Below, piece after piece: positions 1-37,884 of a DNA stretch of 37,884 nt. Position 1 is the stretch's first letter, and each line of letters opens with the position of its first letter. The notes below the pieces were generated by a model, which worked only from the letters and a program-made list of their open reading frames with translations, was not told where the DNA came from and did not search any database. Position numbers and translations under genes: made by a program. This DNA is from Candidatus Saccharimonadota bacterium (GTDB lineage Bacteria; Patescibacteriota; Saccharimonadia; Saccharimonadales; Saccharimonadaceae). Location of the stretch: contig JAFONX010000010.1 in the NCBI GenBank assembly GCA_017418275.1, forward strand, positions 1 through 37,884, read 5' to 3'.

Positions 1-407
1 TCCGTCTCAACGCGCTTCCCTGTTATGTTTTCGACAAAAGAAATCACGCTTTGCGAATAATGGTAGCCTACAATACAAAGCGCAGACGACAAAAGTGCTA
101 AAGTAAGACAAATCCATTTTACAAAATTATGAACACGCTTCGAGATAAACAATTTATAAACATTGAAGCCTACAAGACCCAAAACCACCACCAAAACCAA
201 GCCAAACTGCCAACCAGCAAGCATGTTAAGATGTTTTAGCGTAAACAAAAATATACAAGCAGTAATAATCTGCAAAATCATAAGCGGCACGCTAAAAAGC
301 TGTATAAGACCCGAACGTAAAATCTCTTCATTTTCGTTTTTATGGCTTTTCTTCTCGACAGATTTTCTAGCTTTTGCTTGTTTTTTTGAAACTTTCTTAT
401 TTGGCAT
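1..407 (-). CDS. N-terminal part of membrane protein, probably LytR-CpsA-Psr (LCP) family (partial)
   Basis: Open on the minus strand from an ATG at 407 to the window edge, about 135 codons with no stop. Residues 1-28 are Lys/Glu-rich and cytoplasmic. Three hydrophobic segments follow (about residues 33-58, 65-82 and 91-112), then VENITGKRVET at the edge. Three N-terminal helices followed by a short extracellular linker is the layout of streptococcal CpsA/Wzg-type LCP proteins, which attach polysaccharides to peptidoglycan. The location next to a polysaccharide operon agrees. The catalytic LCP domain lies outside the window, so the family is inferred from topology and context. An AGAGGG ribosome-binding site lies 12 nt before the ATG. 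Confidence 0.6.
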   Translation of the reverse strand, partial: MPNKKVSKKQAKARKSVEKKSHKNENEEILRSGLIQLFSVPLMILQIITACIFLFTLKHLNMLAGWQFGLVLVVVLGLVGFNVYKLFISKRVHNFVKWICLTLALLSSALCIVGYHYSQSVISFVENITGKRVET

Positions 408-455
408 AGTTTATGTAAACCCTCTTTCTTACTTATTATTAGACGGGTATTATCT

Positions 456-482
456 CTAAAAAACACCCCGAAAAATGGAGTG
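456..482 (-). terminator. Rho-independent terminator, minus strand
   Basis: On the minus strand CACTCC pairs with GGGGTG (one T-G wobble) around a 7-nt loop, followed by six T. It lies just upstream of the gene at 1-407. No intact minus-strand gene ends here, because tagD has its own terminator at 678-711. It may be left over from a lost gene. Confidence 0.6.
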
Positions 483-510
483 CTGCGCTTATCAGTTCTT
501 TATATCTTAA

Positions 511-657
511 TATATTCGCACTACCCTGTCAATTTACCGCGTTAAGGAAACCATCGACAGCCTCGGCCGTATCGCCCAGATGCTCCGTGATTCTGCGGAC
601 AAGTTCGAATACGCCTCCAAGCGTATCGCCGACAGCTCCAACAACTTCCGTCGCTAA
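511..657 (+). pseudogene. Orphan 3' end of a coding region
   Basis: Open frame after TAA (508-510) ending at TAA (655-657). From about 526 it encodes a charged amphipathic helix ending KRIADSSNNFRR. Codons are strongly C-ending (ATC, GAC, GGC, GCC, TTC, AAC), like enolase in this window and unlike the A+T-rich DNA just upstream. There is no start codon with a ribosome-binding site; the only in-frame ATG, at 580, is internal to the helix. A terminator follows. I read it as the tail of a well-expressed gene whose 5' part was lost, with a junction near 510-525. The product is not recognised. The opposite strand is also open over most of this stretch, which lowers certainty. Confidence 0.45.
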
Positions 658-677
658 TCTTATCTTCCATTCCCAAC

Positions 678-711
678 AAAAACCGCCCCGTTTACACGAG
701 GCGGCTTTTTT
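678..711. terminator. Bidirectional Rho-independent terminator
   Basis: CCGCC (683-687) pairs with GGCGG (700-704), with A-rich DNA on the left and six T on the right. It serves both the orphan plus-strand tail and tagD on the minus strand. The tagD stop overlaps its edge. Confidence 0.8.
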
Positions 712-1117
712 ATGTCAATAATTTTCCACCCAAATCAGCTTTGATCTGAGTCGAAGAAATACCATAGGTTCGCGGCAAGAAAATCAGTTCACAATGATGG
801 CGCAAATAATTAAAACGATTGCTATCTAGCCAATTACTCCCCATTACGACTGTATCAATACCGTAACGCTCAATATCTGCCAACTTTTGTTCCCAATCAT
901 TCTCTGGTATCACTAAATCCACATAACGCACTGATTCAAGCATTTTCTTACGCGTCTCGTAATCGTAATAAGATTGTTTCTTCTTTTCCTTACAATTAAA
1001 TTCATCCGTAGATAAGCCAACAACCAGATAATCACCAAGCTCACGCGCGCGCCTAAGCAGCTCTATGTGCCCATAATGCAACAAATCAAAAGTACCATAT
1101 GTTAATATTCGTTTCAC
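710..1117 (-). CDS. tagD: Glycerol-3-phosphate cytidylyltransferase (TagD/TarD type)
   Basis: Makes CDP-glycerol from CTP and sn-glycerol 3-phosphate in the cytoplasm; this is the activated glycerol phosphate used for teichoic acids and phosphoglycerol substituents. The 135-residue product has the usual family length. It carries the nucleotidyltransferase signature GTFDLLHYGH at residues 8-17 and the second motif RTYGISSTQIK near the C terminus. MGSNW replaces the commoner MGDDW near residue 92. The start is GTG at 1117, preceded by AGAGG. It is the last gene of the polysaccharide operon, 43 nt after the flippase, and is followed by a strong terminator. It implies that the encoded polymer carries glycerol phosphate. 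Confidence 0.93.
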   Translation of the reverse strand: MKRILTYGTFDLLHYGHIELLRRARELGDYLVVGLSTDEFNCKEKKKQSYYDYETRKKMLESVRYVDLVIPENDWEQKLADIERYGIDTVVMGSNWLDSNRFNYLRHHCELIFLPRTYGISSTQIKADLGGKLLT

Positions 1118-1160
1118 TTTATTACCTCTCTTTTTATTACTTTCATCCCCATATAACTAT

Positions 1161-2495
1161 CTAAGATATATTGTCATTCAGAATCTTATGACTATAAACC
1201 ACCTGATACAACGTACGCCATATCATTGCCACAAGAGTCCCCAATGCCACTCCTTCAAGCTTCCAGAACTGCACCGCAATCAACGACGCTACTATATTAA
1301 TCGCTGCTTCAGTAGCACACACCCACGACAACTCTTTAAACTTACCCGCCGCATATGCTAGATTTACGTGTGATTCACGTAGCAAATAAACCATCTCCGC
1401 AGTTAGCATTAGAATTGCAAACACCGGCCGATCATAATCCACATCTACGATATCTCGCGTATAAAAGTTAATAAACGGCCGAATCAGAACAAAAACCAGA
1501 ATAAAACCAGTCGTAATTAATCCAAACATCCCCCAGCGATACTTCGAAAAACTACGACGTATTTTTGCCTTATCACCACTTGCAAGCACGTGGCCTAAGC
1601 TTGGAGCTATTCCCCGCGATATCGCCTGCACTAGCCCACGAATCCCAGCTGTAACCAGCAAATAAACGCCATACACGGACACTTCTAAATAACTTGCAAA
1701 TATCGTCAGAATCACAATATCCGTATTGTTGTGAATAAATGCCGCAAAACTAATCAATAGCCCATCCCAGCGCTTCTTAAGCAAATCTCTATTTAATTGC
1801 ATTGGTCGCTTCGTACGCAAATGCCAATTATATCGCCGCTTGATTATTACGTAAAAAACTATCGGTTGAATCAGATAGCATAGCCCTGTCGCAATCTTTA
1901 ATAGTAGGATATTCGGCCAAAGCCTAATACAGACAATAGTTAGAATTAGCGACAAGACACACATACCTATCTGTACAAAAGCCACAACATAGACCTTTTT
2001 ATCCGCATTAAGCAAAGTACGTGGCGCCAAGGCGAAGCCATATTGAACTATTTGCACAAGCGCCAAAACCCAAACAAGCAAGAATACGAAACCAGAATTA
2101 AATTCGCTCCTAAAGACCACCGCAAATACTACCGAGAGTATTGTTATATATCCTAAAAATAGCCAAGCAATTCTTTTACAAAAGAACGTCATTGTATCAT
2201 AAATAGATTTAGCACTTCCCATATCGCGCCGCCTCAAAGCCCGATACAGACTAGCCGATACCACCCCGGTAACTCCGCCTTCCGCCAAAGAGATATAGCT
2301 TAAAAACTGATTAATCGAAAGCACAATTCCATTTAGTTCTGATCCAAAACTTTCTAGAATTAACCGCGGCACAATCAGTCCGTTAATTATAGTGACAATC
2401 TGAAGCGTCACGCTCGCTACTGCATTAAGCAGCGCTCGATTATTCAAGAAGCGTCGCAGTCGCCGTTCAGACTCAACAGACCCTACTTCTATCAT
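1161..2495 (-). CDS. Polysaccharide flippase, Wzx-like (MOP/PST superfamily)
   Basis: A 444-residue polytopic membrane protein with about 12-14 hydrophobic helices and a positively charged N terminus. This is the size and layout of oligosaccharide flippases, which move lipid-linked repeat units to the outer face of the membrane. The N-terminal stretch NGLIVPRLILESFGSELNG and the mid-protein NNTDIVILTIFASYLEVSVY are typical of Wzx/PST proteins. The start codon follows the licD-like stop with no gap (TAA then ATG), which implies translational coupling. Its neighbours include a Wzy-like polymerase and several glycosyltransferases, so the cluster looks like a Wzx/Wzy-dependent pathway. Confidence 0.85.
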   Translation of the reverse strand: MIEVGSVESERRLRRFLNNRALLNAVASVTLQIVTIINGLIVPRLILESFGSELNGIVLSINQFLSYISLAEGGVTGVVSASLYRALRRRDMGSAKSIYDTMTFFCKRIAWLFLGYITILSVVFAVVFRSEFNSGFVFLLVWVLALVQIVQYGFALAPRTLLNADKKVYVVAFVQIGMCVLSLILTIVCIRLWPNILLLKIATGLCYLIQPIVFYVIIKRRYNWHLRTKRPMQLNRDLLKKRWDGLLISFAAFIHNNTDIVILTIFASYLEVSVYGVYLLVTAGIRGLVQAISRGIAPSLGHVLASGDKAKIRRSFSKYRWGMFGLITTGFILVFVLIRPFINFYTRDIVDVDYDRPVFAILMLTAEMVYLLRESHVNLAYAAGKFKELSWVCATEAAINIVASLIAVQFWKLEGVALGTLVAMIWRTLYQVVYSHKILNDNIS

Positions 2496-3323
2496 TTAAT
2501 TGACTGCGCTTTCTCGCCATTGATATTTCCCTAAATGATGCGGCACGCGCTCTTTCTCTGGCGGCAAAGTCATATAATCGCCATATTTGATATTCAAGAA
2601 CTTATCAAAATCCCGCACAATCAGATAGCTTCCATCTTCAAACGGGACTTCTACAAGATGATCAAACAAATCCTTTTCAAACACCTCGCAGCCTGCACAA
2701 ACCGTATTCGAACTCACATAGCGCATAGGTCGATCGTTTTTGCTTCGCATTAATTCCAATGTTCGCATCTTATTTTGCTCCCAACCCGCACGGTAGAGCT
2801 GCGCTGGAATAAAATACAAAGGTCGTTTTATCATTTCATAAGATTTCTTACTAGCCTGATAATAATGTTTTGCTCCAACGAAATCTACAAATTTCTTTTC
2901 TTGTTCCTTACAAAGTTGCGCAAATTTTTTCGCTTCTTCTAAATCATTACCAGCATTATTAAGCGGAAAAATATCCACCCAAATCCCCAACTCTTCAATA
3001 TCGTTATAACCATCTTGCGAAACATAGCTATTTTTATCGCAAAGCTTTGCAAAGAATCGATTGTATTTTCCATTTTCTGGTAAAAGCAATCGATATCTTT
3101 CATCATTTCGTAAAATCTTCGTCAAACGCTCGTAATCTGGAGCCAATAGCGCAATATCAATATCATCGTCCCAAGGAATAAAGCCGCCATGTCGAATTGC
3201 GCCTAATGCGGTACCCGAAAATAAGCTATACTGGATATCATTCTGGCGACAAATAGAATTGATGTATCGCAAAATATCTAACGCTATTTTTCGTCTTTCT
3301 TCAAAACTAATGCTACCTTTCAT
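2496..3323 (-). CDS. LicD-family phosphotransferase
   Basis: LicD/fukutin-type enzymes transfer a phospho-alcohol from a CDP carrier (phosphocholine, or ribitol/glycerol phosphate in relatives) to sugar hydroxyls. The 275-residue product has the diagnostic segment GTALGAIRHGGFIPWDDDID at about residues 42-61, with the metal-binding WDDDID, and a later KYGDYMTLPPEKER motif near residue 250. The start abuts the upstream GT2 stop (TAA then ATG), with AAGGAAG as ribosome-binding site. Because the same operon encodes a TagD-type CDP-glycerol synthase and no choline genes are seen, glycerol phosphate is the most economical donor. That donor choice is inference; the family call is firm. Confidence 0.88.
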   Translation of the reverse strand: MKGSISFEERRKIALDILRYINSICRQNDIQYSLFSGTALGAIRHGGFIPWDDDIDIALLAPDYERLTKILRNDERYRLLLPENGKYNRFFAKLCDKNSYVSQDGYNDIEELGIWVDIFPLNNAGNDLEEAKKFAQLCKEQEKKFVDFVGAKHYYQASKKSYEMIKRPLYFIPAQLYRAGWEQNKMRTLELMRSKNDRPMRYVSSNTVCAGCEVFEKDLFDHLVEVPFEDGSYLIVRDFDKFLNIKYGDYMTLPPEKERVPHHLGKYQWRESAVN

Positions 3324-4238
3324 TTATCTTCTTCCTTTCACTAGTAATTTCATGCCACCCCGCAACCGATAATAGTGCCTTAAGCTCATCGGTCTGCTAT
3401 TGTAAATCCGCACAAATACACGATAAATCCCTCGCGCACCCCATTGCTCTAGTCTGCCTAGGTTTTCTCTTAGAAAGATAAAGTCATTTTCAGGATCACG
3501 AAGCTGTCTTTCTAGGCAACGTATCATTTTTCGACGCACAGCCTTACCATCTCGTGTCAATAAGCTTTCAATGCGTTGCATTGTATATAAAATATCTTCA
3601 CACTTTGACAGCACATCTCCATCACTCGACGTTAAGCTCCCGGCGCGATAACCGTAATAATAATCAGCTTCCTCGATAACCGAAACATGCCGAATTTTCG
3701 CTCGACGCATATAGCGAAGAATAAAAATCGTATCTTCCATAAAACTCGTTTGTTTCGAAAAGCGCAGGTTTTTCGCAATCGTCGTATCAAGCAAACACCC
3801 CGAGGCTCCACCATAAAACCTATCTTTCAGCATTAACTTCTCTGCCTCGCGCCTCCCAACTTCAAATTTTTGATATTTTACTCTATCGACACACATCTGT
3901 ACGAGTCGCCTTTCGTGACGCGTATTATACAATAATTCAATAGCTCGCCTCGATAGGAAATCGTCCGCATCCACAAACACAACATATTTACCACGCGCCA
4001 TTTTTAACCCCCGATTTCGCGCTACCGATACCCCCTTATTTCGCTGATAAAAATACCTAACATTTTTATCTATTCTTAAGAATTTTTCACAAATTTCCAC
4101 ACTACTATCAGTGCTACCATCATCAATCAGAATCACTTCTAATCTGTCGTAGCTCTGCTCTAAAATACTGATTAGACACTGCTCCAGATAATCCTCTGCA
4201 TTGTAGATTGGAACAATTACAGATATTAAATCGTTCAT
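3324..4238 (-). CDS. Family 2 glycosyltransferase
   Basis: A GT-A fold inverting glycosyltransferase of 304 residues, acting at the cytoplasmic face of the membrane to add a sugar to a lipid-linked acceptor. It begins with the canonical SVIVPIYNAEDYLEQCL, then VILIDDGSTDSS, the acceptor-proximal VSVARNRGL and the metal-binding VFVDADDFL at about residue 90. The substrate sugar cannot be told from sequence. The start at 4238 is fixed by the conserved N terminus. The upstream polymerase frame runs 116 bp into this gene, which is abnormal for the operon and probably reflects an indel just before this start. Confidence 0.9.
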   Translation of the reverse strand: MNDLISVIVPIYNAEDYLEQCLISILEQSYDRLEVILIDDGSTDSSVEICEKFLRIDKNVRYFYQRNKGVSVARNRGLKMARGKYVVFVDADDFLSRRAIELLYNTRHERRLVQMCVDRVKYQKFEVGRREAEKLMLKDRFYGGASGCLLDTTIAKNLRFSKQTSFMEDTIFILRYMRRAKIRHVSVIEEADYYYGYRAGSLTSSDGDVLSKCEDILYTMQRIESLLTRDGKAVRRKMIRCLERQLRDPENDFIFLRENLGRLEQWGARGIYRVFVRIYNSRPMSLRHYYRLRGGMKLLVKGRR

Positions 4239-5310
4239 ATTTTTCTTTCTTTTCTTTTACTCCAAATAACAAAAAACTTACTGGCGCCAAAGCTACACAA
4301 TGCCTTAGCCAAGAGCCAAAATCCGGCTCGAAAATAGCCGAAACCATCACAAAAGCTAATACTAAATGCCCCACTAAAACTGCATGCCCACCCATGCGAA
4401 GTTCCACATGCCACAGCCTAATATTTAATAGCAATATATATATCAAGGCGAACCAGTACTTAACTCCATGCCAAACCAGCTCTATTGGCAAGCTTAGTCG
4501 CGCAAAGTTCACTAGATAATTCAACGAAAACTTGGCCATATTCGAACTAATACCAAAAGGCTCAAGAATCATTGTTTGCGCATCAGTACTGCCCATACGA
4601 TAATCGTTCGCTAAATGACGAGCTAAGGCAATATCATAAAAGCTCTTCTTGTCGACCAGCGACACAACTAATATTCCACCAAGCAAAACGCCAAATATAC
4701 ATACAATAAACATGCCGTAGTTGAACATACTTTTTTGCCAACGCCCAGTCACGATGCGATGTATCTTCCAGATCGCAACAAACATTAACGTAATTAGTAA
4801 AAAATATTTTCGAAAACAGAATGATTCGATTAATAGTACTCCTGCCGTTAACCAGACTTTCTGTCTTTCGCTTAGCCGTTTCGCATGCAGAATCATCGCA
4901 ATAGCTAGGAAAATCACAAATTGAATCAAATCCTTTGTTAATCCAAAAGTATAGATACTTGAAAATGCCATCGTTGCAATAAGGAAAAACTCCTGTATTC
5001 TTCCATGAATTCTGCATCGATACCACCATATTAAGATTAAGGGGATCATAACCAGTGCTACAATTAGCGCCCATTCCTCAAGGCTAGTCAGCTTAAAGAA
5101 ATTCAACTTTCTGTAGATACTAGCAACAAAGTTGTATGCTGAATCATAGCTTCTATCATATAGCAGCATTCCAAGTATTTTTCGAGAATCAAGGAAATAC
5201 TTTTTAGGCAAAACCCAGAACGAAACCATTCTAATCGCAAAAGCCCCAATTCCAAGCACGATATAATTCAAAAACACACGAGGCCTGCGCAAAAAACTTC
5301 GCCTACGCAT
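4123..5310 (-). CDS. Wzy-like polysaccharide polymerase; 3' end probably frameshifted
   Basis: A polytopic membrane protein with about ten hydrophobic helices. It has IYTFGLTKDLIQFVIFL mid-protein and EPDFGSWLRHCVALAP near the end, a pattern of exopolysaccharide/O-antigen polymerase-like proteins (EpsG/Wzy type). These link repeat units on the outer face. I chose the ATG at 5310 over 5346: AGAGG precedes it, it gives an 8-bp overlap with the upstream gene, and it leaves an Arg-rich N terminus before the first helix. The last 38 or so residues (after KEKKEK) overlap the GT2 gene, are Cys-rich and look non-native. One extra A in the A-rich tract at about 4239-4258 would instead end the protein at TGA overlapping the GT2 ATG. 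Function assignment is moderate because Wzy proteins diverge strongly. Confidence 0.7.
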   Translation of the reverse strand: MRRRSFLRRPRVFLNYIVLGIGAFAIRMVSFWVLPKKYFLDSRKILGMLLYDRSYDSAYNFVASIYRKLNFFKLTSLEEWALIVALVMIPLILIWWYRCRIHGRIQEFFLIATMAFSSIYTFGLTKDLIQFVIFLAIAMILHAKRLSERQKVWLTAGVLLIESFCFRKYFLLITLMFVAIWKIHRIVTGRWQKSMFNYGMFIVCIFGVLLGGILVVSLVDKKSFYDIALARHLANDYRMGSTDAQTMILEPFGISSNMAKFSLNYLVNFARLSLPIELVWHGVKYWFALIYILLLNIRLWHVELRMGGHAVLVGHLVLAFVMVSAIFEPDFGSWLRHCVALAPVSFLLFGVKEKKEKYERFNICNCSNLQCRGLSGAVSNQYFRAELRQIRSDSD

Positions 5311-6385
5311 GCAACCTCTGACTAACAATGTCGCCATAGCACTCATCTACCATATCGATTGTTGAGTTTTGTTCTTCCAACAAACACGCGCGATACTTAG
5401 CAGCGCTCGCCTTTGTTTTGTAATATTTTTCATTTTTAAGGAGCCTTTTTATCTCTACGACAAAGTCCTGCTCTGATTCACAAGTCTTGCCACACTCATT
5501 CGTAACTATTTCTGGTAATCCGCCAACTTTAGACACAACACAAGGCAGACCTAAAGCCAACGCCTCATAAGCCGCCAAGCCGTAACCTTCCCATGAAGAT
5601 GTCAGTACAAATATCTTGGATTGACTCATGATTTTATATGGATTCTTCTTGTACCCCACAAACTTAATGTTGTCTTTAAGATCCATATCTTCTGCAAGCC
5701 AACATATTTGTTCGGTCATTTCGCCTTCACCAACCCAGACCGCCCTAATCCGAGGATTGCTTTTCTTAAGCCGCTTCAAAATACGTAAAAAGCGCTCCGG
5801 ATTTTTCTGTTTAACAAGACGCGCTACGCAACAAATATCGTATTTTTTCTTTATCTCAGCGTCATCTTTTAGATACAGCCTAATTCTCCTATGCGAAACT
5901 GGATTACCAATAGTTTTAATTTTCTTGTGCAGCAATCTAGAAAACACATACTCGCGCTCAATAGAATCCGACACTGCCAAAACATATTCCGATCTCCATG
6001 CCGCCGCACCAAACACTATTGCATATGGACAAATCCTCTTTAGCCATGGCGAATTATTGTGAACGTGTGCTATTATCGGAATTCCTCCGCCAGCTAAAGC
6101 GCATATCACGGTTGCGCGATAATCTGTCGCATGCAGAATATCCGGTCTATACTGCTTTACTACTCTCTTAAGCTCACGTACTGTCAAATTAGAAATTTTA
6201 ATGTGTTTTATATTCGAATCAATCAAGAAACTATCTACGTCGCCAGATTGTGAAACCCAATAGAAATCATATTTGTCTCTTAGCGAATTAATTATTTCCA
6301 AGTTAACTAACTCCGCGCCAAACATCACATTTGTATTCAAAACGAAGAAAATCTTCTTTTTTGTATTCTTCTTTGAATAACTCAT
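5303..6385 (-). CDS. Family 4 glycosyltransferase
   Basis: A GT-B fold retaining glycosyltransferase of 360 residues. The C-terminal nucleotide-sugar domain shows CVARLVKQKNPERFLRILK, WVGEGEM and the EX7E-type segment SSWEGYGLAAYEALALGLP at about residues 260-280. The N-terminal acceptor domain begins KKKIFFVLNTNVMFGAELV. The start overlaps the previous gene's TGA as ATGA, the usual sign of translational coupling. Donor and acceptor sugars are unknown. A member of this operon probably builds the repeat unit together with the other GT4 and the GT2. Confidence 0.88.
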   Translation of the reverse strand: MSYSKKNTKKKIFFVLNTNVMFGAELVNLEIINSLRDKYDFYWVSQSGDVDSFLIDSNIKHIKISNLTVRELKRVVKQYRPDILHATDYRATVICALAGGGIPIIAHVHNNSPWLKRICPYAIVFGAAAWRSEYVLAVSDSIEREYVFSRLLHKKIKTIGNPVSHRRIRLYLKDDAEIKKKYDICCVARLVKQKNPERFLRILKRLKKSNPRIRAVWVGEGEMTEQICWLAEDMDLKDNIKFVGYKKNPYKIMSQSKIFVLTSSWEGYGLAAYEALALGLPCVVSKVGGLPEIVTNECGKTCESEQDFVVEIKRLLKNEKYYKTKASAAKYRACLLEEQNSTIDMVDECYGDIVSQRLHA

Positions 6386-7497
6386 ACTCTCGCCAACCCC
6401 CTATTATATGCTGTTTCTAAGTTTTTCGCCTCTTTCGAAATATCAAGACAACGATGCGCGAAATACAACGCAGTATCATCAATTCGCTTCATTATTTTAA
6501 ACTCCGCTCCAAAGCCGGCCCCTAACTTGTCTATTTTCGAAGTCGGCAACACGACAACCTCCGGCGAAATACTTTCACTAAACAAACACGGCAAACCATT
6601 CGCCTGCGCCTCTATTCCAACCAAAGGTAGACCTTCATAAAGGCTTGGCAACACAAAAGCATCAAAGACGGAATAGTATTTTTCAACCTTTTCACACCAA
6701 TCTACAAAACGAATCGACTGACTAATCCTCAGTTCCGCTGCGCGTAATTTAATCCTATTTTTTAAAGGTCCTTCCCCTACTAAAACTAAAATCGCCGAGG
6801 GGTACTCGGCGATGATTTCAGAAAAACGTTCAATTAAGAACAAATGATTCTTCTGCCCCACAAATCTGCCGATATGCCCAAATACCAAAGCATCACTAGG
6901 AATGCTAAGCCCCGCACGTAGTTTCTCACGTGCGTCATTGTCAAACTTATATTTTTTTAGGTCAATTGCGTTATGAATGATCTTTACTCGACCATCTTCG
7001 TAAGCCCGATTTCCAAATTGAAATCTCCCCGCCTTCTCCGAACAAGCAAACAAGTCGGTTGCCCAAACTTTCGAAAAAAGTCTTAATAGATGCTTAAGGA
7101 TGTTTCGTTTTAAATCTCTTCGGCAGCTTGTGTTGTGACTGTGCGAAATGCGAACTTTCACCCCAGCAAGCTTAGCGGCAAATAACGGAAAGACAGAAAG
7201 TGTATTGATATGCGAATGCACTATTCTATATTTTTGCTCCTTAAAGAGTCGAATTAGAAACTTCAGATAGCTTCGTAACTTCTGATAAGGGGGACAAATT
7301 ATTACCCGTCCGCCTAGCTTTTCTATTTCTTTATATGGAATACAAGTCGAATCAGCATCACAAATAAAATCAAATTGAATTCTCGAACGATCAATATGTC
7401 GGTAATAATTCATTACTACCGATTCCACGCCGCCGCCAATCCATTTTCCGACAACCTGAGCAACAATAACTGGCTTTTCTGATTCTTTATTACCCAT
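6382..7497 (-). CDS. Family 4 glycosyltransferase, EpsF-like; first gene of the operon
   Basis: GT-B fold enzyme of about 371 residues. The N-terminal VVGKWIGGGVESVVMNYYRH is typical of EpsF/capsule GT4 proteins. The C-terminal domain has GHIGRFVGQKNH, LVLVGEGPL and SLYEGLPLVGIEAQANGLP (EX7E). I prefer the ATG at 7497 to a GTG at 7506, because GGTGA lies 5 nt before the ATG and nothing suitable precedes the GTG. The stop TGA overlaps the next start. A promoter 36-65 bp upstream makes it the first gene of the seven-gene polysaccharide operon. Confidence 0.88.
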   Translation of the reverse strand: MGNKESEKPVIVAQVVGKWIGGGVESVVMNYYRHIDRSRIQFDFICDADSTCIPYKEIEKLGGRVIICPPYQKLRSYLKFLIRLFKEQKYRIVHSHINTLSVFPLFAAKLAGVKVRISHSHNTSCRRDLKRNILKHLLRLFSKVWATDLFACSEKAGRFQFGNRAYEDGRVKIIHNAIDLKKYKFDNDAREKLRAGLSIPSDALVFGHIGRFVGQKNHLFLIERFSEIIAEYPSAILVLVGEGPLKNRIKLRAAELRISQSIRFVDWCEKVEKYYSVFDAFVLPSLYEGLPLVGIEAQANGLPCLFSESISPEVVVLPTSKIDKLGAGFGAEFKIMKRIDDTALYFAHRCLDISKEAKNLETAYNRGLARV

Positions 7498-7532
7498 AGA
7501 CTTCACCGAAGTTTCAATCTGAATATTGAATC

Positions 7533-7562
7533 ATTTTATTTCAAGAAGACAGCCTTAGTCAA
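7533..7562 (-). promoter_or_regulatory. Promoter of the polysaccharide operon
   Basis: Minus-strand -35 TTGACT (7557-7562), 18-nt spacer, -10 TAAAAT (7533-7538). Expected transcription start near 7526, about 29 nt before the first glycosyltransferase start. Confidence 0.65.
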
Positions 7563-7711
7563 GCGTATTTTTTACAATTTTCACTTTTTTAAAATGACAG
7601 AAAAATTCGCAAGGAATTATGCGATTTTTACAATACATTTCGCGTAGTATTATTTACAACACTTTATACTTTAGGAGCATTTTAAAACTGTTGTAATTAT
7701 TACTTTTTCGC

Positions 7712-7741
7712 TTGTTTGCCCTGTTTGGCTTATGCTAATAT
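7712..7741 (+). promoter_or_regulatory. Extended -10 promoter of the NPKTA surface protein gene
   Basis: -35 TTGTTT (7712-7717), 18-nt spacer, extended -10 TGCTAATAT (7733-7741). AAGGAG precedes the ATG at 7769. The 7563-7711 interval is A+T-rich with no gene. It holds three direct copies of TTTACAA (7571, 7627, 7653) and an inverted TTGTAA at 7691. Confidence 0.6.
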
Positions 7742-7768
7742 CTGGTCTATCGCAAAAAAGGAGAAAAA

Positions 7769-9154
7769 ATGAAAATAGCAACAAAAGTTGCTGTAATGGT
7801 TTTTATGGCTTTGTGTTTTTTCGGTCAAAAACACTGCTCAGCCACCCAACCAATATTAACCGAAAACAGCATTGAAAATGTTGCACGCGCAACACATGAT
7901 GAATTTATTGGCGAAGATGGTGAGCTTCACGAGGTAAATTTGCATCACGCACTAAAAGGTTCAGGCGAAGGCCTTTATTTGGTAGAAGATCTTAAAGGTC
8001 AATATCGCCTAAACTATACCGGCGCATCTGCCGGCTGGAGCGAAAGCCTTTGGAATAATTACGGCACAAACGCTACCGGAAAATCTCATGTCCTCGACGC
8101 AAGTCTGGAAGACGATTCGAATGGCTTCGGCAACAGCACTGGCGCCTATCTAGACATTGCTGATGATGCAAGTATCAAGAAGGCTTACTTCGCGATCGAA
8201 TTTGGCGAAGATAAAACCAATAAGTATTATCGCTACCCCGTTACAGTTTACTACGCTCCAGAAAAAGGCCAAGTCGATCCAACAACCAAGCAATTACTCT
8301 ATATAACCGATTACGCCCTAACAACCTATAACTACAGCGCAACTTCAGTTAAAGTTACCGACTATAACCACTTTGGCTGGGTAGACTTTACAGATTACAT
8401 TAGCAAGCACGGCAAGGGTTGGTATTATGTAGCAAATATCCCGATTAATACAAATACTACTGGAGACTGGTCTGCCGAATGGTCCATCATTACAATCGAA
8501 GAAAGCCCCAAATTCGATCGACGTGAGCTAAAGCTGTCTCTTGGTGCAGCCACACAAGGCGACACCAACGAATGGTCAGAATACAGTATCCCTATCGATG
8601 GATTAATGGGACGCGAAGGCGAAGTAGTCGGCCAAGCTTTTATTAGTATGACGGACATTGATACCGGCATTAGCGAAGCTCAAATCGGTCTAGACGTAGA
8701 TAATGGTATTTGGCAAAGTATCATCGCTACAAACGGCTCTCGTACGCTCGAGAAGCCCCTAAACTACATTAAGACCAAGAATACTGAGCCACTCGATATT
8801 GACGTTTTATACGAAAATACAATGCCATACTTCGAGCTAAATGATGGTCGCAAAATTCTACAATCCGGCGTCGATACAGAACTGCTCGAAATCGGTAATT
8901 CCGACAAGCATAATATTCATTTCCTTAACAATTCGACTAAGCTCGGCTGGAGGTTCAACCCGAAAGGCCATGTCCTAACTATGCATATTCTAGGTTTCAC
9001 TATCGGCATCGAAAACGATAAAGCAATCCTAAATGAAGAGCAAAATCCCAAGACTGCGAGCGACCAGCCTCTGCAAATCATTCCCCTATCTGTCGCACCA
9101 TTCATTTTTGCTATAGTATTCGGAGTATACTATAGGAGCAATTATCGTTCTTAA
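7769..9154 (+). CDS. Secreted surface protein with an NPKTA sortase-type tail
   Basis: 461 residues. Signal peptide at 1-25 (hydrophobic core AVMVFMALCFF, likely cleavage after CSA). The C terminus has NPKTAS at about residue 425, then a hydrophobic helix and the basic tail YYRSNYRS; this is a sortase sorting signal of the NPxTx type rather than LPxTG. The central part (about residues 75-270), with YLDIADDASIKKAYFAIEFG, a VKVTDY strand and a WSIITIEESP segment, resembles beta-sandwich adhesin-like domains of actinobacterial and Firmicutes surface proteins; that similarity is from memory and moderate. Monocistronic, with its own promoter, AAGGAG ribosome-binding site and terminator, divergent from the polysaccharide operon. 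Probable client of the sortase at 33143-34447. Confidence 0.75.
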   Translation: MKIATKVAVMVFMALCFFGQKHCSATQPILTENSIENVARATHDEFIGEDGELHEVNLHHALKGSGEGLYLVEDLKGQYRLNYTGASAGWSESLWNNYGTNATGKSHVLDASLEDDSNGFGNSTGAYLDIADDASIKKAYFAIEFGEDKTNKYYRYPVTVYYAPEKGQVDPTTKQLLYITDYALTTYNYSATSVKVTDYNHFGWVDFTDYISKHGKGWYYVANIPINTNTTGDWSAEWSIITIEESPKFDRRELKLSLGAATQGDTNEWSEYSIPIDGLMGREGEVVGQAFISMTDIDTGISEAQIGLDVDNGIWQSIIATNGSRTLEKPLNYIKTKNTEPLDIDVLYENTMPYFELNDGRKILQSGVDTELLEIGNSDKHNIHFLNNSTKLGWRFNPKGHVLTMHILGFTIGIENDKAILNEEQNPKTASDQPLQIIPLSVAPFIFAIVFGVYYRSNYRS

Positions 9155-9295
9155 CGAATTTTGCTCATGAAGTTTATATTTAGGATCGATGAGTTTTTGA
9201 TTACTTCTCATTTTTGACTTATTTAACCTCAAATATCAAACTGCGAGCGGAGCGAGCGTCGACGACATGATTACACCTCACGTCGAATACTACTC

Positions 9296-9331
9296 CAAAA
9301 AAACATCCTCATCAACTGAGGATATTTTTTA
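9296..9331. terminator. Bidirectional Rho-independent terminator
   Basis: ATCCTCA (9305-9311) pairs with TGAGGAT (9317-9323) around a 5-nt loop, with A-rich DNA on the left and T-rich on the right. It ends the surface protein gene and, on the other strand, typA. Confidence 0.85.
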
Positions 9332-9337
9332 TATTTA

Positions 9338-11152
9338 CTAATTCTTGCGAGCGCGTTTACGCATGACGGGATCAAGCTCCCTCTTGCGAAGGCGAAGGCT
9401 CTTTGGTGTAACTTCAAGCAGCTCATCTTCCATCAAGAAATCCAAACATTGTTCAAGAGAAAGCTGCGTGTATGGCGTAAGCTGAATTGCGCCGTCCGAA
9501 GCATGCGTACGCATATTTGTAAGCTGCTTCTCGCGACAAACGTTAATATCTAGTTCGTCTTTCTTCGACAAACCAACAATCATACCCTTGTAGACATCTA
9601 CCTGTGGCGGAATATACAGAATACCACGTGCCTGCGCCATATCGAGTGCATAGGCCGTACTCTGGCCATCTTCGCTCGCCACTAAAGCACCATTACGCGC
9701 CTGACGATAATGTGAAGTCACTAGCTGATAACCCTTTGGTAAAGTGTTCATAATTGCCGTACCCTTCGTATCAGTCAAAAGGCTATTACGTAAACCAATC
9801 AAAGCCTCGGTTGTAATCGTATAGCAGAAACGCGTTGCGCCAGTTGTGGTTAGTTCTTGAGAAACAAGTTCTGCCTTACGTACACCTAGCTCCTGAGAAA
9901 CTGCACCAACGAATTCACTCGAAACTTCAACCGTCAATTCCTCAACCGGTTCATATTCTTTACCGTCCTCAATCTTATAAACTACCTCTGGACGACCCAC
10001 TTCCATTTCGTAACCTTCGCGACGCATGGTTTCAATCAAGACTGAAAGATGAAGTTCGCCACGACCAGAAACTTTATAGCCAAGACCCTGCGGTTCGAGA
10101 CGAAGTGCGATGTTTGTTTCGAGCTCGCGCTTCAAACGATCGCCAATCTGGCGCGAAGTCGTAAACTCACCTTCACGACCCTTCAGTGGCGAAGTGTTAG
10201 GACCAATATAAATACTAAGCGTTGGTGCCTCGAGTTCAATTGTAGGAAGTGCTTCCGGAGCATCACCCGTCGCGATTGTGTCACCAATGCTTGCTTCGCT
10301 CAGACCCGCAAGCGCTACAATGTCACCAGCAATCGCAACATCAGCTTCCTCGCGGCCTAGACCGCGATAAGTAAAGAGGCGATCTACCTTACCCTTCACG
10401 GTCGAACCGTCAACTTTCATGATTGTAACATTCTCATTCTTCTTGAGTTTGCCACGGAAGATTTTGCCAATGGCATATTTACCAAGATAACTATCGGCTG
10501 CAAGCGCCGCTACAAGTAACTGAGCGCCCTTAGAGCTATCTGGGTCTACATTTGGTTCCGGAATTTCGTTAATAATCGCATCAAAGATAGCGTGCAAGTC
10601 ATTATCGAGCTCTGGAGTTTTACCAGCCTTACCATCACGGGCAACCGCATAATAAACAGGATATTTTAGCTGTTCTTCGCTAGTAGCAAGTTCAAGGAAG
10701 AGATCAGCGATTTCGTCTTCAACTTCACCGAGACGAGCTGCCGGTTTATCAATCTTATTTACGACCACGATTGGCTTCAAATTCATTTCAAGCGCCTTCT
10801 GGAGTACAAACTTCGTCTGCGGCATCGGGCCTTCCTGAGCGTCAACCACCAAAATCACGCCATCCGCCATATTAAGCGTACGCTCAACCTCGCCAGAAAA
10901 GTCGGCGTGACCGGGTGTATCAATAATATTAATCTTGTAACCGTTGTAATAAATTGCGGTTTGTTTAGCAGTAATTGTAATACCACGCTCGTGCTCCTGA
11001 TCGCCAGAATCCATAATGAGCGTCTGTCCCATTTCTGCCTGGTTATCACGGAAGGTATTACTCTGCTTCAAAAGCGCATCTACCAAAGTTGTTTTACCAT
11101 GGTCGACGTGCGCGATAATTGCTACATTGCGTAGCTTACTCTTGTCTTGCAT
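9338..11152 (-). CDS. typA: Translational GTPase BipA/TypA
   Basis: 604 residues, full family length. Ribosome-associated GTPase important for 50S assembly and growth at low temperature. G domain: P-loop AHVDHGKTTL (14-23), switch I region ERGITITAKQTA, DTPGHADFSGEVERTLNMAD (G3), NKID (G4). EF-G-like domains II, III and V follow, with RGELHLSVLIETMRREGYE and the BipA-specific C-terminal domain ending in a basic tail. Monocistronic, with its own extended -10 promoter and an 85-nt leader that can fold. The plus strand under this gene holds only shadow frames. Confidence 0.97.
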   Translation of the reverse strand: MQDKSKLRNVAIIAHVDHGKTTLVDALLKQSNTFRDNQAEMGQTLIMDSGDQEHERGITITAKQTAIYYNGYKINIIDTPGHADFSGEVERTLNMADGVILVVDAQEGPMPQTKFVLQKALEMNLKPIVVVNKIDKPAARLGEVEDEIADLFLELATSEEQLKYPVYYAVARDGKAGKTPELDNDLHAIFDAIINEIPEPNVDPDSSKGAQLLVAALAADSYLGKYAIGKIFRGKLKKNENVTIMKVDGSTVKGKVDRLFTYRGLGREEADVAIAGDIVALAGLSEASIGDTIATGDAPEALPTIELEAPTLSIYIGPNTSPLKGREGEFTTSRQIGDRLKRELETNIALRLEPQGLGYKVSGRGELHLSVLIETMRREGYEMEVGRPEVVYKIEDGKEYEPVEELTVEVSSEFVGAVSQELGVRKAELVSQELTTTGATRFCYTITTEALIGLRNSLLTDTKGTAIMNTLPKGYQLVTSHYRQARNGALVASEDGQSTAYALDMAQARGILYIPPQVDVYKGMIVGLSKKDELDINVCREKQLTNMRTHASDGAIQLTPYTQLSLEQCLDFLMEDELLEVTPKSLRLRKRELDPVMRKRARKN

Positions 11153-11243
11153 ACTTGCCCTTCTTTGAATAAATAAAACGAGCCTCTTCTGCGCCTCTAT
11201 TAGCGACTAGCTCGTCCCACTAATATCTTAAAATCTATCGGCT

Positions 11244-11272
11244 ATTATAACAGATATCGCCAAAATAGTAAA
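11244..11272 (-). promoter_or_regulatory. typA promoter
   Basis: Minus strand: -35 TTTACT (11267-11272), 17-nt spacer, extended -10 TGTTATAAT (hexamer 11244-11249). Transcription should start near 11237, giving a leader of about 85 nt. Confidence 0.75.
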
Positions 11273-11293
11273 GCTTTACTCGCTATATCTGGC

Positions 11294-11320
11294 CAAGAAA
11301 AAGCCGCCCATTACGGGCGG
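11294..11320 (-). terminator. Terminator after the frameshifted membrane protein gene
   Basis: On the minus strand CCGCCC pairs with GGGCGG (11315-11320 and 11304-11309) around GTAAT, followed by CTTTTTCTT. It sits 24 nt after the TAG that ends the displaced 3' reading frame (11344-11346). This supports that frame being the true 3' end of the gene. Confidence 0.85.
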
Positions 11321-11343
11321 ACCCACTTACGTTCAAATCATAT

Positions 11344-11574
11344 CTAAATTCCAGGCGTCTTCACTAGACAGGCCAGCTTCCTAAGAATTTTTAGCAATTC
11401 TTCGTCAGAAAGCCTCTTCGAATCACGCTGAGCCCACTTATAGCTAGCATTCAGTCTTTCGACAAAAAAGCGAAGCCTTTCGGCCCCGCTTAAGTTCTCT
11501 ACATCTTCTGTGCTAAGCGAATCGATGAATGGTTTATATAGACAAAATCTGCAATAAAAATCGTCAAGGCTAGA
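11344..11574 (-). pseudogene. Displaced 3' reading frame of the membrane protein gene at 11499-11942
   Basis: Minus-strand frame open from after TAG (11575-11577) to TAG (11344-11346), 76 codons. There is no ATG, GTG or TTG start in its first two thirds. The sequence is clearly protein-like: LYKPFIDSLSTEDVENLSG, then RLNASYKWAQRDSKRLSDEE and a final Leu/Lys-rich helix. It overlaps the end of the 147-residue upstream frame. One extra T in the T5 run at 11556-11560 (A5 on the plus strand) would join the two frames into one protein of about 199 residues that ends just before the terminator. Function unknown. Confidence 0.65.
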
Positions 11575-11942
11575 CTACTAAAGATAATCGTTAATAAGAA
11601 CATCAAACCACTAATCTCCGAATAAGATTGCATAGCAATGCTCGTGCTCACATTGTCGTTCGTTGTCTGAATCTCCCGATAAATGAGCTTCTCTGCTTCT
11701 GAAGCGTTCGCTATAATAGACTCCGCATTTTCGTCCACCGCATGAGTTACTGTCAAATCGCTAGGAGAAACCTCCTGAATCGCCATATAGCTCTGGAAGC
11801 AAACAATCGCCGCAATCGTCATCACAAGGCCAAGACCACCTAAAATAATGCCATCGACTGTTACTCTCGAGATAAACGGCCTATTCTTGGCATAAATTTG
11901 CTTGCGGGCACTTGCCGCATTTTTCGCAGTTTTTGTTGGCAT
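11499..11942 (-). CDS. Two-helix membrane protein of unknown function (frame probably broken near its end)
   Basis: As read, 147 residues: a basic N terminus, a helix at about residues 31-50, an extracytoplasmic loop with acidic and Gln/Ser-rich stretches, and a second helix at about 112-130 (LMFLLTIIFSSLALTIF). I recognise no family. The start at 11942 has AGGAAA about 8 nt upstream and an extended -10 TGCTATTAT further up. The last 18 residues are probably not native: the reading frame that looks coding after the second helix is the one at 11344-11574. The intact product would be two helices plus a charged cytoplasmic helical tail of about 65 residues. Confidence 0.6.
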   Translation of the reverse strand: MPTKTAKNAASARKQIYAKNRPFISRVTVDGIILGGLGLVMTIAAIVCFQSYMAIQEVSPSDLTVTHAVDENAESIIANASEAEKLIYREIQTTNDNVSTSIAMQSYSEISGLMFLLTIIFSSLALTIFIADFVYINHSSIRLAQKM

Positions 11943-12052
11943 TTTGTGTTTTCCTGTTTAGTTATTTTAATAATAGCACAAGCAAGATGTTTAAGCTCTT
12001 GCAAAAAGGCTTTAGCTCCTCAATAATAATAGATAGAAAAAGTGGAGGTAGA

Positions 12053-13018
12053 ATGAGTAAGTTTGACGATCAGTATATTGATCTTTGTAAGCGTATTTTG
12101 GCGCACGGCGAAAAAGTCACTAATTACAAAAAGACCGACAAGCGCAGCAAAAAAGTTGCTTCCGCTATTCCGGACCATCGCGCCCAGGCTACCAGTGCCG
12201 CCGAAACTATTCGTCTTCCTCACCAAGTTCTTCAATTTGACCTCGAAGAAGAATTCCCTATTCTCGTTTCAAAACAAGTCGGTTTTAAAACGGCCGTCCT
12301 TGAAATTCTCTGGATTTACCAAGTTGCTTCTAATGACGTTCGCTGGCTGCAAGAACATAATGTCAAAATTTGGAACGAATGGGAAATCACCGAAGACGGC
12401 AGCTACCAAGGTCGCAATATTAACCAAATCTTCGCCGAAAAGCACCCGACCGAAGCAAAGACAGATTTTGCCCACACCATCGGCACAGCTTACGGCTGGA
12501 TCGTAAACCGCTATGATCTCATTCGCAACCTCATAGAAACCCTTAAAAATAACCCAGGTAATCGCCGCATGGTGCTTAGCCTCTGGCAAAACGAATGGCT
12601 CGAAACCGCCGCTCTCCCTAGTTGCGTTTGGAACTCCCAATGGAACCTCATCGACGGCCGCCTAAATATTCTTGTAACTTCCCGCTCGTCCGATGTGCCC
12701 CTCGGCCTGCCCTTCAACGTCGTTCAATACGCCGTACTTTGCAATTTAATCGCACAATCCGTCGGTGCTCGCCCAGGTCAGTTCACTTTCGTTACAAACG
12801 ACGCCCATATCTACGCCAATCAAGTTGACGGCATCCGCGAACAAATTGCCCGCTACGATAAAGCCACCAAAGACGGCACTCTACCAAAAGCACCAAAGCT
12901 CTGGATTAACCCAAAGGTTAAAGATTTCTACAAATTCGACAACTCTCGCGAGCTCAAAGATATCCGTCTCGAAGGCTACGAGAATCTTGGCAAGATTGTA
13001 ATGCCAGTTACGGAGTAA
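12053..13018 (+). CDS. thyA: Thymidylate synthase
   Basis: Converts dUMP to dTMP using methylenetetrahydrofolate, in the cytoplasm. 321 residues, longer than the 264 of E. coli, with extra sequence in the first 60 residues and near the end. Catalytic Cys is in LPSCVW at about residue 191. It is followed by the Arg-containing SRSSDVPLGLPFNVVQYA, where Ser replaces the usual Cys of RSCD, and by NDAHIYANQVDGIREQI for folate and nucleotide binding. The start is ATG at 12053 with GGAGG 4 nt upstream; a longer open frame begins at 11912 but has no ribosome-binding site. A -35 TTGCAA and -10 AATAAT lie at about 12000-12028. It forms an operon with dihydrofolate reductase, which recycles its dihydrofolate product. 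Confidence 0.95.
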   Translation: MSKFDDQYIDLCKRILAHGEKVTNYKKTDKRSKKVASAIPDHRAQATSAAETIRLPHQVLQFDLEEEFPILVSKQVGFKTAVLEILWIYQVASNDVRWLQEHNVKIWNEWEITEDGSYQGRNINQIFAEKHPTEAKTDFAHTIGTAYGWIVNRYDLIRNLIETLKNNPGNRRMVLSLWQNEWLETAALPSCVWNSQWNLIDGRLNILVTSRSSDVPLGLPFNVVQYAVLCNLIAQSVGARPGQFTFVTNDAHIYANQVDGIREQIARYDKATKDGTLPKAPKLWINPKVKDFYKFDNSRELKDIRLEGYENLGKIVMPVTE

Positions 13019-13020
13019 AA

Positions 13021-13491
13021 ATGTTTAGTATTATAGCGGCAGTCGGCAAAAATAACGAGCTCGGCAAAAAAGGCGACCTGATTTTTCATATCAAAGAAGA
13101 TATGCAATTCTTCAAAGAAACCACCACAGGACATACGGTTGTCATGGGCTTTAAGACCTGGGAAAGCCTACCGAAAAAACTCCCAAATCGCAAAAATATC
13201 GTTGTGTCTTTTGAAGAAATCGAAGGTCCAGACGAATGTGTCACGGATTTAGTACAGTTCATCAAAGACAACGAAAATACCAACGAAGAAATTTTCGTAA
13301 TTGGCGGCGGCTCAATCTACGCGCAATTCATCGATCATGCCAAACGCATTTATCTAACCGAAATCAACGGCGAAGATAGCGAAGCTGATGTCTTCTTCCC
13401 TACTTTCGACAAATCCAAATACAAACGCACCGTACTTCAAAAAGGCAATTCGGGTAAACTAAGTTACGAAATGTGCCGTTACGAAGTTTAA
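13021..13491 (+). CDS. folA: Dihydrofolate reductase
   Basis: Reduces dihydrofolate with NADPH. 156 residues, typical length. Visible landmarks: SIIAAVGKNNELG at the N terminus, the catalytic acid in HIKEDMQFF (Asp at about residue 32), VVMGFKTWESLP, the dinucleotide-binding IFVIGGGSIYAQF near residue 98, and YLTEINGE. The neighbouring Trp of E. coli DHFR is Phe here. It starts 2 nt after the thyA stop, with CGGAG from the thyA end as ribosome-binding site, so the two are translationally linked. A strong terminator follows. Confidence 0.95.
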   Translation: MFSIIAAVGKNNELGKKGDLIFHIKEDMQFFKETTTGHTVVMGFKTWESLPKKLPNRKNIVVSFEEIEGPDECVTDLVQFIKDNENTNEEIFVIGGGSIYAQFIDHAKRIYLTEINGEDSEADVFFPTFDKSKYKRTVLQKGNSGKLSYEMCRYEV

Positions 13492-13498
13492 ATACTTG

Positions 13499-13534
13499 AA
13501 AAGACCTCTGCAAATTAAAGGGAGGTCTTTTTTA
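13499..13534 (+). terminator. Terminator of the thyA-folA operon
   Basis: AAGACCTC (13501-13508) pairs with GAGGTCTT (13522-13529) around a 13-nt loop, followed by a T run. Confidence 0.85.
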
Positions 13535-13578
13535 GCGCTTAGTCTTTACTCTTTTGACTATCTATGGCATAGTATTCG

Positions 13579-13595
13579 TACAGATTAAATCTGTA
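13579..13595 (+). promoter_or_regulatory. Perfect 17-bp palindrome, candidate operator
   Basis: TACAGATTAAATCTGTA: 8-bp arms around one central A, 89 nt before the start of the 13684 gene. The arms carry TACA/TGTA ends, as in several repressor boxes. A -35-like TTGACT lies about 25 bp upstream and TAAAAT (about 13601-13606) just downstream. Alternatively it could form an RNA hairpin in the leader. Confidence 0.45.
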
Positions 13596-13614
13596 GCTCA
13601 TTAAAATACTTGCG

Positions 13615-13664
13615 TTTCTGCACCCTACCACCACATGAACCAATCTACGGACTAAGTGCAGAAA
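13615..13664 (+). promoter_or_regulatory. Leader hairpin upstream of the 13684 gene
   Basis: TTTCTGCAC (13615-13623) is exactly complementary to GTGCAGAAA (13656-13664) across a 32-nt loop. The loop holds a six-codon ATG-to-TAA frame without a ribosome-binding site. The right arm ends 8 nt before AAGGAGG, so folding could affect access to the ribosome-binding site. Confidence 0.4.
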
Positions 13665-13683
13665 AACCAAAAGGAGGATTTTC

Positions 13684-14655
13684 ATGAATAAGTCAAATCC
13701 GATCGTTGCGATGCACCTTCTGCTCGCAACAGAAACTTTTGATTCTACAACGCTCAAGGTTTTAGCAAACATGGACCAGTCCGAACTCCGGAACAACCTC
13801 GCCATCCAGCGCCTTGAGGCAATGTTTAACACCTGTAAAAAATACGACAAGCTCGTCAACGACTCGACGCTCAAGTATTTTCCAGGTCACCAAACTGTTG
13901 CATTCAAAAGAAAAACCAAGCAACTCAATATGCTTGAGTTTGCCGAAGCCCTCACGGAAGATCCCTGCGATAAGTATTGCGTTGTTTCCACAATGCAGTG
14001 CATCGCCCAGATATTACGTTTTCGCTACGAAATTGATGACCTGGCCGAAAAAGCTCTGAATGACGCTATACAGAAGAACTTTAATATCGAATGTATCCGT
14101 AGTCAGCTTAGCAACACCTTCCTGACCGCTTCTTTTGACAAGCATTATGATTTCCCGAACGGACTCCAGAAAGTCATCAACTACGTCAAGCGCGACGAAC
14201 AGGCATACGTAATCCGTCCCAACGCAGTCTTTAATAGTATGTCGGAATTCGATATCGCGAGAGCCTATCGCTATTCAGACTACGCAAGATACTCTCTGCA
14301 TACTCTCGGCGAAGCGCTTGCTATGACATGCCCAATCTGGATTGCAGCCGTCACAGGCAATCGCGACTACAACTTCGAGGATTTCATGTTAGACTTCCCT
14401 ATTGTAGATATTATAAAACTCTATATAGAGGAAGCTCGCGAGACCTACGGCGATTGCGAATCAGAAGAAGCACTTCTTGAGAAGCTCCAAACAAACCCGA
14501 GCATCTTCTATGATCCCGAAGAAGAGCCGAGATGTGGCGAATTCGAACCTGGCGACAAAGAAGATCTCAGCGGCACTATCAGAGATATCAAGAATGATTT
14601 CCCTGATATTGCAAGGATCCTCTTTGAAGACTTCTCGTTCATCTCCGTCCAATAA
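13684..14655 (+). CDS. Unrecognised cytoplasmic protein, 323 residues
   Basis: No signal peptide or membrane helix and no motif I recognise. Mostly helical: Leu-rich helices at about residues 1-55, a Cys-containing segment DPCDKYCVVSTMQCIAQILR at about 93-112, and a strongly acidic C-terminal quarter (EEARETYGDCESEEALLEKL, then DPEEEPRCGEFEPGDKEDLS). The start has AAGGAGGA 6 nt upstream. Monocistronic, with a palindrome and a long leader hairpin upstream and a terminator at 14680-14709. Codon use is like its neighbours. I have no function to offer. Its general style (AGGAGG start, helical, soluble, own terminator) is like the proteins at 27388 and 28170, but I see no convincing alignment. Confidence 0.75.
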   Translation: MNKSNPIVAMHLLLATETFDSTTLKVLANMDQSELRNNLAIQRLEAMFNTCKKYDKLVNDSTLKYFPGHQTVAFKRKTKQLNMLEFAEALTEDPCDKYCVVSTMQCIAQILRFRYEIDDLAEKALNDAIQKNFNIECIRSQLSNTFLTASFDKHYDFPNGLQKVINYVKRDEQAYVIRPNAVFNSMSEFDIARAYRYSDYARYSLHTLGEALAMTCPIWIAAVTGNRDYNFEDFMLDFPIVDIIKLYIEEARETYGDCESEEALLEKLQTNPSIFYDPEEEPRCGEFEPGDKEDLSGTIRDIKNDFPDIARILFEDFSFISVQ

Positions 14656-14679
14656 AGCAAGTATCAATTCTAAAAAGGC

Positions 14680-14709
14680 GAGCCCCCACTTTTAAGCGGG
14701 GGCTTTTTC
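14680..14709 (+). terminator. Terminator of the 13684 gene
   Basis: AGCCCCC (14681-14687) pairs with GGGGGCT (14698-14704), followed by TTTTTCT. The 14710-14796 interval holds only a weak hairpin (CCTCTA/TAGAGG) and no gene. Confidence 0.85.
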
Positions 14710-14796
14710 TTGCCGCCCACCAGAAAAACATAAAAAATAGCCCAAAGGGCAAAACTATAAGTTGAGCAATGACATCCTCTAATTTTGATAGAGGAG

Positions 14797-14822
14797 ACAA
14801 AAAGCGCCCATTACTGGGCGCC
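14797..14822 (-). terminator. Terminator overlapping the stop of the 14811 gene
   Basis: Minus strand GCGCCC pairs with GGGCGC around AGTAAT, followed by TTTTTG. The TAA stop of the gene lies in the loop, so the last codons form part of the stem. Confidence 0.8.
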
Positions 14823-15371
14823 ACGGCCGAATAGCCGTGCGAAGAAGCCGGGCTTCTTCTGAGGAGTGCTGGTGACGCTGGAAGCGCCGGAAATAGCGAT
14901 CTTACCCTGATACTCGTCTGGGAAGCCGAATTTGATTTTACCCTTGCGAAACCTAATGAGGTCTCCGAGCGAGGCGATTTTATGTCCGAGCTTATCGAAC
15001 TTATCGCTTTGCTCGTCGAAATGCGTTTCTCTATAAGCCTCATTTTTAGCGTTGAATTCGTCGATGTCGGCGGAGCGTTCTGCCTTGAGGCGTTCTTGGA
15101 GAGCTTCCAGTTCGGCGAGTGGCATTTCGGCATATTCGTCATAATCGACAATCCAGTCCTGCTCCATGAGCCACCTAACATTCTCAGGTTCCTTATAAGC
15201 ACATTCAAACCGGAAACCATCAGTTGGACCATTCATAAAAAAGAAGGAGCTATCTTCATCGCCACTGAACATTTCATTAAGAATGCCACCAGGAAAGCCG
15301 TTGAGTTCATGCATAATATGTGCGAACTCATATTTCTGCAAATAGACTCTATCACCGATTTTGAGTTTCAT
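14811..15371 (-). CDS. Unrecognised protein with central coiled coil and amphipathic tail
   Basis: 186 residues, no membrane helix. The N-terminal part (1-80) is mixed alpha/beta with MKLKIGDRVYLQKYEF, then a charged coiled coil at about 84-130 (LAELEALQERLKAERSAD). A Ser/Thr-rich linker leads to the C-terminal KKPGFFARLFGRGAQ, a short basic-aromatic amphipathic end of the type often used for membrane association. Start ATG at 15371 with AAAGGAGG 8 nt upstream. Its own extended -10 promoter is at 15438-15465, and its terminator overlaps the stop. Function unknown. Confidence 0.75.
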   Translation of the reverse strand: MKLKIGDRVYLQKYEFAHIMHELNGFPGGILNEMFSGDEDSSFFFMNGPTDGFRFECAYKEPENVRWLMEQDWIVDYDEYAEMPLAELEALQERLKAERSADIDEFNAKNEAYRETHFDEQSDKFDKLGHKIASLGDLIRFRKGKIKFGFPDEYQGKIAISGASSVTSTPQKKPGFFARLFGRGAQ

Positions 15372-15437
15372 AACTTATTCCTCCTTTAGTATAGTGATAG
15401 CCAGCAATAAAAAGAGCGTAATTCTACCTACTATAGT

Positions 15438-15465
15438 ATAATAACATACTTTTTTAAAAAATCAA
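15438..15465 (-). promoter_or_regulatory. Promoter of the 14811 gene
   Basis: Minus strand: -35 TTGATT (15460-15465), 16-nt spacer, extended -10 TGTTATTAT (hexamer 15438-15443). The 15466-15576 stretch upstream holds no gene, only one copy of a 16-bp repeat. Confidence 0.7.
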
Positions 15466-15507
15466 TGTGCGTAAGTCTAGCCATAACAGCATCATCATTG
15501 CGTACGT

Positions 15508-15523
15508 AGGGATTTAACAGACA
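15508..15523 (+). repeat. 16-bp direct repeat, copy 1
   Basis: AGGGATTTAACAGACA; the second identical copy is at 15601-15616, 93 bp away. The first copy lies in otherwise featureless DNA. Confidence 0.6.
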
Positions 15524-15576
15524 AAAATATAGAGATAAATCGTAGTTTTTGGCGTGTTTTTGCTTCGAAAAAGGTA

Positions 15577-15604
15577 TAAAAATAGCCCTCTATTTTGTTG
15601 AGGG
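15577..15604 (-). terminator. Terminator of tRNA-Val
   Basis: Minus strand CCCTC (15600-15604) pairs with GAGGG (15586-15590) around a 9-nt loop, followed by CTATTTTTAT. It overlaps the second copy of the 16-bp repeat. Confidence 0.65.
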
Positions 15605-15616
15605 ATTTAACAGACA
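15601..15616 (+). repeat. 16-bp direct repeat, copy 2
   Basis: AGGGATTTAACAGACA, identical to 15508-15523. It is followed at once by another TTAACAG. This copy forms part of the tRNA-Val terminator stem. Confidence 0.6.
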
Positions 15617-15659
15617 TTAACAGATTACGGAATAGTCGAAAATAATTTTATAACCTGAA

Positions 15660-15736
15660 TGGTGGGCGGTATAGGATTCGAACCTATGACCTCTTCTACG
15701 TCAAAGAAACGCTCTAGCCAACTGAGCTAACCGCCC
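15660..15736 (-). tRNA. tRNA-Val(GAC)
   Basis: Minus-strand cloverleaf: acceptor GGGCGGT/ACCGCCC, anticodon loop TTGACGT with GAC, T-loop TTCGAAT, and encoded CCA at 15660-15662. All stems pair, with one wobble in the anticodon stem. Confidence 0.95.
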
Positions 15737-15747
15737 GGATGTTTTGA

Positions 15748-15776
15748 ATTATACCAGACATTTCCTAATCTTGCAA
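15748..15776 (-). promoter_or_regulatory. tRNA-Val promoter
   Basis: Minus strand: -35 TTGCAA (15771-15776), 17-nt spacer, extended -10 TGGTATAAT (hexamer 15748-15753), 11 nt before the mature 5' end. Confidence 0.75.
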
Positions 15777-15788
15777 ATCAAACTATTC

Positions 15789-15828
15789 AAAAAAAATCCA
15801 CCATATAGCTTTCTTTTCTATATGGCGG
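15789..15828 (-). terminator. Terminator of tRNA-Lys
   Basis: Minus strand CCGCCATATAG pairs with CTATATGGTGG (11 bp, one G-T wobble), followed by ATTTTTTTT. The tRNA-Val promoter begins 13 nt beyond its T-tract. Confidence 0.85.
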
Positions 15829-15841
15829 CTTGTAATCAAAT

Positions 15842-15918
15842 TGGTGAGCCCGGTGAGACTTGAACTCACGACACCCTGCTTAAAAGGCAGGTGCTCTAAC
15901 CGGCTGAGCTACGGGCCC
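15842..15918 (-). tRNA. tRNA-Lys(TTT)
   Basis: Minus-strand cloverleaf: acceptor GGGCCCG/CGGGCTC, anticodon stem CCTGC/GCAGG with loop CTTTTAA (anticodon TTT), T-loop TTCAAGT, encoded CCA. Confidence 0.95.
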
Positions 15919-15937
15919 AAAATCAATTGATAGACAA

Positions 15938-15966
15938 ATTATACCCCTCCTTAGAAGAAAAAGCAA
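15938..15966 (-). promoter_or_regulatory. tRNA-Lys promoter
   Basis: Minus strand: -35 TTGCTT (15961-15966), 17-nt spacer, -10 TATAAT (15938-15943). It is back to back with the promoter of the 16014 gene. Confidence 0.75.
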
Positions 15967-15976
15967 GGAGGCTCTT

Positions 15977-16004
15977 TTGCGTGTCGGACAAAAACTGTTA
16001 AAAT
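15977..16004 (+). promoter_or_regulatory. Promoter of the 16014 gene (leaderless type)
   Basis: -35 TTGCGT (15977-15982), 16-nt spacer, extended -10 TGTTAAAAT (hexamer 15999-16004). The ATG follows after only 9 nt, so transcription should start within a few bases of the start codon. Confidence 0.65.
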
Positions 16005-16013
16005 ACAAGTACT

Positions 16014-16784
16014 ATGGACTTTCAGAAGATTTGTAAAAAGTATTTCAATCGCTATATCAACTCAGCCGACTTCCTATCCGAACTGAAAGAGCTAGATATT
16101 TCCAAACTTTCTGAAGCCGAACAAACGAGCTTTAGTGCCCTGATTATCTCCATCGAATCCATCCAAAAAGAAACCACCAACGAAGCCGATGAACTCGTTA
16201 AGACCGAATATCAGAAAATCCAAGAATCCATTAATAAAATCGATAGCATCGTCAAGCAAGTCAAGAAATCTCCACAGGAGCTGCGCGATCACCTCAAAGA
16301 GCTCAAAGATAGCCTTAAAAAACCGCGCGATAACTTCGAGCGTTGGAGTAAGATTAGCGACGCTATTAGCCAAAATAAGTATTATCAAGATTCCTTCGCC
16401 ACCCTCACCGACGAGCAACTGCTCGAATTAATCGCCCAAGACATCAAAGCTCCGCGCCCAATCCCGTTAGATGATAAAAAGTTCGATGCGCTAATCGAAG
16501 CTGGCATCAAAACAGATGCACGCGAATCACTCTGGCGTCTCGCTCTTAACTATCGCGAAGAAGATTTCAGTATTCGCAAAATCGTAGATTACTTCTTTAA
16601 TAAAAATGATCTCTGGTATCTTACAGAACTCATTAGTGCTGTCGGCGAAAAAACAGACCTTCCGTACATTCTAGACAAAATCAAAACTCCAGAAGAAATC
16701 AAATACTTCCTCGAAAGTCGCCCAATTATCTGCCCACCATTCACACCAGAACAGATGGAAACCCTCGAAAAAAGATTGAAGTAA
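16014..16784 (+). CDS. Unrecognised helical coiled-coil protein, 256 residues
   Basis: Soluble and highly charged. A long coiled coil spans about residues 55-120 (EYQKIQESINKIDSIVKQVK, then LRDHLKELKDSLKKPRDN), followed by a helical C-terminal domain with REDFSIRKIVDYFF-like helices and PPFTPEQMETLEKRLK at the end. No motif points to a function. The ATG at 16014 has no Shine-Dalgarno, and the -10 box ends 9 nt upstream, so the mRNA is probably leaderless. It is convergent with the CYTH gene, with only 7 bp between the stops and no hairpin there. Confidence 0.75.
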   Translation: MDFQKICKKYFNRYINSADFLSELKELDISKLSEAEQTSFSALIISIESIQKETTNEADELVKTEYQKIQESINKIDSIVKQVKKSPQELRDHLKELKDSLKKPRDNFERWSKISDAISQNKYYQDSFATLTDEQLLELIAQDIKAPRPIPLDDKKFDALIEAGIKTDARESLWRLALNYREEDFSIRKIVDYFFNKNDLWYLTELISAVGEKTDLPYILDKIKTPEEIKYFLESRPIICPPFTPEQMETLEKRLK

Positions 16785-16791
16785 CAACCAA

Positions 16792-17370
16792 TTACTTAAG
16801 ATTCTTGACCCACTTCGGCGGCTCAATCTCGAAATTAATAACTGGCGTTTCATTATTTACGATATCCATATCTACACCGTGGTAGTATTCATAAACTCGA
16901 TCGACTGATCCAAAATGCGCTTCTTCTTTGCCAAAGCCTAGCTTGCCGGAAACCATCCACACATCTTCTTCGCTCGGTCCCTCAACCTCGATATAAGTAG
17001 GAATCCACGGCCAAGTATCAATTGTAATTTCGACTCCGTCCAGCTCCCATAGCTCACGATAGCTATCCTGATTGGCTTTTTCTTTCATGCCAATGCCACG
17101 CATAAAAAGATTGGCTTCATCATAGTCATCAACACATATATTTACTTCCTTACAACCCATAATTTGCGTGTCGTCATCATATGATTTGTAAGTCATTACA
17201 ACTCCGTTGCCCTCTTGGCGCACGCGCGCAAAAGAGTTCTCACCCGTATCATAAACCACGCGTCGCATTAAGAACTCTGGATAAATCAGCTTCGCACCTA
17301 ATTCCTTCAGTTTCGCACGAATTTCGTTTTTATCGATATCGTAAAAAGTCGCCTCAATCTCATTTTTCAT
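16792..17370 (-). CDS. CYTH-domain protein (CyaB/thiamine-triphosphatase superfamily)
   Basis: 192 residues. CYTH proteins form a beta-tunnel that binds triphosphates with metal ions; known activities include class IV adenylate cyclase and tri-/polyphosphate hydrolysis. Seen here: N-terminal EIEATF (the ExExK signature with Thr instead of Lys), FARVRQEG, MTYKSY, CKEVNICVDD, ELDGVEITIDTWPWIPTYIE and FGSVDRVYEYY. The Thr variant is, from memory, usual in the patescibacterial branch. The exact substrate is unknown. The ATG at 17370 has no Shine-Dalgarno, and a TGCTAGACT extended -10 ends 6 nt upstream, so a leaderless mRNA is likely. Confidence 0.85.
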   Translation of the reverse strand: MKNEIEATFYDIDKNEIRAKLKELGAKLIYPEFLMRRVVYDTGENSFARVRQEGNGVVMTYKSYDDDTQIMGCKEVNICVDDYDEANLFMRGIGMKEKANQDSYRELWELDGVEITIDTWPWIPTYIEVEGPSEEDVWMVSGKLGFGKEEAHFGSVDRVYEYYHGVDMDIVNNETPVINFEIEPPKWVKNLK

Positions 17371-17376
17371 AGTTTT

Positions 17377-17385
17377 AGTCTAGCA
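17377..17385 (-). promoter_or_regulatory. Extended -10 of the CYTH gene
   Basis: Minus strand TGCTAGACT; the hexamer ends 6 nt before the ATG. No clear -35. It is preceded by TTGTG, as at the sortase promoter. Confidence 0.45.
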
Positions 17386-17451
17386 CAAGAACATGCCAAA
17401 CTAGATACCAGTACCAGACAGCCGCCTGCTCCGCAGGCGACATTGTGGGGC

Positions 17452-17504
17452 GTCGCCTCGGAAAATCCGAAGCGCCAGCGCTCCTCTGTTTTCACTCGGC
17501 TCCT
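17452..17504 (-). ncRNA. Conserved structured element downstream of tRNA-Leu(GAG)
   Basis: On the tRNA strand, about 80 nt after the CCA end: GGAGCCGAGTGAA, a variable hairpin (AGCGC/GCGCT), then TTCCGAGGCGAC. It is followed by a GCCTGC/GCAGGC hairpin and GCTGTC (to about 17418). The same order and the same conserved blocks occur after tRNA-Leu(CAA) at 34684-34766. GCC/GGC and GAA/TTC can pair around GAGY and CGA. Whether it is a functional RNA, a repeat or processing debris is unknown. Confidence 0.4.
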
Positions 17505-17539
17505 CCCACAACCGAACTACGTTCTCGCCCAGTAAGGGC

Positions 17540-17583
17540 ACCAAAACAAAAAAATAATGCCCGTTGGGCATTCTTTTTCGTTT
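17540..17583. terminator. Long terminator hairpin after tRNA-Leu(GAG)
   Basis: AATGCCC (17556-17562) pairs with GGGCATT (17566-17572). Flanking A/T runs and ACCAAAAC/GTTTTGGT extend the stem into the tRNA CCA end. Works in either direction. Confidence 0.75.
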
Positions 17584-17673
17584 TGGTGCGCCTGACTAGA
17601 CTCGAACTAGCACAGCTCTAAAATGGCCACTACCACCTCAAGGTAGCGTGTCTACCAATTCCACCACAGGCGC
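17584..17673 (-). tRNA. tRNA-Leu(GAG)
   Basis: Minus-strand class II tRNA, 90 nt with encoded CCA. Acceptor GCGCCTG/CAGGCGC, anticodon stem CTACC/GGTAG with loop TTGAGGT (GAG), a long variable arm, and T-loop TTCGAGT. Confidence 0.95.
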
Positions 17674-17684
17674 TTATGAAATAA

Positions 17685-17713
17685 AATATACCACAAAGTT
17701 AAACCAAAAGCAA
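17685..17713 (-). promoter_or_regulatory. tRNA-Leu(GAG) promoter
   Basis: Minus strand: -35 TTGCTT (17708-17713), 17-nt spacer, extended -10 TGGTATATT (hexamer 17685-17690). Between this and 17771 there is only a small hairpin (ATCAGG/CCTGAT). Confidence 0.7.
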
Positions 17714-17770
17714 CCTATCAAATCAGGAGTAAGACCCTGATGACTTCTCTCCTTTAGTATTTAAAAAGCT

Positions 17771-17803
17771 TAAAAACGAGCCGCATCTTGCGGCTCTGGT
17801 TTT
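17771..17803 (-). terminator. Terminator of the 17803 gene
   Basis: Minus strand GAGCCGC pairs with GCGGCTC around AAGAT, followed by GTTTTT. Confidence 0.85.
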
Positions 17804-18795
17804 TATGATTTATTGTCAGATTCTACTGCTTCGTCAACTTTTTCAATTTTTTTGCGATGTTTCATGATTTTCGCCACAATAATCAGCGAAATCAAAGCCA
17901 ACAATGCCCCTCCTACGATAAAGACAGAAACGATCGGCAAATTAATCACAGTTCGTTCTAAAACAGATTCAACCATCTCGCCATCACTATTCACATAAGT
18001 CACACTTTGCTGAATCTTGTAGATGCCGTACTGATTCTCAGTATAATTACCACCGTAAAACTCTATCTCGCCACCAGCGGGCACCTCTTTACTAGCCTCC
18101 GCAATCGTCACGAAGCCATCCGAACCAAAAACCGGACCTCTCTTCAAAATGTATTTAGATTGATACCCCACTGTACCGGTGTTTTTAAGTTTTACTCCAG
18201 CCTTCACGGCGCCACCAAAAGAAAGCGCATGAGCATAGTTGCTAACTAAATTACCACTGCGTACAAATCCGTCGCTCTTAACATCCATGCGAATATTTAT
18301 GACTTTGGTATCATTCGAATCCGTACTATCCTTAAGCCTAAAATTGACCGCAGTATAATAACTAGTACCCTTCACATTGTTTGGCAAGAAAACGCGCAAC
18401 TTCACGGTAGTATCATTTCTAGCGGGCAACACGTATTCCGTCTGACCGCCCACAAAAGTAAGCCAATCGTCAGCAGCCATAGCCTCATTCATAGCAGGAT
18501 CATCCTTATCATGAGTCTGAATTTTAGCTACTATCGCCAAATCTCTATCACAACTATTATGTAAGATAAGGCTTTTTGTATATGATCTGCCACCTTCGTC
18601 AAGCTCGCCAAAATCTAAGAAATCTGTATCAGACGACACACATTCCTGCAGAGACGGCGAACTAGTTGAAGGATTTAAAACAAGACTTTCCGCAGAAGAT
18701 TCCTCGTCAGCAAAAACATTTGCACCTGAAAAAGCCAAAAAGACAACACTAACCGCTACCAAAGCCGTAATTGCAAAATTTTTAAACTTTTTCAT
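17803..18795 (-). CDS. Membrane-anchored extracellular protein, DUF916/WxL-associated-like
   Basis: 330 residues from the ATG at 18795, preceded by GAGGTG 8 nt upstream; a GTG at 18804 is too close to that site. Signal peptide at about 1-29 (ITALVAVSVVFLAFSGANVFA). Two beta-sandwich-like regions follow: LDFGELDEGGRSYTKSLILH, then WLTFVGGQTEYVLPARNDTT and VRSGNLVSNYAHALSFGG. A C-terminal helix (LPIVSVFIVGGALLALISLI) and a basic tail complete it. Signal peptide, Ig-like domains and C-terminal anchor match DUF916-type cell-surface proteins of Gram-positives. Family assignment is moderate. Own terminator; the upstream promoter is a TGTTAAAAT extended -10 directly after the neighbour's terminator. 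Confidence 0.65.
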   Translation of the reverse strand: MKKFKNFAITALVAVSVVFLAFSGANVFADEESSAESLVLNPSTSSPSLQECVSSDTDFLDFGELDEGGRSYTKSLILHNSCDRDLAIVAKIQTHDKDDPAMNEAMAADDWLTFVGGQTEYVLPARNDTTVKLRVFLPNNVKGTSYYTAVNFRLKDSTDSNDTKVINIRMDVKSDGFVRSGNLVSNYAHALSFGGAVKAGVKLKNTGTVGYQSKYILKRGPVFGSDGFVTIAEASKEVPAGGEIEFYGGNYTENQYGIYKIQQSVTYVNSDGEMVESVLERTVINLPIVSVFIVGGALLALISLIIVAKIMKHRKKIEKVDEAVESDNKS

Positions 18796-18831
18796 AGTTC
18801 GCACACCTCTTTTTTCTTAAGTTTATTTTAA

Positions 18832-18866
18832 CAAAAAACCATCACGCCCGCAAACGAACGTGATGT
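18832..18866 (-). terminator. Terminator of the SPNTG surface protein gene
   Basis: Minus strand CATCACG pairs with CGTGATG around a 12-nt loop, followed by GTTTTTTG. Its T-tract runs straight into TGTTAAAAT, the -10 of the next gene. Confidence 0.85.
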
Positions 18867-18881
18867 AAAATATCGCTATTT

Positions 18882-19904
18882 TTATCTAAACCTTTTAACG
18901 GTCAGTATCAGGCATAAACTTAGTCCCATGAACGCCGCGCCAATTATAAACAAGCGACCAAATATATTGTCACCCGTATTTGGCGAAACTACCTGCGGAG
19001 TATAATAGACTGGCTCGGGCTCAGTTGTCGGCTCAGGCTCTGGATCAGGTTGGGGCGCTGGCGATGGGGTTGGCGCTGGCGTCGGTGGCGTCGGATCTGG
19101 TTCTGGCTCAGGATCGGGCTGAGGCGTTGGTGGTGTTGGGTTCGGATCATAATCATCCGGAATAATCGTCGGCTGACCGTAACCGCCAACAAGACTGCCG
19201 CAATCAGCATCATTAGCAGAAATCTCTTCTCCATTAACTGTTAACGTGTACCCGCAAAGATAAATATTCGAGTAATCCAAAGCCTCATCAGACAGGCTTC
19301 TTAAAAAGCTGTTACCGGTCAAATACAAAACTGAATCAGAGGACATATCTAAATCAACGACACCCTGACCCAGATTATTAATATTACCAATAAACTGATT
19401 TCCTCCTGTCATACTAATACGGAGAATCGATGCGCCGTCAACTAGAATCGAACCGTTCGCACTACTATTTCCAATCAAACTAAGCGAAGCGTTAGAATTT
19501 TGTACAGCCAAAAGATTACCAGTCGCACTAACGGAACTGCTCGAGATGCTCAAATCGCCAAAGCTATTGTCCATCAAAAACGCCGTGCCCTGCAAGCCCG
19601 AGTTAATAACCGTAGAGCTCACAAAGCTTAAACTTGCATTGTTTTGCAATACTGCGCTCATCGAATTAGCGCCGCTCGCCACGATCATCGCGCTCGTCAG
19701 ACTACTACTACCATCCACGGCAATTAATGCCGCTTCACTGTCTCCACTAGAATTAAAATTCACGCCGGACAAGGTAGTGTCTTCAGAAATCACATTCGTT
19801 CCGGTATAACCTGAGGCTGCAACACCAACCACTAAGGTCGTGGCGCTTACTACGCCTAAGCCACAAGCCAAGCCAGGAACTAGCCCTTTCTTGCTCTTTC
19901 TCAT
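18882..19904 (-). CDS. Surface protein: Ser/Asn-rich repeats, Pro-rich stalk, SPNTG sorting tail
   Basis: 340 residues. An N-terminal hydrophobic segment (about 9-32) serves as signal. Residues 35-215 are short Ser/Asn/Leu/Gly-rich strands of about 20-25 residues that look like a beta-solenoid (pectate-lyase-like or adhesin stalk). A Cys pair lies near 215-235. Residues 245-300 are a Pro/Glu/Asp/Thr-rich stalk (PQPDPEPEPDPTPPTP). The C terminus SPNTGDN, a hydrophobic helix and KRFR form a sortase signal with SPNTG in place of LPXTG. Monocistronic with a strong promoter (TTGATT, 17 nt, TATAAT). Probable cell-wall-anchored adhesin or host-contact protein and a likely client of the sortase at 33143-34447. 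Confidence 0.75.
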   Translation of the reverse strand: MRKSKKGLVPGLACGLGVVSATTLVVGVAASGYTGTNVISEDTTLSGVNFNSSGDSEAALIAVDGSSSLTSAMIVASGANSMSAVLQNNASLSFVSSTVINSGLQGTAFLMDNSFGDLSISSSSVSATGNLLAVQNSNASLSLIGNSSANGSILVDGASILRISMTGGNQFIGNINNLGQGVVDLDMSSDSVLYLTGNSFLRSLSDEALDYSNIYLCGYTLTVNGEEISANDADCGSLVGGYGQPTIIPDDYDPNPTPPTPQPDPEPEPDPTPPTPAPTPSPAPQPDPEPEPTTEPEPVYYTPQVVSPNTGDNIFGRLFIIGAAFMGLSLCLILTVKRFR

Positions 19905-19951
19905 AATGTCCTTTATTTTTTTTATTTTTGTTTTTGACCTGTTATAAGGCT

Positions 19952-19980
19952 ATTATATAAAATTCTTATGCTAAAATCAA
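19952..19980 (-). promoter_or_regulatory. Promoter of the SPNTG surface protein gene
   Basis: Minus strand: -35 TTGATT (19975-19980), 17-nt spacer, -10 TATAAT (19952-19957). Starts about 40 nt before the ATG, which has AAAGGA upstream. Confidence 0.8.
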
Positions 19981-19984
19981 GCCC

Positions 19985-20012
19985 AAAATACCCGCCTTAG
20001 CTGGCGGGTATT
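19985..20012 (-). terminator. Terminator of the uvrC-secG operon
   Basis: Minus strand AATACCCGCC pairs with GGCGGGTATT around AGCTAA. It lies 3 nt after the solute-binding protein stop and just upstream of the next promoter. Confidence 0.8.
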
Positions 20013-20014
20013 TA

Positions 20015-21835
20015 CTACGGCGTTATGTTTACTCTACCCTTTTGCGTAGCGAAGTCGCGCACATCCGCAAAGCGGTCGTATTCATCCGTCATACGCACAT
20101 CCTCCGAATAAATCTGCACGTTGTCTGAATAATAATAACTCAAATCTGATCGATAAATACCAATCGAAGGCACATCCTCCGCCCAATAACTTAGGAATGA
20201 TTCGTACTTCGCCTTTCGAAGCGCTGCATCATCAGTCGTACGCGCCGAAAGCAAAGCGTCATCCGCCAACGGGTTGCTATAATTGCTCAAATTCCAACCA
20301 TGAGAATTAGCCTGATGTGAGTTGTAATATACGAATGGGTCCACACTCACCCCAAGATTCACCTCATAGAGTAAAATGTCATAGTTCCTTGGTTGAATCA
20401 CGGTCGAATAGAAATCTTGACCAGCAAGGATATCCGCCTCACCAAACTTTCTTTCTACGACTTCAAAACCCAAAGCGCTCAAACCTGCAATATAACGCTC
20501 GGCTACAGAGTTTAGCTCAGTGTTGTCAAGATAAGCCACTCTCAAACTCACCGGATTGCCGTCTTTCATTATCTTATCACCGCTATATGTATAGCCAGCA
20601 TCTTCAATTAGCTTCTTAGCGGCTGCTAAGTCATACTTCTTTAGCTCAGGATAATTCAAACCCTCAAGCTGTACATCAAGAATCGGATAATCCAATTCGC
20701 GCTTCGAGTATTCCTCACCACGCACAACGTCAATATCAATGCCTTGCTGAATCGCCTGCCTGACTTTCTTATCGCTTAGCCCACTCTTACTTTCGTTGTT
20801 CAAGAAAGCATATACACCAGCATTCAATAGGCTATCGCGTTTCGCTACCGATTGACGATTAAAACTCATATTATCATCTAACTCAGCCGTTGCCGAAACA
20901 TCTTCGTACTCAAAAGCCTGCTTGATATCTGCAATCTTGTCATAAGTTTTCAAAGTAAAACTATTTAACCTGGTCCCACCAAGGAAATATTTATCGTTGC
21001 GCTTCAAATAAACCGCCTGCATAGCATTATTTTTAAGGCTCGAAGTCTGGATAGCATTGTATATAAACACACCCGAACCAATCGGCTCCTTCGAGAAATT
21101 CGCCTCATAAACCAAAGCCGGATCAATATCGCCTAAAATATGTTTTGGCACAAGCGGAAATTCTAAACTATCCGTAAAATCGTTATATGGAGATGGTAAA
21201 GTGAATTCAACGGTTTTATCATCGATTTTCTCAATTTTAATGCTTTCAAAGTTTACCGCAACAGTTGTTTTTGCTCTTTCATCATTGATTAAATCAATTG
21301 TATATAGCAAATCATCCGATGCGATTGGCTCACCATCCGACCAATAGATATTATCGCGGAGTGTTAGACGCCATTTTGACGAACTGCCGTCAACCCGTTT
21401 TACTTGCTTTGCGAGCTCGCCTTTCATATGGCCAGTCGTATCAGGCGACATTAGGTTCGCAAAAAGCAAACGTGCCAAAGCCTTCTCGCTATTCGTACTA
21501 GCGTAAAGCGGGTTCATCGAGTTTACTTTACCAAGCGTCGCTTCGCTAAAATCACCGCCGTCTACAAAGGTAACACTCCTGTATGCGTCCGAATACCAAG
21601 ATATTTGCACGATAGACAAAATCAAAACCACAAGACAAAGCAAACCCCATTCAAGTATCCATAAACGAACACTATATAGATTTTTCCAGCGCTTTACAAA
21701 AAAGTCATCAAAATGCTTGCCGGCTTTTTCATTCAGCTCACGAACATGCCTCGTAACCGGCTTACGTATTTTCCTCTGTTTTGGCGAAGTCGAAGACTCC
21801 GCTTTTTGCCCACTCTTTTTAAGATTTAGTTTCAT
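20015..21835 (-). CDS. Membrane-tethered solute-binding protein, SBP_bac_5 (oligopeptide) family
   Basis: 606 residues. A basic cytoplasmic N terminus of about 55 residues is followed by one helix (about 57-77, WGLLCLVVLILSIVQISWY), then the periplasmic-binding-protein fold. Family landmarks: NSMNPLYASTNSEKALARLL, LRDNIYWSDGEPIASDDLLY near residue 165, and the later LDYPILDVQLEGLNYPELKK. Such proteins bind peptides for ABC importers. There is no lipobox Cys; the helix replaces the lipid anchor. No permease or ATPase gene is nearby. The ATG directly follows the secG stop (TAG then ATG), implying translational coupling. Confidence 0.88.
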   Translation of the reverse strand: MKLNLKKSGQKAESSTSPKQRKIRKPVTRHVRELNEKAGKHFDDFFVKRWKNLYSVRLWILEWGLLCLVVLILSIVQISWYSDAYRSVTFVDGGDFSEATLGKVNSMNPLYASTNSEKALARLLFANLMSPDTTGHMKGELAKQVKRVDGSSSKWRLTLRDNIYWSDGEPIASDDLLYTIDLINDERAKTTVAVNFESIKIEKIDDKTVEFTLPSPYNDFTDSLEFPLVPKHILGDIDPALVYEANFSKEPIGSGVFIYNAIQTSSLKNNAMQAVYLKRNDKYFLGGTRLNSFTLKTYDKIADIKQAFEYEDVSATAELDDNMSFNRQSVAKRDSLLNAGVYAFLNNESKSGLSDKKVRQAIQQGIDIDVVRGEEYSKRELDYPILDVQLEGLNYPELKKYDLAAAKKLIEDAGYTYSGDKIMKDGNPVSLRVAYLDNTELNSVAERYIAGLSALGFEVVERKFGEADILAGQDFYSTVIQPRNYDILLYEVNLGVSVDPFVYYNSHQANSHGWNLSNYSNPLADDALLSARTTDDAALRKAKYESFLSYWAEDVPSIGIYRSDLSYYYSDNVQIYSEDVRMTDEYDRFADVRDFATQKGRVNITP

Positions 21836-22060
21836 CTATCCAATAATTAGCATTGCTAAAATCGAGACAACGAATAATACTGCCACAACCACAGAAACGT
21901 TAAACATCGATTTTTCCAAACCACGACGTTCGGTATTTAATTCACCTGAACCGTTCAGACCGGCACCAAGCGAAGCGCCGCGCTGTTGAAGCAAAATCAA
22001 TAGGACAAGCAGAATTGCCGAAACGTAAGTAACTACAGTTAAAATCACACCTATATTCAT
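21836..22060 (-). CDS. secG: Preprotein translocase subunit SecG
   Basis: 74 residues with two helices, the size and topology of SecG, the auxiliary subunit of the SecYEG channel. The conserved segment LLVLLILLQQRGASLGAGLN lies between the first helix and the linker, and a second helix ends the protein. It is in an operon with uvrC, a small membrane protein and the tethered solute-binding protein; starts 4 nt after the previous stop. Confidence 0.92.
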   Translation of the reverse strand: MNIGVILTVVTYVSAILLVLLILLQQRGASLGAGLNGSGELNTERRGLEKSMFNVSVVVAVLFVVSILAMLIIG

Positions 22061-22064
22061 ACAA

Positions 22065-22442
22065 TCATTTTACCCTACTTGTAGCCAAGTTGACAAGATA
22101 GTTAGCAATAGATATCGTCGCACAGCTCAATAATGCACCCCAAAAATTCATCGTCACCCCTGGCAAAATCCAAACCGTCAAAGCCATCATCAATACATTT
22201 ACGAGGATTGTTACTGCACCAAGACTCACCCTAAGGAGCGGCAAAGCAACCAACATTACAAGTGGCTTTAGAAGCGAGTTTGCTAACGAAAAAATCAAAC
22301 CCGCTAAAACATAAAACCACCAAGTATGTTCTAGTAACCACGCATCCGAACTAAATTGCCCAAACACATTCAGACACACGAGCATTAAAATGCTCGAAAC
22401 TACCCAAGAAAACAAGAAACCAGCAAATTGCTTTTTTACCAT
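22065..22442 (-). CDS. Four-helix small membrane protein, PF04020-like ('phage holin IV' family)
   Basis: 125 residues, four hydrophobic helices. The central GLIFSLANSLLKPLVMLVAL followed by the LGAVTILVNVLMMALTVWIL helix and a GVTMNFWGALLS loop is the pattern of PF04020 proteins. These are widespread chromosomal membrane proteins annotated as holin-like, with no proven holin role. It starts 5 nt after the uvrC stop. No phage genes are nearby, so a lysis function is not suggested. Confidence 0.75.
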   Translation of the reverse strand: MVKKQFAGFLFSWVVSSILMLVCLNVFGQFSSDAWLLEHTWWFYVLAGLIFSLANSLLKPLVMLVALPLLRVSLGAVTILVNVLMMALTVWILPGVTMNFWGALLSCATISIANYLVNLATSRVK

Positions 22443-22447
22443 AAGCT

Positions 22448-23728
22448 TTACTTTAGCGCATTTTTACGTTTTAGTACAGTGTGATATTGCACTGCGAAGC
22501 GATGACTCTCTTCATCAATACGTGCAATTAATTTTGCGATATGTCCATCTGGCGGCAACTCTACCATTTCATAATCTTCCTTACCACTAGGAATCACAAC
22601 GCGTACCCTAGCATTCTTACCATGATCGCCACTTTTGTCGCGTCCAATCACCGGAATCTTCGATTCGGCAAGCAAATCACGCACAGCAGAAATTTGCCCA
22701 ACCGAACCATCCAAAACAATCAAATCTGGTCTTCCCCAATCTTCAAGATGATGTAGCCGTCGCGTAATTACCTCGCGCATACTTTCTGGGTCGTTATTCT
22801 GCTGCTTACGTAACTTAAAACGTCGATATTTTGTTCTGTCTGCCGCCCCGTTAATAAAGCATACCATCGAACCTACTACGTTCGTGCCAGACTGATGACT
22901 AATATCGTAACCTTCGATACGCGCCGGAGTCTTTTTAAGTCCCAAAATCTCTTGCAAGCCATCTAAGGCTTGGTCGCTCGAAATATCCAAAAATTCCTTG
23001 TCTGAAAAAACTATCTTTGTGTTAATTCCCTTTAAACCGTATAGCTGATTACGATACTCCGCAGCCTTCTCGAATTTTCCATCTGCCGAAGCCTCATACA
23101 TTAGCTTCTCGAGCTCGCGCGAAAGCTTCTTTCGATTTCCCTTCAAATATGAAATCATGTGACGCAGTTCATGCTTGTACTCACGCGCTGTCATTTTGCC
23201 AAGCTCGACACCAGGCGCCAAGCCTAAGTCCGTATCAAGCGTCTTTTTACCATTGTAAGGCTTCGTATAATATGGAAAAATTCTCCGCAAGATTCGCAAT
23301 GCACGTGTAATCGCAGTCTTACCATAATATGGTCCAAAATATTCTGCACCATCATCGTCTGGATTACGCGTCATCGATACATACGGCACCTCATCCTTCA
23401 TATTAATACGTACATAACTCACAGATTTATCATCACGCAGCAAAATATTCCATTTCGGCATATAACGCTTAATCATCTCAGACTCAAGAAAAAGCGCATC
23501 CATTTCCGTATCTACTACAATCCAATCCGTATCATCGATTTCTGCCACTAAAGCTCGCGTTTTCGGATCCTTGCGCTCAGGCGATTGAAAATACTGACGC
23601 ACCCGATTCTTTAAAATCGCCGCTTTACCAACATAAATCACTTCGCCTTCGCGGTTTTTATGAAAATAAACTCCCGGTTCAGCCGGAAGTTGCTTCAGTT
23701 TCGCTTTTAACTTAGGCGTTACATTCAT
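22448..23728 (-). CDS. uvrC: Excinuclease ABC subunit C, short form without the C-terminal HhH domain
   Basis: Makes both incisions in nucleotide excision repair. 426 residues against about 600 in most bacteria. Present: GIY-YIG domain (GVYFHKNREGEVIYVGKA, residues about 19-36), the UVR motif (LEKLMYEASADGKFEKAAEY, about 205-224), and the RNase H-like nuclease domain with YDISHQSG, NDPESMREV, IVLDGSVGQI and ESHRFAVQYH supplying the acidic and His residues. The protein stops at KRKNALK, just where the (HhH)2 DNA-binding domain normally starts, and the next gene begins 5 nt on, so no HhH frame follows. The ATG has no Shine-Dalgarno; the -10 ends 7 nt upstream, so the mRNA is probably leaderless. 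Confidence 0.92.
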   Translation of the reverse strand: MNVTPKLKAKLKQLPAEPGVYFHKNREGEVIYVGKAAILKNRVRQYFQSPERKDPKTRALVAEIDDTDWIVVDTEMDALFLESEMIKRYMPKWNILLRDDKSVSYVRINMKDEVPYVSMTRNPDDDGAEYFGPYYGKTAITRALRILRRIFPYYTKPYNGKKTLDTDLGLAPGVELGKMTAREYKHELRHMISYLKGNRKKLSRELEKLMYEASADGKFEKAAEYRNQLYGLKGINTKIVFSDKEFLDISSDQALDGLQEILGLKKTPARIEGYDISHQSGTNVVGSMVCFINGAADRTKYRRFKLRKQQNNDPESMREVITRRLHHLEDWGRPDLIVLDGSVGQISAVRDLLAESKIPVIGRDKSGDHGKNARVRVVIPSGKEDYEMVELPPDGHIAKLIARIDEESHRFAVQYHTVLKRKNALK

Positions 23729-23735
23729 TGCAATA

Positions 23736-23763
23736 ATTATAGCATTTATGCAAGCTCAAGCAA
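23736..23763 (-). promoter_or_regulatory. uvrC operon promoter (leaderless type)
   Basis: Minus strand: -35 TTGCTT (23758-23763), 16-nt spacer, extended -10 TGCTATAAT (hexamer 23736-23741). The -35 overlaps the T-tract of the upstream terminator. Confidence 0.75.
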
Positions 23764-23792
23764 AAACCCACCGTTTTAAACGGTGGGTTTTG
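23762..23792. terminator. Bidirectional terminator after the 23800 gene
   Basis: CCCACCG (23767-23773) pairs with CGGTGGG (23781-23787) around TTTTAAA, with A/T runs on both sides. Confidence 0.85.
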
Positions 23793-23799
23793 TGTAATT

Positions 23800-25368
23800 T
23801 TAGAGATACATCAAACTGTCAAGCAAGTCGTTCAAATCAGCCGATTCAGCAGTATCGCCAAAGGCTTTATCGACCGCCGCTTTACAATTCTCTTCGCTAT
23901 CGAAACCAGAGTAGCTATTATCTTCAGTACAATAAGACTTATAGTAAGCCTCCTTACTGCTATCATTAATAGTCTTCTGAACGGTTTCTAACAATGTATC
24001 AATCGATTTCGTGTCACCAGGAGTCGTAATGTTCGAAGTATAGCTTAGATTTACTTCGCCATTAACTTTGATGCCTGTATCATAGCTACTTTCGGCCTTC
24101 TTCTCGTAATCGAAACCAACCCAGACTAGCTCGTGCGACCAAGGCTTAATACCGAGGACGATATTGTATTTGCCCTTGTCTTCTTTCTCGGAATCTAAAG
24201 AAACACCCTCGTTATAATAGCTATCGTTGTATGACCAATCATAGTCATTGTCGTTGCTATCATAGTCATTATAGTCATAGAGATAATTCTTTGACGATGT
24301 AGTCTCCTCTTCAGTACAAGCGTTAATTTCCTTCACGAAATCTTCATCGCTAAGTTTATCCATGAAGTCCTCGGCTTTATCTTCATCAATCGTAAGCGGA
24401 TATTTCTTGTAGCCGTTAACTTTCTCAATTTTAGCGCCGGCAGCGACAGAAATAAATGGATTCTTCTGGTAAATATCGAGAACCTTATTCCAGTTTTCGC
24501 CCTCAGTAACACTGCTCATCTTCTCGCGTACACAGTCAAGGCTCTTCTTCAACTCGCCAGTCTCATCGATTTTGCTATATGGAACCTCATACCATGAGTT
24601 ACCGACGCTCGTAAAGACAGATTCGAGTATTGCTTTAACGTCTACTCCGCTGTCATCGCCCATTTCGCTTTCGAATGCTTTTGAAATCACAGTCGAGACA
24701 TTGCCAGAATCAACGATACGGAAGTAAAGTGCATTCTCTCCTTCCATAACCTCCGCCTCAGCATTGATTGCATCGTATTTCTTGAGTTTCAACTCAACTT
24801 TAGCATCGGCTGAACTTTCAAGCTTTGCATTGCGCGAAGACTGCATATTAATCTTTACGTAATCCACCTCTTCGCTATCAAAATCGACAGTAAAGACAGT
24901 GTTCGCCGTGAGTTCCTTAGCAGTTACAAACTGAACCAGACCATCTGCAAGTACACGCTCGTTCTTTTCGTGTTGCTGATAGAACAAGAAACCACCAATA
25001 CCACCAACAACAAGCACTAGCAAAATCACAATACCGACAATTAAGCCAGCGTGGCTCTTTTTTGGTGCACCATAAGGCTGAGTGTTTTGCGCTGCTGCCT
25101 GCACAGGAGCTGACACTGGCGCTGGAGCTGGGGTGCTAGCAACCAACTGAATGGGCGCCGTAGTTGCCTGAGTAGGTGTTCCCTGAGCTACGGACGCTTC
25201 GGTAGCTGGCTTAGCTGAAGCTTCCGGCTTCGAAATATCTTGCACTAAATTATCTACAGGTGTTCCAGGCTTAACTGGTGCAGGTTCTGTATTAGCATTC
25301 GCACCATTCGATATACCACCTGCATTTGACGCAGCTGGTTTTACTGGATTGTCTTGTTTGTCGTCCAT
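23800..25368 (-). CDS. Single-pass membrane protein with Pro/Ala-rich cytoplasmic tail, unknown function
   Basis: 522 residues. Residues 1-105 are low-complexity and Pro/Ala/Thr/Gln-rich (PAPAPVSAPVQAAAQ). One helix at about 108-130 (AGLIVGIVILLVLVVGGIGG) precedes a large extracytoplasmic domain. That domain carries an Asp/Tyr/Asn-rich insert around residues 365-395 (YNDYDSNDNDYDWSYNDSYY) and four or five scattered Cys that could form disulfides. No family recognised. The start has AAGGAAAG upstream. It follows the 128-residue gene by 21 nt and is probably co-transcribed with it. The architecture parallels the proteins at 30170 and 33143. Confidence 0.8.
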   Translation of the reverse strand: MDDKQDNPVKPAASNAGGISNGANANTEPAPVKPGTPVDNLVQDISKPEASAKPATEASVAQGTPTQATTAPIQLVASTPAPAPVSAPVQAAAQNTQPYGAPKKSHAGLIVGIVILLVLVVGGIGGFLFYQQHEKNERVLADGLVQFVTAKELTANTVFTVDFDSEEVDYVKINMQSSRNAKLESSADAKVELKLKKYDAINAEAEVMEGENALYFRIVDSGNVSTVISKAFESEMGDDSGVDVKAILESVFTSVGNSWYEVPYSKIDETGELKKSLDCVREKMSSVTEGENWNKVLDIYQKNPFISVAAGAKIEKVNGYKKYPLTIDEDKAEDFMDKLSDEDFVKEINACTEEETTSSKNYLYDYNDYDSNDNDYDWSYNDSYYNEGVSLDSEKEDKGKYNIVLGIKPWSHELVWVGFDYEKKAESSYDTGIKVNGEVNLSYTSNITTPGDTKSIDTLLETVQKTINDSSKEAYYKSYCTEDNSYSGFDSEENCKAAVDKAFGDTAESADLNDLLDSLMYL

Positions 25369-25389
25369 TTCTTTCCTTTTAAAAAATTA

Positions 25390-25776
25390 TTATTCGATTG
25401 ATTCAGCAGCGTTTTCTTCTACAGTTTCGCTTTCATAGTAGCTAGTATTATCAGTATTCGTCTCTGTCTTCTTTTCAAGAACTTTGTTTGGCAGAGTACA
25501 ATTCTCGTCTTCCATATAGCAAGCTTCGTACTCAGCTACTTGGTTAAGCGCAGAAATCGCAACGCTCATCGCACAAACAGCAATGCCAGCAAAAACTACA
25601 ATTGCAATCATCATAAAACAAAGCAGAAAGCGATATTTACCAGTCGCAACATGCGCATCCGGATTTGCTTCATGAACAATTCGTTTAATACCTGAATGTT
25701 TTGTCGTCTTTGCGGCAGCTTTACTGGTCGCGCGCGGCATCGCAGTCTTTCTTGTCGCTGTCTTTTTTGTAGCCAT
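25390..25776 (-). CDS. Small single-pass membrane protein with Lys/Ala/Thr-rich tail
   Basis: 128 residues from the ATG at 25776, with GGAGGG 9 nt upstream; the frame is open further upstream but lacks a ribosome-binding site. Residues 1-42 are basic and repetitive (MATKKTATRKTAMPRATSKA), resembling histone-H1-like tails. A helix at about 49-75 is followed by a short acidic extracytoplasmic domain with two Cys (YEACYMEDENC). An extended -10 TGTTATGAT lies upstream. Function unknown; it probably shares a transcript with the 522-residue membrane protein. Confidence 0.7.
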   Translation of the reverse strand: MATKKTATRKTAMPRATSKAAAKTTKHSGIKRIVHEANPDAHVATGKYRFLLCFMMIAIVVFAGIAVCAMSVAISALNQVAEYEACYMEDENCTLPNKVLEKKTETNTDNTSYYESETVEENAAESIE

Positions 25777-25949
25777 GCTAACATGCCCTCCATTAGCGTT
25801 TATGGTTATTAAATTTAAAACCATCATAACATAAAATAATCCTAAAATAAAACCGCGAAAATACCCCAGACTCCATCGCAAAAATCACTTCATTCTGATA
25901 AAATACTATTAAACCGTTATGTTTTAAGTGGAGAAAGGCATCAAAACAT

Positions 25950-27245
25950 ATGCAAAATAACGACTTTAATATTAAATACATCAAGGCACGCCAAATCCTT
26001 GATTCGCGCGGTAATCCTACCGTCGAGACAGATGTAATCCTCGAAAGTGGTCATGCTGGGCGCGCTGCTGTGCCATCCGGCGCATCAACTGGCGCAGGCG
26101 AAGCACTCGAACTTCGCGACGACGACAAAGACCGCTACAACGGCAAAGGCGTTCTCAAAGCTGTCTGGAACGTTAACAACAAAATTTCCGACGTCCTTAT
26201 TGGCAATAGCGCCGAAGATCAACGCAAGGTCGATCAGCTCATGCTAGATCTCGATGGCACCGAAAACAAGTCAAACCTTGGCGCGAATGCCATTCTTTCG
26301 ACTTCTCTTGCAATCGCAAAGGCTGTTGCACATGCCAAGAATCTCCGTTTTTACGAATACGTCGCCGAAATCGCTGGCACCCAAAGCGAAATGCGTCTCC
26401 CGATGCCAATGATGAATGTTATGAACGGCGGCGCACATGCCGACTGGTCGACAGATTTTCAAGAATACATGATCATGCCGCTTAGCGCCGACCGCATCGA
26501 TACGGCCGTTCGCATGGGCGCAGAGGTCTTCCATTCCCTAAAGAATATCCTCAAGAATAAAGGTTACGTTACAACCGTCGGCGACGAAGGTGGCTACGCG
26601 CCACGCGTCAATAATGGCAACAATGAGCCACTCGAACTCATCAAAGAAGCCGTCGAAGCCACCGGCTACAAACTTGGCGAAGATATCGCCATCGCCATGG
26701 ACATCGCAAGCTCCGAGTTTGCCAAAGATGGCCATTACGAACTCAGAACCAATGGCGACTGGAAGAGTTCCGAAGATCTCGCCAACTGGTATCAATGGAT
26801 TATCGACAACTTCCCTGTAGTCAGCATCGAGGATGGCCTCGGCGAAAACGACTGGGACGGCTGGAAGATGCTCACCGAACGTTTCGGTAACCGCCTCCAA
26901 ATCGTCGGCGACGACCTCTTCGTCACAAACACCAAACTCCTTCAAAAAGGCATCGACATGGGCGCCGGCAATGCAATCCTTATCAAGCCAAACCAAATCG
27001 GCTCGCTCACCGAAACCATCAATGCGGTTCTCTTAGCCAAAAAGAACAATTTCAACTGTATTATGTCGCACCGTTCAGGCGAAACCGAAGACACCAGCAT
27101 CGCGCATCTTGCGGTTGGCCTCGGCACCGGTCAGATTAAAACCGGCTCACTCAGCCGTACTGATCGCCTCGCAAAATACAACGAACTCATGCGCATTTCC
27201 GAAGCAAACAACTCGCTCGCACTCGAAAACCCATTCAAAAAATAG
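25950..27245 (+). CDS. eno: Enolase
   Basis: Interconverts 2-phosphoglycerate and phosphoenolpyruvate in glycolysis. 431 residues, full length. Seen: [17 protein letters not shown] at the N terminus, [27 protein letters not shown], the metal-binding Asp and Glu in AMDIASSEF and [26 protein letters not shown], and the signature [29 protein letters not shown] has Trp where Asn is common. Codons are strongly C-ending, as expected of a highly expressed gene; several long antisense frames are by-products of that. Monocistronic with a strong terminator. Confidence 0.97.
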
Positions 27246-27255
27246 GAGAATCTCA

Positions 27256-27288
27256 AAAAAGCACCCCCTTCCAAAGGGGTGCTTTTTA
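27256..27288 (+). terminator. Enolase terminator
   Basis: GCACCCC pairs with GGGGTGC around CTTCCAAA, flanked by A and T runs. The -10 of the next gene (TGTTATAAT, 27289-27297) follows immediately. Confidence 0.9.
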
Positions 27289-27305
27289 TGTTATAATATA
27301 TACAA

Positions 27306-27322
27306 CTCCAGTCAGACTGGAG
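27306..27322 (+). promoter_or_regulatory. Perfect 17-bp palindrome at the expected transcription start
   Basis: CTCCAGTCAGACTGGAG: 8-bp arms around one A, starting about 9 nt after the -10 (27292-27297). AGTATTTTTT follows, so it could be an operator overlapping the start site or a short attenuator hairpin. The same 8-1-8 geometry with a different sequence occurs at 13579-13595. Confidence 0.45.
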
Positions 27323-27387
27323 AGTATTTTTTATAATCCATACAATGCAATTCTACATAAAATCTGTTCTGAAGGAGGTGGCATTTC

Positions 27388-28053
27388 ATGACAGTAATCG
27401 AAAAATCCCATTTTTATCTCGAAATAGGTAAAATCCTAGTAGTAATCCTTGATGCCCTAAGCGAGCTTGAAGCCGTACATTCTAACTGGCTACAAGACGC
27501 TAAAAACACCCTCGAAAACAGCTCTGAGACCGGTCGTTTTACAGTTTCACTCGCAGATATCCAAAACATCAAAGACAGCTTTTTAGAAGGCGACTTCTGC
27601 GCAACCTACTTTGGTATCAATCAGTTACATCTGCTCTTTTATTGCAGGAGATACTACTTCGATGACTCAAAATCCGAAGAGGAACATTTGGGTAATATCC
27701 TGCGCGACAATGCGCAAACCTTTCGAAAGTATGCGGATAGCTATACCGAAGATAGACTTAGCGCGATGAGCGAACAAGACCAGCAAAAATTTCTCACAAA
27801 ACTCCGCAAATGGAGTCTCATTAGAGAACAAGGCGCAAATTCTACCAATGAGATTAGTGCGCTGATCCGTAAAGAAAATACTACTGCACCAAACCCAATT
27901 CTACTCGAGATTAGCCTCGCGAAAGAAATTTATAACCAAGCAAATTATCAACACGAAGAACATCTGCAAGATTTATCTATGGACGAAATAAGGTTACTCA
28001 ACAACTTTATTGCATGCTTCAAATCAGCTGAATTGCAATCTTGGACAATTTAA
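27388..28053 (+). CDS. Unrecognised helical protein, 221 residues; related to the next gene
   Basis: Soluble, nearly all helical: IGKILVVILDALSELEAVH at the N terminus, a middle block LADIQNIKDSFLEGDF, then INQLHLLFY, and a C-terminal DLSMDEIRLLNNFIACFKS helix. No known motif. The start has AAGGAGGTGG, a near-perfect Shine-Dalgarno, 9 nt upstream. By eye it resembles the next gene: LADIQNIKDSFL.../INQLHLLF here against LNSIDTLEFLW.../IHALRILFF there, a KWSL/KWSM motif, a PN-P-LLxE segment and a Trp near the end. Own promoter, palindrome and terminator. Function unknown. Confidence 0.75.
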   Translation: MTVIEKSHFYLEIGKILVVILDALSELEAVHSNWLQDAKNTLENSSETGRFTVSLADIQNIKDSFLEGDFCATYFGINQLHLLFYCRRYYFDDSKSEEEHLGNILRDNAQTFRKYADSYTEDRLSAMSEQDQQKFLTKLRKWSLIREQGANSTNEISALIRKENTTAPNPILLEISLAKEIYNQANYQHEEHLQDLSMDEIRLLNNFIACFKSAELQSWTI

Positions 28054-28077
28054 AACCCTAAAACACATTTTCACCAT

Positions 28078-28105
28078 CACCTCGCCTTCGGACGAGGTGT
28101 TTTTT
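28078..28105 (+). terminator. Terminator of the 27388 gene
   Basis: CACCTCG (28078-28084) pairs with CGAGGTG (28093-28099) around CCTTCGGA, then six T. Confidence 0.9.
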
Positions 28106-28131
28106 GACTATAATACAAAATATGATATAAT
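28104..28131 (+). promoter_or_regulatory. Strong promoter overlapping the preceding terminator
   Basis: -35 TTGACT (28104-28109), whose first two bases are the last T of the terminator; 16-nt spacer; extended -10 TGATATAAT (hexamer 28126-28131). AGGAGG precedes the ATG at 28170. Confidence 0.85.
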
Positions 28132-28169
28132 ATCAATTATCCGAATTTTTTATTAGGAGGTTCATTTAT

Positions 28170-28774
28170 ATGTACAGTTACTCAGAAATTGCTCGCGCCG
28201 ACATGACTGCAGGCGAAGCTATTGGCACCCTTAAGAATCTAACCTACTCAATGGACAAAAATCCCGCAACGACCGAGTATGTTGAAATTTTACCCATACT
28301 TAACTCTATCGATACACTCGAGTTTTTATGGAGCAATAACCGCTACCTCGGATTTATTCACGCTCTGCGCATACTATTCTTTTCCAGCATTAATCTCACC
28401 TTCGCTGACGTCATAGCCGACTTACTGATTAAACTCATAGACTATGAAGACACTCTCTTTGAGTATATATCGTCACAAAATGACCTAAACTCAGGCTTGT
28501 TTAAATGGTCAATGTTTAAAAAAATATCATTAGCGAAGATGCGCCCTCGGTTTGGAAAGCCTTTCTCGCCTACGTTTCAGCGAAGGAGGAGTATACGGAA
28601 ATCGATTTCTTTAACACGAGCCCTAATTCGCCACTCCTAACAGAAATGTCCAACGCCTTGATTGTCGCAGACCTCCTGCTCGAATTCGAACAGAACTGCA
28701 ACAATTGCGACACTAGCAATATTCACAGCATTCTAAAAGAAGTTGGCGCACTTGACGACTGGCGCAACCTCTAA
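28170..28774 (+). pseudogene. Unrecognised helical protein gene with a frameshift in an A7 run
   Basis: The frame from the ATG at 28170 reads 119 good codons to KWSMFKK, then turns basic and Ser-rich and stops at 28640. From the A7 run (28518-28524) another frame continues protein-like to TAA at 28772-28774: NIISEDAPSVWKAFLAY, then NSPLLTEMSNALIVADLLLE and GALDDWRNL. One more A would give a single 201-residue protein ending just before the terminator. The N-terminal part has helices around IDTLEFLW and FIHALRILFF, similar to the preceding gene. Promoter and AGGAGG are intact, so this may be a sequencing indel, a slippage-controlled gene or a fresh pseudogene. Confidence 0.7.
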
Positions 28775-28788
28775 TCTGAGCAACCCAA

Positions 28789-28826
28789 AAATCCCCGCAG
28801 TTTTTAACCGCGGGGATTCCTTTTTC
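28789..28826. terminator. Bidirectional terminator between convergent genes
   Basis: AATCCCCGC pairs with GCGGGGATT around an A+T-rich loop, with A and T runs outside. Ends the 28170 gene and glucose-6-phosphate isomerase. Confidence 0.85.
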
Positions 28827-28830
28827 TTGC

Positions 28831-30087
28831 TTATTTATCGTATCCAGGCTTGCCTAGAAGCTCAAACATCTTTGTCTTGTAAGCTTCCACGCCAGGCTGA
28901 TTAAACGGATTTACACCCAAGCAAAAACCGCTCAGCGCGCAGCTCATTTCAAAGAAGTAAATCAAAGCACCAAGCGAACGCTCGTCAAGCTCCGGCATCG
29001 TAAGCGAAATCGTTGGCACGCCGCCGGCAAAATGCGCCTTCTCGGTCGCCTCATTCGCCTTCTTGCTAATATAACTCAACTCTTTGCCCTCAAGGTAAGC
29101 CAAACCATCCAAATCTTCGCCAAATTTCGGCACCTTCACGCCCTTGTGAGCCTGCTTGATTTTAACAAAAGTCTCAAACAAATTGCGTCTGCCCTCTTGC
29201 ATATACTGCCCCATCGAATGAAGATCAGTCGTATAGATTACGCTAGCCGGAAAAATACCTTTTTGCTCCTTGCCTTCACTTTCGCCAAAAAGCTGTTTCC
29301 ACCATTCGTTAAAATACATAAAGCTCGGCTCGAAATTCGCCAAAACCTCTATGTCAAAACCCTTCTTTAATAGAGCATTACGTAATCCGGCATATTCTGC
29401 CGCCGCACCACCATCCGAAATTAATGCCGCGCGCTCTTCCTCGGCGCCATCCATCAGCTTATCAATATCTACGCCAGCTACTAAAATCGGCAAGAGTCCT
29501 ACCGCAGACAAAACCGAATAACGACCACCAATATTATCCGGCACTACAAATGACTCATAGCCCTTCTCGACCGCCTCATCATGCAAAGCGCCCTTTTTTG
29601 CGTCGGTTGTAGCGTAAATTCGACACGCCGCTTCAGCTTCACCATATTTTTCTATCAATCTCTCTTTGAAAATACGGAAGGCTACCGCCGGTTCCGTCGT
29701 TGTGCCGGATTTAGAGATAACATTGATTGAAAAATTCGAATCACCAATTTCTTCCAAAACCTTTTCAATCTCGTAAGGACTCAAAGAATTACCCGCATAT
29801 ATAACCTTCGTACGCGAATTGTTGCCAAGCGCAGAGATGACCGCCCTATGACCCAGATAACTACCACCAATACCGATACAAACTAAATATTCAGAATTCA
29901 AATTGATGCGTTCAGCTGCTGTCTTAATCCGGGTAAATTCTTCCTTATTATAATTAATTGGCAAATCCACCCAACCGCCAAATTCATCTTCCTGCGCGCG
30001 TTGCACAAAAGACCGCGCGAGTTCAATCTCGTCGTTCAAATCATTCTCGTTAACAAAACCTTTAGCATTGTAGTCAAATTCAATCAT
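28831..30087 (-). CDS. pgi: Glucose-6-phosphate isomerase
   Basis: Interconverts glucose 6-phosphate and fructose 6-phosphate. 418 residues, the shorter Gram-positive type. Seen: CIGIGGSYLGHRAVISAL (sugar-phosphate binding), NVISKSGTTTEPAVAFRIF, the signature GGRYSVLSAVGLLPI, and GVNPFNQPGVEAYKTKMFEL with the C-terminal catalytic Lys. The start has GGAGG with 5 nt spacing, and -10 TATAAT lies directly after the neighbour's terminator. Monocistronic. With enolase it is one of two glycolytic enzymes in the window. Confidence 0.96.
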   Translation of the reverse strand: MIEFDYNAKGFVNENDLNDEIELARSFVQRAQEDEFGGWVDLPINYNKEEFTRIKTAAERINLNSEYLVCIGIGGSYLGHRAVISALGNNSRTKVIYAGNSLSPYEIEKVLEEIGDSNFSINVISKSGTTTEPAVAFRIFKERLIEKYGEAEAACRIYATTDAKKGALHDEAVEKGYESFVVPDNIGGRYSVLSAVGLLPILVAGVDIDKLMDGAEEERAALISDGGAAAEYAGLRNALLKKGFDIEVLANFEPSFMYFNEWWKQLFGESEGKEQKGIFPASVIYTTDLHSMGQYMQEGRRNLFETFVKIKQAHKGVKVPKFGEDLDGLAYLEGKELSYISKKANEATEKAHFAGGVPTISLTMPELDERSLGALIYFFEMSCALSGFCLGVNPFNQPGVEAYKTKMFELLGKPGYDK

Positions 30088-30116
30088 TTCACCTCCTCCA
30101 TATATCTATTATACCC

Positions 30117-30152
30117 CAAAAAGAAAGAACCCACGAGCATACTCGTAAGCTC
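30117..30152 (-). terminator. Terminator of the 30170 gene
   Basis: Minus strand: 11-bp stem with G-T wobbles (GAGCTTACGAG against CTCGTGGGTTC) around TATG, then TTTCTTTTT. The pgi -10 (TATAAT) lies 4 nt beyond the T-tract. Confidence 0.8.
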
Positions 30153-30169
30153 TTCTCTTCAGAATTGTT

Positions 30170-31201
30170 TTATAATCCAATCGCGATATCGTGTAAATCA
30201 TCAGTCGAAAGACTACCGTTGTCGTCCTGAATCTCATACAATACGCCACCGTTCACCCAAACCGCATTAGATCCAGAAATATAAACCGTTAAACCTTGAC
30301 CCTTCGCTACTGTATAGTCGCTACCCCAGCGATCTCTTACGAAATTCGCAAGCACAGCATCCGAATCCCAGCTCGACTTCTTTTCGACCAAAGTAAATTT
30401 ATTTTGATCGTCTTTCACAAAGTTCATCGTAATTGTACCGTTCTCTTCTTTTACAAGCCCTCGTAAACGATAACTCGTAGGTACGTAACTCGGGTATGCA
30501 TTTTCAATGCCACTTTGCATAGCAGCAACACGGACTGATAAATCAGGCAAGTTCAAATAGACCAAGTAACCAAGAAGGCAAACCGAAACTACTGCCAAAC
30601 TTGCCGCGATAGCAAAGCCTCTACGCCTAAAGAAACTTTTCTTTTGTTCCTGCTGTTGACGATGCTCGGTCTTTTCCATCGAAGCTACCTTTTGTAAAGC
30701 ATCACTAATCGCACGTTCTTTCATTTCCTGCGCCGACATGTGCACCTTCGGTTGCTGGCGCGATGCGATTCTCTGACGCGCCGCACTCACTACACTTGGT
30801 TCACTTGCACGCACTTGCGCACGCGCCGTAGAGCGTTGAGCAACAATTTTTTCGGCCGCTTGCGCCTGGACAGACCTTGTCTTTACTTGCTGAGATTGAA
30901 TACTTGCCGCGGCTTGCTGAGATTTTGCGCTTACGGTCTTTTTAGAAGACGGCTGCAACTGAACACGTTGATGACGCTCAATCATCTGCTGGCTAGCTCG
31001 CGCCTTTGTTGTAGCAATGTTAGCAACACCGCGACTAAGCTTCGGCTGAACCTTCGCGTCCTTCTGAATGACATTTTTCTTCACTACGGGACGCTTAACA
31101 AATTTGCGATTTAGAGTTGTAGATTTCTGCACGCGGCTATGATCAACAACACTCGAATGATTCGTTGATACATTACGCGTTGTTCTCTTTATGCCGTCCA
31201 T
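30170..31201 (-). CDS. Single-pass membrane protein with basic Gln/Ala-rich tail and DUF4367-like outer domain
   Basis: 343 residues from the ATG at 31201 (GAGG 4 nt upstream); the frame is open further but lacks a ribosome-binding site and reads as low-quality sequence. Residues 1-200 are basic and rich in Gln, Ala, Ser and Arg (QQAAASIQSQQVKTRSVQAQ), ending in a short coiled coil. One helix (about 218-240) is preceded by FFRRRG. The outer domain YPSYVPTSYRLRGLVKEENG, followed by FVKDDQNKFTLVEKKSSWDS, matches the pattern of DUF4367-type domains found on regulator- or sigma-factor-linked membrane proteins; that match is from memory. Divergent from the PEGA protein gene. Confidence 0.7.
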   Translation of the reverse strand: MDGIKRTTRNVSTNHSSVVDHSRVQKSTTLNRKFVKRPVVKKNVIQKDAKVQPKLSRGVANIATTKARASQQMIERHQRVQLQPSSKKTVSAKSQQAAASIQSQQVKTRSVQAQAAEKIVAQRSTARAQVRASEPSVVSAARQRIASRQQPKVHMSAQEMKERAISDALQKVASMEKTEHRQQQEQKKSFFRRRGFAIAASLAVVSVCLLGYLVYLNLPDLSVRVAAMQSGIENAYPSYVPTSYRLRGLVKEENGTITMNFVKDDQNKFTLVEKKSSWDSDAVLANFVRDRWGSDYTVAKGQGLTVYISGSNAVWVNGGVLYEIQDDNGSLSTDDLHDIAIGL

Positions 31202-31321
31202 CTTACCTCTCTTTAATTCCGTTAAAGCTATCTTAAAACATAAGCACGCCAAAATCAATAGCGTTTTAAAATTTTTGTTCAACAATCCCCGAATAAACAT
31301 AAGCGTTTTGAAGCTAATAAT

Positions 31322-31329
31322 GATATAAT
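31322..31329 (+). promoter_or_regulatory. Extended -10 of the PEGA protein gene (leaderless type)
   Basis: TGATATAAT with the hexamer at 31324-31329. The ATG at 31340 follows after 10 nt and there is no Shine-Dalgarno. The -35 is weak. Confidence 0.6.
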
Positions 31330-31339
31330 TATTCATAGT

Positions 31340-32953
31340 ATGAACACGAAGACTAAAAAGATTCGTAACGCACGAATTATTGCTACTGATATTTTTATGC
31401 TCATTGCCGTTATTGCAATTGTTTTTATCATGACGCTCATCGCCATGGGTTTTAGTTTTACCGATAATGGACGTATCGAACAATCAGGCTTAGTCGAAAT
31501 CTCTTCCCGCCCAAGTTCCGCAAAAGTCACAATTGACGGCAAAGAACTTTTTTCTACGACCGAAGTAAATAAATTGCTCGCAACCGGTAGTCACGATATT
31601 AAAATCACCAAAACTAATTACGATACCTGGAATTACACAATAAATGTCGAGGCTGGCCTTACAACCACGATTGACTGGGTGCGCCTCTTCCCGCTTAATC
31701 CAAAAATCGTCAATGTGGATACTTTCGATAAAACTCTTGCTCTTGCAAGCGTATCCAACTCTCATCGCAGTATTCTTGTTGCTGAAGATAACGCCACAAG
31801 TTTTTCCATCTTAAACCTACAAGACGAAAAACTGAAAGAAATTTCTAAAATAAAATTCCAAGATCTCCTCGGAACGCTCAGTGAAGGCGAAACCGCTGCA
31901 ACTGCAAATGATTTCAAAGTCATATCCTGGAATAATAACGATACGCGCATCCTTATGACGCATCAAAAAGGCGACAGTATCGAATGGATCATCGTAAACG
32001 TCAACGAACCCGCAAAAAGCATCAATATTAGCAAACTCTACGACAAAAACTTCACAAACCTACTCTTTGCAAATGATTCGGCCACAAATCTTTGGGCTCT
32101 CGCTGCAGATGGCGAGCTAAGCGAGATAAGCACAAATGATACAACCACACAAACTCTTATTGCTAACGATGTTAAGCAAATTATTAATAACGGCGATACA
32201 GTCATTTATATCGCCCCAAGCAAAGATCAAGTACTTGATAGCTATGGCAACGAGACAAGTACCGAAAAAACCGGCGAGTCTTCAACCCTCACCGATAAGA
32301 TCTTCGTATTTAACGAGGGCGAAGTTGGCTCAACCGCAGTCGCAGACCTAGGCAGCACAGACGCCAATGTCGTAATTGATACTGGTACATACTGGAGTAA
32401 GGATTGGCTCGTTTATAACCTTGGCAACAAGCTCATTGTTCGCAGAGGCAGTTATCCAATTTACAACAAAACCAAAGACAGTGACTTCGCAATCACGAAA
32501 GAAGTTGAACTTAGGTTTACTCCAACCATCACCACACATAACAGTGACGAAAGAATTATTATCGCCGCAAATGGCGCAGACGTATATACCTACGATGTTA
32601 TCTATACAACCGAACGCGAATATCAAAGCGACATTGAAATTACAGACATCAACTGGCTAGACGACTTTCTCTACTGGCAAGCCAAGGATCAGACCATTGT
32701 CGTACGTGATTTTAACGGAGACAACCGTCGCGAAATCCTAAATGAGACTCTAGGCAATCTACCTGTTGTTATCAGTGCGAACAATCGCTATTTATACTAT
32801 TTCACAAGCGAAGAGACGCCAGTCCTCGATAAAACTAACGACACCACTAAAGAATCAACAATCACTTCAGAAGAATCTACTACTAATTCTTCAAATTCAG
32901 AAGATACAGCAAATATAAAGACCATCTATCATTTAACTCGCGAAAAACTATAG
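31340..32953 (+). CDS. Membrane-anchored PEGA-domain / beta-propeller-like protein
   Basis: 537 residues. N-terminal basic stretch, then one helix (about 14-36, IFMLIAVIAIVFIMTLIAM). A PEGA domain at about 50-115: GLVEISSRPSSAKVTIDGKE, then the GSHDIKITKTNYDTW motif. The remaining roughly 400 residues are repeated beta strands (DFKVISWNNNDTRILMTHQK, LYWQAKDQTIVVRDFNGD) suggestive of a propeller, with a Ser/Thr/Glu-rich stretch at about 493-525. PEGA domains occur on surface and S-layer-associated proteins. The partner is unknown. Probably leaderless mRNA; a terminator follows. Confidence 0.8.
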   Translation: MNTKTKKIRNARIIATDIFMLIAVIAIVFIMTLIAMGFSFTDNGRIEQSGLVEISSRPSSAKVTIDGKELFSTTEVNKLLATGSHDIKITKTNYDTWNYTINVEAGLTTTIDWVRLFPLNPKIVNVDTFDKTLALASVSNSHRSILVAEDNATSFSILNLQDEKLKEISKIKFQDLLGTLSEGETAATANDFKVISWNNNDTRILMTHQKGDSIEWIIVNVNEPAKSINISKLYDKNFTNLLFANDSATNLWALAADGELSEISTNDTTTQTLIANDVKQIINNGDTVIYIAPSKDQVLDSYGNETSTEKTGESSTLTDKIFVFNEGEVGSTAVADLGSTDANVVIDTGTYWSKDWLVYNLGNKLIVRRGSYPIYNKTKDSDFAITKEVELRFTPTITTHNSDERIIIAANGADVYTYDVIYTTEREYQSDIEITDINWLDDFLYWQAKDQTIVVRDFNGDNRREILNETLGNLPVVISANNRYLYYFTSEETPVLDKTNDTTKESTITSEESTTNSSNSEDTANIKTIYHLTREKL

Positions 32954-33022
32954 GATATCAAACTAAATACCATAATCAGACATTCACTACGTACAAGAAC
33001 GAATTTAAAACATGCGAATAAC

Positions 33023-33055
33023 TAGCCCCCAGTCTTAACCGAGGGGTTTCTTTTC
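33023..33055 (+). terminator. Terminator of the PEGA protein gene
   Basis: CCCC pairs with GGGG around an 11-12-nt loop at about 33027-33046, followed by TTTCTTTTC. The 32954-33142 interval holds only this and the next terminator. Confidence 0.65.
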
Positions 33056-33097
33056 TTTGACAAAATAACCAACATTCCAGCCAGTGGCTTTACATCA

Positions 33098-33131
33098 TAA
33101 AAAGACTAGCATTAACTTGCTAGCCTTTTTA
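33098..33131. terminator. Bidirectional terminator after the sortase gene
   Basis: CTAGCA pairs with TGCTAG around TTAACT, with an A run on the left and T run on the right. Confidence 0.8.
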
Positions 33132-33142
33132 TGATTCATTAT

Positions 33143-34447
33143 CTAATTTCCTACCAACCAGTTCCAGAAGCCATTCATTGGCGTAGCGCTATTCTGCGTG
33201 GCTTCCATCGACTCATTCTCAGTTGCCTCAATCTGTTCTGCCTCTGCGGCGCCGCCGTAATCCGGATAAACCTGCTCAGCGTAAACCAACAAACGATATC
33301 TCGACGTTCCAAGCGGTGTACAGGTAATCAAAGTAATCATCGGCTTGCCAGGATTATTCTTTGAGATATTTGCCAATTCCTGAACATTAGTTGGCTCTAC
33401 CTCGACGGCCCCTTGGACACGATACGAATAGCGCGAACCATTATAATCTACATAAATCATGTCCCCAGCTTCCATCCTCGTAAGACCAGAAAAGATGAAT
33501 TTGTAACGACTGCGTGTATCATAAATATTTCCCGCCGAATGCCCAGAAATTGCAAAATTACCAACTTCGCCCGGCATCGCAGAAGACACCGAAGTCTTAA
33601 AGTTCGCCACGCCATCCAACATCGCGACCTGCATCGAATGTACGTCATTTGCAGACTCCATAATGATTGGTACCTCAATATTCAATTTCGGTATCATCAA
33701 AGTTGGCGACTCGTGCACTGCCGCCGTGACCGTCGGATCGATTGCCTGAATCTCCGTCACCTCGCTATCGCCAGGCGAGATATAAGCAACGATATTCGAC
33801 GCAATCGTCTGATTATATTCAAATAGTAAACCGATGATCAGCACCGATAGACCAATCGCAATTGGTATGAAATGACGCGATTTACGCATCTTTTTCGCCC
33901 GTTTTTCGACCTTACGACGAATTTTTGCTCGAAAATCATTCTCCAGTAGTTTCTTTTCATTAATTTCACCGCTACCACGCAGGCTTTCTACTTCTTTTGC
34001 AAGTGAAGACTTTTCCGCCGCAAGCGCCAAACGCGCACCGCTAATACGTTTGTGTTCTTTTGCTACCTTTTCCTTAAACTCTTTACGCTCTTTTTCGGCC
34101 TTCTCAATCTGTTCACTCTCTAAGCGTATCTTCTCTTGCGCAATATACTGCGTCGCAGCTTTATTGTAATAATCACCATAATACTGCTGATAATATTTCT
34201 GCCACGCCGAATGATACTTTCTCCACTCCGCCTCGTTAATCTGCGGTGTTACCTGATTATACTGATGTGCTTGTTCATTAGCCGTTGCTGGACGATAATT
34301 CTGTGGCTGTTTTTTATAAGCGTTCAAAACCTGCTGACGCGCCAAATTAATCGCGGTCTCGCGCTGCTTTTCTGCACTAGTTTGAGCCTGTGGCTTTTGG
34401 GAAGCCAAAGAATTAGAAACAGCTTGCCCACCACTTTTATTATCCAT
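33143..34447 (-). CDS. Sortase (class D/E-like) with a long cytoplasmic coiled-coil N terminus
   Basis: 434 residues from the ATG at 34447. The last 200 form the sortase domain: LMIPKLNIEVPIIMESAN, catalytic His in GNFAISGHSAGN, catalytic Cys in TLITCTPLG and Arg in TSRYRLLVYAE. One helix at about 197-217 anchors it, catalytic domain outside. Before it lie about 190 cytoplasmic residues: Gln-rich, then Tyr/Trp-rich (WRKYHSAWQKYYQQYYGDYY), then a Lys/Glu coiled coil; most sortases have only a short tail there. The C terminus adds an acidic 40-residue tail. Two proteins in the window (7769, 18882) carry sorting tails it could recognise. No Shine-Dalgarno; TGCTAGAAT ends 7 nt before the ATG, so probably leaderless. 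Confidence 0.9.
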   Translation of the reverse strand: MDNKSGGQAVSNSLASQKPQAQTSAEKQRETAINLARQQVLNAYKKQPQNYRPATANEQAHQYNQVTPQINEAEWRKYHSAWQKYYQQYYGDYYNKAATQYIAQEKIRLESEQIEKAEKERKEFKEKVAKEHKRISGARLALAAEKSSLAKEVESLRGSGEINEKKLLENDFRAKIRRKVEKRAKKMRKSRHFIPIAIGLSVLIIGLLFEYNQTIASNIVAYISPGDSEVTEIQAIDPTVTAAVHESPTLMIPKLNIEVPIIMESANDVHSMQVAMLDGVANFKTSVSSAMPGEVGNFAISGHSAGNIYDTRSRYKFIFSGLTRMEAGDMIYVDYNGSRYSYRVQGAVEVEPTNVQELANISKNNPGKPMITLITCTPLGTSRYRLLVYAEQVYPDYGGAAEAEQIEATENESMEATQNSATPMNGFWNWLVGN

Positions 34448-34454
34448 TACTGCT

Positions 34455-34463
34455 ATTCTAGCA
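34455..34463 (-). promoter_or_regulatory. Extended -10 of the sortase gene
   Basis: Minus strand TGCTAGAAT; hexamer 34455-34460, 7 nt before the ATG, preceded by TTTTG. No clear -35. Confidence 0.5.
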
Positions 34464-34502
34464 CAAAAGCCCATTTTATGCTAAGATATGGATATACAAG
34501 AC

Positions 34503-34589
34503 GGGCGAGTGGTGGAACTGGTAGACACGCTAGACTCAAAATCTTGTGGCAGTAATGCCGTGAGGGTTCAAGTCCCTCCTCGCCCACCA
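34503..34589 (+). tRNA. tRNA-Leu(CAA)
   Basis: Class II tRNA, 87 nt with encoded CCA. Acceptor GGGCGAG/CTCGCCC, anticodon loop CTCAAAA with CAA, a long variable arm, T-arm GAGGG/CCCTC with loop TTCAAGT. The anticodon stem has one T-T mismatch (28-42). An extended -10 TGCTAAGAT lies at 34479-34487. Its last 18 bases are repeated 188 bp downstream. Confidence 0.95.
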
Positions 34590-34660
34590 AAGCATAAAAA
34601 TGACCGCAAGGTCACTTTTTTATGCTAAAGTGGGTGAAGCTGAGGACTGGAACCCGAACG
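34572..34660 (+). repeat. 89-bp direct repeat copy 1, containing the tRNA-Leu 3' end
   Basis: Begins with the last 18 bases of the tRNA (GTCCCTCCTCGCCCACCA), then the terminator hairpin, then GTGGGTGAAGCTGAGGACTG and AACCCGAACG. Copy 2 at 34760-34848 differs at one base (G to A). Confidence 0.9.
34591..34626. terminator. Terminator hairpin after tRNA-Leu(CAA)
   Basis: AGCATAAAAATGACC pairs with GGTCACTTTTTTATGCT around a GCAA tetraloop, with a slight A/T bulge. Works in both directions. An identical copy is at 34779-34814. Confidence 0.85.
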
Positions 34661-34683
34661 ACCGTGAGGGTACACTCGAGCAA

Positions 34684-34766
34684 GGAGCCGAGCGAAGCAA
34701 AAATGCTTGCATTTTTATTTCCGAGGCGACACAGCGAACAAAGTGGCGTAAGCCACGCTGTCCCTC
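34684..34766 (+). ncRNA. Conserved structured element downstream of tRNA-Leu(CAA)
   Basis: GGAGCCGAGCGAA (34684-34696), a variable hairpin AAAAATGC/GCATTTTT, TTCCGAGGCGAC (34719-34730), a GTGGC-GTAA-GCCAC hairpin, then GCTGTC. The block order equals that after tRNA-Leu(GAG), while the hairpin sequences differ. It lies between the two copies of the 89-bp repeat. Function unknown. Confidence 0.4.
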
Positions 34767-34848
34767 CTCGCCCACCAAAGCATAAAAATGACCGCAAGGT
34801 CACTTTTTTATGCTAAAGTGGGTGAAGCTGAGGACTGAAACCCGAACG
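34760..34848 (+). repeat. 89-bp direct repeat copy 2, orphan tRNA-Leu 3' end plus terminator
   Basis: Same 89 bases as 34572-34660 with one substitution. The 18-nt tRNA 3' end is present, but no tRNA body precedes it, so this copy is not a tRNA gene. Confidence 0.9.
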
Positions 34849-34860
34849 GCCGCCTACTCT

Positions 34861-34889
34861 TTGACAAAACTCCATCGTTGTGTCATGAT
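34861..34889 (+). promoter_or_regulatory. Promoter of the 34928 gene
   Basis: -35 TTGACA (34861-34866, consensus), 17-nt spacer, extended -10 TGTCATGAT (hexamer 34884-34889). Confidence 0.7.
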
Positions 34890-34927
34890 TACATTCATCT
34901 TAGCACCTTACAAAGGAGGGGTATTTT

Positions 34928-36013
34928 TTGTTAAAACTGTTCAAATTCTTTTGGACTGGTCTTACCAAGATTAGTCCCATTGAATTCATACTGCTAATCT
35001 TCGACGTTGCAGCAATCGCCTATATGCCACGCTACTGTTTCGACTATTATCTTTGGACGATAGTCCTATTCTGCGACCTTGGGCTAATTGTGTCTCACGG
35101 AGCTTGGATAAAACACGCTCGTTACTCAAAACCCTTTGGCGAATCCGTGCCCTGGCAACGCACCGAAGGAGTCATCGTGCGCGGCATTATGCTTCTGTGC
35201 ATTGTTAGTATTACGCAATTCTCTCGCCTTACCGACAACGAAGTCATCTCGGCTTCATGCCTCGAGTACCTTAGCTATTATTGCTGGTATCTTGTCGAAT
35301 TCATTGCAGTCTACGAACTTTTCTATAGCATTCTAAAAACTCTGCACGCTCACAATTCGAGTTGGCTTGAAGGCACCAAAGGCCACATTGGCATACCAAA
35401 CGTCATTAGTATCATTCGTATCGCGCTTGCGCTCTGCGTTCCGCACATCTACGCCCTGCAGAGCTTTGGTCAAGAAAGCAATACCGTTGCTTCTATCGTC
35501 CTTGGTCTTGCCTTAGCAACAGACGCCATCGATGGTTATCTCGCACGCAGTACCAACCAAACTACGAAAGCCGGCAAAGCGCTCGATCCACTTGGCGACA
35601 AGCTCATTTTCTACCCAGTAGCTGTTGGTTTCTACTTCGCCACAGGCAAACAATTTATCCGACCGCTCGAAGTTATTCCCGCTGAACTTGCACACACCGC
35701 CGCAATACTGATTATCCTGCGTGACGCTCTAATAATCCTCTGGTTTTGTCTCTACGGCAAAAACTATAGTCAAGGCATCAGTGCCGGCTACGCCGACAAA
35801 ATCCGCACCATCGTCCTGAGTGCCTGGCTCGTAAGTACTTCGCTTGCCATAGCTATCCCAGAAACCAGCCTCGGCATCGCCATGATCTGGATTAGTTGGG
35901 GCTCACTTCTGCTTGCCGGCATCATTAGCCCATTCAGTTTCGTGATCGATATTTGCCGCGTTGTAAAAATCAAAAAGAAGCAATCGTATGCGAACTCAAA
36001 AAAGTCGCCATAG
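34928..36013 (+). CDS. CDP-alcohol phosphatidyltransferase-family membrane protein with N-terminal extension
   Basis: 361 residues. The C-terminal half (about 155-350) is a CDP-alcohol phosphotransferase domain, which joins a CDP-activated lipid or alcohol to a second alcohol, as in phosphatidylglycerophosphate synthase. The signature DxxDGxxAR(8)GxxxDxxxD is complete: DAIDGYLARSTNQTTKAGKA, then LDPLGDK. The first 145 residues add about four helices absent from PgsA (about 180 residues), with WQRTEGVIVRGIM between them. Start is TTG at 34928 with AAAGGAGGGG upstream. PgsA, cardiolipin-type or other products are all possible. Confidence 0.82.
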   Translation: MLKLFKFFWTGLTKISPIEFILLIFDVAAIAYMPRYCFDYYLWTIVLFCDLGLIVSHGAWIKHARYSKPFGESVPWQRTEGVIVRGIMLLCIVSITQFSRLTDNEVISASCLEYLSYYCWYLVEFIAVYELFYSILKTLHAHNSSWLEGTKGHIGIPNVISIIRIALALCVPHIYALQSFGQESNTVASIVLGLALATDAIDGYLARSTNQTTKAGKALDPLGDKLIFYPVAVGFYFATGKQFIRPLEVIPAELAHTAAILIILRDALIILWFCLYGKNYSQGISAGYADKIRTIVLSAWLVSTSLAIAIPETSLGIAMIWISWGSLLLAGIISPFSFVIDICRVVKIKKKQSYANSKKSP

Positions 36014-36033
36014 CTACACCACTCCATTAACAG

Positions 36034-36066
36034 ATAAGACCGCCCCCTCAGGACGGTCTTATTTTA
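36034..36066. terminator. Bidirectional terminator between convergent genes
   Basis: ATAAGACCG (36034-36042) pairs with CGGTCTTAT (36054-36062), followed by TTT. Its edge overlaps the stop of the HD gene. Confidence 0.8.
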
Positions 36067-36555
36067 TGAGAAAATATCGACAAAGAATTCCGAAATTGTC
36101 GCCATCTTGTCTGCCGCAACCACCAACCACGCTTCCCTGCACGTAGGAACGCGCGTTATAGTTAACGGCCACATGTGATTCTTGATAATTTCGCGCTCGC
36201 GTTTCGACAAATAGTAATCTTCCTCAGCGTTTTTTAAAGCAATATCAGGATGCAAAAAACCGTGGAAAGATTTCGGCCGACCATTTTCTTCATTTGCGCG
36301 CTCGTGCCAATCGTATAAGAAATAATCGTGCAAAAGCGCACCACGCACCAACTCGCCCTTACTATACTGAATATGCAGCGCGTCACCCAGCTTCATAGAA
36401 ATATCCGCCACATTCATCACGTGCTGCTTTGTTGTTGTTTTGCCATGCTGGATATTCTTGTCCATCTCGTCAAAACGTCCACCATCAAAAATCCGCGCAG
36501 CGTACGGACGCATCTTTTTTTCGAGCTCAAAATATTTTTGTTCTCTTTCTGTCAT
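36064..36555 (-). CDS. HD-domain phosphohydrolase
   Basis: 163 residues from the ATG at 36555. HD-superfamily metal-dependent hydrolases act on nucleotides and other phosphoesters. The metal ligands appear as H in TKQHVMNVAD (about residue 49), HD in GALLHDYFLYDWH (about 75), later His in FLHPDIALKNAE and IIKNHMWPL, and D in VVAADKMATISE. The substrate is unknown. A longer frame starts at TTG 36576 but would include the -10 TGTTATTAT (hexamer 36565-36570). The ATG lies 9 nt after that box with no Shine-Dalgarno, so a leaderless mRNA is likely. Confidence 0.82.
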   Translation of the reverse strand: MTEREQKYFELEKKMRPYAARIFDGGRFDEMDKNIQHGKTTTKQHVMNVADISMKLGDALHIQYSKGELVRGALLHDYFLYDWHERANEENGRPKSFHGFLHPDIALKNAEEDYYLSKREREIIKNHMWPLTITRVPTCREAWLVVAADKMATISEFFVDIFS

Positions 36556-36585
36556 CAAGCTTCTATAATAACACAAATGCTTATA

Positions 36586-37392
36586 TTAGTCTTTAAGAAT
36601 CGCCCGAGCAATCACCTGTTCACTCGTAAACTCGCGATTCCAGAGAGATAGCACCGCCGCACGTGCCTGTAAACCACCTTCCCAAAGCGTAATCTGTGTA
36701 TAGTCTGTGTCGCCAATCTCTTCCGAAATCACCTGTCCGTCATGCGCAATTACAATCTGCCCTTCATGGAAAGTTACAATTGTCAGCGCGTAACTTAGCG
36801 TAAATTTATGTAAAGTCTCAATCAGCTGATTCATCGGCATCGATAAAGTAATAACCTTCGGATAATACATCGTGCGCAGCATTTTCTGCAACTGAGACAT
36901 CGTCGCAAAAACCGTCATTGGCACCTCACGCATCGACCAGTTCATGATATCTGGCGTCAAAACATCTACGCCATCGCGCACCACAAAGACTGGTTTGTCG
37001 CAAAGTTTCATGTATTTTGCGAACGCAATCGAGGTTTCCGCATTCTTACCCAAATCACCCACAATCAAAACCATCTCCGCCCACTCTGTTTGGAGTAGCA
37101 TTTCTTGAATTGCGGATTTACCAAACGCCCCAGAAGCCTCCGCCTTGGCATAATAAATCTCAGGCACTTTTGGCAATTTACCGCGTAAAGAATCCGGCAA
37201 AAGCGCTCGTACATCCCCTACGCCCATCTTATTAGCCGTTTCCATCGCCTTTGCTGCCGCAAAAAACGCACCTCTATTACCGCCAATAATCAGCAATTTT
37301 CCTGCAAAACGGCGCTGTTCTGGTTGCCAAGTATCCACATTCGGAAAAAGCGGCTGCTTCTTTTGCTTTTTCCAGTAATCGAAATCCGCCAT
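36586..37392 (-). CDS. NAD(P)H-hydrate dehydratase-like protein (YjeF C-terminal / ribokinase-like fold)
   Basis: 268 residues. The N-terminal FAGKLLIIGGNRGAFFAAAK followed by ANKMGVGDVRALLPDSLRGK matches the opening of ADP/ATP-dependent NAD(P)H-hydrate dehydratases (NnrD), which repair hydrated NAD(P)H. Later parts are more divergent: LIVGDLGKNAETSIAFAKYM, VFVVRDGVDVLTPDIM, and an unusual C-terminal third without a clear GTGD-type motif. I treat enzymatic activity as unproven. It starts with no gap after the exonuclease III stop (TAA then ATG), so the two are translationally linked. Confidence 0.55.
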   Translation of the reverse strand: MADFDYWKKQKKQPLFPNVDTWQPEQRRFAGKLLIIGGNRGAFFAAAKAMETANKMGVGDVRALLPDSLRGKLPKVPEIYYAKAEASGAFGKSAIQEMLLQTEWAEMVLIVGDLGKNAETSIAFAKYMKLCDKPVFVVRDGVDVLTPDIMNWSMREVPMTVFATMSQLQKMLRTMYYPKVITLSMPMNQLIETLHKFTLSYALTIVTFHEGQIVIAHDGQVISEEIGDTDYTQITLWEGGLQARAAVLSLWNREFTSEQVIARAILKD

Positions 37393-37884
37393 TTATACCC
37401 CCAAATCTAGCTTCGCCTGCAAAGTTTCAGGCGTTTTTTCGACCATTTCTTCGGCTAAAACCACCGTCGGACTCACAACTTCCATTTCAACCATGCTAGC
37501 GTTCAAAGATAGATCTTTCATTTCGATCATTACCGGACAATGATCTGAACCCATCACTTCGTCACAGATCTCCGCCTCAACTAACTTATCTTTCAAGCTG
37601 TTAGACAACAAGAAATAATCAATACGCCAACCAACATTATTCGTGCGCGCTTGCCCTCGGTAAGACCACCAAGAATACTTTACCTTTTCTGGATTCTTAA
37701 AACGGAAACTATCTACAAAACCCGCCGCCAGATAATTCGTCATGCCCTGACGTTCTTCGTCCGTAAAACCAGCATGACCAACATTTTGCTTTGGGCGCGC
37801 CAAATCAATCTCCTTATGCGCCACATTCATATCGCCACAAAGAATCACCGGCTTAGTCTTCTCAAGTTCTTTCAGATAGCTCAA
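37393..37884 (-). CDS. xthA: Exodeoxyribonuclease III, C-terminal part (5' end beyond window)
   Basis: AP endonuclease / 3'-5' exonuclease of base-excision repair. 163 codons remain; about 100 N-terminal residues lie past the window edge, so the apparent TTG at the edge is not a real start. Seen: GDMNVAHKEIDLARPK with the Asn active-site residue, GFVDSFRFKNPEKVKYSWWS, WRIDYFLLS and the catalytic GSDHCPV. After the usual family end there are about 35 extra acidic and Val-rich residues (SPTVVLAEEMVEKTPETLQA), an unusual tail. Confidence 0.93.
   Translation of the reverse strand: MSYLKELEKTKPVILCGDMNVAHKEIDLARPKQNVGHAGFTDEERQGMTNYLAAGFVDSFRFKNPEKVKYSWWSYRGQARTNNVGWRIDYFLLSNSLKDKLVEAEICDEVMGSDHCPVMIEMKDLSLNASMVEMEVVSPTVVLAEEMVEKTPETLQAKLDLGV

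What the first reader, a model, noticed from the sequence alone, without database searches (positions are those of the whole stretch)
34572..34848. Duplicated tRNA-Leu 3' end: att-like direct repeats around a tiny insert
Two 89-bp copies, one mismatch, 188 bp apart. Each starts with the last 18 bases of tRNA-Leu(CAA) and includes the terminator. The first completes the tRNA; the second has no tRNA body. A repeated tRNA 3' end is the hallmark of integration by tyrosine recombinases, but the enclosed DNA is only about 100 bp and has no integrase. It may be the scar of a lost element, a mini-cassette mobilised in trans, or a local tandem duplication. The near identity suggests it is recent or maintained.
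Basis: seen in the sequence. Interest (0 to 1): 0.55.

Follow-up and report, generated by a model that had tools for sequence, protein, structure and literature searches.

The report
tRNA-anchored mobile cassettes in Saccharibacteria
The repeat is a small folded non-coding unit docked on the end of a tRNA gene, and it belongs to what looks like an undescribed system in which tiny symbiotic bacteria use tRNA gene ends as sockets for exchanging single genes between species.

Summary
The repeat is real: 34572-34664 and 34760-34852, 93 nt, 98%. It is not just a scar. The DNA between the copies is a folded core that recurs in Saccharibacteria. Of 80 distinct copies studied, 75 had a same-strand tRNA upstream in the fetched DNA (14 tRNA species), 67 of them within 39-92 bp. 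Units end in a copy of their own tRNA's last 18 nt (at least 17/18 in 52 of 75) and begin with an inverted copy; helices covary. The second copy in the window is a truncated tandem unit.

The same junction (...CCA|) anchors directional gene-cassette arrays after Val, Ala, Met, Leu and Gln tRNAs, also in the window's own genome. Near-identical cassettes follow a tRNA, either of two cassette-end sites, or the right end of such an element. One 3.5-kb cassette is 98.7-99.1% identical between species whose xer loci are 71-76% identical. Cassette ends match the host tRNA: CCACCA at Val/Ala/Met/Leu, CAGCCA at Gln.

Shown: precise junctions, exchange between species, tRNA matching. Inferred: a trans-acting recombinase, perhaps host XerA. 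Unknown: what the folded core does. Integron, IS110 and Rfam tests failed.

The parts
34503..34589 (+). tRNA-Leu(CAA) gene, the docking site; 3' end CCCACCA
   Evidence: ARAGORN and Rfam RF00005
34572..34589 (+). last 18 nt of the tRNA, identical to the right arm
34591..34626 (+). first terminator-like hairpin of the unit (AGCATAAAAATGACC-loop-GGTCACTTTTTTATGCT)
   Evidence: sequence
34630..34655 (+). left arm: imperfect inverted copy of the tRNA 3' half (T-arm and acceptor strand)
   Evidence: own-tRNA match tested across the family
34664..34761 (+). match to covariance model R1 of the structured family (E 9.4e-24)
34684..34731 (+). conserved core GGAGCCGAG...CGAGGCGAC with inner hairpin AAAAATGC-TT-GCATTTTT
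34733..34759 (+). variable hairpin (here AGCG..GTGGC/GCCAC..CGCT) whose stem covaries across members
   Evidence: helix 4; sequence
34760..34777 (+). right arm: exact copy of the last 18 nt of tRNA-Leu(CAA); presumed recombination junction after 34777
   Evidence: junction role inferred
34779..34852 (+). second, truncated unit: terminator-like hairpin 34779-34814 and left arm to 34852, core and right arm missing
17418..17523 (-). second family member in the window, downstream of tRNA-Leu(GAG) 17584-17673 (-); right arm degenerate

Best explanation
The feature is a non-coding cassette of about 188 bp docked at the 3' end of tRNA-Leu(CAA), followed by the first part of a second, decayed copy. 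It belongs to a tRNA-anchored cassette system of Saccharibacteria: the 3' end of a tRNA gene serves as the docking site, cassettes are joined precisely after its CCA, each cassette carries at its far end a site that ends like that tRNA, and further cassettes can follow in the same orientation. Shown here: the precise junctions, the exchange of cassettes between species and between tRNA loci, the match of cassette ends to the host tRNA, and that the right end of structured elements is such a junction. Inferred: integration and excision by site-specific recombination in the last few bases of the tRNA sequence, by an enzyme supplied in trans; the only recombinase found in most genomes is the single XerA-like tyrosine recombinase, so it is the first candidate. 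In the structured (non-coding) units the arms are tailored to their own tRNA, left arm inverted and right arm direct, so that one strand can fold the two arms together; whether the folded form is a single-stranded recombination substrate or an RNA is not known.
For: Family: 80 distinct copies, 75 with a same-strand tRNA upstream in the locus, 14 tRNA species, 67 of 75 within 39-92 bp, 5 further ones tandem or second copies and 3 behind gene cassettes. All 7 model hits in the window's own genome lie downstream of a same-strand tRNA (Leu-CAA, Leu-GAG, Lys, Val-CAC, Gly, Tyr, Met). Tailoring: right arm 15.9 of 18 to its own tRNA against 10.2 to other tRNAs, own best in 61 of 75; left arm own at least as good as any other in 65 of 75; identity runs back exactly 18 nt in 39 of 52. 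Empty and occupied tRNA-Ser(TGA): G041 has ...CCA|TTTTATGATATAATACCTCG, G019 has the 183-bp element and then CCA|TTTTTATGATATAATACTTCG. Interchange: one GNAT cassette starts after tRNA-Val(CAC) in G000, G026, G015, after a beta site in G039, G007 and after an alpha site in G035, always at CCACCA|. A 1570-bp cassette (94.6%) starts at the right arm of the structured element at tRNA-Val(TAC) in G014 and at an alpha site in the tRNA-Val(CAC) array of G043 and ends at a beta site in both, xer loci 71.9%. Transfer: ABC-transporter cassette 99.1% over 3559 bp (G026/G029) and 98.7% over 3484 bp (G026/G038), at tRNA-Val(CAC) in G029 and tRNA-Ala(TGC) in G038, xer loci 70.7%, 71.4%, 75.9%. Structured Tyr element G032/G034 98.3% over 231 bp ending at the right arm, xer 76.7%. 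Directional arrays: G038 C13 10 sites all +, C20 6 all -, C26 6 all -, G039 C1 4 all -. End matching: 29 of 29 tRNA/locus pairs with CCACCA-type sites have a tRNA ending CCACCA, while alpha sites ending AGCCA sit behind tRNA-Gln ending CCAGCCA in 5 of 5 loci where a same-strand tRNA was in the fetched DNA.
Against: No recombinase is shown. PF00589 was not found in 6 of 45 genus genomes, the window's own among them; five of these are 81-87% complete but G028 is 94% complete and still has beta sites. 18 of 75 structured elements have a right arm at chance level (13/18 or less), so many copies have lost the repeat. Seven of the nine genus genomes without a detectable structured element still carry alpha or beta sites, so the folded element is not needed to keep gene cassettes. 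The joined ends of 14 gene cassettes fold no better than shuffles on the top strand in 13 of 14, so an attC-like fold is not general. The 30 loci L005-L034 came from a query that contained the tRNA, which inflates the Leu(CAA) count. Junction evidence for the window's own copy is by analogy with members at other tRNAs. All genomes are draft or metagenome-derived.
Confidence: 0.65

Rival explanations
1. The structured unit is a non-coding RNA gene (or a 3' regulatory element of tRNA genes) inherited with each tRNA; its arms follow the tRNA because they must pair with it or mimic it, and mobility is incidental or past.
For: Strong covariation: 95.6% of cells paired against 78.2% in shuffles, 20 of 25 pairs with changes on both sides, covariation score 0.455 against 0.137, slid versions at most 51.5% paired. 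Subfamilies follow tRNA identity across the genus, as expected for vertical descent. Gene cassettes persist in genomes without it.
Against: The unpaired part of the right arm, including CCA, is copied exactly, which pairing alone does not explain. Occupied and empty sites differ precisely at CCA, the right end is an interchangeable cassette junction, and position varies: before gene cassettes in G014 and G294, behind them in G000, G009, G024. No Rfam family reaches its gathering score there apart from tRNA.
Confidence: 0.2
2. Scar of an integrative element: attL and attR left after loss of an integrase-bearing element.
For: Direct repeat of a tRNA 3' end is the usual trace of such elements; tRNA-Leu(CAA) is a real target in the genus, e.g. 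a 4.4-kb element with an integrase in G006.
Against: The enclosed 99 bp are conserved and covary across many loci and tRNAs; the unit length is stereotyped (42 of 52 units between 163 and 191 bp by the list); the G006 element splits the tRNA at the anticodon and looks different.
Confidence: 0.07
3. Simple local tandem duplication with no mobility.
For: The two copies share terminator and left arm nearly exactly over 93 nt, as a duplication would; tandem units also occur in G038 and G044.
Against: Explains only why there is a second partial copy, not the recurrence of the unit after 14 tRNA species nor the tRNA-specific arms.
Confidence: 0.05

Closest known systems
Integron gene-cassette arrays (IntI, attI, attC)
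   Same: Directional arrays of mostly single-gene mobile cassettes joined head to tail behind a fixed chromosomal docking site; the same cassette found in different order and species; varied adaptive cargo.
   Different: Docking site is a tRNA gene 3' end; junction is after CCA; no integron integrase above its NCBIfam cut-off among the 8 recombinases scanned; gene-cassette ends do not fold like attC; the integron box motifs are recalled, not from a call, and were not seen at the junction.
Tandem ssrA genomic islands of Dehalococcoides (PMC3146451, passages seen)
   Same: Tandem insertions behind a tRNA-like gene, each bounded by a 20-bp direct repeat of the gene's 3' end, with insertion placed in the T-loop; many islands lack their own integrase.
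   Different: Those are islands with a serine-recombinase integration module at one tmRNA gene; here units are 0.15-3.5 kb, at many tRNAs, with no recombinase gene found inside the arrays scanned and with a conserved folded non-coding unit.
Cis-mobilizable elements and accretion at tRNA genes (reviews listed, listing only)
   Same: Elements flanked by att sites without recombination genes.
   Different: No integrase-bearing partner element was found next to the arrays read; cassettes are single genes in long directional arrays.
IS110-family bridge RNA (recalled)
   Same: A structured non-coding unit of about this length carrying both a sense and an antisense copy of the target.
   Different: No IS110 recombinase above the Pfam cut-off in 45 of 45 genus genomes; both arms cover the same target segment rather than adjacent halves.

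Membership tests
Integron | Integron integrase (IntI) | tested here: not met
   8 tyrosine recombinases from 8 genus genomes all score below the integron-integrase cut-off (TIGR02249, 265 bits; best 133); one conserved Xer-like protein (G001) passes NF040815 XerA_Arch, 227 against 220. Only these 8 were scanned.
Integron | attC sites: folded single-strand recombination sites at cassette ends | tested here: not met
   Joined ends of 14 gene cassettes: top-strand z above -2 in 13 of 14; two bottom strands reach -2.8 and -3.4. The structured non-coding units do fold (z -3.4 to -7.1 for 3 tested), so the point is open for them.
Integron | Directional array of mobile gene cassettes exchanged between genomes | tested here: met
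tRNA-targeting integrative element (ICE/IME/island) | Direct repeat of the tRNA 3' end at the distal boundary | tested here: met
   Right arm at least 17/18 to own tRNA in 52 of 75
tRNA-targeting integrative element (ICE/IME/island) | Integrase encoded within the element | tested here: not met
   Unit in the window has no gene; none of the 20 cassette ORFs of G038 scanned has a recombinase domain; not every array was scanned
IS110 with bridge RNA | DEDD IS110 recombinase in the genome | tested here: not met
   PF01548: 0 of 45 genus genomes over the cut-off, one weak match below it in G006
Known structured RNA families (Rfam 15) | Match above the curated gathering score | tested here: not met
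   Only tRNA in the window; permissive search of 34480-34900 gives nothing but tRNA near its threshold
Serine-recombinase system | Serine recombinase present wherever the cassettes are | tested here: not met
   PF00239 in 17 of 45 genus genomes, absent from e.g. the window's genome
Xer-dependent mobile element | Xer acts on the junction | not testable with these tools
   PF00589 in 39 of 45 genomes, exactly one copy in 34; action not shown

The most novel reading that the evidence does not exclude
The folded unit is a programmable guide: its left arm is antisense and its right arm sense to the end of its own tRNA, so that an RNA (or folded single strand) made from it would direct a host recombinase to that tRNA, giving a tRNA-programmed cassette platform unrelated to IS110 bridge RNA. 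Against it: seven of nine genus genomes without a detectable unit still carry gene cassettes.
Probability: 0.08. Interest if true: 0.95.

Novelty: new variant of a known kind. Interest (0 to 1): 0.84.

Why it matters
Saccharibacteria are tiny, reduced, host-dependent bacteria, and how they gain genes is poorly understood. A cassette system that uses essential tRNA ends as universal docking sites, needs no recombinase gene of its own and moves single genes between species whose marker locus is only about 71-76% identical would be a second, independent solution to what integrons do. It also offers a direct test: junction, partners and recombinase candidate are named. The folded, tRNA-tailored unit is a new structured nucleic-acid family with strong covariation and no Rfam match.

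Tried and rejected
Scar or lost element: rejected because the insert itself is conserved. Phage or plasmid origin: the core pattern and an alpha-site pattern gave 0 in viral contigs (exact patterns), and blastn of the unit gave no match in phages or plasmids, nor of an alpha site in phages. IS110 bridge RNA: no recombinase. Serine recombinase: only 17 of 45 genomes. attC-like fold of gene-cassette ends: not supported. tmRNA or other known RNA at the four loci without a nearby tRNA: none; two of them turned out to be tRNA-Val(CAC) arrays with genes in between. tRNA-primed reverse transcription was considered because the right arm is exactly 18 nt, the length of a retroviral primer-binding site (recalled); not tested further, no reverse transcriptase search was made. 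Phylum-wide spread is only partly secured: of 8 loci outside the family that were read, 3 (G626, G486, G604) have a same-strand tRNA right upstream and 2 (G626, G486) a matching 3'-end copy; the other 5 did not confirm.

Rows dropped: alignment A1 used 42 of 44 references listed (a truncated Val unit of L043 and L059 left out), A2 41; L007 and L008 were skipped as copies of other loci and L040 was cut off by its contig. Thirteen alpha/beta hits without CCACCA were listed and left out of the junction table. Ten ORFs prepared from G038 and G039 were not scanned. An apparent first-position unit in G016 has no model match and is not counted.

Papers: ten searches, none with a description of this system; passages were read in PMC8694215 (reports no insertion sequences and one intron-bearing tRNA per genome), PMC10462680 and PMC3146451; the rest were seen as listings. 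The library holds open-licence papers only, so absence in print is not proven.

Full report
Observation. Two copies of 93 nt (98%) lie 188 bp apart at 34572-34664 and 34760-34852; the first completes tRNA-Leu(CAA) at 34503-34589. Between tRNA end and the end of the second 18-nt tRNA copy (34777) the unit is 188 bp: terminator-like hairpin, a left arm that is an imperfect inverted copy of the tRNA 3' half, a core, a variable hairpin, and the right arm, an exact copy of the last 18 nt of the tRNA. After it the terminator and left arm repeat once more and stop at 34852.

Genome. The window is contig C8 of an 812,642-base draft genome in 38 contigs, 83% complete.

A dispersed structured family. 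The core of the insert recurs across the genus. A covariance model from 41 sequences finds it in 36 of 45 genus genomes at E 0.01, in 140 of 295 sampled family genomes and 29 of 61 genera at E 0.001, and in 28 of 379 sampled phylum genomes at E 0.0001, 17 of them outside the family and mostly weak. Among 80 distinct copies in fetched loci, 75 have a same-strand tRNA upstream in the locus, of 14 tRNA species; 67 of 75 start 39-92 bp after it. In the window's own genome all 7 hits are downstream of a same-strand tRNA, one of them in this window after tRNA-Leu(GAG). The nine Leu(CAA) members came from a search whose query included the tRNA, so that count is biased; the other loci were found through the core or the model.

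Tailored arms. The right arm matches the last 18 nt of its own tRNA with 15.9 of 18 on average against 10.2 for tRNAs of other amino acids; own tRNA is best in 61 of 75; 44 are perfect, 52 have at least 17, and 18 have 13 or fewer and have lost or never had it. Uninterrupted identity back from CCA is exactly 18 nt in 39 of the 52. The left arm fits its own tRNA at least as well as any other in 65 of 75. The arms follow tRNA variants between genomes, for instance the CCCTTCTCGCCCACCA form in G005.

Folding. In the 42-sequence alignment 95.6% of cells pair (shuffles 78.2%), 20 of 25 pairs change on both sides, covariation score 0.455 (shuffles 0.137; 0 of 500 reach it), and sliding the partners by 1-3 columns drops pairing to 40-52%. 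Rfam has no match other than tRNA.

From repeat to cassettes. Three structured elements lay far from their tRNA. All three are behind tRNA-Val(CAC), with genes in between: a zinc-finger protein in G009, a hydrolase-like ORF in G024, and in the window's own genome a GNAT acetyltransferase and an isochorismatase-like gene (the hydrolase and isochorismatase labels are my reading of the translations). Each gene unit ends in a site running to CCACCA. Two site families, alpha and beta, were defined. Searching 21 oriented tRNA-Val(CAC) loci on both strands gave 22 hits at 21 places, all on the tRNA strand. Genus-wide, alpha occurs in 28 of 45 genomes and beta in 23 of 45, at E 0.05; alpha in 69 of 295 family genomes but only 2 of 61 genera. 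G038 has 21 alpha and 7 beta in one-directional clusters with spacing near 1 kb. Of 20 cassette ORFs scanned in two G038 arrays, 12 have Pfam hits: acetyltransferases, methyltransferase, peptidase S51, a cupin below its cut-off, hydroxyacid dehydrogenase, LysE, an AadA_C-domain nucleotidyltransferase, serine hydrolase and an ABC transporter.

Junctions are precise and interchangeable. The GNAT cassette begins directly after tRNA-Val(CAC) in G000, G026 and G015, after beta in G039 and G007 and after alpha in G035, each time at CCACCA|. The structured element's right arm is the same kind of junction: a 1570-bp cassette, 94.6% identical, starts at the CCACCA of the right arm behind tRNA-Val(TAC) in G014 and at an alpha site behind tRNA-Val(CAC) in G043, and ends at beta in both (in G014 the beta has lost its CCACCA); G032 has it at 92.3%. 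At tRNA-Ser(TGA), G041 has no element and runs CCA|TTTTATGATATAATACCTCGTATGGCACCG, whereas G019 has the 183-bp element and then CCA|TTTTTATGATATAATACTTCGTATGGCACCG. Structured elements stand before gene cassettes in G014 and G294 and behind them in G000, G009 and G024. At tRNA-Leu(CAA) itself, the tRNA of the window, alpha cassettes occur in G248 and, behind a structured element, in G294.

Transfer between species. An ABC-transporter cassette is 99.1% identical over 3559 bp between G026 and G029 and 98.7% over 3484 bp between G026 and G038, behind tRNA-Val(CAC) in G029 and in a tRNA-Ala(TGC) array in G038, while the xer loci of these genomes are 70.7-75.9% identical. The GNAT cassette of the window's genome is 96.5% identical to G039 and 95.3% to G007, whose sortase gene beside tRNA-Leu is 69% identical to that of the window. 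A structured Tyr element is 98.3% identical over 231 bp between G032 and G034, ending at the right arm; xer 76.7%; its left boundary cannot be seen because one contig starts inside the tRNA.

Ends match the tRNA. In 30 tRNA/locus pairs with alpha or beta sites downstream, 29 tRNAs (Val, Ala, Met, Leu) end in CCACCA and one, tRNA-Gln, ends in CAGCCA with sites ending AGCCA. Twenty further regions, mostly chosen because alpha matches stopped short of the model end, were fetched: together with L258, 16 loci have AGCCA-ended sites, and in the 5 of them where a same-strand tRNA was in the fetched DNA it was tRNA-Gln(TTG or CTG) ending CCAGCCA; 11 had no tRNA in reach. The window's genome has one such site (C35). 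This pattern is what recombination within the last 6-9 bases would leave.

Enzyme. PF00589 is found in 39 of 45 genus genomes, one copy in 34; the one conserved Xer-like protein scanned passes the NCBIfam XerA_Arch cut-off and none of 8 recombinases passes an integron-integrase cut-off. Serine recombinases are in 17 of 45, IS110 in none over the cut-off. Xer is therefore only the first candidate; G028 (94% complete) has beta sites and no PF00589 hit.

What the folded core does remains open. Seven of nine genus genomes without it still carry alpha or beta sites, and gene-cassette ends do not fold like attC (13 of 14 near shuffles on the top strand), so it is neither required for cassettes nor a general feature of their ends. 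It may be a folded recombination substrate, an RNA, or a selfish mini-cassette. I hold the cassette reading at 0.65, a vertically inherited RNA gene at 0.2.

Noticed in passing
window 17418-17523 (-): Second member of the structured family, 61 bp after tRNA-Leu(GAG), with a degenerate right arm.
   Followed up: yes
L136 (own genome C7:28000-38000) 5861-7348: tRNA-Val(CAC) followed by a GNAT cassette, an isochorismatase-like cassette and a structured element, each ending at CCACCA.
   Followed up: yes
L072 (G006:C1:12500-20500) 1819-6352: About 4.4-kb integrative element with a tyrosine integrase has split tRNA-Leu(CAA) near the anticodon and carries a complete tRNA-Leu gene inside, apparently replacing the broken one.
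   Followed up: partly
L243 (G038:C20) 7098-7871: A mobile gene cassette in a saccharibacterial array encodes an AadA_C-domain nucleotidyltransferase; function untested.
   Followed up: no
L242 to L245 and others: Gene cassettes share a leader after the junction (AACGGTTTATAAAATA... or a CGGC..GCCG hairpin with T-run, then TGTTAAAT-like), possibly part of the recombination site.
   Followed up: partly
L039/L040 (G009:C4 and C13), L055 (G038:C19): Contigs break inside these units, so draft assemblies probably under-count tandem copies.
   Followed up: no
L247 (G038:C35) 770-1690 and L248 (G033:C25) 763-1674: Two similar extra tyrosine recombinases of 306 and 303 aa besides the conserved Xer; context not studied.
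   Followed up: partly
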